NCBI GenBank assembly: GCA_947453155.1
Contig: CANGFE010000014.1
Span: 1-45,154 of the forward strand
Origin: Beijerinckiaceae bacterium
GTDB lineage: Bacteria; Pseudomonadota; Alphaproteobacteria; Rhizobiales; Beijerinckiaceae
DNA: 45,154 nt
Reading direction: 5' to 3'
The position numbers and the translations under genes were made by a program. The notes below the pieces were generated by a model. That model did not search any database. It was not told where the DNA came from and was given only the letters and a program-made list of their open reading frames with translations. Positions 1 to 45,154 of this stretch are shown one piece after another; position 1 is the stretch's first letter; the number at the start of each line of letters is the position of its first letter.

Positions 1-414
1 CTGCCCGTTGATGAGCAAGCGGCCTTGCACCATCTGCACCTTGTCGCCCGGCATGCCGATCACGCGCTTGATGTAATCGGTCGAGCCATCGCTGGGGAGT
101 TTGAACACGGCAATATCACCGCGCTTGGGCTCGGACCCAAAAATGCGACCGGAGAAAACATCCGGGCTGAGAGGCAGCGAATGTTTGGAATAGCCGTAGC
201 TATATTTGGAGACGAACAGGTAATCGCCGATGAGCAGCGTTGGGATCAGCGAGCCTGAGGGAATGTTGAAAGGCTGGAAGAACAGCGTGCGCACAACGAC
301 GGCGATGAGGAGAGCCTGCACGATGACCTTGATGGTCTCGACGACGCCGCCCTCTTCCGTCTTGGCTTGACTGTCTTTCAACTGCGCCGGACCGCTCATG
401 GATGTTCCCGTCAT
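1..414 (-). CDS. lepB: Signal peptidase I, C-terminal part beyond window
   Basis: This is the N-terminal part of type I signal peptidase, which cleaves signal peptides from exported proteins at the periplasmic face of the inner membrane. Read from the minus strand it has a short polar N-terminus, one hydrophobic membrane segment (roughly VIVQALLIAVVVRTLFF), the catalytic serine box PSGSLIPTL and the catalytic lysine box DYIKRVIGMPGD. Both members of the Ser/Lys dyad are therefore present. The gene runs off the left edge, so its end is not visible. Two in-frame ATGs occur, at 414 and 399; the longer is listed, but 399 (MSGPAQLK) is equally plausible. It lies 141 bp downstream of pdxJ on the same strand. 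In many alphaproteobacteria acpS sits between these two genes; it is not here. Confidence 0.93.
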   Translation of the reverse strand, partial: MTGTSMSGPAQLKDSQAKTEEGGVVETIKVIVQALLIAVVVRTLFFQPFNIPSGSLIPTLLIGDYLFVSKYSYGYSKHSLPLSPDVFSGRIFGSEPKRGDIAVFKLPSDGSTDYIKRVIGMPGDKVQMVQGRLLINGQ

Positions 415-555
415 GGGCCCGAATCAAGGGCCAAAGGCGCCCTGCGCCCGAAGAAGACAGAGCTATAGCGACTGCGCTCCTGCGCGCCAAGTGTTCCTCG
501 AAAAGGGGCAGAAGCGGGGCGATCGTGCCCTCTTGGCGCCTGCGATCCAGACCGT

Positions 556-1329
556 TTAGCGCTCTGGGGTGGTCCACCATGGCGCTTTGGGGCGACCCGC
601 ATCCATGGCCTTGCGCATCGTGCGGATGGCCTGAGGCAGCCCGACAAACAGCGCCTCGCCCATCAGGAAATGACCTATGTTCAACTCAACAATCTGGGGC
701 AGCCCCGCAATGCGCTTGGCGGTCGCATAATCAAGCCCATGACCAGCGTGACACTCAAGCCCAAGCTCTGAGGCTTTGGCAGCGGCCACGCGAATGCGCT
801 CAAACTCATGTTCAGCATGGGCGGAGCCTTCACTCACGGCTTCGCACCAAGAGCCCGTGTGCAATTCAACGACCGGCGCGCCGATGGAGGCGGCCGCTTC
901 CAGCGCATCGACCGATGGTTCGATGAAGAGCGAGACGCGGATGCCGGCGGCCTTCAGACGCGCGGTGGCATCTCTGACATGATCATGACCGCCGATCACA
1001 TCGAGCCCGCCTTCGGTCGTGCGCTCACTGCGCTTTTCCGGCACGAGACAGGCCGCATGCGGCTTGGTCTTGATAGCAAGGCCGATCATTTCTTCGGTCG
1101 CTGCCATTTCAAAATTCAGCGGCTTGGAAATGCTCGCCATGAGACGTGCAATATCTTCGTCGCGGATGTGGCGACGGTCTTCGCGCAAATGCGCGGTAAT
1201 GCCATCGGCACCCGCTTCAATGGCCAGCAAAGCGCCGCGCACCGGATCTGGCAAAGCACCGCCGCGCGCATTGCGCACGGTGGCAATGTGATCAACATTC
1301 ACGCCTAGACGCAAACGCGGTGCGCTCAT
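556..1329 (-). CDS. pdxJ: Pyridoxine 5'-phosphate synthase
   Basis: PdxJ condenses 1-deoxy-xylulose 5-phosphate with 3-amino-2-oxopropyl phosphate to make pyridoxine 5'-phosphate, the last ring-closing step of DXP-dependent vitamin B6 synthesis. The 257-residue product is the usual size and shows the family blocks in order: NVDHIATVR near the N-terminus, [37 protein letters not shown] and the C-terminal [14 protein letters not shown]. The start chosen is the ATG at 1329, preceded by GGAG at good spacing; a TTG two codons upstream extends the frame to 1335 but is unlikely. It follows pyrE after 14 bp and probably shares its transcript, with lepB further downstream. Confidence 0.97.
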
Positions 1330-1343
1330 CCCCAAACTCCGTT

Positions 1344-1937
1344 TCAGACTTTTAAGCCGCGGCTGCCCGGCTTGATGGCGGGCATAGCAGCAAGTTCCGG
1401 CGGCAGAGCATCGGCCGCATAGGTCGGAATATCCATGGTGGCGAGCGCAACAAGCGGCGCTCCGACATCAGCCTTGCCGCCCGAGCGATCAATCAGGCAG
1501 GCGGCGCTCACAATCTTTGCGCCCTCTGTGAGATGCTCTTGCAAGCTTTCCAGCGTTTCGCGCAGCGACAGGCCTGTGGTGATAATGTCTTCGACAATGA
1601 TCACCTTCGCGCCCGGATCAATCTGGAACCCACGACGCAGAGCAAATTTGCCATTCTCGCGCTCGACGAAAATCGCTTTCGCACCCAGATGACGCGCGGT
1701 CTCATAGCCCGGCACAATGCCCCCGACGGCGGGCGACACGACAATGTCGATCTTGCCGTAGATGGATTCAATTTTCTGGGCCAAAGCGCGGCAGAGTTTT
1801 TCCGTGCGCTTCGGGTCCTGGAAGACGAACATTTTTTGCAAGAAGACGGGGCTACGCAGGCCCGATGTCAAAATGAAATGGCCATGCAGCAGCGCACCCG
1901 CCGCGCGGAATTCGTCCAAAACCTCGTTCTCGGTCAT
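1344..1937 (-). CDS. pyrE: Orotate phosphoribosyltransferase
   Basis: PyrE converts orotate and PRPP to orotidine 5'-monophosphate in pyrimidine synthesis, in the cytoplasm. The 197-residue product carries the PRPP-binding signature [13 protein letters not shown] near residues 112-124, the N-terminal substrate loop ([13 protein letters not shown]) and the block [16 protein letters not shown]. The start ATG at 1937 is preceded by GAGGGG at about 5 bases, a good ribosome site. It is the first gene of a tight pyrE-pdxJ pair, with lepB 141 bp beyond pdxJ. Nothing in the frame looks damaged. Confidence 0.97.
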
Positions 1938-2005
1938 TTTGGCCCCTCAGTCTGTTGAGGGAGGTTTAGGGCGGCGGGGGCTCCGAGACAAGGGAAGCCC
2001 TGCCC

Positions 2006-3811
2006 TCACTGCGCCGCTTCTGCGAGAAAGCCACCGGATTGTGTCTCAACCAGCCGGCGATAGGCCCCGTTTTCACGCGCCATCAGGCTATGGTGGGTGC
2101 CGTCTTCGACAATCCGGCCGTGGTCAAAGACCAGAATGCGGTCGAGTCGCTGCACGGTGGACAGCCGATGCGCAATGACCAGCGTCGTGCGCCCTTCCGA
2201 CAGGCGGTCCATGGCTTCGCGGATGTATGTCTCTGACAGACTGTCGAGCGACGAGGTGGCTTCATCGAGAATAAGAATGGGCGTCGCCGCCAAAATAGCA
2301 CGCGCAATAGCAACGCGCTGGCGCTCGCCACCCGATAATTTCACGCCGCGCTCACCCACCAATGTCTCATAGCCTTTGGGCAAGCCCTTCACGAATTCAT
2401 CGACATGGGCGAGACGCGCGGCTTCGATAATGTCTTCACGGCTTGCCTCGGGGCGACCATAGGCAATGTTTTCGGCAATGGAGCGATGGAAAAGCACAGG
2501 CTCTTGCGGCACAAGGCCAACAGCATTGCGTAATGAGGCTTGCGTGACATGGGCAATGTCTTGCCCGTCAATGCGGATAGTCCCGCTATTGAGATCATAA
2601 AGGCGCTGGATGAGCTTGACGAAAGTCGATTTGCCCGCGCCCGATGCGCCGACCAAGCCGATTTTCTGTCCTGCTGGAATATGCAGCGTGAAGTGATCGT
2701 AGAGCGGCTCGCGCGCGCTTTTATATTTAAACGTGACCTGATCAAATTCAATCGCGCCTTGCGTGACCTGCAACGGTTTTGCATCGGGGCGATCAGCCAC
2801 TTGCAAATGCGCATTTCGGAATTCAAGCACATCATCCATGTCATTTACCGTGCGCTGCACGGAGCGCACATGCTGGGCAATGTCTCGCAAATAGCCGGTG
2901 ATCAGAAATTGCGTGGCAATGAGGCTGGCAATATCACCGGGCGTGGCGCGGCCTTGCGTCCATAGCCACAGGCCTGTGCCGAGCATCCCCAATTGCAGGA
3001 CCAAGAGCAGCACGGCTTGCACGAGGCCAGAGACTGCGCTGCGATCCCATGAACGAATGGCGCGCCATTGCCAGCCCTGCGCGATTTCAGCGAAATGGCG
3101 ATCTTCGCGCTCTTCCGCCGCAAAACTCTTCACGGCCGCATTGCCCGTGACGGAATCAGCGAGCATGCCCGCCATTTTCGAATCCCATTCACGCGCCGCG
3201 ACATTGGCGGGGCGGATCCAGACGACAGATAGCGTCACCACCACAGCGATAAAGGTGAAGACACAAACACCCGTGATGAGGCCCAGCAAAGGCCAGCGCC
3301 AAGCAAACATGGCCGTCACGCCTGTGACGACAATGAAAGCTGGCACGAGGCCAAAGGCGAGCGTGTCAGTGAAAGTATCAAAGGCCGTCATGCCACGCGT
3401 GATTTTGCGCACGGTCGCGCCAGCAAAAGAATTGGCATGCCAATCGGACGAGAAGCGCTGCACTTTGGCAAAGGCATCGCGGCCGATGGTGGTGATGGCA
3501 CGCGCCGACAGACGATTGGCGATAAAGGTCACGCTCTGGCGCATGATGTGAAAGACCGCACCCAGCGCCACAAAGATGAGAAGCGCCTGAATGGCTGGCT
3601 TCGGATCATCCGCCTTGCCCGAAGCTACCGCATCGACAAGCCAGCCAGCCGCCACAGGCACGCTGACATCAATGAGGGTAGAAACGACGCGCAGTGCCAG
3701 CAGCGAGAAGAAGAGTTTTGGCGCGATCAGCCAATAATGGGTAACGAAGCGCAATACGCGCCCAAATTTGGCCCCCGTCCCCGCACGGGTCTTGTCATCT
3801 TTTACGGTCAT
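2006..3811 (-). CDS. ABC exporter, fused membrane and ATPase domains
   Basis: This is a 601-residue half-transporter of the ABCB/MsbA-like exporter type and should act as a homodimer in the inner membrane. The N-terminal 300 residues hold six hydrophobic membrane spans (for example FFSLLALRVVSTLIDV and AFIVVTGVTAMFAW). The C-terminal ATPase domain is complete: Walker A GASGAGKST, Q-loop LVPQEPVLF, signature LSGGERQR, Walker B ILILDEATSSLD and H-loop AHRLST. The substrate cannot be told from sequence; lipid or drug export and metal-linked functions of the Atm1/HMT1 type are all possible. It is separated from pyrE by 68 bp and faces away from the GntR regulator across a palindromic repeat. Confidence 0.93.
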   Translation of the reverse strand: MTVKDDKTRAGTGAKFGRVLRFVTHYWLIAPKLFFSLLALRVVSTLIDVSVPVAAGWLVDAVASGKADDPKPAIQALLIFVALGAVFHIMRQSVTFIANRLSARAITTIGRDAFAKVQRFSSDWHANSFAGATVRKITRGMTAFDTFTDTLAFGLVPAFIVVTGVTAMFAWRWPLLGLITGVCVFTFIAVVVTLSVVWIRPANVAAREWDSKMAGMLADSVTGNAAVKSFAAEEREDRHFAEIAQGWQWRAIRSWDRSAVSGLVQAVLLLVLQLGMLGTGLWLWTQGRATPGDIASLIATQFLITGYLRDIAQHVRSVQRTVNDMDDVLEFRNAHLQVADRPDAKPLQVTQGAIEFDQVTFKYKSAREPLYDHFTLHIPAGQKIGLVGASGAGKSTFVKLIQRLYDLNSGTIRIDGQDIAHVTQASLRNAVGLVPQEPVLFHRSIAENIAYGRPEASREDIIEAARLAHVDEFVKGLPKGYETLVGERGVKLSGGERQRVAIARAILAATPILILDEATSSLDSLSETYIREAMDRLSEGRTTLVIAHRLSTVQRLDRILVFDHGRIVEDGTHHSLMARENGAYRRLVETQSGGFLAEAAQ

Positions 3812-3866
3812 GGGGGCTTTATGGCGCGGGTGGGGGCGCGGGGCAAGGTTTCCAACGCCAACTCAG

Positions 3867-3954
3867 CCGTCATTGCGAGGAGCCGAAGGCGACGCGGCAA
3901 CCCAGAGGCCACACATACGCCCTCTGGTTTGCTTCGCTCCGCTCGCAATGACGG
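3867..3954. repeat. Dispersed palindromic repeat, copy 1
   Basis: An 88-bp element begins CCGTCATTGCGAG and ends CTCGCAATGACGG, so its termini are perfect 13-bp inverted repeats. The interior holds a second inverted pair (CCAGAGG ... CCTCTGG) and can fold into one long hairpin. A second copy with the same ends and related interior lies at 11608-11696. It fits a REP- or MITE-like intergenic repeat. It ends 3 bp from the stop codon of the GntR gene, so it forms that gene's 3' end and may act as a terminator or mRNA stabiliser. Confidence 0.85.
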
Positions 3955-3957
3955 CGG

Positions 3958-4623
3958 CTAGGCGCCCTGCTGCATAATCCGCAGGCGCGCGCGTAGGCTT
4001 TCGCGGATATGGGCGCGAGCCAAAGCGTCAGCCTTGTCGGCATCCTGTGCGCCAATAGCTTCAATCAAGTCGCGATGTTCGCGGAAGGCCGCCAAGGGGC
4101 GCGCATCTACTGTGAAAGTGGTACGCCCCAACAAGGCAATCGCGTCCTGCAATTCCTGCAAGGCGCTGTCGAGATAGCGGTTGCGGGAGCTCGCAAAAAT
4201 GCATTCGTGAAAGAGACGATTGAAGCGCGCCATCTCATCCGCGCTGGTGGCCTTTTCAAATCCCTCTTCGAGATCACGCAGAGCATCGACCTCTGGCGCA
4301 CTGGCGTGTTTGGCGGCAAGCCGCGCCGCAGCGCCCTCCAAAATCTCGCGCATGGCATAGAGCTCGACGACCTCCGTCTGGTCGAGGCGGCGCACGATGA
4401 GCCCGCGGCCCTGCCCCGGCACGACCAGCCCTTTGGACACCAACCGCCCAAAGGCCTCGCGCACCGGCGTGCGGGAGACTTTCAGCCGCTCCGCCACCTC
4501 TTCCTCACGCAGGCGGTCACCGGGCTTGTAGATGCCGGAGCGCAAAGCCTCGCGGAGCGCCCGAAAGGTCGCTTCGCCCAAAGGCAGGCCCTCGGCCTCG
4601 TCCAAACCCTTGTCCACCGCCAT
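3958..4623 (-). CDS. GntR-family regulator, FCD subfamily
   Basis: The 221-residue protein has an N-terminal winged helix-turn-helix of the GntR type (about residues 17-80, containing KPGDRLREEEVAERLKVSRT followed by PVREAFGRL). The C-terminal all-helical FCD ligand domain of the FadR subfamily starts near VELYAMREILEGAAARLAA. It should be a dimeric, ligand-responsive repressor. The ATG at 4623 follows GAGGA. The gene is divergent from the tcuAB-type operon, and the 92-bp gap holds the palindrome TTGTATACAA, of the kind FCD-GntR proteins bind. The simplest reading is that it controls tcuAB and itself, released by tricarballylate or a related acid. In Salmonella the tcu operon is instead controlled by a LysR-type protein, TcuR. 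Confidence 0.93.
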   Translation of the reverse strand: MAVDKGLDEAEGLPLGEATFRALREALRSGIYKPGDRLREEEVAERLKVSRTPVREAFGRLVSKGLVVPGQGRGLIVRRLDQTEVVELYAMREILEGAAARLAAKHASAPEVDALRDLEEGFEKATSADEMARFNRLFHECIFASSRNRYLDSALQELQDAIALLGRTTFTVDARPLAAFREHRDLIEAIGAQDADKADALARAHIRESLRARLRIMQQGA

Positions 4624-4654
4624 GGGGAAATCCTCTGGAGCGCATTGCCAAGGA

Positions 4655-4674
4655 TTGTATACAAAGATATACAG
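4655..4674. promoter_or_regulatory. Probable GntR operator
   Basis: Between the divergent GntR and tcuA-like starts lies the perfect 10-bp palindrome TTGTATACAA (4655-4664), followed by a second partial site containing TATAC at 4668-4672. FCD-type GntR regulators typically bind short palindromes of the form TNGTNNNACNA, which this matches. It sits 32 bp from the GntR start and about 50 bp from tcuA, so one bound dimer could control both promoters. That it is the binding site is inferred from sequence and position only. Confidence 0.7.
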
Positions 4675-4715
4675 AAAAGAAAGGCCCAGCTCGGGCCCGA
4701 TTCCGGACAGGTCCC

Positions 4716-6113
4716 ATGGCTGATTTTTCCAAACGCTATGATGTGCTGGTGATTGGCGGCGGCAATGCCGCGCTGTGTGCTGCCATCAGCGCTGCGCGCG
4801 AAGGCGCTTCTGTGCTTGTGCTCGAAGCTGCCCCCAAATTCTACCGCGGCGGTAATACGCGCCACACACGCAACATGCGCTGCGCCCATGATGCAGCGAC
4901 CGACACTTTGTCAGGCCCCTATTCGGAAGAAGAATTTTTCGACGATCTGCTGCGCGTCACCGGTGGCAACACCAATGAAGACCTCGCGCGCATGATGATC
5001 CATGAATCGAAAGACATGCTCGACTGGATTGTGCAGCAGGGTGTGCGCTTCCAGCCCTCACTAGGTGGCACCTTGTCACTCGGTCGCACCAATTCCTTCT
5101 TTTTGGGTGGTGGGCGCGCCATGTTGAATGCGCTCTATCTCACCGCCGAAGATCTGGGCGTTGCCATTGCCTATGAAGCGGAAGTCGTCGGCCTTGATGT
5201 TGAAAACGGCATGTTTCTTGGCGCGAAAGTGAAGCGCCCTGAGGGCGAGGCCTATGTGCGTGCAGGCGCTCTTGTTACAGCCTCTGGTGGTTTTGAAGCG
5301 AATAAGGAATGGCTGGAAGAAAGCTGGGGACCAGCCGCGAAAAACTTCCTTATTCGCGGCACGCGGTTCAATCGCGGCACGGTTTTGAAAATGCTTGGCG
5401 CGGCTGGTGTCGATCAAATTGGCGACCCAACCCAATGTCACGCGGTCGCCATTGATGCGCGAGCACCCGAATATGATGGCGGCATTATCACGCGCCTTGA
5501 TTGCGTGGTGTTTGGCATTGTCGTGAACAAAAATTGCGAGCGTTTTTACGATGAGGGCGAGGATGTCTGGCCCAAGCGCTATGCCATTTGGGGTCGCTTG
5601 GTCGCAGGCCAGCCGGACCAGATCGCTTACATCATCTTCGATGCCTCATCGCTCGAACTCTTCATGCCCTCCTGCTTCCCGCCGATCAAAGCCGAGAGCA
5701 TCCGCGAACTCGCAGGCAAGCTGGACCTTGATGCTGATGCGCTCGAAAAGACGATGTGCGAATTCAACGCTGCGGTGAAACCCGGCCATTTCGATCATAC
5801 CCAGCTTGATGATTGCCGCACGCAGGGGCTGGCGATTGAAAAGACCCATTGGGCGCGCAAAATCGAAAAGGCGCCCTTCTATGCCTATCCGGTGCGGCCG
5901 GGCATTACCTTCACTTATCTGGGCGTGCGCGTGAACCATCAATCGCGCATGATGATGGCGGATGGCAAACCCTCCGCCAATATGTTTGCAGCTGGCGAAA
6001 TCATGGCCGGCAATGTTTTGGGCAAAGGCTATGCCGCAGGAATCGGCATGACCATCGGCAGCGTTTTCGGACGCATCGCGGGACGGGAGGCGGCCACCAA
6101 TGCACGCAACTAA
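4716..6113 (+). CDS. tcuA: FAD-dependent tricarballylate dehydrogenase
   Basis: TcuA oxidises tricarballylate to cis-aconitate, using bound FAD. The 465-residue protein starts with a Rossmann dinucleotide motif (VLVIGGGNAALCAAISAA, residues 10-27) and the following acidic strand end LVLEAAP. It then has the succinate-dehydrogenase/fumarate-reductase-like fold with PGITFTYLGVRV and the C-terminal FAD motif FAAGEIMAGNVLGKGYAAG. The GNTRHTRNMR block is characteristic of this family within the fumarate reductase flavoproteins. It overlaps tcuB by 14 bp. No TcuC-type transporter is adjacent, so uptake must come from elsewhere. The substrate assignment rests on family resemblance plus the TcuB partner; a related tricarboxylic acid is possible. 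Confidence 0.88.
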   Translation: MADFSKRYDVLVIGGGNAALCAAISAAREGASVLVLEAAPKFYRGGNTRHTRNMRCAHDAATDTLSGPYSEEEFFDDLLRVTGGNTNEDLARMMIHESKDMLDWIVQQGVRFQPSLGGTLSLGRTNSFFLGGGRAMLNALYLTAEDLGVAIAYEAEVVGLDVENGMFLGAKVKRPEGEAYVRAGALVTASGGFEANKEWLEESWGPAAKNFLIRGTRFNRGTVLKMLGAAGVDQIGDPTQCHAVAIDARAPEYDGGIITRLDCVVFGIVVNKNCERFYDEGEDVWPKRYAIWGRLVAGQPDQIAYIIFDASSLELFMPSCFPPIKAESIRELAGKLDLDADALEKTMCEFNAAVKPGHFDHTQLDDCRTQGLAIEKTHWARKIEKAPFYAYPVRPGITFTYLGVRVNHQSRMMMADGKPSANMFAAGEIMAGNVLGKGYAAGIGMTIGSVFGRIAGREAATNARN

Positions 6114-7215
6114 TACACTGGCTGAAGCCGATCGCCTCATGACTTTGTGCAATAGCTGCCGCTATTGCGAAGGTCTCTGCGCTGTTTTTCCGGCCATGGA
6201 AATGCGCCGCGAATTTTTGGATGGCGATCTGAACTATCTCGCCAATCTCTGCCATTCGTGCGGCGCTTGCTATCATGATTGCCAATTCTCGCCGCCGCAT
6301 GAATTCAACATGAATGTGCCCAAAGTCATGGCACAGGTGCGCGCAGACTCTTATGCCGCTTACGCTTGGCCCAGCGCGTTTGCGCCCATGTTCGAAAAGA
6401 ACGGGCTCAAGATCTCGCTCATTGCTGCGTTGAGCGTGGCAGCCTTCATTGCGGGCTTTGTGGCCTGGCATGATCCGGCTGCCCTCTTTGGCCAGCATGC
6501 CGGCAATTTTTATCGCCTCATGCCGCATAATACGATGGTGGTGATTTTCGGCGCCGCTTTCCTTTATGCGATCATCGCCATGGTCATGGGCATTCGCAAT
6601 TTCTGGACAAATATTGGCGAACCGGCGGCAACTCTGACGCAAGGCGGCTCGCTTTGGCAGGCGATGAAAGATGCCTCGACCTTGCGCTATCTCGATGGCG
6701 GCGGTGTGGGCTGTATGAATGACAGCGAGCGCCCGACCGACAATCGTCGCCGCTATCATCATTTCACCTTCTACGGCTTCATGCTGTGCTTCGCCTCAAC
6801 CAGCATTGCGACGCTCTACCATTACGTGCTGGGCAAACAGGCGCCTTATGCTTGGTATGATCTGCCCGTCTTGCTTGGCACGATCGGCGGCATTGGCCTT
6901 GTCATTGGCCCCATTGGCCTGCTGATGGCCAAGCGCGAGCGTGACCCCATGTTGGTGGATGACGCACGCAAAGGCATGGATGTCGCTTTCCTTGTGATGC
7001 TGCTGGCAACGGGTGCAACGGGCCTTGCTTTGCTTGTGCTGCGTGACACATCGGCCATGGGGCTGTTGCTCAGCCTGCATCTGGGCGTGGTCTTCGCGCT
7101 CTTCGTCACCATGCCTTATGGCAAGTTCGTGCATGGCATCTACCGCTTCCTCGCGCTGGTGCGCTATGCAAAGGAAAAGCGGATGATTGAATCGGGAGAG
7201 GCGGGAACGGCCTAG
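6100..7215 (+). CDS. tcuB: TcuB-type electron-transfer membrane protein
   Basis: TcuB reoxidises the FADH2 of TcuA and passes the electrons to the membrane. The 371-residue product has two N-terminal 4Fe-4S cysteine clusters, CNSCRYCEGLC (residues 13-23) and CHSCGACYHDC (about 50-60). Six or so hydrophobic membrane spans follow, with several histidines in or near them (HHFTFYGFML, LYHYVLG, LHLGVVFALF) suited to haem binding. The ATG at 6100 lies inside the end of tcuA and is preceded by GGGAGG, indicating translational coupling. The gene ends head-on against rsh: both stop codons are TAG and share the palindrome CTAG at 7212-7215. Confidence 0.9.
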   Translation: MHATNTLAEADRLMTLCNSCRYCEGLCAVFPAMEMRREFLDGDLNYLANLCHSCGACYHDCQFSPPHEFNMNVPKVMAQVRADSYAAYAWPSAFAPMFEKNGLKISLIAALSVAAFIAGFVAWHDPAALFGQHAGNFYRLMPHNTMVVIFGAAFLYAIIAMVMGIRNFWTNIGEPAATLTQGGSLWQAMKDASTLRYLDGGGVGCMNDSERPTDNRRRYHHFTFYGFMLCFASTSIATLYHYVLGKQAPYAWYDLPVLLGTIGGIGLVIGPIGLLMAKRERDPMLVDDARKGMDVAFLVMLLATGATGLALLVLRDTSAMGLLLSLHLGVVFALFVTMPYGKFVHGIYRFLALVRYAKEKRMIESGEAGTA

Positions 7216-9419
7216 CCGTTCACGCGCTCCACTTTCGAGACGACAGACTTGGCTTTGAGCTGCGTCATGATCGCATTGAGATGCGACAGGTCGATCACCT
7301 GCACGTCAATGACAATGTCGCGGAAATCTTGCGAGCGCGACACGAACTCAATGTGATCAATATTGGCGCCGGCATCGCCGATGACGGTTGAGATCACGCC
7401 AAGCGCGCCCGGTTCATTCAAAGCATTGACGATGATGCGCGCGGGAAAGAAATCTTTGCGCTCATCATCAATATCCCAACGCACATCAAGCCAGCGCTCG
7501 GGCTGGTCATCAAAATCCATCAGTGCTGGTGACTGGATCGGATAGATCGTAATCCCCTCGCCCGGCGTCAGAATGCCCACAATGCGGTCGCCCGGCACAG
7601 CGCCGCCATTGGGCGCAAAACGCACGGGCAGATCCCCAGCCAGACCGCGGATCGGAATGGCTTGCGCATGATCGTCACCATCGGCGCCCGGCACTTTGAA
7701 AACGAGGCTTTCGGCTTTTTTCAAACCAAACCAGCCACGTTCAGTTTTCGGTGCGGCAATGCCAGCTTTGCGCTCTTCCTTGAAGTCCGGATAGACCGCT
7801 TTCACCACATCGCCCGAAAACATTTCGCCGCGACCAACGGCTGCCAAAACATCATCAATGCTTTGGCGCGCCAGACGCGGAAGCGCGACTTTCAGCTTCT
7901 CATCCGAAAAAGCTTTTTGGGCGCGCTCAAAAGCGCGCGTGACAATCTGTCGGCCAAGGCCTGCATATTGAGACCGCACAGCATCGCGCGTCGCGCGGCG
8001 AATGGCAGCGCGCGCTTTGCCCGTGACAACGAGGCTCTCCCACGCCGCGGGCGGCACCTGATTTTCGGCAATGGCGATTTCAACCTCATCGCCATTTTGC
8101 AATTCGGACAAAAGCGGCGCGATGCGGCCATTGATCTTGGCGCCCACCGCATTATTGCCGACGTCCGTATGCACGGAATAAGCAAAGTCGATGGGCGTTG
8201 CGCCGCGCGGCAGCGCAATCAGGCGGCCTTTGGGTGTGAAGCAGAAGACCTGATCATGGAAGAGTTCGAGCTTGGTGTGCTCCAGAAATTCTTCCGGTGA
8301 ATCGCCCTCAGCCAGCATTTCAATCGTGCGGCGCAGCCATCGATAGGCGCGGCTTTCGCGCGACAGGGCATCAGTGTCATTGGCGCGCCCATCCTTGTAG
8401 AGCGCATGGGCCGCGATGCCATATTCATTGATCTCATGCATCTGATGCGTGCGCACCTGCAGCTCAACGCGCTGGCGGCCGGGGCCGACCACGGTTGTGT
8501 GCAATGAGCGATAATCATTCTGCTTGGGCGTCGAGAGATAATCTTTGAAACGGCCTGGCACGAAGGGCCATTTGGTATGGATGATGCCGATGACGCGGTA
8601 ACAATCCTCAACCGAATCCACCAAAACGCGGAAGCCGAAAATATCCGACAATTGTTCAAAGGCGATGGATTTGCGCTCCATCTTACGCCAGACCGAATAA
8701 GGCGCTTTCTCGCGGCCCTTCACATCAGCGTGGAAACCGCGCGCTGCGAGCGCCTCGCGCAATTCATCTTCAATCTTGGCGATCAGCGCGCCGTTTTTCG
8801 TATGCAGGTCAGCCAGCCGCGCTTCAATCATGGCGCAAGCATCCGGCATCAGATTTTTGAAGCAAAGATTTTCCAGCTCGTCGCGCATGTTCTGCATGCC
8901 CATGCGGCCAGCGAGCGGGGCATAAATATCCAATGTCTCTTCGGCAATGCGCTTGCGCTTTTCCGGCGGCACGAAATGCAGCGTGCGCATATTGTGCAGG
9001 CGGTCGGCGAGCTTCACCACCAGCACACGCACATCGTCGGCGATCGCCAGCAAGAGTTTTCGGAAATTCTCCGCCTGCTGCGCTTGCTTCGATACCAGAT
9101 CGAGTTTTTTGAGCTTGGTCAGACCATCGACCAGCGCACCGATTTCGTGGCCAAAGAGCTGATCAATCTCTTCGCGCGTCGAGCCTGTGTCTTCAATCGT
9201 GTCGTGCAAGACGGCGGCGACAATGGTCGCGTCATCAAGCTTCAGATCGGTGAGAATAGCGGCGACTTCGAGCGGATGCGAAAAATAGGGATCGCCCGAT
9301 GCACGCTTTTGCGCACCATGGGCTTTCATCGCATAGACATAAGCGCGGTTCAAAAGCTCCTCATCGGCTTGCGGATTGTAACGCCGCACCCGATCAACAA
9401 GCTCATACTGCCGCATCAT
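7212..9419 (-). CDS. rsh: Bifunctional (p)ppGpp synthetase/hydrolase
   Basis: Rsh makes and degrades the alarmone (p)ppGpp and so governs the stringent response. Domain order in the 735-residue protein: an HD hydrolase (HGAQKRASGDPYFSHPLEVA, then AAVLHDTIEDTGST), the synthetase domain (YSVWRKMERK, RFKDYLSTPKQNDYRSLHTT, ELQVRTHQMHEINEYGIAAH), a TGS domain (FTPKGRLIALPRGATPIDFAY) and a C-terminal ACT domain (LGVISTVIGDAGANIDHIEF). Both catalytic centres look intact. The start is set at 9419 because related alphaproteobacterial proteins begin MMRQYELV; upstream in-frame ATGs extend the frame to 9467 without a clear ribosome site. The gene lies downstream of rpoZ, an arrangement common in this class, but a terminator separates them. 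Confidence 0.95.
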   Translation of the reverse strand: MMRQYELVDRVRRYNPQADEELLNRAYVYAMKAHGAQKRASGDPYFSHPLEVAAILTDLKLDDATIVAAVLHDTIEDTGSTREEIDQLFGHEIGALVDGLTKLKKLDLVSKQAQQAENFRKLLLAIADDVRVLVVKLADRLHNMRTLHFVPPEKRKRIAEETLDIYAPLAGRMGMQNMRDELENLCFKNLMPDACAMIEARLADLHTKNGALIAKIEDELREALAARGFHADVKGREKAPYSVWRKMERKSIAFEQLSDIFGFRVLVDSVEDCYRVIGIIHTKWPFVPGRFKDYLSTPKQNDYRSLHTTVVGPGRQRVELQVRTHQMHEINEYGIAAHALYKDGRANDTDALSRESRAYRWLRRTIEMLAEGDSPEEFLEHTKLELFHDQVFCFTPKGRLIALPRGATPIDFAYSVHTDVGNNAVGAKINGRIAPLLSELQNGDEVEIAIAENQVPPAAWESLVVTGKARAAIRRATRDAVRSQYAGLGRQIVTRAFERAQKAFSDEKLKVALPRLARQSIDDVLAAVGRGEMFSGDVVKAVYPDFKEERKAGIAAPKTERGWFGLKKAESLVFKVPGADGDDHAQAIPIRGLAGDLPVRFAPNGGAVPGDRIVGILTPGEGITIYPIQSPALMDFDDQPERWLDVRWDIDDERKDFFPARIIVNALNEPGALGVISTVIGDAGANIDHIEFVSRSQDFRDIVIDVQVIDLSHLNAIMTQLKAKSVVSKVERVNG

Positions 9420-9516
9420 TTTATTCATCAGACCAACATGCACCCACAAAGCCAAAGCGCAAATCACGCATGGCTACTATCGGGCAAAGCGGGCACCAGT
9501 GACAACCCGCAAAAAG

Positions 9517-9548
9517 AAAAAGGCGCCGGAGACAACCGACGCCTTTTT
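9517..9548 (-). terminator. Intrinsic terminator after rpoZ
   Basis: The inverted repeat AAAAAGGCG (9517-9525) and CGCCTTTTT (9540-9548), with a 14-nt loop, forms a stem whose minus-strand transcript ends in a U run followed by CTTTTT. It begins 24 bp past the rpoZ stop and precedes rsh, so rpoZ and rsh are probably at least partly uncoupled. The A/T flanks would also let it work in the other direction. Confidence 0.8.
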
Positions 9549-9572
9549 GAAAATGCGATGGATGGAGAAAGA

Positions 9573-9968
9573 TTACTCTCCATCATCCTCCGTCTCGGCC
9601 GGGGGCACGAGACCTTCGAGGCCGCGCAGAAGATCTTCTTCCGTCATGCGGTCGAACTGCAGGTCGCCATCAGCATTGCCGCCAAGGTCAGCAGCTGCGG
9701 GCGTGAGGGCGGGAACGACTTCTGCTTCCGGCTCGTCAACTTCGACATGCTTTTGCAGCGAATGGATCAGATCTTCCTTGAGATCTTCCGGCGCCAAGGT
9801 CTCGTCGGCGATTTCGCGCAGAGCCACGACCGGGTTCTTGTCATTGTCGCGGTCGACAGTGATCTGCTGGCCCGAGGAGATCATGCGGGCGCGGTGGCTG
9901 GCAACGAGCACCAGCTCAAAACGGTTTTCGACCTTGTCGATGCAATCTTCGACGGTGACGCGTGCCAT
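9573..9968 (-). CDS. rpoZ: RNA polymerase omega subunit
   Basis: RpoZ is the small subunit that supports assembly of RNA polymerase around beta-prime. The 131-residue product begins [20 protein letters not shown], the standard omega N-terminus, followed by [11 protein letters not shown] and the conserved [14 protein letters not shown]. The C-terminal 60 residues are acidic and variable, as usual in alphaproteobacteria. The open frame extends upstream to 10046, but the conserved N-terminus fixes the ATG at 9968. It is followed by an intrinsic terminator and then rsh. Confidence 0.96.
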
Positions 9969-10348
9969 GGGGCGACGTTCCCTAAAACAGAGAGGAGGAC
10001 GTGGATTGGCCCCCTCCGTACACGAAAGCCCCCCCAGAGGCAACAAAAAGCGCCACCGGCCATCCAGACCCCAAAAGCCCCTGTCCGGACCCCGTTTATC
10101 CCCGCCAGAGACAGTCTAAGCTTCAGCCAAACCATTTATAGACAACAATTTTTCCGGAGATTTACTTGACGGGCCGACCCCTGCGACAGATGGTGTCATC
10201 ATTGCCCCGGGCGCTGAGTCTCTTCAAACAGTCTTTTTGCCCCGGCATGGGATTTTGCCAAACGGCGCGGCCGCCCTTTTGACGCGGCATTTTGAGCGGA
10301 TTTTGAGCGGAATTCCTCCTTAGATCATAGAAAGAAGAGTTTTTTAGC
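9969..10348. promoter_or_regulatory. 380-bp divergent region between rpoZ and NYN gene
   Basis: No convincing gene lies in this stretch. It must contain the promoters of rpoZ (leftward) and the NYN-domain gene (rightward). The most notable sequence is a perfect tandem 11-bp repeat, ATTTTGAGCGG, at 10289-10299 and 10300-10310, which ends 38 bp before the NYN start. A TTGACG hexamer at 10279-10284 could be a -35 element, which would put the second repeat at the -10 position. The promoter reading is tentative; the repeat itself is plainly visible. Confidence 0.45.
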
Positions 10349-10930
10349 ATGGCTCATGAACGCATCGCTCTCTTTATCGATGGTGCCAATCTTTACGCTA
10401 CCGCCAAGTCGCTCGGTTTCGATATCGACTACAAAAAGCTTTTGAAGGAATTTCACTCGCGTGGCCGTTTGGTCCGGGCGTTCTATTACACGGCTCTGAT
10501 CGAAGATCAGGAATATTCCTCCATCCGACCGCTGATCGACTGGCTCGACTATAATGGCTTCTCGGTGGTCACCAAGCCGACCAAGGAATTCGTCGACTCC
10601 ATGGGCCGCCGCAAGGTCAAGGGCTCGATGGATATTGAACTGGCGGTCGACGCCATGGAAATGGCCAATCACATCGACCACATGGTCCTTTTCTCGGGTG
10701 ATGGCGACTTCCGCTCGCTCGTTGCCGCTGTTCAGCGCAAGGGCGTGCGCGTTTCGGTCGTCTCGACCATTACGACGCAGCCGCCGATGGTTGCCGATGA
10801 ATTGCGCCGCCAGTGCGATGAATTCGTCGATCTTCTCCACCTCGCCAATAAAGTCGGTCGCGAATCCAATGAGCGTCCGCCCGTGCGCGAGCGCCGCCCT
10901 GCCGGCAATGACGAGATGCTCGACACCTGA
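10349..10930 (+). CDS. NYN-domain (LabA/DUF88-type) probable RNase
   Basis: The 193-residue protein matches the NYN domain of the LabA/DUF88 group, a PIN-like fold thought to be a metal-dependent RNase. Conserved acidic positions are visible in ALFIDGANLYATAKSLGF (residues 6-23), KGSMDIELAVDAM and the diagnostic VLFSGDGDFRSLVAAVQRKG. The last 30 residues are charged and probably disordered. The ATG at 10349 follows a weak purine-rich stretch (AAGAAGAG). Proteins of this family are commonly found near RNA-processing and stringent-response genes in alphaproteobacteria; the cellular target is unknown. It is followed 24 bp later by the uracil-DNA glycosylase gene, so the two may be co-transcribed. 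Confidence 0.9.
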   Translation: MAHERIALFIDGANLYATAKSLGFDIDYKKLLKEFHSRGRLVRAFYYTALIEDQEYSSIRPLIDWLDYNGFSVVTKPTKEFVDSMGRRKVKGSMDIELAVDAMEMANHIDHMVLFSGDGDFRSLVAAVQRKGVRVSVVSTITTQPPMVADELRRQCDEFVDLLHLANKVGRESNERPPVRERRPAGNDEMLDT

Positions 10931-10954
10931 GACTGAAGCGTTATTTTTCAGGGC

Positions 10955-11602
10955 ATGGCCAAATCATCTTCCAAGCCCGCCCCTGGACGCGATTGTCCGC
11001 TCTGCCCGCGCCTCGTTGCTTTCCGCAATGAGGCGCGCGCCTCTTATCCCGATTGGCATAATGCGCCTGTCCCCTCTTTCGGGGATTCGTCTGCGCGCCT
11101 CCTGATTGTGGGACTGGCACCGGGCCTGCGCGGCGCCAATCGAACGGGCCGACCTTTTACGGGCGATTGGGCCGGCGACCTTCTTTACGAAACACTCATC
11201 GAACAGGGCTTTGCCAAAGGCACTTATGATGAGCGGCCGGATGATGGGCTGAAGCTGATCGATTGCCGCATCACCAATGCGGTGCGCTGTGTGCCGCCGC
11301 AAAACAAACCTACACCGGCCGAAATCAACACCTGCCGAACATTTCTTGTCAGCTCGTTTGGTGAAATGAAAAATCTGCGTGCCATTGTTGCGCTGGGACG
11401 CATTGCGCATGAAAGCGTGGTGCGCGCACTGGGGTCAAAACTCTCCGCTATGCCCTTTGCCCATGGCGCCGTGCATGAGGCGGGAGAATTCCGCCTCTAC
11501 GACAGCTATCATTGCTCGCGCTACAATACGAACACGGGCGTGCTGACGCCCAAAATGTTCAAGGATGTTTTTAAACAGGTGAAAAAGGGACTGACGGCTT
11601 AA
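10955..11602 (+). CDS. Type 5 uracil-DNA glycosylase (UDGb-like)
   Basis: This enzyme removes uracil, and in this family also other deaminated bases, from DNA as the first step of base-excision repair. The 215-residue product has the motif-1 block GLAPGLRGANRTGRPFTGDW near residues 53-72, typical of family 5. The N-terminal CPLC plus later cysteines (NAVRC, NTCRTF) can ligate a 4Fe-4S cluster as in families 4 and 5, and the C-terminal motif is SYHCSRYNTNTG. The start ATG is preceded by CAGGG. A palindromic repeat begins 6 bp after its stop. Family 5 is the best fit over family 4 because of the GANRTGR signature. Confidence 0.9.
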   Translation: MAKSSSKPAPGRDCPLCPRLVAFRNEARASYPDWHNAPVPSFGDSSARLLIVGLAPGLRGANRTGRPFTGDWAGDLLYETLIEQGFAKGTYDERPDDGLKLIDCRITNAVRCVPPQNKPTPAEINTCRTFLVSSFGEMKNLRAIVALGRIAHESVVRALGSKLSAMPFAHGAVHEAGEFRLYDSYHCSRYNTNTGVLTPKMFKDVFKQVKKGLTA

Positions 11603-11607
11603 AAACC

Positions 11608-11696
11608 CCGTCATTGCGAGGAGCCGAAGCCGACGTGGCAATGCAGAATGCCACACGTGTCACCTCTGGATTACTTCGCTTTGCTCGCAATGACGG
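11608..11696. repeat. Dispersed palindromic repeat, copy 2
   Basis: An 89-bp element with the same terminal 13-bp inverted repeats (CCGTCATTGCGAG / CTCGCAATGACGG) as the copy at 3867-3954. It shares the following GAGCCGAAG and a central CACCTCTGGATTACTTCGCT block with a few differences. It sits between the convergent glycosylase and smpB genes, 6 bp after the first and 13 bp before the second, so its hairpin may serve as a shared bidirectional terminator. Confidence 0.85.
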
Positions 11697-11709
11697 CGAA
11701 GACGTTAAA

Positions 11710-12186
11710 TTAGTCGCGGTGGCGTAGCAGGCGACCCTGCTCTTTCTTCCAATCGCGGGCTTTTTCGCTCTGGCGCTTGTCAGCGACATTCTTGCCGCGG
11801 CCCAAGGCGATTTCGATTTTCGCGCGGCCCTTTTCATTGAAATACATTTTGAGCGGCACAATGGTCATGCCTTTGCGCTCGACCGCTTGCGAAAGTTTGG
11901 CCGCTTCACGCAATTTGACAAGCAATTTGCGCGGACGGCGCGCCTCGTGATTGAAGCGGTTGGCCTGCAAATATTCCGGGATATTGGCGTTGTAGAGGTA
12001 AAGCTCGCCCGCACGATCGACGCCGACATAGCTCTCGGCTATGGTCGCTTTGCCATTGCGCAGCGACTTCACTTCCGTGCCGGTGAGCATAATGCCCGCT
12101 TCCAGCGCATCGCCGATCTCATAGTCAAAGCGCGCGCGACGATTGTCGGCGACGATCTTGAAATCAGGCTGGTTCTTCGCGGCCAC
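11710..12186 (-). CDS. smpB: SsrA-binding protein, tmRNA partner
   Basis: SmpB binds tmRNA and delivers it to stalled ribosomes for trans-translation. The 158-residue product has the family blocks [49 protein letters not shown] and the basic C-terminal tail region [24 protein letters not shown] at 12204 opens a longer frame. The GTG at 12186 is preferred because GGAG lies 7 bases before it and it gives the usual N-terminus [15 protein letters not shown] and length. It lies 28 bp downstream of dapA on the same strand, a common alphaproteobacterial pairing. The tmRNA gene itself is not in the window. Confidence 0.96.
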
Positions 12187-12214
12187 AATGTTTCTCCGGA
12201 CCAACAGCTGAACA

Positions 12215-13108
12215 TCAGCCGCCGATCACCCCCGCATGAACCATAGCAGAACGGATCACAGTGCGCGTGCCTTCTGTGACCGGCAGCAGCGGCAGACGCA
12301 CTTCATCCTTCACCTTGCCCAAGAGCGACAGGCCATATTTGGCGCCCGCCACACCCGGCTCCTTGAAGATGGCATCATGCAGCGGCACGAGACGATCCTG
12401 AATTTCGAGCGCGCGCTTGTAATCGCCCGCAAGGGTCGCTTCCTGCATTTGCGCGCAAAGCTTGGGCGCCACATTCGAGACGACCGAAATACAGCCAACC
12501 CCGCCTGCGGAATTGAACGCCACGGCCGTCATATCCTCGCCCGAAAGCTGGATGAAGCCGGCGCCCATGGCGTGGCGCTGCTGCGACACGCGCGCCAGAT
12601 TGCCCGTTGCATCCTTCACGCCGACAATATTCTTCAGATCGAAAAGGCGCTTCATCGTATCGACCGACATGTCGACCACAGAGCGCGGCGGGATGTTGTA
12701 GATGAAGATCGGAAGACCAATCGCATCATTGATCGCCTTGAAGTGCTGATACATGCCTTCTTGTGTCGGCTTATTATAATAAGGCGTCACAACCAGCACC
12801 GCATCGGCACCAGCCTTTTCAGCGTGCTTGGCCAGATCAATCGCTTCGGCCGTATTGTTCGAGCCCGCACCCGCAATGACCGCGGCACGCCCCTTGGCTT
12901 CCTGAATGCAGAGTTCCACCACGCGGTGATGCTCAGCATGGGAGAGCGTGGGGCTCTCGCCCGTCGTGCCAACCGGGATCAGCCCCTTGGTGCCCTCTTC
13001 GATCTGCCAAGAGACGAGCGCGCGAAACGCCTCCTCGTCGATCCGGCCGTCACGGAACGGGGTCACAAGAGCGGTCATCGAACCCTGGAAGCGGGCGGAA
13101 GCGGACAT
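12215..13108 (-). CDS. dapA: 4-hydroxy-tetrahydrodipicolinate synthase
   Basis: DapA condenses pyruvate with aspartate semialdehyde in the diaminopimelate/lysine pathway. The 297-residue product shows [19 protein letters not shown] (substrate loop), [18 protein letters not shown], the tyrosine and serine/threonine positions of the family triad, [14 protein letters not shown] and the Schiff-base lysine in [14 protein letters not shown]. It is a TIM-barrel cytoplasmic enzyme, normally a tetramer. It is divergent from the slt-like gene with 187 bp between them and precedes smpB. The start ATG at 13108 gives [18 protein letters not shown], the standard N-terminus. Confidence 0.97.
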
Positions 13109-13295
13109 GAGCAGACATCCTTAGAAATCAGCACGCCGCCATATGGACGCCGCACTTACTAGTCCTGATAAAAGTCGGCTTCACAGATAGCCCCTGAGGC
13201 AGGGCGAGAAAAGGCCCGACAAGCGGGATTTACACTTCATCAACCCTGATCACGCAGGGTCCAAGCTAGCAAGCGACCCGAAAAAGGACCGGATC

Positions 13296-15398
13296 ATGCC
13301 AATGTTGCGCAAATCCCTCCTGATGGGTGTGGCGGTCGGGGGACTTGCTCTGGCCGCAGCCCAGCTTTGGCACGCGCCTGCCCCCTTGGCACCCCCGCCT
13401 CTGGCTACACCGCCTGCTGCCCCAGTTGAGCCCCAACAAGCCACCGCACCGGTTCCGGTTCCGACCCCACAAGTCACCCTGCCCGCGCCCACCCCTGAGC
13501 CTCGGCTCGCCATTGACGCCCCGGGACTGCGCGAGGCATGGGCCGCCTATGCGGCCGGTGAGATAGAAAAGGGCGACCAGCAGGCTGCCCGAGTCGACGA
13601 CCCGCTCGCCCGCCTGACGCTCGATTGGTTCGCCCTGCAAAAAGAGCGCGGTCCCGCATCGCTGCCACGTCTGATGGCTTTTCTGGCAGCCAACCCCGAT
13701 TGGCCAACGCGCGCGGCGCTGGAACGGCGTGTCGAAGACATTCTCTTCTGGGACAAAACACGCGCATCAATGGCGGGAACCCTCTTTGCCACGCGCGCAC
13801 CACAAAGTGCGGCCGGGCGCTTGGCGCTGGCGCGTTTTGAACGCAGCTCTGGCAAAGAGGCGCAAGCGCGCATGCGTGTGGCGCAAGTCTGGCGCAATGA
13901 AGATGTGTCGCAGGCGGTGGAGACACAAATTCTGAAAGAATTTCCGGATCTGCTGACGACAGCCGATCATCAAGCGCGCGCACTACGTTTGGCCTATGCC
14001 GGAAAATCAGCCGCGCTACGCGCAGCTGCTCTGGCAGGCGAGGATGTGACCGTTCTGGTCAAAGCGCGACTTGCCGTCACCAATGAAGAGGCTTCCGATA
14101 AATTGATGCAAGCCGTGCCAGAGGCTTTGCGCAAAGATCCCCTCTATCTGTTGAGCGAAGCCCAACGCCTGCGCCGCAAGAATGATCTGGAAGCAGCTGC
14201 CAAAACCATCCAAAGCGCGCCGCGTGAGCGAGCCGCCCTTATTGATCCTGACGAATGGTGGACCGAGCGGCGTGTGCTCGCACGCAAATTGCTCGATGAG
14301 AAAAAGCCCGATCTTGCCTATGCGCTCACTGCCAACCACAGCGCACAAGGCCGCGAGCAATTTATCGAAGCTGAATTTCATGCCGGCTGGATTGCCTTGC
14401 GCTTCTTGAATGATGCGACCAAAGCCATGCCGCATTTTGCGCGTGCAGCCCAACGCGCCGAAACGCCGATCTCGCGCGCCCGCGCTGCCTATTGGCAGGG
14501 TCGCGCAGCACAAGCCCAAAATAAACTGGATGAAGCCCGCCAATTTTACACGCGCGCCGCACAAGAGCCGACGGTCTATTACGGCCAAATCGCGCGCGAA
14601 AAATTGGGCCTGCCCGCCACCGGCTTGCGCCGTGCGAAACCTGCAGCCCTTGGCGATGGACGACTGCCCGCGGTGCGCGTCGCCGAATTTCTCTATGCGA
14701 TAGGCGAAACAGAACAGGCGACTATTTTAGCCAGCGATACGGGGCGCGCCATCAGCGATGAAGCGCAATTGGCCGCTCTCGCCCAGATCGCCTCGCGCAA
14801 CAAAGATGCGCGTGCAAGCCTCGCCATTGGCAAACAAGGCTTGCAAAGAGGTTTGCCCTTGGATGAAGCGGCATTCCCCTTGAGCGGAATTCCAAATTTT
14901 GAACCTGCGAGCCTATCGGCTCCTCTGCCCGTGGTTCACGCCATTGCGCGGCAAGAAAGCGCTTTTCATCCGCGCGCATTGTCATCGGCCGGCGCAAAGG
15001 GCTTGATGCAGATGATTGATGCGACAGCGCAGCGCACGGCCAAACAAATTGGCGTGCCCTTTGAAAAAAGCAAATTGCTGGATGAGCCAGCCTATAATGC
15101 GCAATTGGGCGCCGCGCATCTGGGACAATTGCTCGCCGATTTCAAAGGCTCACATATTCTGACATTTGTGGCCTATAATGCCGGCCCGCGCCGTGCACGC
15201 GACTGGATCACCGCCTATGGCGATCCGCGCGATCCCGCCATTGATCCAATTGATTGGGTGGAGCGCATCCCCTTTTCCGAGACGCGCAATTATGTGCAAC
15301 GGGTCATGGAAAATCTCGATGTCTATGCCCGCCTGATCGATCAGGCCGATAGCGCCACTTTGCGTGCGGAATTGCGCACAGACGACCGACGGCTTTAG
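13296..15398 (+). CDS. Soluble lytic murein transglycosylase (Slt-like)
   Basis: This periplasmic enzyme cleaves peptidoglycan glycan chains to 1,6-anhydro products. The 700-residue protein begins with a signal sequence (RKSLLMGVAVGGLALAAAQ) and a proline-rich linker to about residue 70. A long helical superhelix follows (residues 80-520, with TPR-like stretches such as ARAAYWQGRAAQAQNKLDEA), then a C-terminal SLT domain. In that domain the catalytic glutamate is in IARQESAFHPRALSSAGAKG, followed by LMQMIDATA and VAYNAGPRRARDW. Length and layout match Slt70. AGGA lies 7 bases before the ATG. The alpha/beta hydrolase gene follows after 9 bp, suggesting co-transcription. Confidence 0.94.
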   Translation: MPMLRKSLLMGVAVGGLALAAAQLWHAPAPLAPPPLATPPAAPVEPQQATAPVPVPTPQVTLPAPTPEPRLAIDAPGLREAWAAYAAGEIEKGDQQAARVDDPLARLTLDWFALQKERGPASLPRLMAFLAANPDWPTRAALERRVEDILFWDKTRASMAGTLFATRAPQSAAGRLALARFERSSGKEAQARMRVAQVWRNEDVSQAVETQILKEFPDLLTTADHQARALRLAYAGKSAALRAAALAGEDVTVLVKARLAVTNEEASDKLMQAVPEALRKDPLYLLSEAQRLRRKNDLEAAAKTIQSAPRERAALIDPDEWWTERRVLARKLLDEKKPDLAYALTANHSAQGREQFIEAEFHAGWIALRFLNDATKAMPHFARAAQRAETPISRARAAYWQGRAAQAQNKLDEARQFYTRAAQEPTVYYGQIAREKLGLPATGLRRAKPAALGDGRLPAVRVAEFLYAIGETEQATILASDTGRAISDEAQLAALAQIASRNKDARASLAIGKQGLQRGLPLDEAAFPLSGIPNFEPASLSAPLPVVHAIARQESAFHPRALSSAGAKGLMQMIDATAQRTAKQIGVPFEKSKLLDEPAYNAQLGAAHLGQLLADFKGSHILTFVAYNAGPRRARDWITAYGDPRDPAIDPIDWVERIPFSETRNYVQRVMENLDVYARLIDQADSATLRAELRTDDRRL

Positions 15399-15407
15399 AC
15401 TGGCCCC

Positions 15408-16280
15408 ATGAGCGCCCCAAACATCACCTCCCGCTTTCACACATCTGCTGATGGCTTGCGACTGCATTTGCGAGGCTACACCCCCCAAGACGCACGCGGC
15501 TTGCCCGTTGTCTGCTTGCCGGGCCTTGCTCGCACCGCTGATGATTTTGATTGCATCGCCCGCGCTCTGGCGCAGCAAGGGCGGCGCGTGATCGCGATTG
15601 ATTATCGCGGGCGTGGATTGTCCGACCATGATCCGGACCCGAAGAAATATGATCTGGCTGTCGAGAGCGCCGACATCCAGCTGATGCTCGCGGCCGAGTG
15701 CATCACACAGGCGATTTTTCTGGGCACGTCGCGCGGCGGCATTCACGCCATGTTGTTTGCGGCTTTCAAGCCGGAGCTTTTGGCTGGCGTCATTCTCAAT
15801 GACATCGGCCCCGTGCTGGAACCAGCCGGCCTCATTCGCATCAAGAGCTATGTCGGGAGACTGCCGCGCCCGCAGAATTGGGATGAAGCGGTTGCCATGT
15901 TCAAAAAAGTGTCGGGCGCACAATTCCCGGCGCTGAGTGACGCCGATTGGCACGCCTATGCGCGCCTGACGCTGGAGGAGAAAGAGGGCGAGTTGGTCGC
16001 GCGTTATGACCCGGCGCTGGCGCGTGCGCTGGATGCTTATGACCCCTCAAAACCCATGCCTGACCTCTGGGCGCAATATGAGGCACTGAAGCCGTTTCCC
16101 TTGCTAGCGATTCGAGGTGAAACCTCTGATCTTCTGTCCCCCGCCGTCTTCCAGGAGATGCTAAGCCGCCACCCAAGCGCGCAAGCCTTGACGGTCCCCG
16201 GCCAAGGCCATGCGCCTCTGCTCCTGGACCAGCCCTCGATTGAGCGGATCTGCGCTTTCATCGGCGCGATTGTCCCATGA
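15408..16280 (+). CDS. Alpha/beta hydrolase
   Basis: The 290-residue protein has the alpha/beta hydrolase fold order. It shows VVCLPGLARTADDFD (oxyanion-hole HG-type block, here PG), VIAIDYRGRGLSDH, the nucleophile elbow LGTSRGG (catalytic Ser about residue 108), an acidic residue in AIRGETSDLLSP and the catalytic histidine in VPGQGHAPLL. No signal peptide is evident, so it is probably cytoplasmic. The substrate cannot be predicted; esters, lactones or C-C bonds are all used in this superfamily. It follows the transglycosylase closely and is the last gene before tRNA-Ser. Confidence 0.88.
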   Translation: MSAPNITSRFHTSADGLRLHLRGYTPQDARGLPVVCLPGLARTADDFDCIARALAQQGRRVIAIDYRGRGLSDHDPDPKKYDLAVESADIQLMLAAECITQAIFLGTSRGGIHAMLFAAFKPELLAGVILNDIGPVLEPAGLIRIKSYVGRLPRPQNWDEAVAMFKKVSGAQFPALSDADWHAYARLTLEEKEGELVARYDPALARALDAYDPSKPMPDLWAQYEALKPFPLLAIRGETSDLLSPAVFQEMLSRHPSAQALTVPGQGHAPLLLDQPSIERICAFIGAIVP

Positions 16281-16347
16281 GGGGGCCAAAAGCTTGCCAA
16301 TCCCGCCCGCCTCGGGCATAGAAACGCCCGACCCCCTAGGGGTCTGC

Positions 16348-16437
16348 GGAGACGTGGCCGAGAGGCTGAAGGCAACGGTTTGCTAAATCGTCATAGGGGA
16401 AACTCTATCGTGGGTTCGAATCCCACCGTCTCCGCCA
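16348..16437 (+). tRNA. tRNA-Ser (anticodon GCT)
   Basis: The sequence folds as a class II tRNA. The acceptor stem is GGAGACG with CGTCTCC, then discriminator G and encoded CCA at 16435-16437. The D-arm is TGGCCGAGAGGCTGAAGGCA, the anticodon loop TTTGCTAAA reads AGC/AGT serine codons, a long variable arm (CATAGGGGAAACTCTATC) is typical of serine tRNAs, and the T-loop is GGTTCGAATCC. The last 14 bases are duplicated at 23245-23258, marking it as the integration target of the adjacent element. The tRNA remains intact. Confidence 0.98.
16424..16437 (+). other. attL core, 3' end of tRNA-Ser
   Basis: CACCGTCTCCGCCA at the 3' end of tRNA-Ser is repeated in the same orientation at 23245-23258. The flanking bases differ on both sides, so the shared core is exactly 14 bp. 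Confidence 0.9.
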
Positions 16438-16492
16438 TTATTCCTATAATTTGCTTTAAAAATCAGATACTTACGAACTAGGTTATCGTTCG

Positions 16493-16511
16493 TTCCCACG
16501 TTCATTCCCAC
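16493..16511. promoter_or_regulatory. Left arm-type integrase sites
   Basis: Two copies of TTCCCAC, at 16493-16499 and 16505-16511, are spaced start-to-start by 12 bp. The same motif with the same 12-bp spacing recurs near the right end (23106-23124). Paired short repeats at both ends of an element are what arm-type binding sites of tyrosine integrases look like. The identification is an inference from position and repetition. Confidence 0.7.
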
Positions 16512-16603
16512 TTATCGCTTTACGTAGGCTCGGCTAGCGAAAGCCCCACCCGGCCGCCTTACGGGGGGCATCAACTAAAAGCCTCCCTGCCCTTGACCGC
16601 CCC

Positions 16604-17095
16604 TTAATAGCTAGAACAGTTCACATACATTCCAGTCTTATAGCATCGAGTCTGCACTGGCATTGGTGGCGGGGGAGCCGAGTAGGCAGGCCGAGCCGCA
16701 GCCATAGCTGCTGCCGTTGCGTTAAGTGAAGCGGCCGTAGCGTTTAACGCTGCAGCTTGCGCGGCCGCTTGCTGTCTTTCAGATTCATCACCAACAGCTT
16801 TTGCGCGATAATAATATTCAGCGATTAAAAATTGCCCCTGCTCGGTCGTGATTTCATTCCGCGCGATCCTGCTATTGGTCAATTCTATAAAAGCCACCAA
16901 TGCTTTTTCTGCCTGGGTAAAAGAAGGGTAGGAGGGATGATGCGAAAAACAACGCGAGTCCTCAATAAGCTTTTCAGAGGTACAAGCCACCACAGCAGAC
17001 TGATAGAAAGATGTCCCAACGGATTGGCTAGTTTGGCTGCAAGCGCCAACCAAAAAAATAGAACCTAAAAAGAGCAATTTATTAGGCTTGATCAC
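16604..17095 (-). CDS. Lipoprotein of unknown function, cargo A
   Basis: The 163-residue product begins with a lipoprotein signal sequence (KLLFLGSIFLVGAC; lipobox VGAC with Cys at about 19), so it should be lipid-anchored in the envelope. A helical region follows (KALVAFIELTNSRIARNEIT), then an alanine-rich stretch (AAAQAAALNATAASLNATAA), a proline run and the tail PMPVQTRCYKTGMYVNCSSY. The start is a GTG at 17095 with GGGGAG about 8 bases upstream. The tail and overall plan match the neighbouring lipoprotein at 17187-17684, so the two are paralogues. Function unknown; a role in superinfection exclusion or surface change is possible for envelope proteins carried by satellites. Confidence 0.8.
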   Translation of the reverse strand: MIKPNKLLFLGSIFLVGACSQTSQSVGTSFYQSAVVACTSEKLIEDSRCFSHHPSYPSFTQAEKALVAFIELTNSRIARNEITTEQGQFLIAEYYYRAKAVGDESERQQAAAQAAALNATAASLNATAAAMAAARPAYSAPPPPMPVQTRCYKTGMYVNCSSY

Positions 17096-17186
17096 TTAAG
17101 GCTCTCCCCGGTTTCTACCGCAAATAAAAACATGTCCAGCCTTTTTCCCTAATAGTTCGGGCCCATCGTCTTTACATCAAATAGCC

Positions 17187-17684
17187 CTAAAAGCTCGTGC
17201 AATTAACGTAAATACCTGTCCGATGACAGCGCGTCTGAACCGGCATCGGAGGAGGCGAAGGAGGAGGTGTATAGACCGTTGACGGGATATAAATTTGAGG
17301 CGGCACATATATCGGCGCCACTGACATCGCAGTTGCCGCACCCATCGCACCCCTAGATGCTATTTCATTTTTCTTTTGAGCGTATTCGTAATTTGCTTCG
17401 ATTACTGAAATTTCGTCTTTCTCAATTTTATTGGCAAGTATCGCTGCATAAGAATATTTTTCCTGATCGATAGCCGACAATTTATGGAAAGCTTTGTGCC
17501 TAACGACACAACGAATTTCTCTTATATGAGCTTTTTTAGATTCCTCTGTAAACCAAATGTCTTTCGTCTCGTCACAATCAGATTTAATTTCTTGAACCAA
17601 AAGCTGATTTGCACTCATGCAGCCTGACGTTGCAAAGCATAAGAATGTGATGACCACTAAATCTCTGGGTAGATATTTGCGCAA
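17187..17684 (-). CDS. Lipoprotein of unknown function, cargo B
   Basis: A 165-residue lipoprotein. The signal sequence RDLVVITFLCFATSGC ends in a lipobox (TSGC). The mature part has charged helices (ANKIEKDEISVIEANYEYAQ), a proline-rich segment and the tail PMPVQTRCHRTGIYVNCTSF, nearly the same as in cargo A. The open frame reaches an ATG at 17729, but TTG at 17684 is chosen: AGGGG lies 7 bases before it and it gives a normal-length signal peptide, whereas the ATG adds 15 residues ahead of it. Codon use is more A+T-rich than in the core genes. Function unknown. Confidence 0.75.
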   Translation of the reverse strand: MRKYLPRDLVVITFLCFATSGCMSANQLLVQEIKSDCDETKDIWFTEESKKAHIREIRCVVRHKAFHKLSAIDQEKYSYAAILANKIEKDEISVIEANYEYAQKKNEIASRGAMGAATAMSVAPIYVPPQIYIPSTVYTPPPSPPPMPVQTRCHRTGIYVNCTSF

Positions 17685-17987
17685 TTTAATACCCCTAATA
17701 AGCGGCAAAACTTGAAGGCGTAGCGCCACAATGAACGAAAAAAACGATTTTTATCAATAAAATTAGCTAAACCTCCGCATTGCACTAGCTTAAAAAAAGA
17801 AGAAAAAATTTCCTATAAATCTTAATAGGAAACCATTCTTAATTTATTTCAACTCAACCCAGCGGCTGAAAACGCCGAAATGCATAAGCAAACTAACCAA
17901 CAGACAAATACCTTAGCTATTTTCCAGATCAGCTCAAAAGCGGCTAATGTTTTTGCTCAAAATAACTTTTTGATGGAACCACTGCAG

Positions 17988-18512
17988 ATGAGAAAGATCT
18001 TTCAGTTCACGTTTATCTTGGGTCTTTTCTTGGGTGCAAAAATGAGTGCAATAGCAGAGCCCTCAGAGGTTACGCGTTTCTTGATGAACACACCAGTAAG
18101 TTTGATGACACGAGGATTAGAAAATATTAAAATTGATATCCAGTCTTTGCAGTTGCCACCGGGATACGTAACAATTGCAGGATACGATTGGGATACTGAC
18201 AGGTTTCAAATCACGTTAGCATGCGTTGGATCCGCGTGTGATGATAACGCAAGTGAACAAACCTGTGCCCTTCGTCTAAATCAGATCCGAACAAAAGCGG
18301 GGATTACTGACGGAAAAATTTCGTCTTGGTTACCCCACTCATTATTTGCCGAAAACTTTAAACAAAATGGACATCAAAGCCCTCAACAACCGAACAATTG
18401 GGGGACAAAAATTGATCAAAAAATAGCTTTGAAAGTAATACTGGGCTGGGAGCAGCCAATCATTTGCGAGGCACCACTAATCGGATCAGGATATTCTTTA
18501 AGCCGTCAATAG
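17988..18512 (+). CDS. Secreted protein of unknown function, cargo C
   Basis: A 174-residue product starting MRKIFQFTFILGLFLGAKMS, a typical signal peptide with probable cleavage after AIA. The mature part has four cysteines (ACVGSAC, EQTC, PIICEAP) that could form two disulfides, consistent with a periplasmic or secreted protein. The frame is open from an ATG at 17880, but the signal sequence fits the ATG at 17988; the ribosome site is weak in either case. It is divergent from the two lipoprotein genes and transcribed towards the replication gene. No family recognised. Its A+T-rich composition suggests a foreign origin. Confidence 0.7.
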   Translation: MRKIFQFTFILGLFLGAKMSAIAEPSEVTRFLMNTPVSLMTRGLENIKIDIQSLQLPPGYVTIAGYDWDTDRFQITLACVGSACDDNASEQTCALRLNQIRTKAGITDGKISSWLPHSLFAENFKQNGHQSPQQPNNWGTKIDQKIALKVILGWEQPIICEAPLIGSGYSLSRQ

Positions 18513-18550
18513 GTTTGAAGTGTGTAGCCAGAGAATAAGTCATCGACAGA

Positions 18551-18623
18551 TAGTGTGAGGACGACGGGGGCGGTCTCTATAGAGAGACCGTCACCGTCGT
18601 TCCCTCCGGGAAACCTCACACTA
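18551..18623. other. Three-way-junction palindrome, possible origin or RNA
   Basis: Nested perfect inverted repeats fill this 73-bp stretch. The outer stem is TAGTGTGAGG (18551-18560) with CCTCACACTA (18614-18623). Inside is an arm made of ACGACGG (18561-18567) with CCGTCGT (18594-18600), capped beyond a GGG/TCA bulge by CGGTCTCT (18571-18578) with AGAGACCG (18583-18590) and loop ATAG. A second small hairpin, TTCCC-TCC-GGGAA, spans 18600-18612, sharing its first base with the preceding arm. It lies between the convergent cargo C and replication genes, with no T-run, so it is not an ordinary terminator. A replication origin, cruciform protein site or structured RNA are the options. Confidence 0.75.
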
Positions 18624-18711
18624 GGCTTAAGTCGCTTTTGACGGCACGAAAGAGATGAGATGGCAGAGAAGAACCGTCGCCGAGTGTCTACCGCCGCCGT
18701 CCTATAAGGCC

Positions 18712-20823
18712 TCACCGCACCCGCCATATCAGCCCCCCGTTGATAACGAGCACCCCACGGCCTCTGAGCGAGTTAAGGGCATCTCGAAACTGACGGGGTA
18801 CGCTTTTGCCCGTATCTGCAACCCGCCCAATTGCAAATGACTTGAAGTTTTGCAGGTCAACACATCGCTCAGGCTTATCAGGGAAACCTGTCCCCAGAGG
18901 GGTATACTTATCAGGAGCATCTGCTTGGAAGGTCTCGTAAGCATCAAGCACAGCCCTCTCATTGTGGCCCAAAGGTTTGGACTTAGATTTCGCCGGCTCC
19001 AGATCAGTAGGGACAACTACACAGGTCGTGACCGCATCCCCATCTTCGTCAAAACCGAGAACAACCTGCTCTAACTCGAAGGCAAACTCAGAGCCGTCGC
19101 CGCCCTCTTTCATTTTCGTCAACTTTGCAATTCGACCCGGCAGCTCCTTATTTGGTCGAGTAATCTCAATCTCCGTATCAATCGCACCAAGGAGACTGGA
19201 GTGTCCCCGCGCCCCACGGCTCTGATCTTTGCCAGAATGATGCACAACTACAACTAGGCAATCGAGCTCCTTCGAGAGGTAGTCCATTGCAGATATGAAG
19301 GCCGTCATTTCGGTGCTGGAGTTTTCGTCTTTTCCGCTCATCGCGCGACTAAAGGTATCAACGACCACGACAGCTACCTGCCCCTGCTCCCTTCGAATGC
19401 TGGCAACTAGCTTCTTGGCATCGCAGTCTGCTGCAGAACGCACCTCTTGCTCATGCTTAGGGGCAGAGGACAGGTTCATGCTTTCTGGATAGGAAACAAA
19501 ATAACCAAGGTCGCCTAGACGATTTTTTAGAGCAGCTATTCGGTTAACCGCGCCAAACCCACCCTCAAGAAAGCAATATGCAACGCCACCTGTTGCAGCC
19601 TTTCGGTCACGCCAATCTTTGATGTGCGGAGCTGAGATGTGGGCCACGAGATCAGCCACGAAGAAGGACTTCCCTGATCCCGGAGCACCGTAAATGATAG
19701 CTAGCCCTTTTTGAGGGAGGATACCCTTGATCAACCAAAGCTGTGAAAGGTTGGGCTTTGCCTCGTTCGCTGGGTAACCTTTGAAGTATTGCGATCTCAC
19801 TTCAGCAACATGTGGCCGCTCTGCTGATAAAGACTCGCTGCTCGAGATTGGATGAGCATTGGCATGGTGACTAATCTTTGTGTCCCATTGCCCCATGGCA
19901 TAGTTCCATTTCTCCTTGAACATGGAGATACCACGCCCTTCACGCTCAAGCAGGTCACCCTTGGAACTAGATGTATCAATCAAACGGCTCTTCACATTTC
20001 GTTCGTACGTATCATAGGCCGTGATCATCATTGCATTTGAGTGCCCCGCCCCAGGCTTGAACGGACATTCCCTATATTCAGAGACAATAGCTGCCCAAAT
20101 GAGTCTGGTGGCATACCCTTCACGTCCGTTGATGATATTGCCGAAAGCATCAACTGTCTGTTCGGAAGGAATGCTGACATCTTGTACGAGGTTAACGCCT
20201 CGACCAGAGGCCGGCCCCGCGAGAGCATCAATCTCATCGCACAACCACAAGGGTGCATTTGCGATCCCCATGTTCCAAGGTTCATGGCCACTCTTCCACG
20301 CATAGGATCGCCCGCTCTCATGCATGGAGGGAGGCAGCATCGCAAAGCCGCCCTGCCCTCGAATATCTATACCGAGAGAGGTCTTGCATGTAGGTGATAA
20401 CCAACCAATTGGGGCTCGGAATAGAAGCTGAATACCTCCACCGCCGGTTTGCTGCTCAACGGTTTCAAGCTCACCAGCCCAAACCTGACGCTCACGAATC
20501 TCAAGCAACCAGGACTGTGCAAGTTGGTTCTTGTGAAGATCGACATCGATTACGAATATGGATCCAGAACACGCCCCACAAATCATCCCCATGCTGGAGC
20601 GGTTGGAATGTTGACCACCCCCTGAGTACCAGCTCTCAAAGGTGGCGTCAGAGACCAGTTGATGTTCTAGCCCCCGCCAACTTGAAAGCGCTGGGCGTTT
20701 CCACGAATGACTGTTCTCTTGTGGCGTCATCGCAGGAACGACTTGAATTCCGAGGTTGCGATACATACGCGCCCAGTCTGAAGGACTGGCCACTCCAGAA
20801 TTAAAATCAGTGATGTGTGACAT
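18712..20823 (-). CDS. Prim-Pol and RecA-like helicase fusion replication protein
   Basis: The 703-residue protein has an N-terminal bifunctional primase/polymerase (Prim-Pol) domain. Its metal-binding motif is VIDVDLH (Asp93, Asp95), followed by TGGGGIQLLF (126-135) and GIDIRGQGGFAMLPPS (151-166). A RecA/RepA-like ATPase follows, with Walker A YGAPGSGKSF at 378-387, Walker B VAVVVVDTFSRA with Asp489, and VVVVHHSGKDQSRGARG. The C-terminal 100 residues may be a winged-helix region. Such fusions initiate replication of satellites and plasmids. It is the likely replication protein of the element and ends 88 bp from the three-way palindrome, which may be its origin. Confidence 0.9.
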   Translation of the reverse strand: MSHITDFNSGVASPSDWARMYRNLGIQVVPAMTPQENSHSWKRPALSSWRGLEHQLVSDATFESWYSGGGQHSNRSSMGMICGACSGSIFVIDVDLHKNQLAQSWLLEIRERQVWAGELETVEQQTGGGGIQLLFRAPIGWLSPTCKTSLGIDIRGQGGFAMLPPSMHESGRSYAWKSGHEPWNMGIANAPLWLCDEIDALAGPASGRGVNLVQDVSIPSEQTVDAFGNIINGREGYATRLIWAAIVSEYRECPFKPGAGHSNAMMITAYDTYERNVKSRLIDTSSSKGDLLEREGRGISMFKEKWNYAMGQWDTKISHHANAHPISSSESLSAERPHVAEVRSQYFKGYPANEAKPNLSQLWLIKGILPQKGLAIIYGAPGSGKSFFVADLVAHISAPHIKDWRDRKAATGGVAYCFLEGGFGAVNRIAALKNRLGDLGYFVSYPESMNLSSAPKHEQEVRSAADCDAKKLVASIRREQGQVAVVVVDTFSRAMSGKDENSSTEMTAFISAMDYLSKELDCLVVVVHHSGKDQSRGARGHSSLLGAIDTEIEITRPNKELPGRIAKLTKMKEGGDGSEFAFELEQVVLGFDEDGDAVTTCVVVPTDLEPAKSKSKPLGHNERAVLDAYETFQADAPDKYTPLGTGFPDKPERCVDLQNFKSFAIGRVADTGKSVPRQFRDALNSLRGRGVLVINGGLIWRVR

Positions 20824-20931
20824 GGTTGATATCCATGCCGCCGTTGCCAGAAATGACTGATAATGTTAAAATTGCATCTCTTCCAAAGTTGCAACTTTCC
20901 TATCGAGCCGTCCTGCATGGGCGGCTCGTTT

Positions 20932-21186
20932 TTATTTCATTTGAGATGAAGAAAAGCTTGTACCCAAGCTGTTCCGGTGAGGATCCTGACGCAATTCAAT
21001 AAGCGGTAAGGTCTCTAGAAAATCCCGAACAGATTTAGCATCAACAAGCGTTCGAGAACCAATTTTTAGCATCCGGACCTGACCTGCAGCAGCCAACCTA
21101 TAAAGAGCAGATCGTGACAGGCCAAAGATTCCTGGTGCCTTAGGCAGAGGGACCATTTCTGGACTAATTGTAGATGTATTTTGCAT
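20932..21186 (-). CDS. AlpA-like helix-turn-helix regulator
   Basis: An 84-residue protein with a MerR/AlpA-type helix-turn-helix: PGIFGLSRSALYRLAAAGQV then KIGSRTLVDAKSVRDFLETL. In this family the RTLVD-like segment packs against the recognition helix. Proteins of this type in P4-like elements activate integrase or act as excisionases. The frame opens at 21240, but ATG 21186 is preferred since GGAG lies 9 bases before it and the N-terminus is then of usual length. It lies between the integrase side and the replication gene on the same strand, with 108 bp before the latter. Confidence 0.85.
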   Translation of the reverse strand: MQNTSTISPEMVPLPKAPGIFGLSRSALYRLAAAGQVRMLKIGSRTLVDAKSVRDFLETLPLIELRQDPHRNSLGTSFSSSQMK

Positions 21187-21286
21187 TATAACCGTCTCCA
21201 AGCCGAAGCAGAGCGCGTCGGGACGGTTGCTTATTTGCACTTGTTCAGAGCTCTATGCAAAGGCCCTGATGAACAATATTACACTA

Positions 21287-21781
21287 TTAAAGTGCACCCC
21301 TTTTTTTGCTGTCCACCAGATATCCCTCCGCTTCTAAAACAGCCCTACGCGCTATTGCCTGGGTGACTTCGAACGCTTTAGCTAGATTGCAGATCATGTC
21401 GACTCTGCTTTTGTACTTAAGTTTAGTAAGAGCATTCAAATAAACCGCATCAAACGCTGCTATTTTCAATGCTACGTTTTCTGGTTTCCCAGCCGACCGT
21501 TGGTATGGATATCTAATTAATTGCGCGAGCTCCGCGTGCTCATACGGTTTCAAATGACGTGCATGAAAAACAAGAACTGAAGCTGCTTTGTAGAAATCTT
21601 CAGGAGTGGGGTCTTTAGTGATTGTCTCAAGCGCAGCCTCAATTTCAAATGTCCGCACCCATGAAAGGCCTTTGCTACCGTCATCAGGGAGCCTTACTGG
21701 GGAAATCAATGTTTCTGTTTTCTCGTCAATAACTGAGGGAGAAAACTCGTAAAAATTCAACGGCTTTTTTTTCGTCCCCAT
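21287..21781 (-). CDS. Hypothetical element protein
   Basis: A 164-residue, charged, mostly helical soluble protein of unrecognised family. The ATG at 21781 is preceded by GAGGAGAGGAAG, an excellent ribosome site, and starts 17 bp after the integrase stop, so it is probably translated from the same message. Its C-terminal part (MICNLAKAFEVTQAIARRAV) could form a helix-turn-helix, hinting at DNA binding, but this is weak. Position between integrase and AlpA suggests a role in control of integration or replication. A longer in-frame start at 21829 overlaps the integrase and is less likely. Confidence 0.72.
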   Translation of the reverse strand: MGTKKKPLNFYEFSPSVIDEKTETLISPVRLPDDGSKGLSWVRTFEIEAALETITKDPTPEDFYKAASVLVFHARHLKPYEHAELAQLIRYPYQRSAGKPENVALKIAAFDAVYLNALTKLKYKSRVDMICNLAKAFEVTQAIARRAVLEAEGYLVDSKKRGAL

Positions 21782-21798
21782 CTTCCTCTCCTCTATAA

Positions 21799-23106
21799 TT
21801 AAGAAGCGAAAACACAAGCGGCCGCCCAAGCTTCCATCATAGCCCTACGCTCCTCCACAAGGGGATCTCTTGCATAGGCTGCTCTTACCCTGTTGGCGTC
21901 GGTATGGGCTAAGGCCAATTCACTGAGGTGGTCAGCCCAACCATTTGTAAGGCTCCAAGCTTTGAAACTTGCTCGAAAGCCATGGGGAACGATGGCATTG
22001 CCTAGCTCATCCCGCCAACGTGGTAACTCCCCGGCAGCGAGCCCGTCGTAAGACATACCTCTCACCAATTGTGAAAGCGCCATATCAGACAGCGGGCGCT
22101 CAGCCTTACGGCTAGGAAATACTAAACTGCCAGCCCCAGAAGCGAGCGGCTCTAATTGTGCTAGGACATTTAGCCCTACTTTTGAGAGCGGAACAAAGTG
22201 AGCCTTCCCAGCTTTCATTCTGGCTGACGGAATAGACCAAACACCTTTTGCCAGATCAATCTCAGACCACCGCATATGACGAACTTCACCTGAACGAGCA
22301 GCCGTCAGAATAGCGAACTGAAGAGCAAGAGCGGCAATGCCCGCTTTCTCTCGCAGCGCCGCCATAAAGGCAGGTAATTGCTGAAACGGGAGTGAGGGGT
22401 GGTTATCAGCCAGTCCCCGGCTTCGTCTGACAGCTGCCTTTAATTTGCTAGGCGATCCCAAAACCTCGGAAAGATGACCGCGCCATGAGGCTGGGTTTGG
22501 AGCTCTAGGCCGCAATCCGGTAGCAGAAGCATAATTTAGGACCGCCTCAATACGTCCTCTAATTCTAGAAGCAGTTTCAGGGATCGTTGTCCAAATAGGC
22601 TGCAAGACGGCCAATACATCAGCCGTATCAACTTCCGAGACAGCCTTGTCACTCACTACCGGAAAGACATGCTTCTCAAGGCTGCTCTGCCATTGATGTC
22701 CATGCTTGTCGTTTTTCCATTCCGGAGCTTTGGCCTCGTAATAGGCCTCAGCTACTGACTTGAAGCTATCGCTAGACTTGCGAGCTAGAGCCGCCTTAGC
22801 GGCTGCCCGCTCTGCAATTGGATCGCTACCCTTCTTGGACGCACTCCGGGCCGATTGGGCGGCCATTCGCGCCTCCGCGAGGCTGGTTTGGGGATAGTTG
22901 CCCAAACCCATATCTCGACGCTTCCCAGCGATTGTGGTGCGCAATACCCAAGCGCCAGACCCGGATGCTTGTCCTGGCTTGACCAGCAAATGAAGACCAG
23001 AACCTACACCGATCCTGACTGGCGAAACCTTCGCAACCTTAGAAAGAGAAGTGAGCTTTGCCTTAAGTCCCAGAGCACTCAATTCAGCCATTGCTTGGAT
23101 ATCCAT
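21799..23106 (-). CDS. int: Tyrosine-type integrase, P4 family
   Basis: The 435-residue protein has the P4-integrase plan: an N-terminal DUF4102-like arm-binding domain (LLVKPGQASGSGAWVLRTTI, MGLGNYPQTSLAEARMAA), a core-binding SAM-like domain and the C-terminal catalytic domain. Catalytic residues are visible: Arg271 in TAARSGEVR, Lys near 301, His375 and Arg378 in PHGFRAS, His401 in LAHTD, and Tyr411 in RAAYAR. ATG 23106 is chosen. A GTG at 23124 is in frame, but both overlap the repeated TTCCCAC arm motif, so integrase binding there could repress its own gene. The gene starts 139 bp from attR. It should recombine the tRNA-Ser end with the element's att core. Confidence 0.95.
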   Translation of the reverse strand: MDIQAMAELSALGLKAKLTSLSKVAKVSPVRIGVGSGLHLLVKPGQASGSGAWVLRTTIAGKRRDMGLGNYPQTSLAEARMAAQSARSASKKGSDPIAERAAAKAALARKSSDSFKSVAEAYYEAKAPEWKNDKHGHQWQSSLEKHVFPVVSDKAVSEVDTADVLAVLQPIWTTIPETASRIRGRIEAVLNYASATGLRPRAPNPASWRGHLSEVLGSPSKLKAAVRRSRGLADNHPSLPFQQLPAFMAALREKAGIAALALQFAILTAARSGEVRHMRWSEIDLAKGVWSIPSARMKAGKAHFVPLSKVGLNVLAQLEPLASGAGSLVFPSRKAERPLSDMALSQLVRGMSYDGLAAGELPRWRDELGNAIVPHGFRASFKAWSLTNGWADHLSELALAHTDANRVRAAYARDPLVEERRAMMEAWAAACVFAS

Positions 23107-23137
23107 TCCCACATTTATTCCCACAATTTAGTGGGAA
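23106..23137. promoter_or_regulatory. Right arm-type integrase sites
   Basis: TTCCCAC occurs at 23106-23112 and 23118-23124 (12-bp spacing, as at the left end), followed by an inverted copy GTGGGAA at 23131-23137 and a partial GTGGG at 23140-23144. The cluster overlaps the integrase start. An A+T-rich palindrome, AATAATATTATT (23195-23206), lies between it and attR and could be a bending site. Confidence 0.7.
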
Positions 23138-23244
23138 CAGTGGGCACCAGCAAGAATCACGCGGGGACTATTCAACATCCAAATTATTGTTTTTAATAAT
23201 ATTATTGATCAATGCGAGCCAGTGAGGGACTAGATATCTAGAGA

Positions 23245-23258
23245 CACCGTCTCCGCCA
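23245..23258 (+). other. attR core
   Basis: CACCGTCTCCGCCA is identical to the last 14 bases of tRNA-Ser at 16424-16437 and in the same orientation. It marks the right boundary of the element. Beyond it, G+C-rich chromosomal sequence resumes. Confidence 0.9.
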
Positions 23259-23365
23259 GTTCACCCAACCAATCAAAACGTGCTTGCTCGATCAGGCTGA
23301 ACTTTGGCGCTGCCTTGGGCGCCTAGGAACCATTTGGCGAAAATCTTTTCAGCGTTTCTGATGGA

Positions 23366-23467
23366 TTATCCTACGCGCAGGCTCAAGGGTGGCGGAGAAA
23401 CCGTCGCGCCACCCCCAACAACGACATCAATGCGGATCTTGTCGAGGCGAACAGCCTGCACGGCCAT
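23366..23467 (-). pseudogene. 33-codon ORF with strong ribosome site, gene remnant?
   Basis: Downstream of the Bug receptor gene, AGGAGGAG at 23471-23478 precedes an ATG at 23467 that opens a 33-codon frame (begins MAVQAVRLDKIRIDVVVGGG) ending in TAA. The ribosome site is as good as any in the window, but the peptide is too short for a known family and has a proline-rich end. It may be the N-terminus of a gene that lost its 3' part, or a genuine small protein. The rest of 23259-23365 shows nothing recognisable. It lies just outside the element's right boundary. Confidence 0.4.
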
Positions 23468-23498
23468 CAACTCCTCCTAAAAATCTCGAATCAGAAAA

Positions 23499-24524
23499 TT
23501 ACTTCTTCTCGGCTTCCTGCATGGTCTTGCGCACCATATCGATGGTCTTTTCATCGAAGCGATAGGCGGCATCCAGCGTCTTCATCAGCTCGTCAGGCGA
23601 GATAAGGGACACATTGAGGCCTTGGCGGCTGGCGTCTTCTTGTGTGGCGGCATCAAGCAGTGTGTCGCGAAATGCTTTGCGCAGGGCTGCCAAGCGATCG
23701 GCCGGCACGCCGGGTGGCGCGACAAAGGGGCGGCCCATATCGGCGCGCAGAAGGAAAAATTCCGCCGCTTTGCGTTCGGCTGGTGACAAATCCAGATCAT
23801 TCAGACCCGGCACATCTTTGATGCGCGGATCGGGTGTCAGGCGCCCCTGTACGAGCAGGCGGCGCGTGCCATCTTTGAGGCCCGGCTCACGCAAAGCCGT
23901 ATCATAAGAGATGAATGTGCCATGCGCTTCGCCGCGCTCGACGGCCAGATTCATATCGCGCGAGCCCGGATAGCCCTGTACGATGCGCAATTTCAGATGG
24001 AAGAGATCACGCAACATCACAGGATAGGTGAGACTGTCCGCGCCTGATCCTGTGGCCGCGACAATCAATTCCTTGTTGCGCAATTCGGAGAGTTTTTGTA
24101 CGGGGCCGTCGGTGCGCACGAAAGCGACGATTGTGTCGCGGTCCGGCGAACCAATGTAATTGAACTGGCGTGGATCAAATTGCGCCGCCTTATTGCCAAG
24201 TAAGGGCTCAAAAGGCACGCCGCGATTGATCAGCGCCATCACCGTGCCATCCTTGGGCGCGGTTTTGAAGGCTTGATTGGCAGCGACCAGCGAACCAGCG
24301 CCGGGAACATTTTGCGGCACGACAGTGGGGCTGCCTGGCATGAAGCGATTCATGTGACGGCCAAGCAATCGCGCCCACAGATCATCCGATCCGCCAGCGC
24401 CATAGCCGATCATGATCGTAATGCTCTTGCCCTTGAAATAATCTTCGACCGCATCAGCACGCGCCGCATGGGTTGAGGCGGCCATCACCGCTCCAAACAG
24501 AATAACTTGGGCAAGCTTGCGCAT
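23499..24524 (-). CDS. Bug-family periplasmic solute receptor
   Basis: A 341-residue extracytoplasmic receptor of the Bug (TctC) family, the binding component of tripartite tricarboxylate transporters. It has a signal peptide (AQVILFGAVMAASTHAARA) and then the family pattern: FKGKSITIMIGYGAGGSDDL, VPQNVPGAGSLVAANQAFK, and VAATGSGADSLTYPVMLRDL. No TctA or TctB membrane partners lie nearby, so it is an orphan receptor, as is common in alpha- and betaproteobacteria. It follows the cytochrome c gene by 20 bp in the PQQ-dehydrogenase operon. In methylotrophs the third gene of such operons (mxaJ/xoxJ) is also a periplasmic binding-protein-like accessory; a comparable role here is speculative. Confidence 0.92.
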   Translation of the reverse strand: MRKLAQVILFGAVMAASTHAARADAVEDYFKGKSITIMIGYGAGGSDDLWARLLGRHMNRFMPGSPTVVPQNVPGAGSLVAANQAFKTAPKDGTVMALINRGVPFEPLLGNKAAQFDPRQFNYIGSPDRDTIVAFVRTDGPVQKLSELRNKELIVAATGSGADSLTYPVMLRDLFHLKLRIVQGYPGSRDMNLAVERGEAHGTFISYDTALREPGLKDGTRRLLVQGRLTPDPRIKDVPGLNDLDLSPAERKAAEFFLLRADMGRPFVAPPGVPADRLAALRKAFRDTLLDAATQEDASRQGLNVSLISPDELMKTLDAAYRFDEKTIDMVRKTMQEAEKK

Positions 24525-24544
24525 ATTCCCCTCCCCTGCAGCCG

Positions 24545-24940
24545 TTATTTTTTGAGGCTCATGGCCTCCATGGCTTGTTCATCCGGCTTCAACTCGTCCG
24601 CACCTGCCGCATAACCATTGCGCTGCAGAATATAGGAAAGAATATCCGCGTAAGTCGTATCGTTCAGGCCGCCGGGATTATCCGGCGGCATGGTGGTTTT
24701 CACATAAGAGAAAAGCGAGGCAACAGAGCCCGAACCCCAATGATCGCGAAACCATGAGCCACGCAAAGGTGCGCCGCCAAAATCGCCATCATCCAGATTT
24801 TCGCCATGGCAGATGCCACAGCGCTGGATGTAAGAATCTTTTCCCCGCGCCACTTGCTCAGCAGAAAAAACGGGGGCCTGCGCCGCAGCCGTGGAGACGG
24901 CGGCGCAGAGAAGCGTGAATGTCAGCGCAACAAGTCTCAT
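24545..24940 (-). CDS. Class I cytochrome c, dehydrogenase electron acceptor
   Basis: A 131-residue periplasmic protein with a signal peptide (VALTFTLLCAAVSTAAAQA), one haem site CGICH near residue 41, and the distal methionine probably in TTMPPDNPGG. The ATG at 24940 overlaps the TGA of the PQQ dehydrogenase as ATGA, so translation is coupled, and this fixes the start. An in-frame start at 24958 is ruled out by that and by the signal peptide. It most likely accepts electrons from the dehydrogenase, as cytochrome cL or XoxG do in methanol oxidation. Confidence 0.93.
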   Translation of the reverse strand: MRLVALTFTLLCAAVSTAAAQAPVFSAEQVARGKDSYIQRCGICHGENLDDGDFGGAPLRGSWFRDHWGSGSVASLFSYVKTTMPPDNPGGLNDTTYADILSYILQRNGYAAGADELKPDEQAMEAMSLKK

Positions 24941-26685
24941 TGAACCGCAAACACCCAAAGCGTCGCGCCGCCATCAGGATTCTTGATGTCCGGCGTCAGC
25001 GTGTTAAGCGAACGCACTTGCGAGGAGCCATTGCCCACGGCAATCGCCACATATTGCTTGCCATTCACCGCGAAGGAGATGGGCGGCGCATTCAGTGCAT
25101 TGTTCAAGCGGGTTTCCCAAAGCACTTTGCCATTGGTGTCGTCATAAGCGCGGAAATAGCGATCCAACGTGCCAGCGAAGACAACGCCGCCAGCCGTCGG
25201 CATCACGCCGCTCGACATAGCCGCACGCTGGCGCTGCACCCAAGCTGATTTCTGATTGCTTAGATTGACGGCTTCCAAGCGACCAAATTTTCCATCGCTA
25301 TTGGGGATCGGCACACGCGCATAAACCGCACGACCGCCGCCCGTATATTTCTCGCCCGCCTCAAGCGGAGTTGGCGTCGTATTCGAGCAATATTCAGTCA
25401 TCGGCATGTAGAGCATTTGCGTCTTCGGGCTATAGCCCGTGGACGGCCAGCCACGTGCACCCGGATCAGCAGGACAATTAAACGTTGTCTTGCCGATATG
25501 CGGCATAGCCGCTTCATTGATCGTCTTGGCGCCGGTCTTGGGGTCAATCGACTTCACGACATTCTGGAAGACGGTTTCTTTTGCCCAAAGAAATTGACCA
25601 TTCGTGCGGTCCAACACTTCGACGATGGCGAGCTTGCCTGCTGTCACCACGGTCTTGCGCGTTTTGCCGGCGATGGGGAGATCAACCAGGATGCGCTCAT
25701 AGGCATAATCGAGATCGAGCGTGTCATTTTCCAGATGCTGGAAATGCCATTTCATCTTGCCGGTCTTGGGCTCGATGGCGAGTGTCGCATCCGTATAGAG
25801 CGCGCTGTTTTCAGCCCCCTCTTTCTTTGGTGTCGTGCCGCGCATTTCCGCGATCCACGGATAGGGCTGGCCGACACCGTGGTAGATCGTGTCGGTCTCA
25901 GGATCATAAGAACCCGCGATCCAGGCCGAGCCGCCAAAACGTTCTGCCTGTGGCAGACCGTTCCATGTTTTGGCATTGGGGTCACCATCTTGTGCAACCG
26001 TATGCACGCGCCATTTTTCAGCGCCTGTTTTCGGATCATGCCCGGTGATGAAGCAACCACCGGGCTGCGCCGCGTTGCAGCCACTCATGGAGGCGACGAG
26101 CACACCATTGGCCATGAAGGGGCCGCTGGAATAGCGATAGCCCTTTTTCCAATCTGCCGTTTCATGATCGAAAACGACTTTGCCCGTGCGCGCATCCAGC
26201 GCAACGACATGGGCATCGGATGTGGTGATGTAGAGATTGTCGCCATAGAGCGCCATATTGCGCTTGGCGAGTGAATTGCCGCCTTGCTGAATGAGCTGCG
26301 GCGCGAGATCGCGGCGATATTCCCAGATCAGATCGCCAGTGGCGGCATTGAGCGCCTGAATCTTGTCGCCCGAATTGGTGACGAAGAGAATCCCGTCATG
26401 CACCAGCGGTTCGCTTTCAGTGACGCCGGAATTCAGCGACCATGTCCAGGCGACGCGCAGATTTTTGACATTGGCTTTGTTGATCTGGGCGAGCGGGCTA
26501 TAGCCCCAGCTCGCATAATTGCCGCGCCACATCAGCCAATCATTGGCGGAAGGCTTGCGCAGCATGTCTTCGGTGATCGTGCTCCACTTCGGCGCGGATG
26601 ATGCGGCGGGTGTTTGCGCCTGCGCCTGAGCCAAGACGAAAGTGCTGGCGGCAAGACCCAGCATGAGCCGATTGAGGCTGCCCAT
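24937..26685 (-). CDS. PQQ-dependent alcohol dehydrogenase
   Basis: This 582-residue periplasmic quinoprotein has a signal peptide (RLMLGLAASTFVLAQAQAQ) and repeated beta-propeller tryptophan motifs (ALNAATGDLIWEY, ALDARTGKVVFDH, IEPKTGKMKWHFQH, YDDTNGKVLWETRL). In the active-site segment NDTLDLDYAYE, which aligns without gaps to the catalytic HDEWDYDGVNE-type loop, the catalytic aspartate is Asp324 and a second aspartate stands two places on (Asp326). The +2 aspartate is the known mark of lanthanide-dependent enzymes. The usual vicinal Cys-Cys is absent; cysteines 203 and 211 are spaced apart. The ATG at 26685 follows GGGGAGGAG; the longer frame to 26796 is unlikely. It is divergent from a CoA-transferase gene. 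Confidence 0.93.
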   Translation of the reverse strand: MGSLNRLMLGLAASTFVLAQAQAQTPAASSAPKWSTITEDMLRKPSANDWLMWRGNYASWGYSPLAQINKANVKNLRVAWTWSLNSGVTESEPLVHDGILFVTNSGDKIQALNAATGDLIWEYRRDLAPQLIQQGGNSLAKRNMALYGDNLYITTSDAHVVALDARTGKVVFDHETADWKKGYRYSSGPFMANGVLVASMSGCNAAQPGGCFITGHDPKTGAEKWRVHTVAQDGDPNAKTWNGLPQAERFGGSAWIAGSYDPETDTIYHGVGQPYPWIAEMRGTTPKKEGAENSALYTDATLAIEPKTGKMKWHFQHLENDTLDLDYAYERILVDLPIAGKTRKTVVTAGKLAIVEVLDRTNGQFLWAKETVFQNVVKSIDPKTGAKTINEAAMPHIGKTTFNCPADPGARGWPSTGYSPKTQMLYMPMTEYCSNTTPTPLEAGEKYTGGGRAVYARVPIPNSDGKFGRLEAVNLSNQKSAWVQRQRAAMSSGVMPTAGGVVFAGTLDRYFRAYDDTNGKVLWETRLNNALNAPPISFAVNGKQYVAIAVGNGSSQVRSLNTLTPDIKNPDGGATLWVFAVQ

Positions 26686-26805
26686 TTTATCTCCTCCCCT
26701 GATGGCCGATCTCTGGCGGATCAGCTCGTAAGCAGAGATTGGCAAGAGCCGCGGCAATAAGCAACTAGCCTTGCCGCCCGCCTGTGGAACTGGCATCTTA
26801 GCAGC

Positions 26806-28056
26806 ATGACTGAAACCGCCCGCCGCAGCCTCGCCCGGCTCCTTTCAGAGAGCGGCGCGCAGGGGCTTGATCCGGCGGCCGTGACATTTTCGGGCACGGA
26901 CGACCTTTATTCAGGACCCTTCCAATCGGGACACGCCACAGGCGTGGCGCTGGCCGCAGCGATTCTAGCGGCTCGCCCCGAGCGCGCTCTCAAGCTTGAT
27001 CTCGACCATGCCTCGCTGATCAGCGAGGGCTATCGGCATGTCTTGCTGAATGGGCAGAGCGTGGCTGCCCCGCGCGATCCCCTCACCGGCTTTTATGAAA
27101 CCGGCGATGGACGCCAGATTTTTCTGCATGTGAACTTTCCCCACCATCGCGCCCGCGCACTGGCGCTTTTGCGGGCTGAACCCTCACGCGAGTCACTGCA
27201 ACAGGCGATCATTGAATGGCGAATGCCTGTGCTCGATGCTGGCTTGATGGCAGCTGGCGCCATATCGGCACCAGTGCTGATGCCGCAAGAATGGCGCGAT
27301 CTCAGCCGCGATCTGCCGTTGGTCAGCATCGAGAAAATTGGAGACAACGCACCGCGGTCCTCGAAAGCGCCGCGCGTGGTTGATTTCACCCGCGTGCTTG
27401 CGGGCCCGACCTGCGGACGCCTGCTGGCAGAACTTGGCGCGGATGTGACGCGCATCGACAATCCGCGTTATCCCGATCTCGTCTCCTATCGGCTGGATGC
27501 CAATCGCGACAAGAAAGAAGTGACGCTCGATCTGCGCGGGCCAGAGCAGCGCGCAGAGCTTTTCGCGCTCATCAGCAAAGCTGATGTGTTTTTGCAGGCC
27601 TATCGTCCAGGCGTGGCGGAACAGCTTGGTCTCTCAGCCGAGGCGCTTTGTGCCACGCGGCCGGGCCTCATCCATGCCTCGCTGACGGCTTATGATGAGG
27701 GCACGGTTTTCGCCGGACGGCGCGGCTTTGACAGTGCGGTGCAAGCAGCCAGTGGCATGGCGCTTGTGCATGGCGAGGGATACGCAAAACTTCTACCGAC
27801 CTCGCCGCTGGATTATGCAGCGGGCTTTCTTCTGGCTTTTGGCGTCAATGAAGCGTTGCGCCGCCGCGCCCGCGACGGCGGCTCATACCGTGTGCGAACT
27901 TCGCTCGCACGCGTAGCGAGTTGGCTTCTCACCCTTCGGCATGAATACACGCCGCCAGAAAATGCCGAGCGCATGGCTGCGATGATTGCGACTTATTCGA
28001 AAGAGAGCGTCACGCCCAAAGGCGTGATCCGCCATATTGTCTCGCCGAAATTCTGA
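26806..28056 (+). CDS. CoA-transferase family III, halves in unusual order
   Basis: A 416-residue protein of the CaiB/BaiF type, which moves CoA between carboxylic acids. The typical N-terminal block VVDFTRVLAGPTCGRLLAEL of the family appears only at about residue 186. After it come GADVTRIDNPRY, FLQAYRPGVAEQLGL, GFDSAVQAASGMALV and the catalytic aspartate in SPLDYAAGFLLAFG (Asp336). Residues 1-185 resemble the domain that normally follows the aspartate (YETGDGRQIFLHVNF, ISAPVLMPQEW). The halves therefore seem circularly permuted or derived from a fused pair. Its start is 120 bp from the PQQ dehydrogenase and its stop abuts the leuD-like stop with no gap. The substrate is unknown. Confidence 0.85.
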   Translation: MTETARRSLARLLSESGAQGLDPAAVTFSGTDDLYSGPFQSGHATGVALAAAILAARPERALKLDLDHASLISEGYRHVLLNGQSVAAPRDPLTGFYETGDGRQIFLHVNFPHHRARALALLRAEPSRESLQQAIIEWRMPVLDAGLMAAGAISAPVLMPQEWRDLSRDLPLVSIEKIGDNAPRSSKAPRVVDFTRVLAGPTCGRLLAELGADVTRIDNPRYPDLVSYRLDANRDKKEVTLDLRGPEQRAELFALISKADVFLQAYRPGVAEQLGLSAEALCATRPGLIHASLTAYDEGTVFAGRRGFDSAVQAASGMALVHGEGYAKLLPTSPLDYAAGFLLAFGVNEALRRRARDGGSYRVRTSLARVASWLLTLRHEYTPPENAERMAAMIATYSKESVTPKGVIRHIVSPKF

Positions 28057-28683
28057 TTAAAGGCGACGGTCGCGCGCTTCCTGCATCCACGGCATGGATC
28101 CGCGGATTTTCTCTTCAAAGGCGACGATCTCGTTTTCGTGCTTCATCGTCAGACCGACTTCATCGAGACCTTCAATCAGACGGGTCTTGTCCGAAGTCGA
28201 AATCTCGAAAGAAAAGGTCTCGCCATTGGGCGCGCATACGATCTGTGCGGGCAGATCGACTGAGAAGGGCTGCGCCCCGTCAGTCTGGGAAACGAGCGCT
28301 TGCAGACGATCCATGGCATCGCCCGACAATTCGATCGGCAACAGGCCGTTGAGCAAGCAATTTTCGCGGAAGATATCGGCGATAGAGCGCGCGATGACGC
28401 AGCGAATACCGACACCTGTCAGACACCAGACCGCACTTTCGCGCGAAGAGCCGCAGCCGAAATTTTCATTGGCCACCAGAATGGCGGGCTTCCGATATTG
28501 CGGCTTGTTGAGCACATGATCATTGTCCGTGCCATCGGCATTCATGCGCTGGCGCTTGAACAATAATTGCCCCCAATCAGGAGACAGGCCTTTGGCCAAT
28601 TGCAAAGGCGCAATCTGGTCGGTGTTGATATCGTCCTCGATCATCGGCATTGCCGGACCAGAGAGTGTGGTGAAGGGCTGCAT
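28057..28683 (-). CDS. LeuD-like hydratase small subunit
   Basis: A 208-residue swivel-domain subunit of the aconitase/isopropylmalate isomerase family. Key blocks: MIEDDINTDQIAP near the N-terminus, LVANENFGCGSSRESAVWCL (the substrate-binding NFGCGSSRE loop), and FRENCLLNGLLPIEL. With the LeuC-like subunit encoded 9 bp upstream it forms a heterodimeric hydro-lyase or isomerase. The operon also carries a lyase and a carboxylate receptor and no leuA/leuB, so the pair may serve a catabolic hydration (citraconate, itaconate, dimethylmaleate or a tricarboxylate) rather than leucine synthesis. The substrate is inferred from context only. Confidence 0.9.
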   Translation of the reverse strand: MQPFTTLSGPAMPMIEDDINTDQIAPLQLAKGLSPDWGQLLFKRQRMNADGTDNDHVLNKPQYRKPAILVANENFGCGSSRESAVWCLTGVGIRCVIARSIADIFRENCLLNGLLPIELSGDAMDRLQALVSQTDGAQPFSVDLPAQIVCAPNGETFSFEISTSDKTRLIEGLDEVGLTMKHENEIVAFEEKIRGSMPWMQEARDRRL

Positions 28684-28692
28684 GATGATCCC

Positions 28693-30096
28693 TTAAAGCT
28701 TGCGCACGTCGGTGATGCGACCTGTCACAGCAGCCGCAGCTGCCAAGGCGGGACCGACAAGATGCGTGCGCACGCCCCTGCCCTGACGATTTTCGAAATT
28801 GCGATTGGTGGTGGAAAGCACGCGCTCGCCAGCCGCACCCATGTCACCATTGGTGCCTGCGCACATGGAGCAACCGCTCTCGCCCCACATGAAGCCAGCA
28901 TCTTTGAAGATGCGATCAAGGCCACGCGCTTCAGCGTCGCGTTTGACTTGGCTGGAACCGGGCACAGCCCAAGCGGTGACGCCGGGCGCCACTTTGCGAC
29001 CCTTCACAATATGGGCGGCAATCTCGAGATCAGGCAGACGCGAATTGGTGCAAGAGCCGATGAAGACACGCCCCACCGGCAGACCTTCAATCGGCGCACC
29101 GGGTTCCAGTCCCATGTAGGAAATCGCACGTTCAATCGGCGTGCGTTTGTCGGCTTCCAATGTCGATGGATCAGGTACGCGCCCATCAATGCCGATCACT
29201 TGGCTGGGCTCCGTGCCCCATGTGATTTGCGGCGCCAGATGGCTGCAATCGACATCAAGCTCTTTGTCGAACACGGAATCAGCATCGGTGAAGAGTGTGC
29301 GCCAATAGGCCAGCGCCTGATCCCATTGTGCGCCATCGGGCGCAAAGGGACGATCCTTGATCCAATTGAAGACCGCATCGTCAGGCGCGACAAAGCCTGA
29401 GCGCGAACCCATTTCAATGGTGAGATTGCAAAGCGTGAGGCGACCTTCGACCGGCAAAGCGCGCGCAACAGGGCCTGCAAATTCGATTGCAAAACCGCGC
29501 CCACCCGCAACACCTAGTTTGGCAATCACAGCCAGCGCGACATCCTTGCCCGCCACATCAGCGCCGAGCGAACCCAACAGATTCACGCGCAGACGCTTGG
29601 GACGAAACAAAGTGACCACTTGGGTCGCCAGAATATGTTCGAGTTCCGTCGTGCCGCAGCCAAAGGCGAGCGCGCCAAGGCCACCCACCGTACAAGCATG
29701 CGAGTCTGGCACGGCATGGGTGGCACCGGGCAAAACAAGACCGAGTTCTGGCGCCACCACATGGCTGATGCCTTGATCGGGATCACCCAGATCAAAGACG
29801 CGCACGCCATTTTTGGCACTCCCTTCGCGCATCGCGCGCACGAAGGCGGCACCCTCTGCATAAGTGTCGTCATTCCGTCCCGGCTGCACCGAGACGGAAT
29901 GATCCTGCATTGAAAATGTCAGGTCAGGGCGGCGCACTTTGCGACCCGCTTGCGCGAGTTTGCCAAAAGCATGCGGCGCATGCAGATCATGCAGCACATG
30001 GCGGTCGATATAGATGAGCTCGCGCCCATCGGAACGGCGACCGACCAGATGCTGATCCCAGATCTTGTCGAAAAGCGTGCGGCCCTGCTGACCCAT
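28693..30096 (-). CDS. LeuC-like hydratase large subunit
   Basis: The 467-residue large subunit carries the 4Fe-4S cluster cysteines in FIGSCTNSRLPDLEIAA and WGESGCSMCAG. It also has the family blocks LFDKIWDQHLV, IYIDRHVLHDLHAPHAF and VLPGATHAVPDSHACTVGGLG; family enzymes usually read GDSHTxTHGA here, and the PDSHACTVGGLG variant departs somewhat from strict leucine LeuC. Its ATG overlaps the stop of the Bug receptor gene as TAATG, showing translational coupling. It should pair with the downstream LeuD-like subunit. Whether it is isopropylmalate isomerase or a related hydratase is not settled by sequence. Confidence 0.92.
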   Translation of the reverse strand: MGQQGRTLFDKIWDQHLVGRRSDGRELIYIDRHVLHDLHAPHAFGKLAQAGRKVRRPDLTFSMQDHSVSVQPGRNDDTYAEGAAFVRAMREGSAKNGVRVFDLGDPDQGISHVVAPELGLVLPGATHAVPDSHACTVGGLGALAFGCGTTELEHILATQVVTLFRPKRLRVNLLGSLGADVAGKDVALAVIAKLGVAGGRGFAIEFAGPVARALPVEGRLTLCNLTIEMGSRSGFVAPDDAVFNWIKDRPFAPDGAQWDQALAYWRTLFTDADSVFDKELDVDCSHLAPQITWGTEPSQVIGIDGRVPDPSTLEADKRTPIERAISYMGLEPGAPIEGLPVGRVFIGSCTNSRLPDLEIAAHIVKGRKVAPGVTAWAVPGSSQVKRDAEARGLDRIFKDAGFMWGESGCSMCAGTNGDMGAAGERVLSTTNRNFENRQGRGVRTHLVGPALAAAAAVTGRITDVRKL

Positions 30097-31175
30097 TATT
30101 TCGCGCCCATCGCTTCCATGCTGTCCTTCAAAGCGGACAGGATTTCCGGTGACGCACCCGAAAGCGCTTTGAACACTTTGGCGGCTTCCTTGTCGTCCAC
30201 ATATTCAAACGGCAGGCCATTGCGCTGCGTCGATTCCGCGATGAATTCCTTGTCATTCATCGTATCGGCAATCGCCTTGCGCAGAACTTTCAAAGCAGGC
30301 TCCGGCGTGCCGGGAGGGGCGAGACCCACATAGGCAAGATCGCCGAACTGCTGCACCGTCCAGTTGAACGCATTCCACAACGGACCTTCTGGCAGCTTGC
30401 CGTGGATCTCCTTGTAGAGATCCTGGAAGGCCGGCATGTCCGTCACATCCTTGCGGCGCTCATAATTGCCCTTCTCATCAGAGGCGACGAGATAAGAGAA
30501 GCCCATGCCTTCACCCGACTGGATGAAACCCTTTGAACGCGTGCGGAAGGTTGCAAGGCTGGTGTTGTGGAAATTCACCTCGCCACGTTGCAGCGCCAGG
30601 AACACATCGGCGCCACCGCGATAGCCGGTCACCACCTTATGCGGCACGCCCAGCGCTTTGAGCGACAGATGCGCGAGAATGCCCGACAAATCGGTCGTGC
30701 CATAGGCGCCGACGATAATGTTCTTCGCCTTCATAATATCGGCAGGATTTTTCGAGCCTTCCAAAGCATCGATGCGCATATAATTCACGCGCACATCGGA
30801 AATTCCGCCGAGATAAGGGAATTGATCATAGCGCGCGCGAAGACCTTGATTGCCGAGCGCCTGCGCCAACGGATCCCACAGCGAGAAGATGATTTGCGTG
30901 CCGTCCTTCGGCGCCTTCTCGTAAATATAATTGAACGCGAGCACGCCACCAGCACCCGGCATATTCTGCACGACGATCGAAGGATCACCCGGAATATGTT
31001 TTTTCAAATGCGGCACGAAGAGGCGCACCAGAGTGTCGGCAGAACCACCAGCGGCGAGCCCCACCATGACGGTGAGCGTCTTGCCTGCATAGAAATCCTG
31101 CGCCTGCGCGGGACGAGCAACAAAAGCTGTGACTGCGGTGGCGGCCAGCGCCAGACCTTTCATCCAAAACTTCAT
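30096..31175 (-). CDS. Bug-family periplasmic solute receptor
   Basis: A 359-residue receptor with a signal peptide (KGLALAATAVTAFVARPAQAQ) and Bug/TctC blocks: YAGKTLTVMVGLAAGGSADT, VVQNMPGAGGVLAFNYIYEK, and VGAYGTTDLSGILAHL. A strong AAAGGAGG ribosome site precedes the ATG at 31175. It is the second Bug gene in the window and is only distantly similar to the first. Lying between the lyase and the LeuC-like gene (stop overlapping the latter's start by one base), it probably captures the carboxylate that the operon degrades. No membrane permease of the tripartite type is present; the nearby BASS-type transporter may serve instead. Confidence 0.92.
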   Translation of the reverse strand: MKFWMKGLALAATAVTAFVARPAQAQDFYAGKTLTVMVGLAAGGSADTLVRLFVPHLKKHIPGDPSIVVQNMPGAGGVLAFNYIYEKAPKDGTQIIFSLWDPLAQALGNQGLRARYDQFPYLGGISDVRVNYMRIDALEGSKNPADIMKAKNIIVGAYGTTDLSGILAHLSLKALGVPHKVVTGYRGGADVFLALQRGEVNFHNTSLATFRTRSKGFIQSGEGMGFSYLVASDEKGNYERRKDVTDMPAFQDLYKEIHGKLPEGPLWNAFNWTVQQFGDLAYVGLAPPGTPEPALKVLRKAIADTMNDKEFIAESTQRNGLPFEYVDDKEAAKVFKALSGASPEILSALKDSMEAMGAK

Positions 31176-31232
31176 TTTTCCTCCTTTGGCCGCTGCATGG
31201 GGAGGGAGCGGCCTTATTTCGACTTACGCAGA

Positions 31233-32123
31233 TCAGGTCGCGCCGGATGAAGGCGGAGTGAATTTGGCTTCCCGCGCCTGCCAATCGGCAAGGCGCAGAA
31301 TATCGAGATAATCGCTCATGGGCGCAGCTCCGACGCTGGCCTTGGCTACATCGCCCGTCTCTTTCAACACGCGCAGAAAATTCTGCATCGAGGGAAGAGC
31401 CGCCAGCAACATGCAGACTGAACAAGACAGCAGACGGAAACCGATCCGCTCCAGTGTCTTCACATCCAACGGCGGCACGCTGCCGGTCGGCGTGACATTA
31501 TAAAGCAGCGGAATATCAATCGCGCGGGCGATCTCCTCCGCCTCTTCGATGGTTTTGGGGCCTTCAATGAAGATCACATCCGCACCCGCCTTTTGATAGG
31601 CCTGCGCGCGTTGGATCGCGGAAGGCAGCCCTTCCACTGCACGTGCATCGGTGCGCGCGCAAATAACAAAATCATCATCAAGCCGCGCATCGACGGCTGC
31701 TTTCACTTTGCCTTCCATTTCCGCGGAAGAAATCACGCGCTTGCCTGCCAGCATGCCGCAACGTTTCGGGCTCACCTGATCTTCAATCATAATGGCGGCA
31801 ACGCCTGCGCGTTCAAATTCCATCACGGTGCGGCGCACATTCAGTGCATTGCCATAGCCTGTGTCGGCATCGGCAAAAACCGGCAAGCCACTGGCTTGCG
31901 CCATAGCGCCCGCATTGGCGGCATTTTCAGCCAAAGTCATAATGCCCACATCTGGCATGCCAAGCTTCATGGCAGACGAGGCATTGCCCGAACTCATGAG
32001 TGCTTCAAATCCTTCATGCGCGATGAGCCGCGCAGAAAAGGCATCGCCCACGGAAGGGATCATGGTGATTTGCTTGCGCGCGATGAGTTCGCGAAAGCGC
32101 GTCGTCGGCCGTTTCAAAGCCAT
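31233..32123 (-). CDS. Isocitrate lyase/PEP mutase family C-C lyase
   Basis: A 296-residue TIM-barrel enzyme of the isocitrate lyase/PEP mutase superfamily, which cleaves or makes C-C bonds of 2-hydroxy acids. Visible blocks: VGDAFSARLIAHEGFEALMS, the metal-binding LPVFADADTGYGNALNV, IEDQVSPKRCGMLAGK (active-site loop with cysteine, KRCG where isocitrate and methylisocitrate lyases have KKCGH), and VICARTDARAVEG. The His after the cysteine loop is Met, so it is neither a classical isocitrate lyase nor clearly methylisocitrate lyase; dimethylmalate lyase or oxaloacetate decarboxylase types are possible. It heads the operon, 57 bp before the Bug gene, with GAGGAAA before the ATG. Confidence 0.9.
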   Translation of the reverse strand: MALKRPTTRFRELIARKQITMIPSVGDAFSARLIAHEGFEALMSSGNASSAMKLGMPDVGIMTLAENAANAGAMAQASGLPVFADADTGYGNALNVRRTVMEFERAGVAAIMIEDQVSPKRCGMLAGKRVISSAEMEGKVKAAVDARLDDDFVICARTDARAVEGLPSAIQRAQAYQKAGADVIFIEGPKTIEEAEEIARAIDIPLLYNVTPTGSVPPLDVKTLERIGFRLLSCSVCMLLAALPSMQNFLRVLKETGDVAKASVGAAPMSDYLDILRLADWQAREAKFTPPSSGAT

Positions 32124-32261
32124 GTTGTTTCCTCGACCCTTGAGCTTCTAAAGCGATTGGCGCCCCCGATTCCGGAGCACCTCTCCTTTTTATTGGGATG
32201 AAGCCCCCTTTGCAAAAGCCGCAGCCTTGCTGGGGTGGGGCCCGCCCCTTACAAACTTCCC

Positions 32262-33248
32262 ATGCTGAACCGTCTCATTCCCGACCCTTTCCTCGTCGCC
32301 TTGATTGGCGTGGTCACTTTGGCCGCCTTTCTGCCGGCCTCCGGCCGCGCTGCCGAGGCGGTGGACATTATCGCCAATATTGCCATTGGCCTGCTGTTCT
32401 TCTTGCAAGGCGCACGCCTCGCGCGCGAGACCGTGATCGGCGGCATCACCCATTGGCGTCTGCATGTTTTGGTGTTGGGCTGCACATTTGTGCTCTTCCC
32501 GCTGCTTGGCATTGCACTGCACGCGCTGGCACCCAATCTCCTCTCGGAGACTTTGTGGGTCGGCATGCTGTTTCTCTGCGCCCTGCCCTCAACGGTGCAA
32601 TCCTCCATCGCGTTCACCTCCATTGGCAAAGGCAATGTGCCCGCCGCCATTTGTGCCGCGACCGCCTCTAATCTATTGGGCATTTTCATCACGCCGCTGC
32701 TGGTGGGGATCTTGCTCTCAGCCAAGGGCGAGATGGGCTTTGATCTCACAGCGATTGGCAAAATCGTGTTGCAATTGCTGGTGCCTTTCATTGCCGGTCA
32801 AATCCTGCGACCGAAAATTGGTGGCTTCGTGCTGAAGCACAAGAAAATCCTGTCGCTGACAGATCGCAGCTCCATTCTGCTCGTCGTCTATTCCGCCTTC
32901 AGTGCCGCCGTCGTGAATGGCATCTGGCAACGGCTCGCAGTGAATGATCTTGTCACGCTGCTGGTGCTCGATAGCCTGCTGCTCGCCGTCGTGCTGCTCA
33001 TCACCACGCTCGCCGCACGCGCCTTTGGCTTCGACAAGCCCGATGAAGTCACCATCGTTTTTTGCGGTTCGAAAAAGACGCTCGCCAGCGGCGTGCCCAT
33101 GGCCAATGTGCTGTTTCCGGGCGCGGCGGCGGGCATTGTCATTCTGCCCTTGATGATTTTCCACCAAATCCAGCTGATGGTCTGCGCCTGGATGGCCCAG
33201 CGCTATGGCCGCTTGATTGAGGAAAAAGAGCCAATCACGGGGGCGTGA
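32262..33248 (+). CDS. BASS-family sodium-coupled organic anion transporter
   Basis: A 328-residue membrane protein of the SBF-like branch of the bile acid:sodium symporter superfamily (the YfeH type). It has about ten hydrophobic spans and the conserved blocks NIAIGLLFFLQGARLARETV, LFLCALPSTVQSSIAFTSIG and VFCGSKKTLASGVPMANVLF, which hold the crossover motifs with Na-binding polar residues. ATG 32262 gives MLNRLIPDPFLVALIG; a longer frame opens at 32235. It is divergent from the lyase/Bug/LeuCD operon with 138 bp between them, so it may import the operon's substrate or a related acid. The substrate cannot be told from sequence. Confidence 0.9.
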   Translation: MLNRLIPDPFLVALIGVVTLAAFLPASGRAAEAVDIIANIAIGLLFFLQGARLARETVIGGITHWRLHVLVLGCTFVLFPLLGIALHALAPNLLSETLWVGMLFLCALPSTVQSSIAFTSIGKGNVPAAICAATASNLLGIFITPLLVGILLSAKGEMGFDLTAIGKIVLQLLVPFIAGQILRPKIGGFVLKHKKILSLTDRSSILLVVYSAFSAAVVNGIWQRLAVNDLVTLLVLDSLLLAVVLLITTLAARAFGFDKPDEVTIVFCGSKKTLASGVPMANVLFPGAAAGIVILPLMIFHQIQLMVCAWMAQRYGRLIEEKEPITGA

Positions 33249-33304
33249 TGGCCCCCTCTCCTAGACTTGAGCGCGGCATTCTGGCATCGGGTGCATGTTC
33301 AAAA

Positions 33305-33377
33305 ATCACAAGCTCCGGATGGGAAACCGACGGTTTCGCATTTGTGATCGGCGGGGTTACTCTGCCAAGCGTAGCCC
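33305..33377 (+). promoter_or_regulatory. Structured leader upstream of terC
   Basis: Between the BASS gene stop and terC the plus strand can form a stem ATCACAA (33305-33311) with TTGTGAT (33342-33348). It encloses a hairpin GAAACC-GAC-GGTTTC (33323-33337). A separate hairpin GGGTTAC (33354-33360) with GTAGCCC (33371-33377) follows, with one G-U pair. TerC genes are often under yybP-ykoY manganese riboswitches; the conserved core of that class is not clearly seen, so this may be another type of leader, or part of the upstream terminator. No U-run is present. Confidence 0.45.
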
Positions 33378-33395
33378 GAACAGGAAGAAACGAAA

Positions 33396-34091
33396 ATGAA
33401 CGCTGAAGTCAGCACATTCATGATCCAGCTATTGCAGATCATCTGGATCAACATTCTCCTCTCCGGAGACAATGCTGTCGTGATCGCGCTGGCTTGCCGC
33501 GGCCTGCCGCCCAAGAGCCGCACGATCGGCATCATCGCCGGCGCGGGCGTCGCCATTGTGTTGCGCATCATCTTCACCCTGCTTGTTGTCTCGCTCCTGG
33601 CGATTCCATGGCTGCGCTTGGGCGGTTCGCTTTTGTTGCTCTGGATCGCGGTGAAATTGCTCACCGACGAGAATGATGAATCCAATGTGGCGGAAGCCGG
33701 CAATGTCTGGCAGGCGGTGCGCATTGTGGCGATTGCCGACATGGTCATGTCGCTCGATAATGTGCTGGCCATTGCTGCTGTGGCGAAGGATTCAAACCTT
33801 CTCGTCATCATCGGCTTGGGCATTTCGATCCCGCTCATCGTCTTCGGTGCGCAGCTTGTCATCACGATGATCGAGAAATTCCCGTGGCTCGTTTGGGTCG
33901 GCGGCGCCCTTCTCGGCTTTGTGGCGGGCGAACTCATCGCGTCTGAGCCGGCCCTTCTGCCCTATTTCGGTGGCGTTTCCGAACATACGATGGAGCTGGC
34001 CTTGGGCGGCATTGGCGCGGTCCTTGTGATCGTGCTGGGCTATCTGCTCAAAAAGCGCGGCGGGAGCGACGAAGCCGAAAATCCGGCCTGA
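33396..34091 (+). CDS. TerC-family integral membrane metal transporter
   Basis: A 231-residue membrane protein of the TerC family (YjbE/YkoY-like), recently linked to manganese export during metalation of secreted proteins. It has seven or so spans and the family motifs WINILLSGDNAVVIALACRG near the N-terminus and IADMVMSLDNVLAIAAVAKD in the middle, the two GDN/LDN segments that carry conserved aspartates. The ATG at 33396 follows AGGAAG. The C-terminal 10 residues are charged. An intrinsic terminator ends 55 bp past its stop, so it is a single-gene unit. A structured leader may control it. Metal identity is inferred from the family. Confidence 0.92.
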   Translation: MNAEVSTFMIQLLQIIWINILLSGDNAVVIALACRGLPPKSRTIGIIAGAGVAIVLRIIFTLLVVSLLAIPWLRLGGSLLLLWIAVKLLTDENDESNVAEAGNVWQAVRIVAIADMVMSLDNVLAIAAVAKDSNLLVIIGLGISIPLIVFGAQLVITMIEKFPWLVWVGGALLGFVAGELIASEPALLPYFGGVSEHTMELALGGIGAVLVIVLGYLLKKRGGSDEAENPA

Positions 34092-34116
34092 TCCCCGTTC
34101 ACAGAGCCAAAAATTC

Positions 34117-34146
34117 AAAGGCGCGGGCCAAAACCCGCGCCTTTTT
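34117..34146 (+). terminator. Intrinsic terminator after terC
   Basis: GGCGCGGG (34120-34127) pairs with CCCGCGCC (34134-34141) around the loop CCAAAA, followed by TTTTT at 34142-34146; AAA at 34117-34119 extends the pairing. A textbook rho-independent terminator for terC that isolates the downstream nik operon. Confidence 0.93.
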
Positions 34147-34150
34147 CTTT

Positions 34151-34183
34151 GACCAAAGGGGATTTGCTCTTGCGCCTTTGGTC
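34151..34183. promoter_or_regulatory. Inverted repeat in nik operon leader
   Basis: GACCAAAGG (34151-34159) and CCTTTGGTC (34175-34183) are perfect 9-bp inverted repeats with a 15-bp spacer, 48 bp before the nikK start. It could be a metalloregulator operator or an RNA hairpin. It does not match the GTATGA/TCATAC half-sites of NikR, and no cobalamin riboswitch box was seen. A regulatory role is inferred from position in the only intergenic space ahead of the five-gene operon. Confidence 0.5.
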
Positions 34184-34231
34184 GAACTTTATGTAAAACT
34201 CTCCAAAATTTCATAACAAGACGGAGGGATC

Positions 34232-35035
34232 ATGCGGCTTTCGAAGAAACAAGCACTTGCTGCTGTTTTGTCGGGTGTGCTTGCAATCCATGCCCTCCCC
34301 GCCACCGCCCATTTCCAGGAAATCCTCCCCTCCGATGACGTGCTGTCCGATGGTGGCAAGGTGAGCCTCGATCTCATCTTCACCCATCCGATGGAGGGCG
34401 GGCCGGTGATGGAGATGAAAAAGCCCAAGCGCGTTGGCGCGCTGATCGATGGCAAAACTCTTGATCTGACCAGCGGGCTCAAGGCCACCAAAAAACAAGG
34501 CGCTACGGCTTGGTCGCTGACCCATGAGCTGAAAGAGCCAGCTGTGGCCATTTTCTTCGTCGAGCCAGAACCCTATTGGGAGCAAGCCGAAAACAAATAC
34601 ATCGTCCATTACGCCAAGGTCATCGTCGACGGGTTTGCCTCGGGCAAAGGCTGGGATGAAAAGATCGGTCTGCCTGTCGAGATTGAGCCGCTGACGCGCC
34701 CGACCGGCTTGTGGACCGGCAATCTCTTCCGCGGTGTCGTGCTGAAAAACGGCAAGCCCGTGCCTTTCGCAGAAATCGAAGTGGAATATGTGAATGATGG
34801 TGCGGTGAAAGCCCCCAATGATGCGTTCAACACGCAAGTCATCAAAGCCGATGCCAACGGCACTTTCGCTTATGCCATGCCGCGCGGCGGATGGTGGGGC
34901 TTTGCCGCTTTGATCGAAGATGACAAGCCAGCAAAGTCTCCTGATGGCAAAGAGGCCAAGACGGAACTCGGCGGTCTCATCTGGGTGAAAGCGACCGATA
35001 TGACGGGCGCACGCCCCGCGGCGCGAGGCAAATAA
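34232..35035 (+). CDS. nikK: Periplasmic component of Ni/Co ECF importer
   Basis: A 267-residue DUF4198 protein with a signal peptide ([21 protein letters not shown], cleavage after ATA leaving an N-terminal His). It corresponds to NikK, the periplasmic helper of NikKMLQO-type nickel/cobalt energy-coupling factor transporters. Blocks seen: [40 protein letters not shown] and a C-terminal carboxypeptidase-like beta domain ([20 protein letters not shown]). GGAGGG lies a few bases before the ATG. It is first of a five-gene operon with 4-bp or 1-bp junctions. The mature N-terminal histidine and several Met/His positions could bind metal. Confidence 0.87.
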
Positions 35036-35036
35036 A

Positions 35037-35645
35037 TTGGCGCATATTCCTGATGGCGTTTTGTCTCTTCCTGTGCTGGTCGGCGGCGGCGTGATCGCCG
35101 TTGGCGCCGTGGCGCTGGGTTTGAAGAAAATTGGCGATGAGGATATTCCGCGCACCGCCATTCTCGCCTCGGGATTTTTTGCGCTCTCGCTTTTCGCTCT
35201 GCCTGTCGGCCCGTCGAGCATTCATCTGCTGCTCGGCGGCTTGATGGGTATTGTACTGGGCACGGCAATTTTTCCTGCTGTCTGCGTCGCGCTGCTTTTG
35301 CAGGCCGTCATGTTCGGCTTTGGTGGCCTGACGACGCTGGGCGTAAACATTGTCAACATTGCTTTGCCCGGCGCCGTAATTGGCGCCATCGTTGCACCTA
35401 TGGTTCAGCGCGCGACACCAGCGCGCGCCGCCTTGATCGCAGGCATTGCCAGTGCGCTGTGTGTGGCGCTCACCGGCTTGATGGTGGCGGCCTCTCTCGC
35501 GCTCTCTTCGGCTGATTACATGCTGTCAGCCCGCGTGATGATCGCCACTTATCTGCCGCTCATGCTGGTCGAAGGTTTTGTCGGCGGCTTTTGCATTTCA
35601 TTCGTCAAACGCGTGAAGCCCGAATTGCTGGCAGGTACGGCATGA
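35037..35645 (+). CDS. nikM: Ni/Co ECF importer substrate-binding membrane subunit
   Basis: The S component (CbiM/NikM family) of the importer, 202 residues with about six membrane spans. The N-terminus MAHIPDGVL matches the conserved metal-binding MHIPDG end, with one extra Ala. If the initiator Met is removed, as expected before Ala, the histidine becomes residue 2, as in the known N-terminal Ni site. Other blocks are PVGPSSIHLLLGGLMGIVLG and FGGLTTLGVNIVNIALPG. The start is TTG at 35037, one base after the nikK stop; no ATG upstream fits the conserved N-terminus. It overlaps nikL by ATGA. Ni versus Co cannot be decided from sequence. Confidence 0.93.
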   Translation: MAHIPDGVLSLPVLVGGGVIAVGAVALGLKKIGDEDIPRTAILASGFFALSLFALPVGPSSIHLLLGGLMGIVLGTAIFPAVCVALLLQAVMFGFGGLTTLGVNIVNIALPGAVIGAIVAPMVQRATPARAALIAGIASALCVALTGLMVAASLALSSADYMLSARVMIATYLPLMLVEGFVGGFCISFVKRVKPELLAGTA

Positions 35646-36211
35646 AACTCTGGCGCGCGCTTCTGCCACTATTCGTTCTGTCGCTCATGGTGAGTGGAGC
35701 GGACGCGCATCGTCTGAAACTTTTTGCCACGCTCGAAGATAGCACAATCTCCGGCTATGCTTTCTTCGTCGGCAGCGGCCGCGCACAAGATGCGGATCTG
35801 CGCATCACGGATGCCAATGGCAAAGAGGTGGGCGCACTGCGCACCGATGCCAAAGGCGCCTATAGCTGGAAAGCCCCCAGCGTGCAGACCTATCACCTCG
35901 TCGCCAATACGGGCGATGGACATGTGGCGGATACAACCATTGATGCCAAGCGTTTTGCTGGCCTTTCGGCCAACACGCCCGACACGGCCGAAGATGATGA
36001 AAACGCGCCTGCTGGCAGCATCAGCGCCGCGCAAATTGAGCGCATTGTCGATGCGGCCGTCGCGCGCCAAATGCGCCCGCTGATTGAAGCCTATGAAGCC
36101 GCAGAAGGCCGCACGCGTTTCAATGACATTATGGGCGGCATCGGCATGATCATCGGCCTCGCTGGCCTATCGCTCTGGGCGCAGGCGCGCCGTCGGGAGA
36201 AAAAGCCGTGA
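35642..36211 (+). CDS. nikL: Ni/Co ECF importer auxiliary subunit
   Basis: A 189-residue protein with a signal sequence (ALLPLFVLSLMVSGADA), a short beta-rich periplasmic domain (HRLKLFATLEDSTISGYAFF ... DADLRITDANGKEVGALRTD), a helical region and one C-terminal membrane span (IMGGIGMIIGLAGLSLWAQA). This layout fits NikL of NikKMLQO systems. The ATG at 35642 overlaps the nikM TGA and the C-terminus overlaps the nikQ GTG by 4 bp, so expression is tightly coupled. The mature protein begins with His (HRLKLF), as NikK does, perhaps to bind metal. Confidence 0.88.
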   Translation: MKLWRALLPLFVLSLMVSGADAHRLKLFATLEDSTISGYAFFVGSGRAQDADLRITDANGKEVGALRTDAKGAYSWKAPSVQTYHLVANTGDGHVADTTIDAKRFAGLSANTPDTAEDDENAPAGSISAAQIERIVDAAVARQMRPLIEAYEAAEGRTRFNDIMGGIGMIIGLAGLSLWAQARRREKKP

Positions 36212-36963
36212 GCCTCGCACGCCTCACCGAAGCCCCGTCCCTCATCATCACGCGTCTCGATCCGCGCACGCGCATCATCAGCGCCATGGCCTGCGTCCTC
36301 GCTGCCGTTTCGATGACGCGCACCACGGGCCAGATCGGCATGGTGCTGGCGGCCTTTGCGCTGGCCCTTCTGGCTGAAGTGAATTGGCGCGACATGTTGC
36401 ATCGCCTGGCCCATGTAGAAGGCTTTATGGTTGTGCTCCTGATCCTGCTGCCACTGACGATGGAAGGCCGCACGCTGATCGCATTTGGCCCGCTCGCGCT
36501 CTCTGAACCCGGCTTGATGCGCGCTCTGGCTATTGTGTTGAAGGTCAATGCAGCGGTCATCGCCACCATGGCTCTGCTCGCCACAATAGAACCTGTGCGG
36601 TTGGGACGCGGCCTCGCCTCACTCGGCATGCCGGCGCGCCTCGTACATATTCTGCTCTTTCTGGTGCGCTACCAAAGCCTCTTCCGCGAAGAAGGCGCAC
36701 GCCTGATGGAAGCCATGCGCGCGCGTGGTTTTGCCCCGCGTTTGGATCTGCGCACATGGCGCGCTTACGGCAATTTCACAGGCATGTTGCTAGTGCGATC
36801 GATGGAACGCGCCGAACGTGTCGAAGAAAGCATGCGCTGCCGAGGATTTTCGGGCAAATTCCCGCTGCGCACCACGCGCGCCTTGAGCCTTGTTGATTTC
36901 GCATTTCTCTTGGCTATGGCTTGCGCCCTTGCGGCCCTCATCATTCTGGATCGCTTTGCATGA
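36208..36963 (+). CDS. nikQ: Ni/Co ECF importer transmembrane coupling subunit
   Basis: The T component (CbiQ family), 251 residues, which couples ATP hydrolysis to the S component. It begins with GTG at 36208 (GTGA overlap with nikL). Five or so membrane spans are interrupted by the cytoplasmic coupling segment with its two Ala-Arg-Gly-type motifs: LMEAMRARGFAPRLDLRTWR (first) and VEESMRCRGFSGKF (second), both needed to contact the ATPases. The N-terminal LDPRTRIISAMACVLAAVSM is also typical. The last four bases overlap the nikO start as ATGA. Confidence 0.94.
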   Translation: MSLARLTEAPSLIITRLDPRTRIISAMACVLAAVSMTRTTGQIGMVLAAFALALLAEVNWRDMLHRLAHVEGFMVVLLILLPLTMEGRTLIAFGPLALSEPGLMRALAIVLKVNAAVIATMALLATIEPVRLGRGLASLGMPARLVHILLFLVRYQSLFREEGARLMEAMRARGFAPRLDLRTWRAYGNFTGMLLVRSMERAERVEESMRCRGFSGKFPLRTTRALSLVDFAFLLAMACALAALIILDRFA

Positions 36964-37667
36964 CACATCTGATCGAAATGAAAAATGTCATTGTCGAGCG
37001 TGATGGTGCACGCGTTTTGGATGGCGTGTCGATGCATTTGGAACGTGGTGAGAGATTGGCCGTTATTGGCTCCAATGGCGCCGGCAAAACAACTTTTTTG
37101 CGCGCTCTGATTGGTTTGCAAAAACTGTCAGGTGGCAGCATTGAAGCTTTTGGTCGCACGCGCCAATCGGAAGATGATTTCCGCGAAGTTCGCCTGCGCG
37201 CCGCCTATCTCTTTCAGGATGCGGATGATCAGCTCTTTTGCCCCAGCGTGGTGGAAGATGTGGCTTTTGGTCCGCTCAATCAGGGTTTTTCGGAAGAGGA
37301 AGCCATGGACAAGGCGCGTGCCACTTTGGCGCGGCTTGGCCTCTCGGCGCTTGGGCCGCGCGTGACGCGCAAATTATCGGGCGGCGAAAAGCGGCTTGTG
37401 TGTTTGGCGGCCATTCTTGCGATGGATCCGGATGTTCTGCTCCTCGACGAACCGACCAATTCACTCGACGCGCATCATGTCGAAAAGCTTGTCGAGATTC
37501 TCAACTCGCTTGATGTCGGGATGATTATCGTCTCGCATGACCGTCCCGTGCTCGACCGCTTGGCCAATCGTGCTTTGCTGATGAAGAATGGGCAGCTGGA
37601 GCCTGCCGTCCTGCATCGCCATCCGCATATGCACGAACATGTGCATATTCACACCGATCACGCCTGA
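36960..37667 (+). CDS. nikO: Ni/Co ECF importer ATPase
   Basis: The A component (CbiO family), 235 residues. Complete ATPase motifs: Walker A GSNGAGKTTFLRALIG, Q-loop AYLFQDADDQLF, signature LSGGEKRLVCLAAIL, Walker B VLLLDEPTNSLD and H-loop IIVSHDR. The C-terminus ends in a histidine-rich tail (LHRHPHMHEHVHIHTDHA), which may bind Ni or Co and could sense or buffer the metal. The start ATG at 36960 is coupled to nikQ; an in-frame ATG at 36921 lies inside nikQ and is not needed. Its stop region overlaps the convergent P1B ATPase gene by 10 bp. Confidence 0.95.
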   Translation: MTHLIEMKNVIVERDGARVLDGVSMHLERGERLAVIGSNGAGKTTFLRALIGLQKLSGGSIEAFGRTRQSEDDFREVRLRAAYLFQDADDQLFCPSVVEDVAFGPLNQGFSEEEAMDKARATLARLGLSALGPRVTRKLSGGEKRLVCLAAILAMDPDVLLLDEPTNSLDAHHVEKLVEILNSLDVGMIIVSHDRPVLDRLANRALLMKNGQLEPAVLHRHPHMHEHVHIHTDHA

Positions 37668-39517
37668 GCGGGCGGCGCCAAAGCGCGCAAAGCGTTCAAG
37701 ATGACGGCGACATCAATCGCCTCTTGCAGCAAGGCGCCTTCAATCGGCGAGAGAAATCCAAACGCCGCCAAAACCATGGCTGCCCCCGACAAGGCCATGC
37801 CGGCAACAATGCTTTGCCAGGCAATCGAGCGCGTGCGCTTTGCGATCGCAAAAGCATCTGCGACACGACCAATCTGATCGACCAGCACGACAATATCGGC
37901 TGCTTGCGAAGACGCGCTCGCCCCGCGCGCGCCCATGGCCATGCCGACATGGGCAATGGCGAGAGCTGGCGCATCATTGATGCCATCGCCCACCATCAAG
38001 ACCTGCGCGCGCTCTTGCTCAGCGCTCACGACCTCGAGTTTTTCAGCCGGCGTGCAATCGGCCAGAACGAGATCAAGATCGAGCGTTGAGCCAATCATGG
38101 CCGCCGCGTCCGCGCGATCTCCCGTCAGCATGAGAATTCGCTGCACGCCATTTTGGCGCAGCCGCTGCACCGCAAGCGGCGCATCGGCGCGCAATTCATC
38201 ACCCATCAGCAAAGCGCCAAGGCCCTTGCCATCCGCGGAAACAAAAACCGCCAAAGCGGCACGCTCTGTGGCTTTTTGCAAAACATCTTGCACCCAAGGT
38301 GCCAAAGCTTCATCGCCAAAGACAAATTGATGCGACCCAATGCGAAGGCGCTGGCCTTCAACCACACCATCCAAGCCTGACCCATGCGCTTCATGCGCAT
38401 TCGAGGGCATGGGCAGATCGAGCCCCTCGCGCTTCGCGGCTTCAATGATGGAGCCTGCAATCACATGGTGTGAGGCCTGCTCGAGGGCCGCCGCAAGCCG
38501 CAAGACTTGATGCGCGGAAACATCAGGTGCTGTTTCAATCGACAAAAGGCGAGCACCGCCAACTGTCAAGGTTCCGGTCTTGTCGAAAATGATTGTGCGT
38601 ATATTGGCAAGTGCTTCGAGTGGGCCACCGCCCTTTACCAAAATACCCAAGCGCGCCGCACGCGACACACCAGCAATAAAAGCCACGGGTGCCGCAAGAA
38701 TAAGCGGGCATGGCGTCGCTGAAACCAAAACCGCCAGAGCGCGCACGACATCGCCCGAGAAAAACCAAGCGCCGCCTGCAAGCAAGAGCGAGGCAGGCAA
38801 GAGCAAAAGCGCCATGCGATCGGCCAAGCGCAGAAAGGGCGCGCGCGCGGTTTGCGCCGCGCTGACCAGACGCAAAATCCCAGCATAAGTGCTCTCGCCG
38901 GCACTGGCAGAGACGCGCAGATGATAGGTCTCGCCAGCATTGACGCAACCACTGCGCACAGCATGGCCTGAGAAATGTGTCACGGGCATAGGCTCGCCGG
39001 TGAGCGCAGATTCATCCAAAATGGCATTATCGCTGGCCACAAAACCATCGGCGGGAAGAATTTCACCAGAGCGGACAACGAGAACATCATCCACGGCAAT
39101 CTGGTCGACTGGAATATCTTCAATATGCGCATTTATAAGTCGATGTGCGATGCGCGGCGCACGATCAATCAGTGCCGTCAAATCACGCTCCGCGCGCGAC
39201 ACCGCATAATCTTCGAGCACCGCCCCGCCCGCATACATAATGGCGACGACATTCGCCGCCAGCGCTTCGCCAATGGCAAGCGCCGCGCTCATGGATATAA
39301 AAGCAATTGTGTCGAGACCGGCGCGGCCAGCTTTGAAGCCATGCCAGATGGCCAGCACAAGCGCCGCAATCACGGGCAGCGTGCCCGCAGTCCAAACAGC
39401 GCGCGCAAAACTGCCGCCAACTGCCTGCGTCACGAGACCAAAAATGAGGGATAGGATCGCGCCAGCAATCAGCAGGCGATTGAAAAGGCGTTTGGTGCTG
39501 GCGGACCCGTTCTCCAT
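37658..39517 (-). CDS. P1B-type metal ATPase with TPC membrane motif
   Basis: A 619-residue heavy-metal exporting P-type ATPase. The actuator TGEP (173-176), phosphorylation DKTGTLT (312-318), LTGDRADAAAM and hinge MVGDGINDAPALAIA are all intact. There is no N-terminal heavy-metal-binding CxxC domain. The metal-site motif in the sixth membrane span is ATPCPLI (Thr268-Pro-Cys270) rather than CPC or SPC, and the C-terminal span has LLQEAIDVAVILNA (Gln598-Glu599). TPC with QE is the mark I recall for the P1B-5 group, whose studied member exports Ni/Fe; the C-terminal hemerythrin domain found there is absent. Facing the nik importer, it may set Ni/Co levels. Cd/Zn export by a divergent P1B-2 is the alternative. 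Confidence 0.88.
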   Translation of the reverse strand: MENGSASTKRLFNRLLIAGAILSLIFGLVTQAVGGSFARAVWTAGTLPVIAALVLAIWHGFKAGRAGLDTIAFISMSAALAIGEALAANVVAIMYAGGAVLEDYAVSRAERDLTALIDRAPRIAHRLINAHIEDIPVDQIAVDDVLVVRSGEILPADGFVASDNAILDESALTGEPMPVTHFSGHAVRSGCVNAGETYHLRVSASAGESTYAGILRLVSAAQTARAPFLRLADRMALLLLPASLLLAGGAWFFSGDVVRALAVLVSATPCPLILAAPVAFIAGVSRAARLGILVKGGGPLEALANIRTIIFDKTGTLTVGGARLLSIETAPDVSAHQVLRLAAALEQASHHVIAGSIIEAAKREGLDLPMPSNAHEAHGSGLDGVVEGQRLRIGSHQFVFGDEALAPWVQDVLQKATERAALAVFVSADGKGLGALLMGDELRADAPLAVQRLRQNGVQRILMLTGDRADAAAMIGSTLDLDLVLADCTPAEKLEVVSAEQERAQVLMVGDGINDAPALAIAHVGMAMGARGASASSQAADIVVLVDQIGRVADAFAIAKRTRSIAWQSIVAGMALSGAAMVLAAFGFLSPIEGALLQEAIDVAVILNALRALAPPAQA

Positions 39518-39581
39518 CCGCTGATCTTAGCAGAGAGAGACGGGTCCGCCTTGCGCCAAAGCAAACCTTCAGCAGGGCTGG

Positions 39582-40166
39582 TTATTTTTTGCGATAGACC
39601 AGCAGAGTTTCATACATGCCGACTTTCTCGACGCTGCTTTCCTGTTCCCATTGCTTGATCACCGTGGACTCGGCCGTGTCGAAGGCGAAAGACTTGGTGT
39701 AGAAAAGAATATAGCCGCCAGAGCGCGTCTTGTGCGTGAGCATGTCGGTCACTTCGCGGTCCGTCAGTGCGCCGTAGAGGTCATTGCGCTCATTGCGGAA
39801 TTCGCAAAGATGGAACAGCGACACGACATCGAATTGCGGCAATAGACGCTCTTCGAGCTGATAAATGTCGCCGAAAAACGCCTTATAGGTCTTTTCGACT
39901 TCCGGGCGATCAATGGCGAGTTTGACGAATGTGTCATATTCGCCGGGGCTTGCCGTAATGCCGTAAACGCAATTGTTGCTGCGATTTTCAGCCTGACGAA
40001 TGCCAACAATGTGGTGGCTGCCCGTGCCGAAATGGAAGATTGAGGCGTCGGTCAGGCCCTTCTTCTCAATCCAGTCACAGAAATGCACGTCACAAGGACA
40101 GGTCTCAACCTGCAGATCCCACACGGCATCCCAAAAATGCAATTTACGATTCACATGCTCGTTCAT
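39582..40166 (-). CDS. Rossmann-like protein, possible SAM methyltransferase
   Basis: A 194-residue soluble protein with no family I can name. ASIFHFGTGSHHIVGI (about residues 41-56) resembles motif I of class I methyltransferases, and FDVVSLFHLCEF (about 113-124) and GGYILFYTKSF (about 149-159) resemble later strands of that fold. The helix after motif I is poorly conserved for SAM binding, so activity is uncertain. Cysteines cluster near the N-terminus (TCPCDVHFCDW), which could bind metal. Its ATG overlaps the TGA of the degenerate ABC transporter gene (ATGA), so the two products are co-expressed and probably act together. Confidence 0.7.
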   Translation of the reverse strand: MNEHVNRKLHFWDAVWDLQVETCPCDVHFCDWIEKKGLTDASIFHFGTGSHHIVGIRQAENRSNNCVYGITASPGEYDTFVKLAIDRPEVEKTYKAFFGDIYQLEERLLPQFDVVSLFHLCEFRNERNDLYGALTDREVTDMLTHKTRSGGYILFYTKSFAFDTAESTVIKQWEQESSVEKVGMYETLLVYRKK

Positions 40167-41986
40167 TTGACGACCCCTATGACAGGCAAAATCCCCCGAA
40201 CGCTTTGAATATCGGCCCCGCGTTCGGTGAGACGGACTCCGCCCGCATCGTCCCTTTCCAAGACGAAGCGGCGCGAATGGAGATCGGCAAGGCCCGCGGC
40301 CCCGCCGGTGGTGATGAGGATCGCATGCGGCAAATATTGCGCGAGGCGATCAAACAGATTGATTTGCTCGGCAGCGCCGAAACAGGAGAAAGCATCTTCG
40401 AGAATGACAATACCCGGACGCGTCACCATCAGACGCGCCAAAGCCACGCGCTGTTTCTCGCTGGCTGAGAGCACATGTTCCCAATGCTCGACTTCATCAA
40501 GCCGCTCGGCCAGATGGTCCGCGCCGCAAATTTCGAGCGCGCGCAAACAGGCGGCCGTCGAATAGGCCTCCAGACCCCGCGGGAAGCAAATGATGTCGCT
40601 GAGGCGCCCCGCCTGCAAAAACGGATTGGCAGCGACATAAGAGACCTGCTCACCCAGCGGCACACGGATTTCGCCCTCGCCCCAAAGCCACAATCCGGCG
40701 AGCGCGCGCAACAGGCTTGATTTGCCGACCCCGGCCGCACCGCTGACAATGATCCGGTCGCCGGGCTCAAACCGCGCATGCGCGCGTTCGATGACAATTT
40801 CGCCAGACGGGCGCATCAAGCGCAATTCATGCAGTTCAACCGCCTCCACCGCGATCTGCGGGCGGGTGATCATGGGCACGCCATTCTGCTCGCGGCGATC
40901 CGCGTCGGCCATGGCTTCATTGAGTTCGACGATGCGCCGGGCCGAGGCGGACCACTCGGCCACGCGCGAATAATTATCGATCAGCCAGCCAATGGCGATT
41001 TGCACCTGCACGAAGGCCGAGGCCAGCTGCATGACCTCGCCCAGGGACAAATCCCCCGCGAGATATTTGGGCGCAGCCAGCACCAGCGGAAACACAGGCA
41101 CCATGGCCGCATTGCCATTGGTGAGCCAGGTGATGCGCGCATGTTGGCTGACAACGCGCATCCATTTGGTGGCCAGCGCAGTATAAGTGACCGCCAATTG
41201 GCGCCGCGCATGGCCCTCGCCTTGGGTGAGCACAATGGCTTCGGCATTTTCACGCATCGCCATCATTTCAGCGCGAAACCGCGCCTCCGCCTCATTGCGG
41301 GCTGCGACAGCGCCCGAGAGGCCACCCCCCACCAGCGGCATGAAGGCTGAAACCACCACGCCATAGAGCAGCGCGCCAATCACCATGAAAGCCGGGATAT
41401 GAAAGGAGCGCCCGCCCAGCGCGACATCCAAGCCGCCACCGACTGTCCAAAGGATCACCACGAAAGTGGAGGCCGTCAGCACAGCCGTAAAAAGACCGAT
41501 GGCGAAGTCGGTGAGCGGTTCGGTCGCCATGCGCACATCATCTGAGATGCGATATTCCGGATTGGGCAGACCATTGCGGGCAATGCGCATGCGGTAAAAG
41601 CGCTGACCGAACAACCAACGGTCCAGCAAATTTGTCGTGCACCATTCCCGCCAGCGCACCTGCAGTGTCTCGCGGCACATCAAAATGCCGACCCCAACCG
41701 CCGCCACGCAGAAGACGAGCAACGGAAAGGCAAAAGCCGCCAGAGCCGCCCCGCCCGTGTCATGCCGCTCCAGTGAATCGAAGAACCAGCGGTTCCAACG
41801 GTTCATGGCGACATCCACGAGCAGCTTGGCGATCAGGCAGCCGACGAGGCCAAAGGTCAGGAGTGCGGCTGCACGCGCGGTCGCGCCGCGCCAATAGCCA
41901 CCGGCAAACTGGATGAACGCCCGCAACAAATGCGTTCGTTTCTCCTCAGCCGTCTCAAGTCGATGCTCGAAAGGCGTCCCGGTCAT
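40163..41986 (-). CDS. ABC transporter, YddA/SbmA-like, degenerate ATPase site
   Basis: A 607-residue half-transporter with an ABC_membrane_2-type domain: spans around LLTFGLVGCLIAKLLVDVAM, AFAFPLLVFCVAAVGVGIL and FTAVLTASTFVVILWTVGGG, plus NRWFFDSLERHD and NPEYRISDDVRMATEPLTDF, typical of the YddA/SbmA/ABCD branch. In the C-terminal ATPase domain, Walker A (GAAGVGKSSLLRAL) is intact. The signature is LSASEKQR (Gly lost), Walker B reads VILEDAFS (Asp-Glu order swapped to Glu-Asp), the D-loop is SCFG and the H-loop histidine is replaced (ILITTGG). ATP binding is likely but hydrolysis doubtful. Genes on both sides look functionally linked. Substrate unknown. Confidence 0.88.
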   Translation of the reverse strand: MTGTPFEHRLETAEEKRTHLLRAFIQFAGGYWRGATARAAALLTFGLVGCLIAKLLVDVAMNRWNRWFFDSLERHDTGGAALAAFAFPLLVFCVAAVGVGILMCRETLQVRWREWCTTNLLDRWLFGQRFYRMRIARNGLPNPEYRISDDVRMATEPLTDFAIGLFTAVLTASTFVVILWTVGGGLDVALGGRSFHIPAFMVIGALLYGVVVSAFMPLVGGGLSGAVAARNEAEARFRAEMMAMRENAEAIVLTQGEGHARRQLAVTYTALATKWMRVVSQHARITWLTNGNAAMVPVFPLVLAAPKYLAGDLSLGEVMQLASAFVQVQIAIGWLIDNYSRVAEWSASARRIVELNEAMADADRREQNGVPMITRPQIAVEAVELHELRLMRPSGEIVIERAHARFEPGDRIIVSGAAGVGKSSLLRALAGLWLWGEGEIRVPLGEQVSYVAANPFLQAGRLSDIICFPRGLEAYSTAACLRALEICGADHLAERLDEVEHWEHVLSASEKQRVALARLMVTRPGIVILEDAFSCFGAAEQINLFDRLAQYLPHAILITTGGAAGLADLHSRRFVLERDDAGGVRLTERGADIQSVRGILPVIGVVK

Positions 41987-42102
41987 TCTCTATATCCCTT
42001 CGCGCCCATTGAACGGGTCGAGCATGGACTTAAGGATAAGCAGGCCGCTGCTCGCTCTAAAAGGCACGCGGGACGCTCGGCGCGGCCTTTCGGGTCACGA
42101 CC

Positions 42103-42128
42103 GCGTGAGACGGTACCGGTTCTCACGC
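42103..42128. repeat. Inverted repeat between small ORF and ABC gene
   Basis: GCGTGAGA (42103-42110) and TCTCACGC (42121-42128) are perfect 8-bp arms around CGGTACCGGT. It lies 30 bp past the stop of the 101-residue protein and 117 bp before the ABC start (minus strand). It has no U-run, so an operator or processing hairpin is as likely as a terminator. The rest of 41987-42158 shows nothing recognisable. Confidence 0.5.
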
Positions 42129-42158
42129 AACGGTGATCAACCGGGCAATGCAGGACGC

Positions 42159-42464
42159 TTAGTGCAGTTGCGCACGCATGTTGCGGAAACAGGCCCGCAG
42201 AGCAGATTGGGCCACCTGAAGCGAATCCGCGTCAGGTCCCCGCCCGAAAAGACCCGCTGCCTTTTGAAGGATCAATTCCTCCAGAGCGTCGGTCCAAGGG
42301 CCATTCTCATAATTCCGAAGCGCGGCTATTTCATCGAGGGTGACCTCAAGCGCGCCGACAAGGGCCTGCGTAAGCGGCCGCAGAGATTGTTCGCTGACAC
42401 TCGCCACGAATTTCTGCCCCATCCAAAACCAGTTTCGAGCCCCAGCAACGCCAGCATGGCGCAT
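42159..42464 (-). CDS. Hypothetical 101-residue protein
   Basis: A small, mainly helical soluble protein (e.g. EQSLRPLTQALVGALEVTLD, PWTDALEELILQKAAGLF) of unrecognised family. The residue pattern is amphipathic and protein-like. The frame continues upstream 20 codons before a stop at 42525, with no ATG, GTG or TTG there; ATG 42464 is the first start but lacks a clear ribosome site. It lies 75 bp downstream of the ABC membrane-only gene and may be part of its transcript. The helical character weakly recalls phasins. Moderate confidence that it is a gene. Confidence 0.5.
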   Translation of the reverse strand: MRHAGVAGARNWFWMGQKFVASVSEQSLRPLTQALVGALEVTLDEIAALRNYENGPWTDALEELILQKAAGLFGRGPDADSLQVAQSALRACFRNMRAQLH

Positions 42465-42539
42465 GCGGGCGACAAAGTCGAAAACCTTTTTAATGGAACC
42501 AATTTCGATGTTGCAGTGAAAGCTTTAGCTGAGCTGTCT

Positions 42540-43475
42540 TTAGAGCGGCTTGTCGTCTGGTTCGGTCTCTTCAATCGCCTCAGACACATCTTCCAAGCTG
42601 GCGCCCTGGCTGATGCGTTTGGAAATGTCACGCAGACGGGTCAATTGCTGGACAATGGTGGGCACATGATCGAGCCCTTCCATCAAACGCCAGACATAAA
42701 CAAGAATAGCAAAGATATCGCCCGTCTCACTTTCCGGTAGAACCGTGGCGCGCAAAAGAATGGCAATAAAGACTAAAATCGACAGGACTTCGATGATGGT
42801 CCAGTTGAAAGCCGCCGCATCAGACAGTTTGACGCGCCAATTGCGCACGGCAGTAAAATGCTCGCGCACTTCCTCACGCTTGTAGCGCTCAATGAAGACC
42901 ACTTCTTTTTCGAGCTGGTCATTGAGCTCTTGGTTGAGGCGCGACGTGACGCGCACATAGACTTTATTGACCAGATAGACCGGGATGAAAAGAAGCGCAG
43001 CCAGAGCGCCAATCGTCATATCGTACCAAAACAGAATAATGGCCGAGCCAAAGATGTGGATCAGCGAGGTGATAACGACTGGAACGTCGAGCTCGAAGAA
43101 GGTGACGAATTCGCGCGACATGGCTGAACGTGCCGCCACCGAAGTGGCCTCAATCCCCGCCGTGCGCTGGCGGATGATCGTATCCTCGACAATGTCATTA
43201 TAGACCTGCGTGTAGACGCGCGTGTCGTACATCTGCCGGAAGCAGCCGATGGAGGCTCGCCCCGCCCAAGCAAAGACGATGGGCAGTGCATGATGGAAAT
43301 CATGCGACATGAGGCCATCAATCGCCAGGCCAGTTGCCCAAGGATAAGACAGCTCGAGCAGATCCTCGAGGAAGGTCAGCGCATAGGTGAGGCCAATTCG
43401 CCATTTATAGGGGCGGACGGCGTCCAAAGCGGTGCGCGTTTTCGGCTTAATCGGGATCTTCTTCTTATGCAGCAT
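42540..43475 (-). CDS. ABC exporter membrane domain without ATPase
   Basis: A 311-residue protein matching the six-span ABC exporter membrane domain (ABC_membrane_3-like) with no ATPase domain. Spans include WRIGLTYALTFLEDLLELSY, VVITSLIHIFGSAIILFWYD, IGALAALLFIPVYLVNKVYV and IIEVLSILVFIAILLRATVL, and the helices between them extend into the cytoplasm (QELNDQLEKEVVFIERYKRE). It ends in an acidic tail (SEAIEETEPDDKPL). The frame is closed by its own stop, with no ATPase fragment downstream, so this seems a real stand-alone membrane protein. It could pair with a separate ATPase or with the nearby degenerate one. Confidence 0.85.
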   Translation of the reverse strand: MLHKKKIPIKPKTRTALDAVRPYKWRIGLTYALTFLEDLLELSYPWATGLAIDGLMSHDFHHALPIVFAWAGRASIGCFRQMYDTRVYTQVYNDIVEDTIIRQRTAGIEATSVAARSAMSREFVTFFELDVPVVITSLIHIFGSAIILFWYDMTIGALAALLFIPVYLVNKVYVRVTSRLNQELNDQLEKEVVFIERYKREEVREHFTAVRNWRVKLSDAAAFNWTIIEVLSILVFIAILLRATVLPESETGDIFAILVYVWRLMEGLDHVPTIVQQLTRLRDISKRISQGASLEDVSEAIEETEPDDKPL

Positions 43476-43697
43476 GTCTCATTCCGGGCACAGCAGACGC
43501 AAAACGGGCAGGTTTGCCGCTTTGTTGCCGCAATTGCGGCCGACAAGGCCGCTACTGATTCACCAATAGGGCAAGTCGGAGGGGGCTGAAAAGACCCCGC
43601 GTTGAAACGACTGAGGTAAAGCCGTGTTGAGGCTGACCACATGCCCCGGGGAAGTTGATGGCACTCCCGCCACCAGCTCGGCCCCCGAGGAGATTGA

Positions 43698-44537
43698 ATG
43701 GCCCATTCCAAAGCTAAAATGCGCGCAGCGAAAGCTGCGGCCTTGATGCTTTCGATTCCGGTGATGGCGCATGCCATGACTGCGATGGAACGCGTGCCGC
43801 TCCCCCTGCCACGCCCGACCTGGCTTGATGCTGCCCCCGTGGACGACATCGTCCAAGAGGTCGAGGCGACCCCTGCACCCGTGCAAGTCGCCGGCTTGCC
43901 TGATCATGTGCCGCTACCAATCGCGCGCCCCAATTGGCTTGGTCGTATCACGGTTGATATCGTGAGCGACGAGCAAGCCAATGATGCACCACCTGTTGCG
44001 ACAAAAGTCGCAATCATGCCTGCGCGTGTTCCACTTCCTATTCCGCGTCCTGATTTTCTCGACGCGCTTCCTGCTGATGATGAGCCCGCGGTCACACGCG
44101 TGGCGCGTCGTGCACCTGCTGATGAGCCTGCACGCCAAGCCAGCTCACCTCTGCACAGCATGATCGAAGATTATGCGCGCCACCACGGCGTGCCCTTGCG
44201 CCTCGCGCACCGCATCGTCCTGCAAGAGAGCCGCTACAATCCGGCGCTCAAGGCCAAAGCCCATTTCGGTTTGATGCAGGTGAGCCTGCCGACAGCCAAA
44301 TCCATGGGCTATGGCGGCGATGTCGCTGGCCTGCTCGATGCCAAGACCAATCTGACTTACGCCATGCCCTATCTGGCCAATGCCTGGATCGTCTCTGGAG
44401 GCAATGAAGAGAAGGCGCGCCGTCTCTATATGAGCGGCTATTACCCCGAAGCCAAGCGCAAGGGCGTCTTGAAAGAGCTGCGCAAGGCCGACAGCCCGCC
44501 TGTGGCTGACGAAATCGAAGCCGCAGACGCGCGCTAA
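43698..44537 (+). CDS. SLT-domain lytic transglycosylase with VPLP repeats
   Basis: A 279-residue exported protein. After a signal peptide (AAKAAALMLSIPVMAHA) come three copies of a VPLPxxRPxWL motif: VPLPLPRPTWLD (about 33-44), VPLPIARPNWLG (about 71-82) and VPLPIPRPDFLD (about 111-122). The C-terminal half is an SLT domain with the catalytic glutamate in HRIVLQESRYNPALKAK, then HFGLMQVSLPTAKSMGYGG and NLTYAMPYLANAW. It should cleave peptidoglycan in the periplasm; the repeats may tether it to a partner or wall. GAGGAGATTGA precedes the ATG. It is a single-gene unit divergent from the ABC membrane-domain gene with 222 bp between. Confidence 0.9.
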   Translation: MAHSKAKMRAAKAAALMLSIPVMAHAMTAMERVPLPLPRPTWLDAAPVDDIVQEVEATPAPVQVAGLPDHVPLPIARPNWLGRITVDIVSDEQANDAPPVATKVAIMPARVPLPIPRPDFLDALPADDEPAVTRVARRAPADEPARQASSPLHSMIEDYARHHGVPLRLAHRIVLQESRYNPALKAKAHFGLMQVSLPTAKSMGYGGDVAGLLDAKTNLTYAMPYLANAWIVSGGNEEKARRLYMSGYYPEAKRKGVLKELRKADSPPVADEIEAADAR

Positions 44538-44645
44538 GGCGCGCTCAGACGCTCAAATCATCCATCTGAAGAGAGAAGGCCTCAGCGCAGATATGGCTCT
44601 GCTGCATTGGTTTGTCGGCATTTCGCGGTGCCGTACCGCACAAAT

Positions 44646-44685
44646 GAAAACGCCTCTCCGATCCGCGATGGGACGAGAGAGGCGT
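44646..44685 (-). terminator. Intrinsic terminator of H1-like gene
   Basis: On the minus strand ACGCCTCTC (complement of 44677-44685) pairs with GAGAGGCGT (complement of 44650-44658), followed by TTTTCATTT. It ends the transcript of the H1-like gene about 113 bp past its stop. The 260-bp gap 44538-44797 holds this and a small hairpin CCTGTC-TAGA-GACAGG, but no gene that I can see. Confidence 0.75.
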
Positions 44686-44797
44686 CTCGAATGAATGCAG
44701 ATTGAACTGCGAAACATCCTGCTGCTGACACGACCACCACAGGGGCGATCGTGTCGTGCAGCTATTCCTGACCCTGTCTAGAGACAGGAACCAAGAA

Positions 44798-45115
44798 TTA
44801 GGCAGCAGCCGGAGCGGCCTTAGCCTTGCGCGCAACGCGCTTCTTGGCAGGCTTACGAACAGCCTTCTTGGCAGTCTTCTTGACGGCCTTCTTGGCAGTC
44901 TTCTTGACGGCCTTCTTGGCAGTCTTCTTGACGGCCTTCTTAGCAGTCTTCTTGACGGCCTTCTTGGCAGTCTTCTTGACGGCCTTCTTAGCAGTCTTCT
45001 TCACTGCCTTCTTGGCGGTCTTGCGAGCGCCCTTCTTGGCAGCGCCCTTACGGGCAGTCTTCTTGGCCGCGGTCTTCTTCGCAGCCGGCTTACGCTTCGT
45101 TGTTGCCTTAGCCAT
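44798..45115 (-). CDS. Histone H1-like lysine/alanine-rich DNA-binding protein
   Basis: A 105-residue, very basic protein made almost only of Lys, Ala, Thr, Val and Arg. The middle is a tandem array with seven TAKKAV units at a strict 8-residue period (unit KKTAKKAV), between MAKATTKRKPAAKKTAAKK at the N-terminus and an Arg-rich end (RKPAKKRVARKAKAAPAAA). It resembles the lysine-rich C-terminal domain of eukaryotic H1 and the H1-like proteins of many proteobacteria, which bind and compact DNA. The DNA of the repeats is nearly identical (24-bp units), so the copy number can change by slippage. AGGGGA precedes the ATG. Confidence 0.9.
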   Translation of the reverse strand: MAKATTKRKPAAKKTAAKKTARKGAAKKGARKTAKKAVKKTAKKAVKKTAKKAVKKTAKKAVKKTAKKAVKKTAKKAVKKTAKKAVRKPAKKRVARKAKAAPAAA

Positions 45116-45154
45116 CTGAGGTCCCCTCTGATTTTGTCCGCCGGCGAAAGAAAG

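Follow-up and report, generated by a model that had tools for sequence, protein, structure and literature searches.

A branched palindrome beside a Prim-Pol/AAA_25 gene as the probable replication-origin core of an integrative element

The integrative element and its replication gene

We analysed a 45,154-nucleotide stretch of a Beijerinckiaceae bacterium contig (CANGFE010000014.1; hereafter, the window), which contains a 6.8-kb integrative element at a tRNA-Ser gene. The element carries an integrase gene, a gene for a small HTH protein and a gene whose product has Prim-Pol and AAA_25 domains, and its GC content is lower than that of the host flanks (48.5% versus 58%). The tRNA-Ser(GCT) gene (16348–16437, + strand), identified by a tRNA match, is the integration target, and its last 14 bp (16424–16437) constitute attL. 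The same 14 bp of the tRNA 3′ end (CACCGTCTCCGCCA) recur at 23245–23258, where they form attR and the right end of the element.

The tyrosine integrase (21799–23124, − strand) matches the Pfam families Phage_int_M, Arm-DNA-bind_3 and Phage_integrase. All five copies of TTCCCAC in the 45 kb fall into two clusters, at 16493–16511 and 23106–23137, near attL and attR, and four of the five are arranged in pairs 12 bp apart. The total is not above chance, the clustering being the striking part, and judging by their sequence and placement the clusters look like candidate integrase arm-binding sites. The small HTH protein (20932–21240, − strand) matches HTH_17 with an E value of 4.8e-5, below the Pfam cut-off; we infer that it is an excisionase or a regulator, and related small HTH genes are found at 5 of 22 further loci (L133–L154). 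A terminator-like hairpin with a T-run on the + strand lies at 20904–20928, upstream of the start of the Prim-Pol gene. For the four other ORFs of the element that were tested, neither Pfam nor PHROGs nor NCBIfam gave a match at an E value of 0.001. The neighbouring ORFs 16604–17095 and 17187–17729, which have no family match, share 24% identity over about 120 residues.

The replication gene (18712–20823, − strand) encodes a protein of 703 residues in which Pfam and PHROGs matches delineate a Prim-Pol domain and an AAA_25 (RepA-like) helicase domain, followed by a C-terminal region. Sections of PMC5862659 describe mobile-element primases that are fused to helicases of the RepA type and to winged-helix domains. 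The C-terminal region here is possibly a winged helix as well, its structure model being of low confidence (pLDDT 52).

Downstream of the replication gene lies a palindrome (18551–18623) that folds into a three-way junction and is the proposed replication-origin core of the element. It is situated between the ends of two convergent ORFs, a 210-residue ORF ending at 18512 (+ strand) and the replication gene, whose stop codon is at 18712. The distance from the end of the replication gene to the palindrome is 88 bp, just as the preliminary description of this DNA had reported, and the palindrome's centre is 133 bp away.

Fold and stability of the palindrome

When 18551–18623 is folded, a 10-bp outer stem (18551–18560/18614–18623) opens into an arm of 7 bp (18561–18567/18594–18600), which is followed by one unpaired base on each side and by an inner arm (18569–18578/18583–18592) composed of eight perfect base pairs, a G-U pair and a G-C pair. 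The inner arm ends in a loop of 4 nt. The third branch is a side hairpin of 4 bp (18601–18604/18608–18611) with a 3-nt loop. The preliminary description had thus drawn the outer stem correctly and had recognised the bulged 7+8-bp arm, the inner part of which is in fact longer by the G-U and G-C pairs. The side hairpin that it gave as 5 bp exists, although it attains this length only by borrowing a T from the junction.

The RNA-fold minimum free energy (MFE) of the palindrome is −48.3 kcal/mol on the + strand and −42.8 kcal/mol on the − strand (z scores of −7.5 and −6.5, respectively), and none of 200 shuffled sequences matched it on either strand. The corresponding DNA-fold energies are −30.2 and −26.7, with z scores of −8.4 and −7.1. 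In a scan of the 45 kb with 73-nt windows and a step of 3, the palindrome had the lowest + strand energy, tied with a site at 39490, and it ranked sixth in the − strand list. Together, these values establish that the folded structure described earlier is real. The palindrome at 39480–39590 is equally stable, at about −47 kcal/mol on either strand; it has no directly adjoining T-run and lies near the start of ORF 37658–39517 (− strand).

The base composition agrees in part with the earlier picture of a G+C-rich structure in A+T-rich surroundings. The palindrome is 59% GC and the 38 bp to its left are 42% GC, but the 88 bp to its right reach 57%. In the 60-bp windows that begin at 18541, 18571 and 18601 the AT content is 42–48%, so that no AT-rich stretch is present at the palindrome.

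A palindrome that is very stable on both strands and is placed between two convergent ORF ends could serve these genes, which end at 18512 (+) and 18712 (−), as a two-way transcription terminator or as an mRNA 3′ stabiliser. We treat this as the main rival to an origin function and regard it as unlikely. An intrinsic terminator is a hairpin followed by a T-run, whereas the palindrome has no T-run on either side, in agreement with the lack of a U-run remarked on before, and none of the seven terminator-like sites called in 16300–23500 coincides with it. Evidence from related loci that bears on this explanation is given below.

Searches for similar sequences and RNA families

The perfect 10-bp terminal inverted repeat, which begins with TA and ends with TA, is what one would expect of a MITE- or REP-like mobile palindrome that had inserted here. 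The palindrome, however, matches only itself in its own genome assembly (83.6% complete), where it is present in one copy, and phages and plasmids gave only short weak matches. The best match listed among 396 other genomes of the order is local and scores 41 bits over 41 query bases; at E values up to 1, matches occur in at least 217 of 397 genomes of the order, its own included. An origin as a mobile insert is accordingly very improbable. Two copies of a different palindromic repeat, with the ends (GC)CGTCATTGCGAG and CTCGCAATGACGG(C), are found at 3866–3955 and 11608–11696, and this is perhaps a dispersed host repeat.

The preliminary description had also offered a structured RNA, and the strong RNA fold is what one would expect of a riboswitch, ribozyme or small RNA. 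This proposal found no support, and we give it hardly any credence. At the gathering score, Rfam detected only the tRNA in the window and nothing at the palindrome; at E values up to 5, the palindrome matched three miRNA models only, at chance level (best E value 0.16); and no Rfam match at the gathering score was found near the palindromes of 13 related loci. Furthermore, the folding energy is low on both strands, and the iteron sequences of the relatives described below turn over. In these relatives, the pairing of the arms is largely a consequence of their being short iterons repeated in inverted orientation.

A pattern search with GTGTGAGG-N40-65-CCTCACAC matched 63 viral stretches, many of which are repeats of a few sequences; their inner folds differ by eye and these candidates were set aside. 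Exact peptides retrieved no close Prim-Pol relatives from viral or genome contigs. As these searches yielded no sequence homologue of the palindrome, we compared loci by place, beside related helicase genes.

Palindromes and iterons at the 3′ ends of related helicase genes

Five sibling loci from the same genus (L135–L139) carry an AAA_25 gene and an integrase gene, the integrase being 38–43% identical to that of the element over the best segment. A large palindrome, iterons or both are present at the end of the AAA_25 gene in four of them (L135, L136, L137 and L139, but not L138). In L136 and L137 the palindrome is within the last part of the helicase reading frame, and in L135 iterons and a half-palindrome are found at the contig end. 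At its start, this contig (G005:C63) breaks off inside the CACCCCTTTAGGG half-palindrome, as if the assembly had broken at the core. Relatives from phages and plasmids, of which 22 (L133, L134, L155–L164 and L209–L218) were hand-picked from 690 phage and 24 plasmid records, often display short element-specific inverted repeats around a centre such as AACCCTTTAGGGTT, CACCCCCTTTAGGGGGTG or AACCCTATAGGGTT. The Escherichia coli locus L159 and the Klebsiella locus L158 have iterons without a core palindrome; sibling L138, Caulobacter phage L163 and Vibrio phage L164 have neither; and L215 and L216 have no core and no clear iteron.

To count these features, we defined the core as a CT-W2/3-AG palindrome and scored its uninterrupted stem pairs. 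A core of at least four pairs is present in 34 of 70 windows 3′ of the helicase genes and in 1 of 66 windows 5′ of them (four 5′ windows being too short or absent); for at least five pairs the counts are 28/70 and 0/66. When loci are grouped by clusters of 3′ sequence, the core is found in 30/65 (at least four pairs) and 24/65 (at least five pairs). An earlier, slightly different core count, with duplicates included, gave 22/70 versus 0/70; nine of 79 loci, in which the AAA domain was unaligned, had been dropped for that earlier count. Iterated 7-mers, that is, 7-mers present at least five times in a 3′ window, a count reached by no more than 1 of 60 shuffles, occur in 28 of 60 distinct 3′ windows and in none of 58 windows on the 5′ side, two of which were too short or absent. 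Ten re-fetched duplicates were dropped for the 7-mer and core counts. Since the core definition was taken from the first loci and then imposed on the others, its CT and AG are constant by construction.

The preliminary description had named as decisive against it the loss of the structure in related elements that keep the replication gene. Such loss is seen in part: a core of at least four pairs is missing from 36 of the 70 helicase loci, several of which have iterons only, and is present in the other 34.

Changes in the pairing partners can be followed in the palindromes of the relatives, and it is from these, rather than from the stems of the window copy, that the evidence for pairing with change comes. 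In 20 hand-picked cores, a selection-biased set whose rows were chosen for pairing, all six pairs outside the CT/AG are changed on both sides. This number of pairs is not above that in shuffled alignments, 131 of 500 of which reach 6, whereas the number of cells with changes on both sides (37 versus 11.6) and the covariation score (0.593 versus 0.158) exceed the shuffled values. Neither the 10-bp outer stem nor the side hairpin was noticed in those relatives that were folded.

These loci also bear on the possibility of a terminator. The next gene is convergent in some relatives too but is co-directional in others, and many relatives hold iteron arrays at the corresponding place.

A second set of loci from viral contigs

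With the criterion fixed beforehand, we searched viral contigs for further loci, most of which are related to one phage of the first set. A roseophage initiator retrieved 80 loci, a Polaromonas plasmid protein 1 and a protein of Rhizobium phage 16-3 a further 8, and a fourth query protein retrieved no locus from these contigs. Of these 89 loci, 4 were removed because their flanks were short and 41 as near-duplicates, which left 44 distinct loci.

A core of at least four pairs is found in 30 of the 44 3′ windows, as compared to a mean of 1.3 and a maximum of 4 in shuffles, and one of at least five pairs in 21 of these 44 windows of phage relatives (shuffle mean 0.2). Intragenic control windows contain no core (0/44). 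The other ORFs of these loci have a core in 1 of 149 3′ windows, a rarity that counts against a terminator.

Among the loci retrieved with the roseophage query, 28 of 37 have a core. An iteron is present within 40 nt on both sides of 25 of these 28 cores, and the two are inverted relative to each other in all 25. They are located 12–14 nt before the core centre and, in 23 of the 25, 7–9 nt after it. The iteron sequences themselves vary widely, with 20 distinct 6-mers that include register shifts of one motif. A 7-mer with at least four copies is present in 39 of the 44 loci, a count made without a control.

Iteron type and the initiator C-terminus in roseophages

Four roseophages with near-identical helicase domains differ in their iterons, which are CTACAAA in CRP-811 and CRP-823 and GTATAAA in CRP-831 and CRP-821. 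Over approximately the last 100 aligned residues, the initiators are 96–100% identical within an iteron type and 70–72% identical between types. The N-terminal part of the initiator, unlike the iteron type, groups CRP-823 with CRP-821. This distribution fits recognition of the iterons by the C-terminal part of the initiator, although the C-terminus and the iterons could also be co-inherited from close linkage alone. A text search of the main text of the roseophage paper (PMC12629253) found no mention of a repeat, palindrome, iteron or replication origin.

The window copy against the family pattern

The counterpart of the relatives' CTWWAG core in the window is the central perfect palindrome CTCTATAGAG (18575–18584), identified by the family comparison. 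It scores five stem pairs and is located at stop+129. The 45 kb contain five CT..AG palindromes with a stem of at least seven pairs, the window copy among them, and the core alone is therefore weak evidence.

On the gene strand, the centre reads GACGG-TCTCTCTATAGAGACCGCCC-CCGTC. The gene-proximal GACGG (18588–18592, − strand) starts 13 nt from the centre and forms an inverted pair with a far-side partner at 18563–18567 (+ strand), 12–13 nt from the centre. The near-side spacing conforms to that of the relatives, whereas the far side is beyond the 7–9 nt of 23/25 relatives, a misfit that slightly lowers our confidence in an origin. One more copy is in the arm (18594–18598, − strand), and the seven copies in total span 18503–18701, the others being at 18503–18507 (−), 18640–18644 (+), 18674–18678 (−) and 18697–18701 (−).

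The 230 bp that follow the Prim-Pol gene thus contain seven copies of GACGG. No 5-mer was as frequent in 300 shuffles, and the count is the highest for any 5-mer in 660 windows across the element, but GACGG is a short motif that was found by inspection, and different pentamers equal or exceed its density (7 or more) at other places in the 45 kb. Dense CAAGA pentamers, up to 14 in 230 bp, are found at 44691–45150. Iterons of the 7-mer kind are absent from the window copy, where the highest count of a 7-mer is 2, as compared to at least 5 in an array. With no 7-mer array and with GACGG as its only, pentameric, repeat, the window copy is iteron-poor and stem-rich. Measured against the proposed dyad origins of AAA_25 relatives, it has a core with a stem of at least five pairs and lacks five or more identical 7-mers.

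Interpretation as a probable replication origin

The comparison of loci establishes, at the level of sequence, (i) a place 3′ of the helicase gene that recurs, (ii) a recurrent core, (iii) an inverted-iteron geometry, (iv) arms that turn over while their pairing is kept and (v), in four roseophages, joint inheritance of iteron type and initiator C-terminus. Because many related helicase genes carry iterons, a CTWWAG palindrome or both at the matching place, with both arms changing together, the origin function that the preliminary description had offered is the reading that gained support. We consider it likely that the palindrome is the core of the element's replication origin and is recognised by the Prim-Pol/AAA_25 initiator encoded next door.

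Several characterised systems are informative here. Portions of PMC4234260 and PMC3869888 describe a 100-bp stem-loop in the Sulfolobus plasmid pRN1 that lies 54 bp beyond the Prim-Pol gene orf904, is essential for replication and keeps its structure while its sequence drifts; a similar stem-loop is noted there in phage BIP-1, on the 3′ side of its replication gene. The palindrome resembles both in that a large stem-loop closely follows the gene of a Prim-Pol/helicase initiator, after 88 bp in our case. An initiator of the pRN1 type combines Prim-Pol, SF3 helicase and winged helix, of which the Prim-Pol domain is present here. In these portions, however, the helicase of pRN1 and BIP-1 is of the SF3 type, whereas here it is AAA_25, with no SF3 domain reported; the pRN1 loop measures 58 nt, as opposed to 3 and 4 nt on a branched stem; and no iteron origin is seen in pRN1 or BIP-1, whereas the relatives of our element have inverted iterons around a CTWWAG core.

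According to extracts from PMC6092414, the origins of PICIs are 3′ of the initiator gene (pri-rep) and consist of two element-specific iteron sets around an AT-rich region, one such origin having been tested in E. coli. Like PICI and SaPI origins in these extracts, the palindrome is immediately 3′ of the initiator gene. The PICI centre is AT-rich between iteron sets, whereas here it is palindromic with GC-rich arms. The window copy has, in place of two iteron sets, a few short repeats (GACGG ×7), and of its genes only int, the HTH_17-like gene and Prim-Pol/AAA_25 are recognised, unlike the regulator, interference and packaging genes of PICIs. The loci L159 and L158 combine a satellite-like gene content with PICI-like 3′ iterons and no core palindrome.

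As its helicase type, loop and iteron set differ, the palindrome is a full member of neither the pRN1 nor the PICI family. By analogy with what these sources report, it most likely works like the pRN1 and PICI origins, and it is best read as a stem-rich, iteron-poor variant of the design in which the origin is 3′ of the replication gene.

The remaining option in the preliminary description was a single-strand initiation site for the primase. On this view, the Prim-Pol would read the hairpin as single-stranded DNA, as RepB′ does at ssiA/ssiB of RSF1010, and the true double-strand origin would be elsewhere. The Prim-Pol is encoded next door, both strands fold, and priming at hairpins has a precedent: in RSF1010, as outlined in parts of PMC4538821 and PMC4234260, a RepA-type helicase and an archaeo-eukaryotic primase act at hairpins near iterons. 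Its oriV with ssiA/ssiB resembles the present locus in having a RepA-type helicase, a primase and a hairpin, but in these parts RSF1010 relies on three proteins that are not fused and on two sites for the primase, as opposed to a single fusion protein and a single dyad at the centre here. The relatives' palindromes, moreover, are embedded in inverted iterons that resemble duplex binding sites, and no other repeat cluster stands out within the element. We find a single-strand site rather improbable and proceed with the replication-origin core.

We propose the following sequence of events for such an origin. Once Int has excised the element, the initiator would bind, through its C-terminal domain, the short GACGG repeats inverted around the centre, and the AAA_25 helicase would assemble on the dyad. 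Supercoiling or the helicase would then extrude or melt the palindrome at its CTATAG centre, which would yield similar hairpins on both strands. The Prim-Pol domain would prime on the exposed strand or strands, and a host polymerase would take over, possibly in both directions.

With more reserve, as a possibility somewhat short of probable, we suggest that a (C)CTWWAG(G) palindrome with hypervariable inverted iterons defines a widespread class of AAA_25 origins in phages, satellites, plasmids and integrative elements, the iterons being exchanged as a cassette with the initiator C-terminal domain. The window element would belong to this class, its iterons having shrunk and been superseded by a branched cruciform, and would link the iteron origins of PICIs with the pure stem-loop origins of the pRN1 type. 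The open-access literature searched yielded no account of an iteron origin with a CTWWAG core; PMC7145576 concerns a RepA_N protein, which belongs to another family.

If such a class exists, the origins of many phage, satellite and plasmid replicons could be read from the sequence just beyond the helicase gene, and iteron origins and stem-loop origins, so far treated apart, would be connected. The recurrence of the core amid changing iterons makes the function of this core a clear question. A natural experiment on how initiator and origin change specificity in concert would be available in the roseophages. The CTWWAG palindrome within changing inverted iterons beyond many AAA_25 genes deserves a dedicated study. 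At 4925–5000 of locus L154, which has a related integrase and no match to the Prim-Pol/AAA query, there is a large palindrome with inverted CCGACA repeats, and origins of a similar kind may accompany other helicase types.
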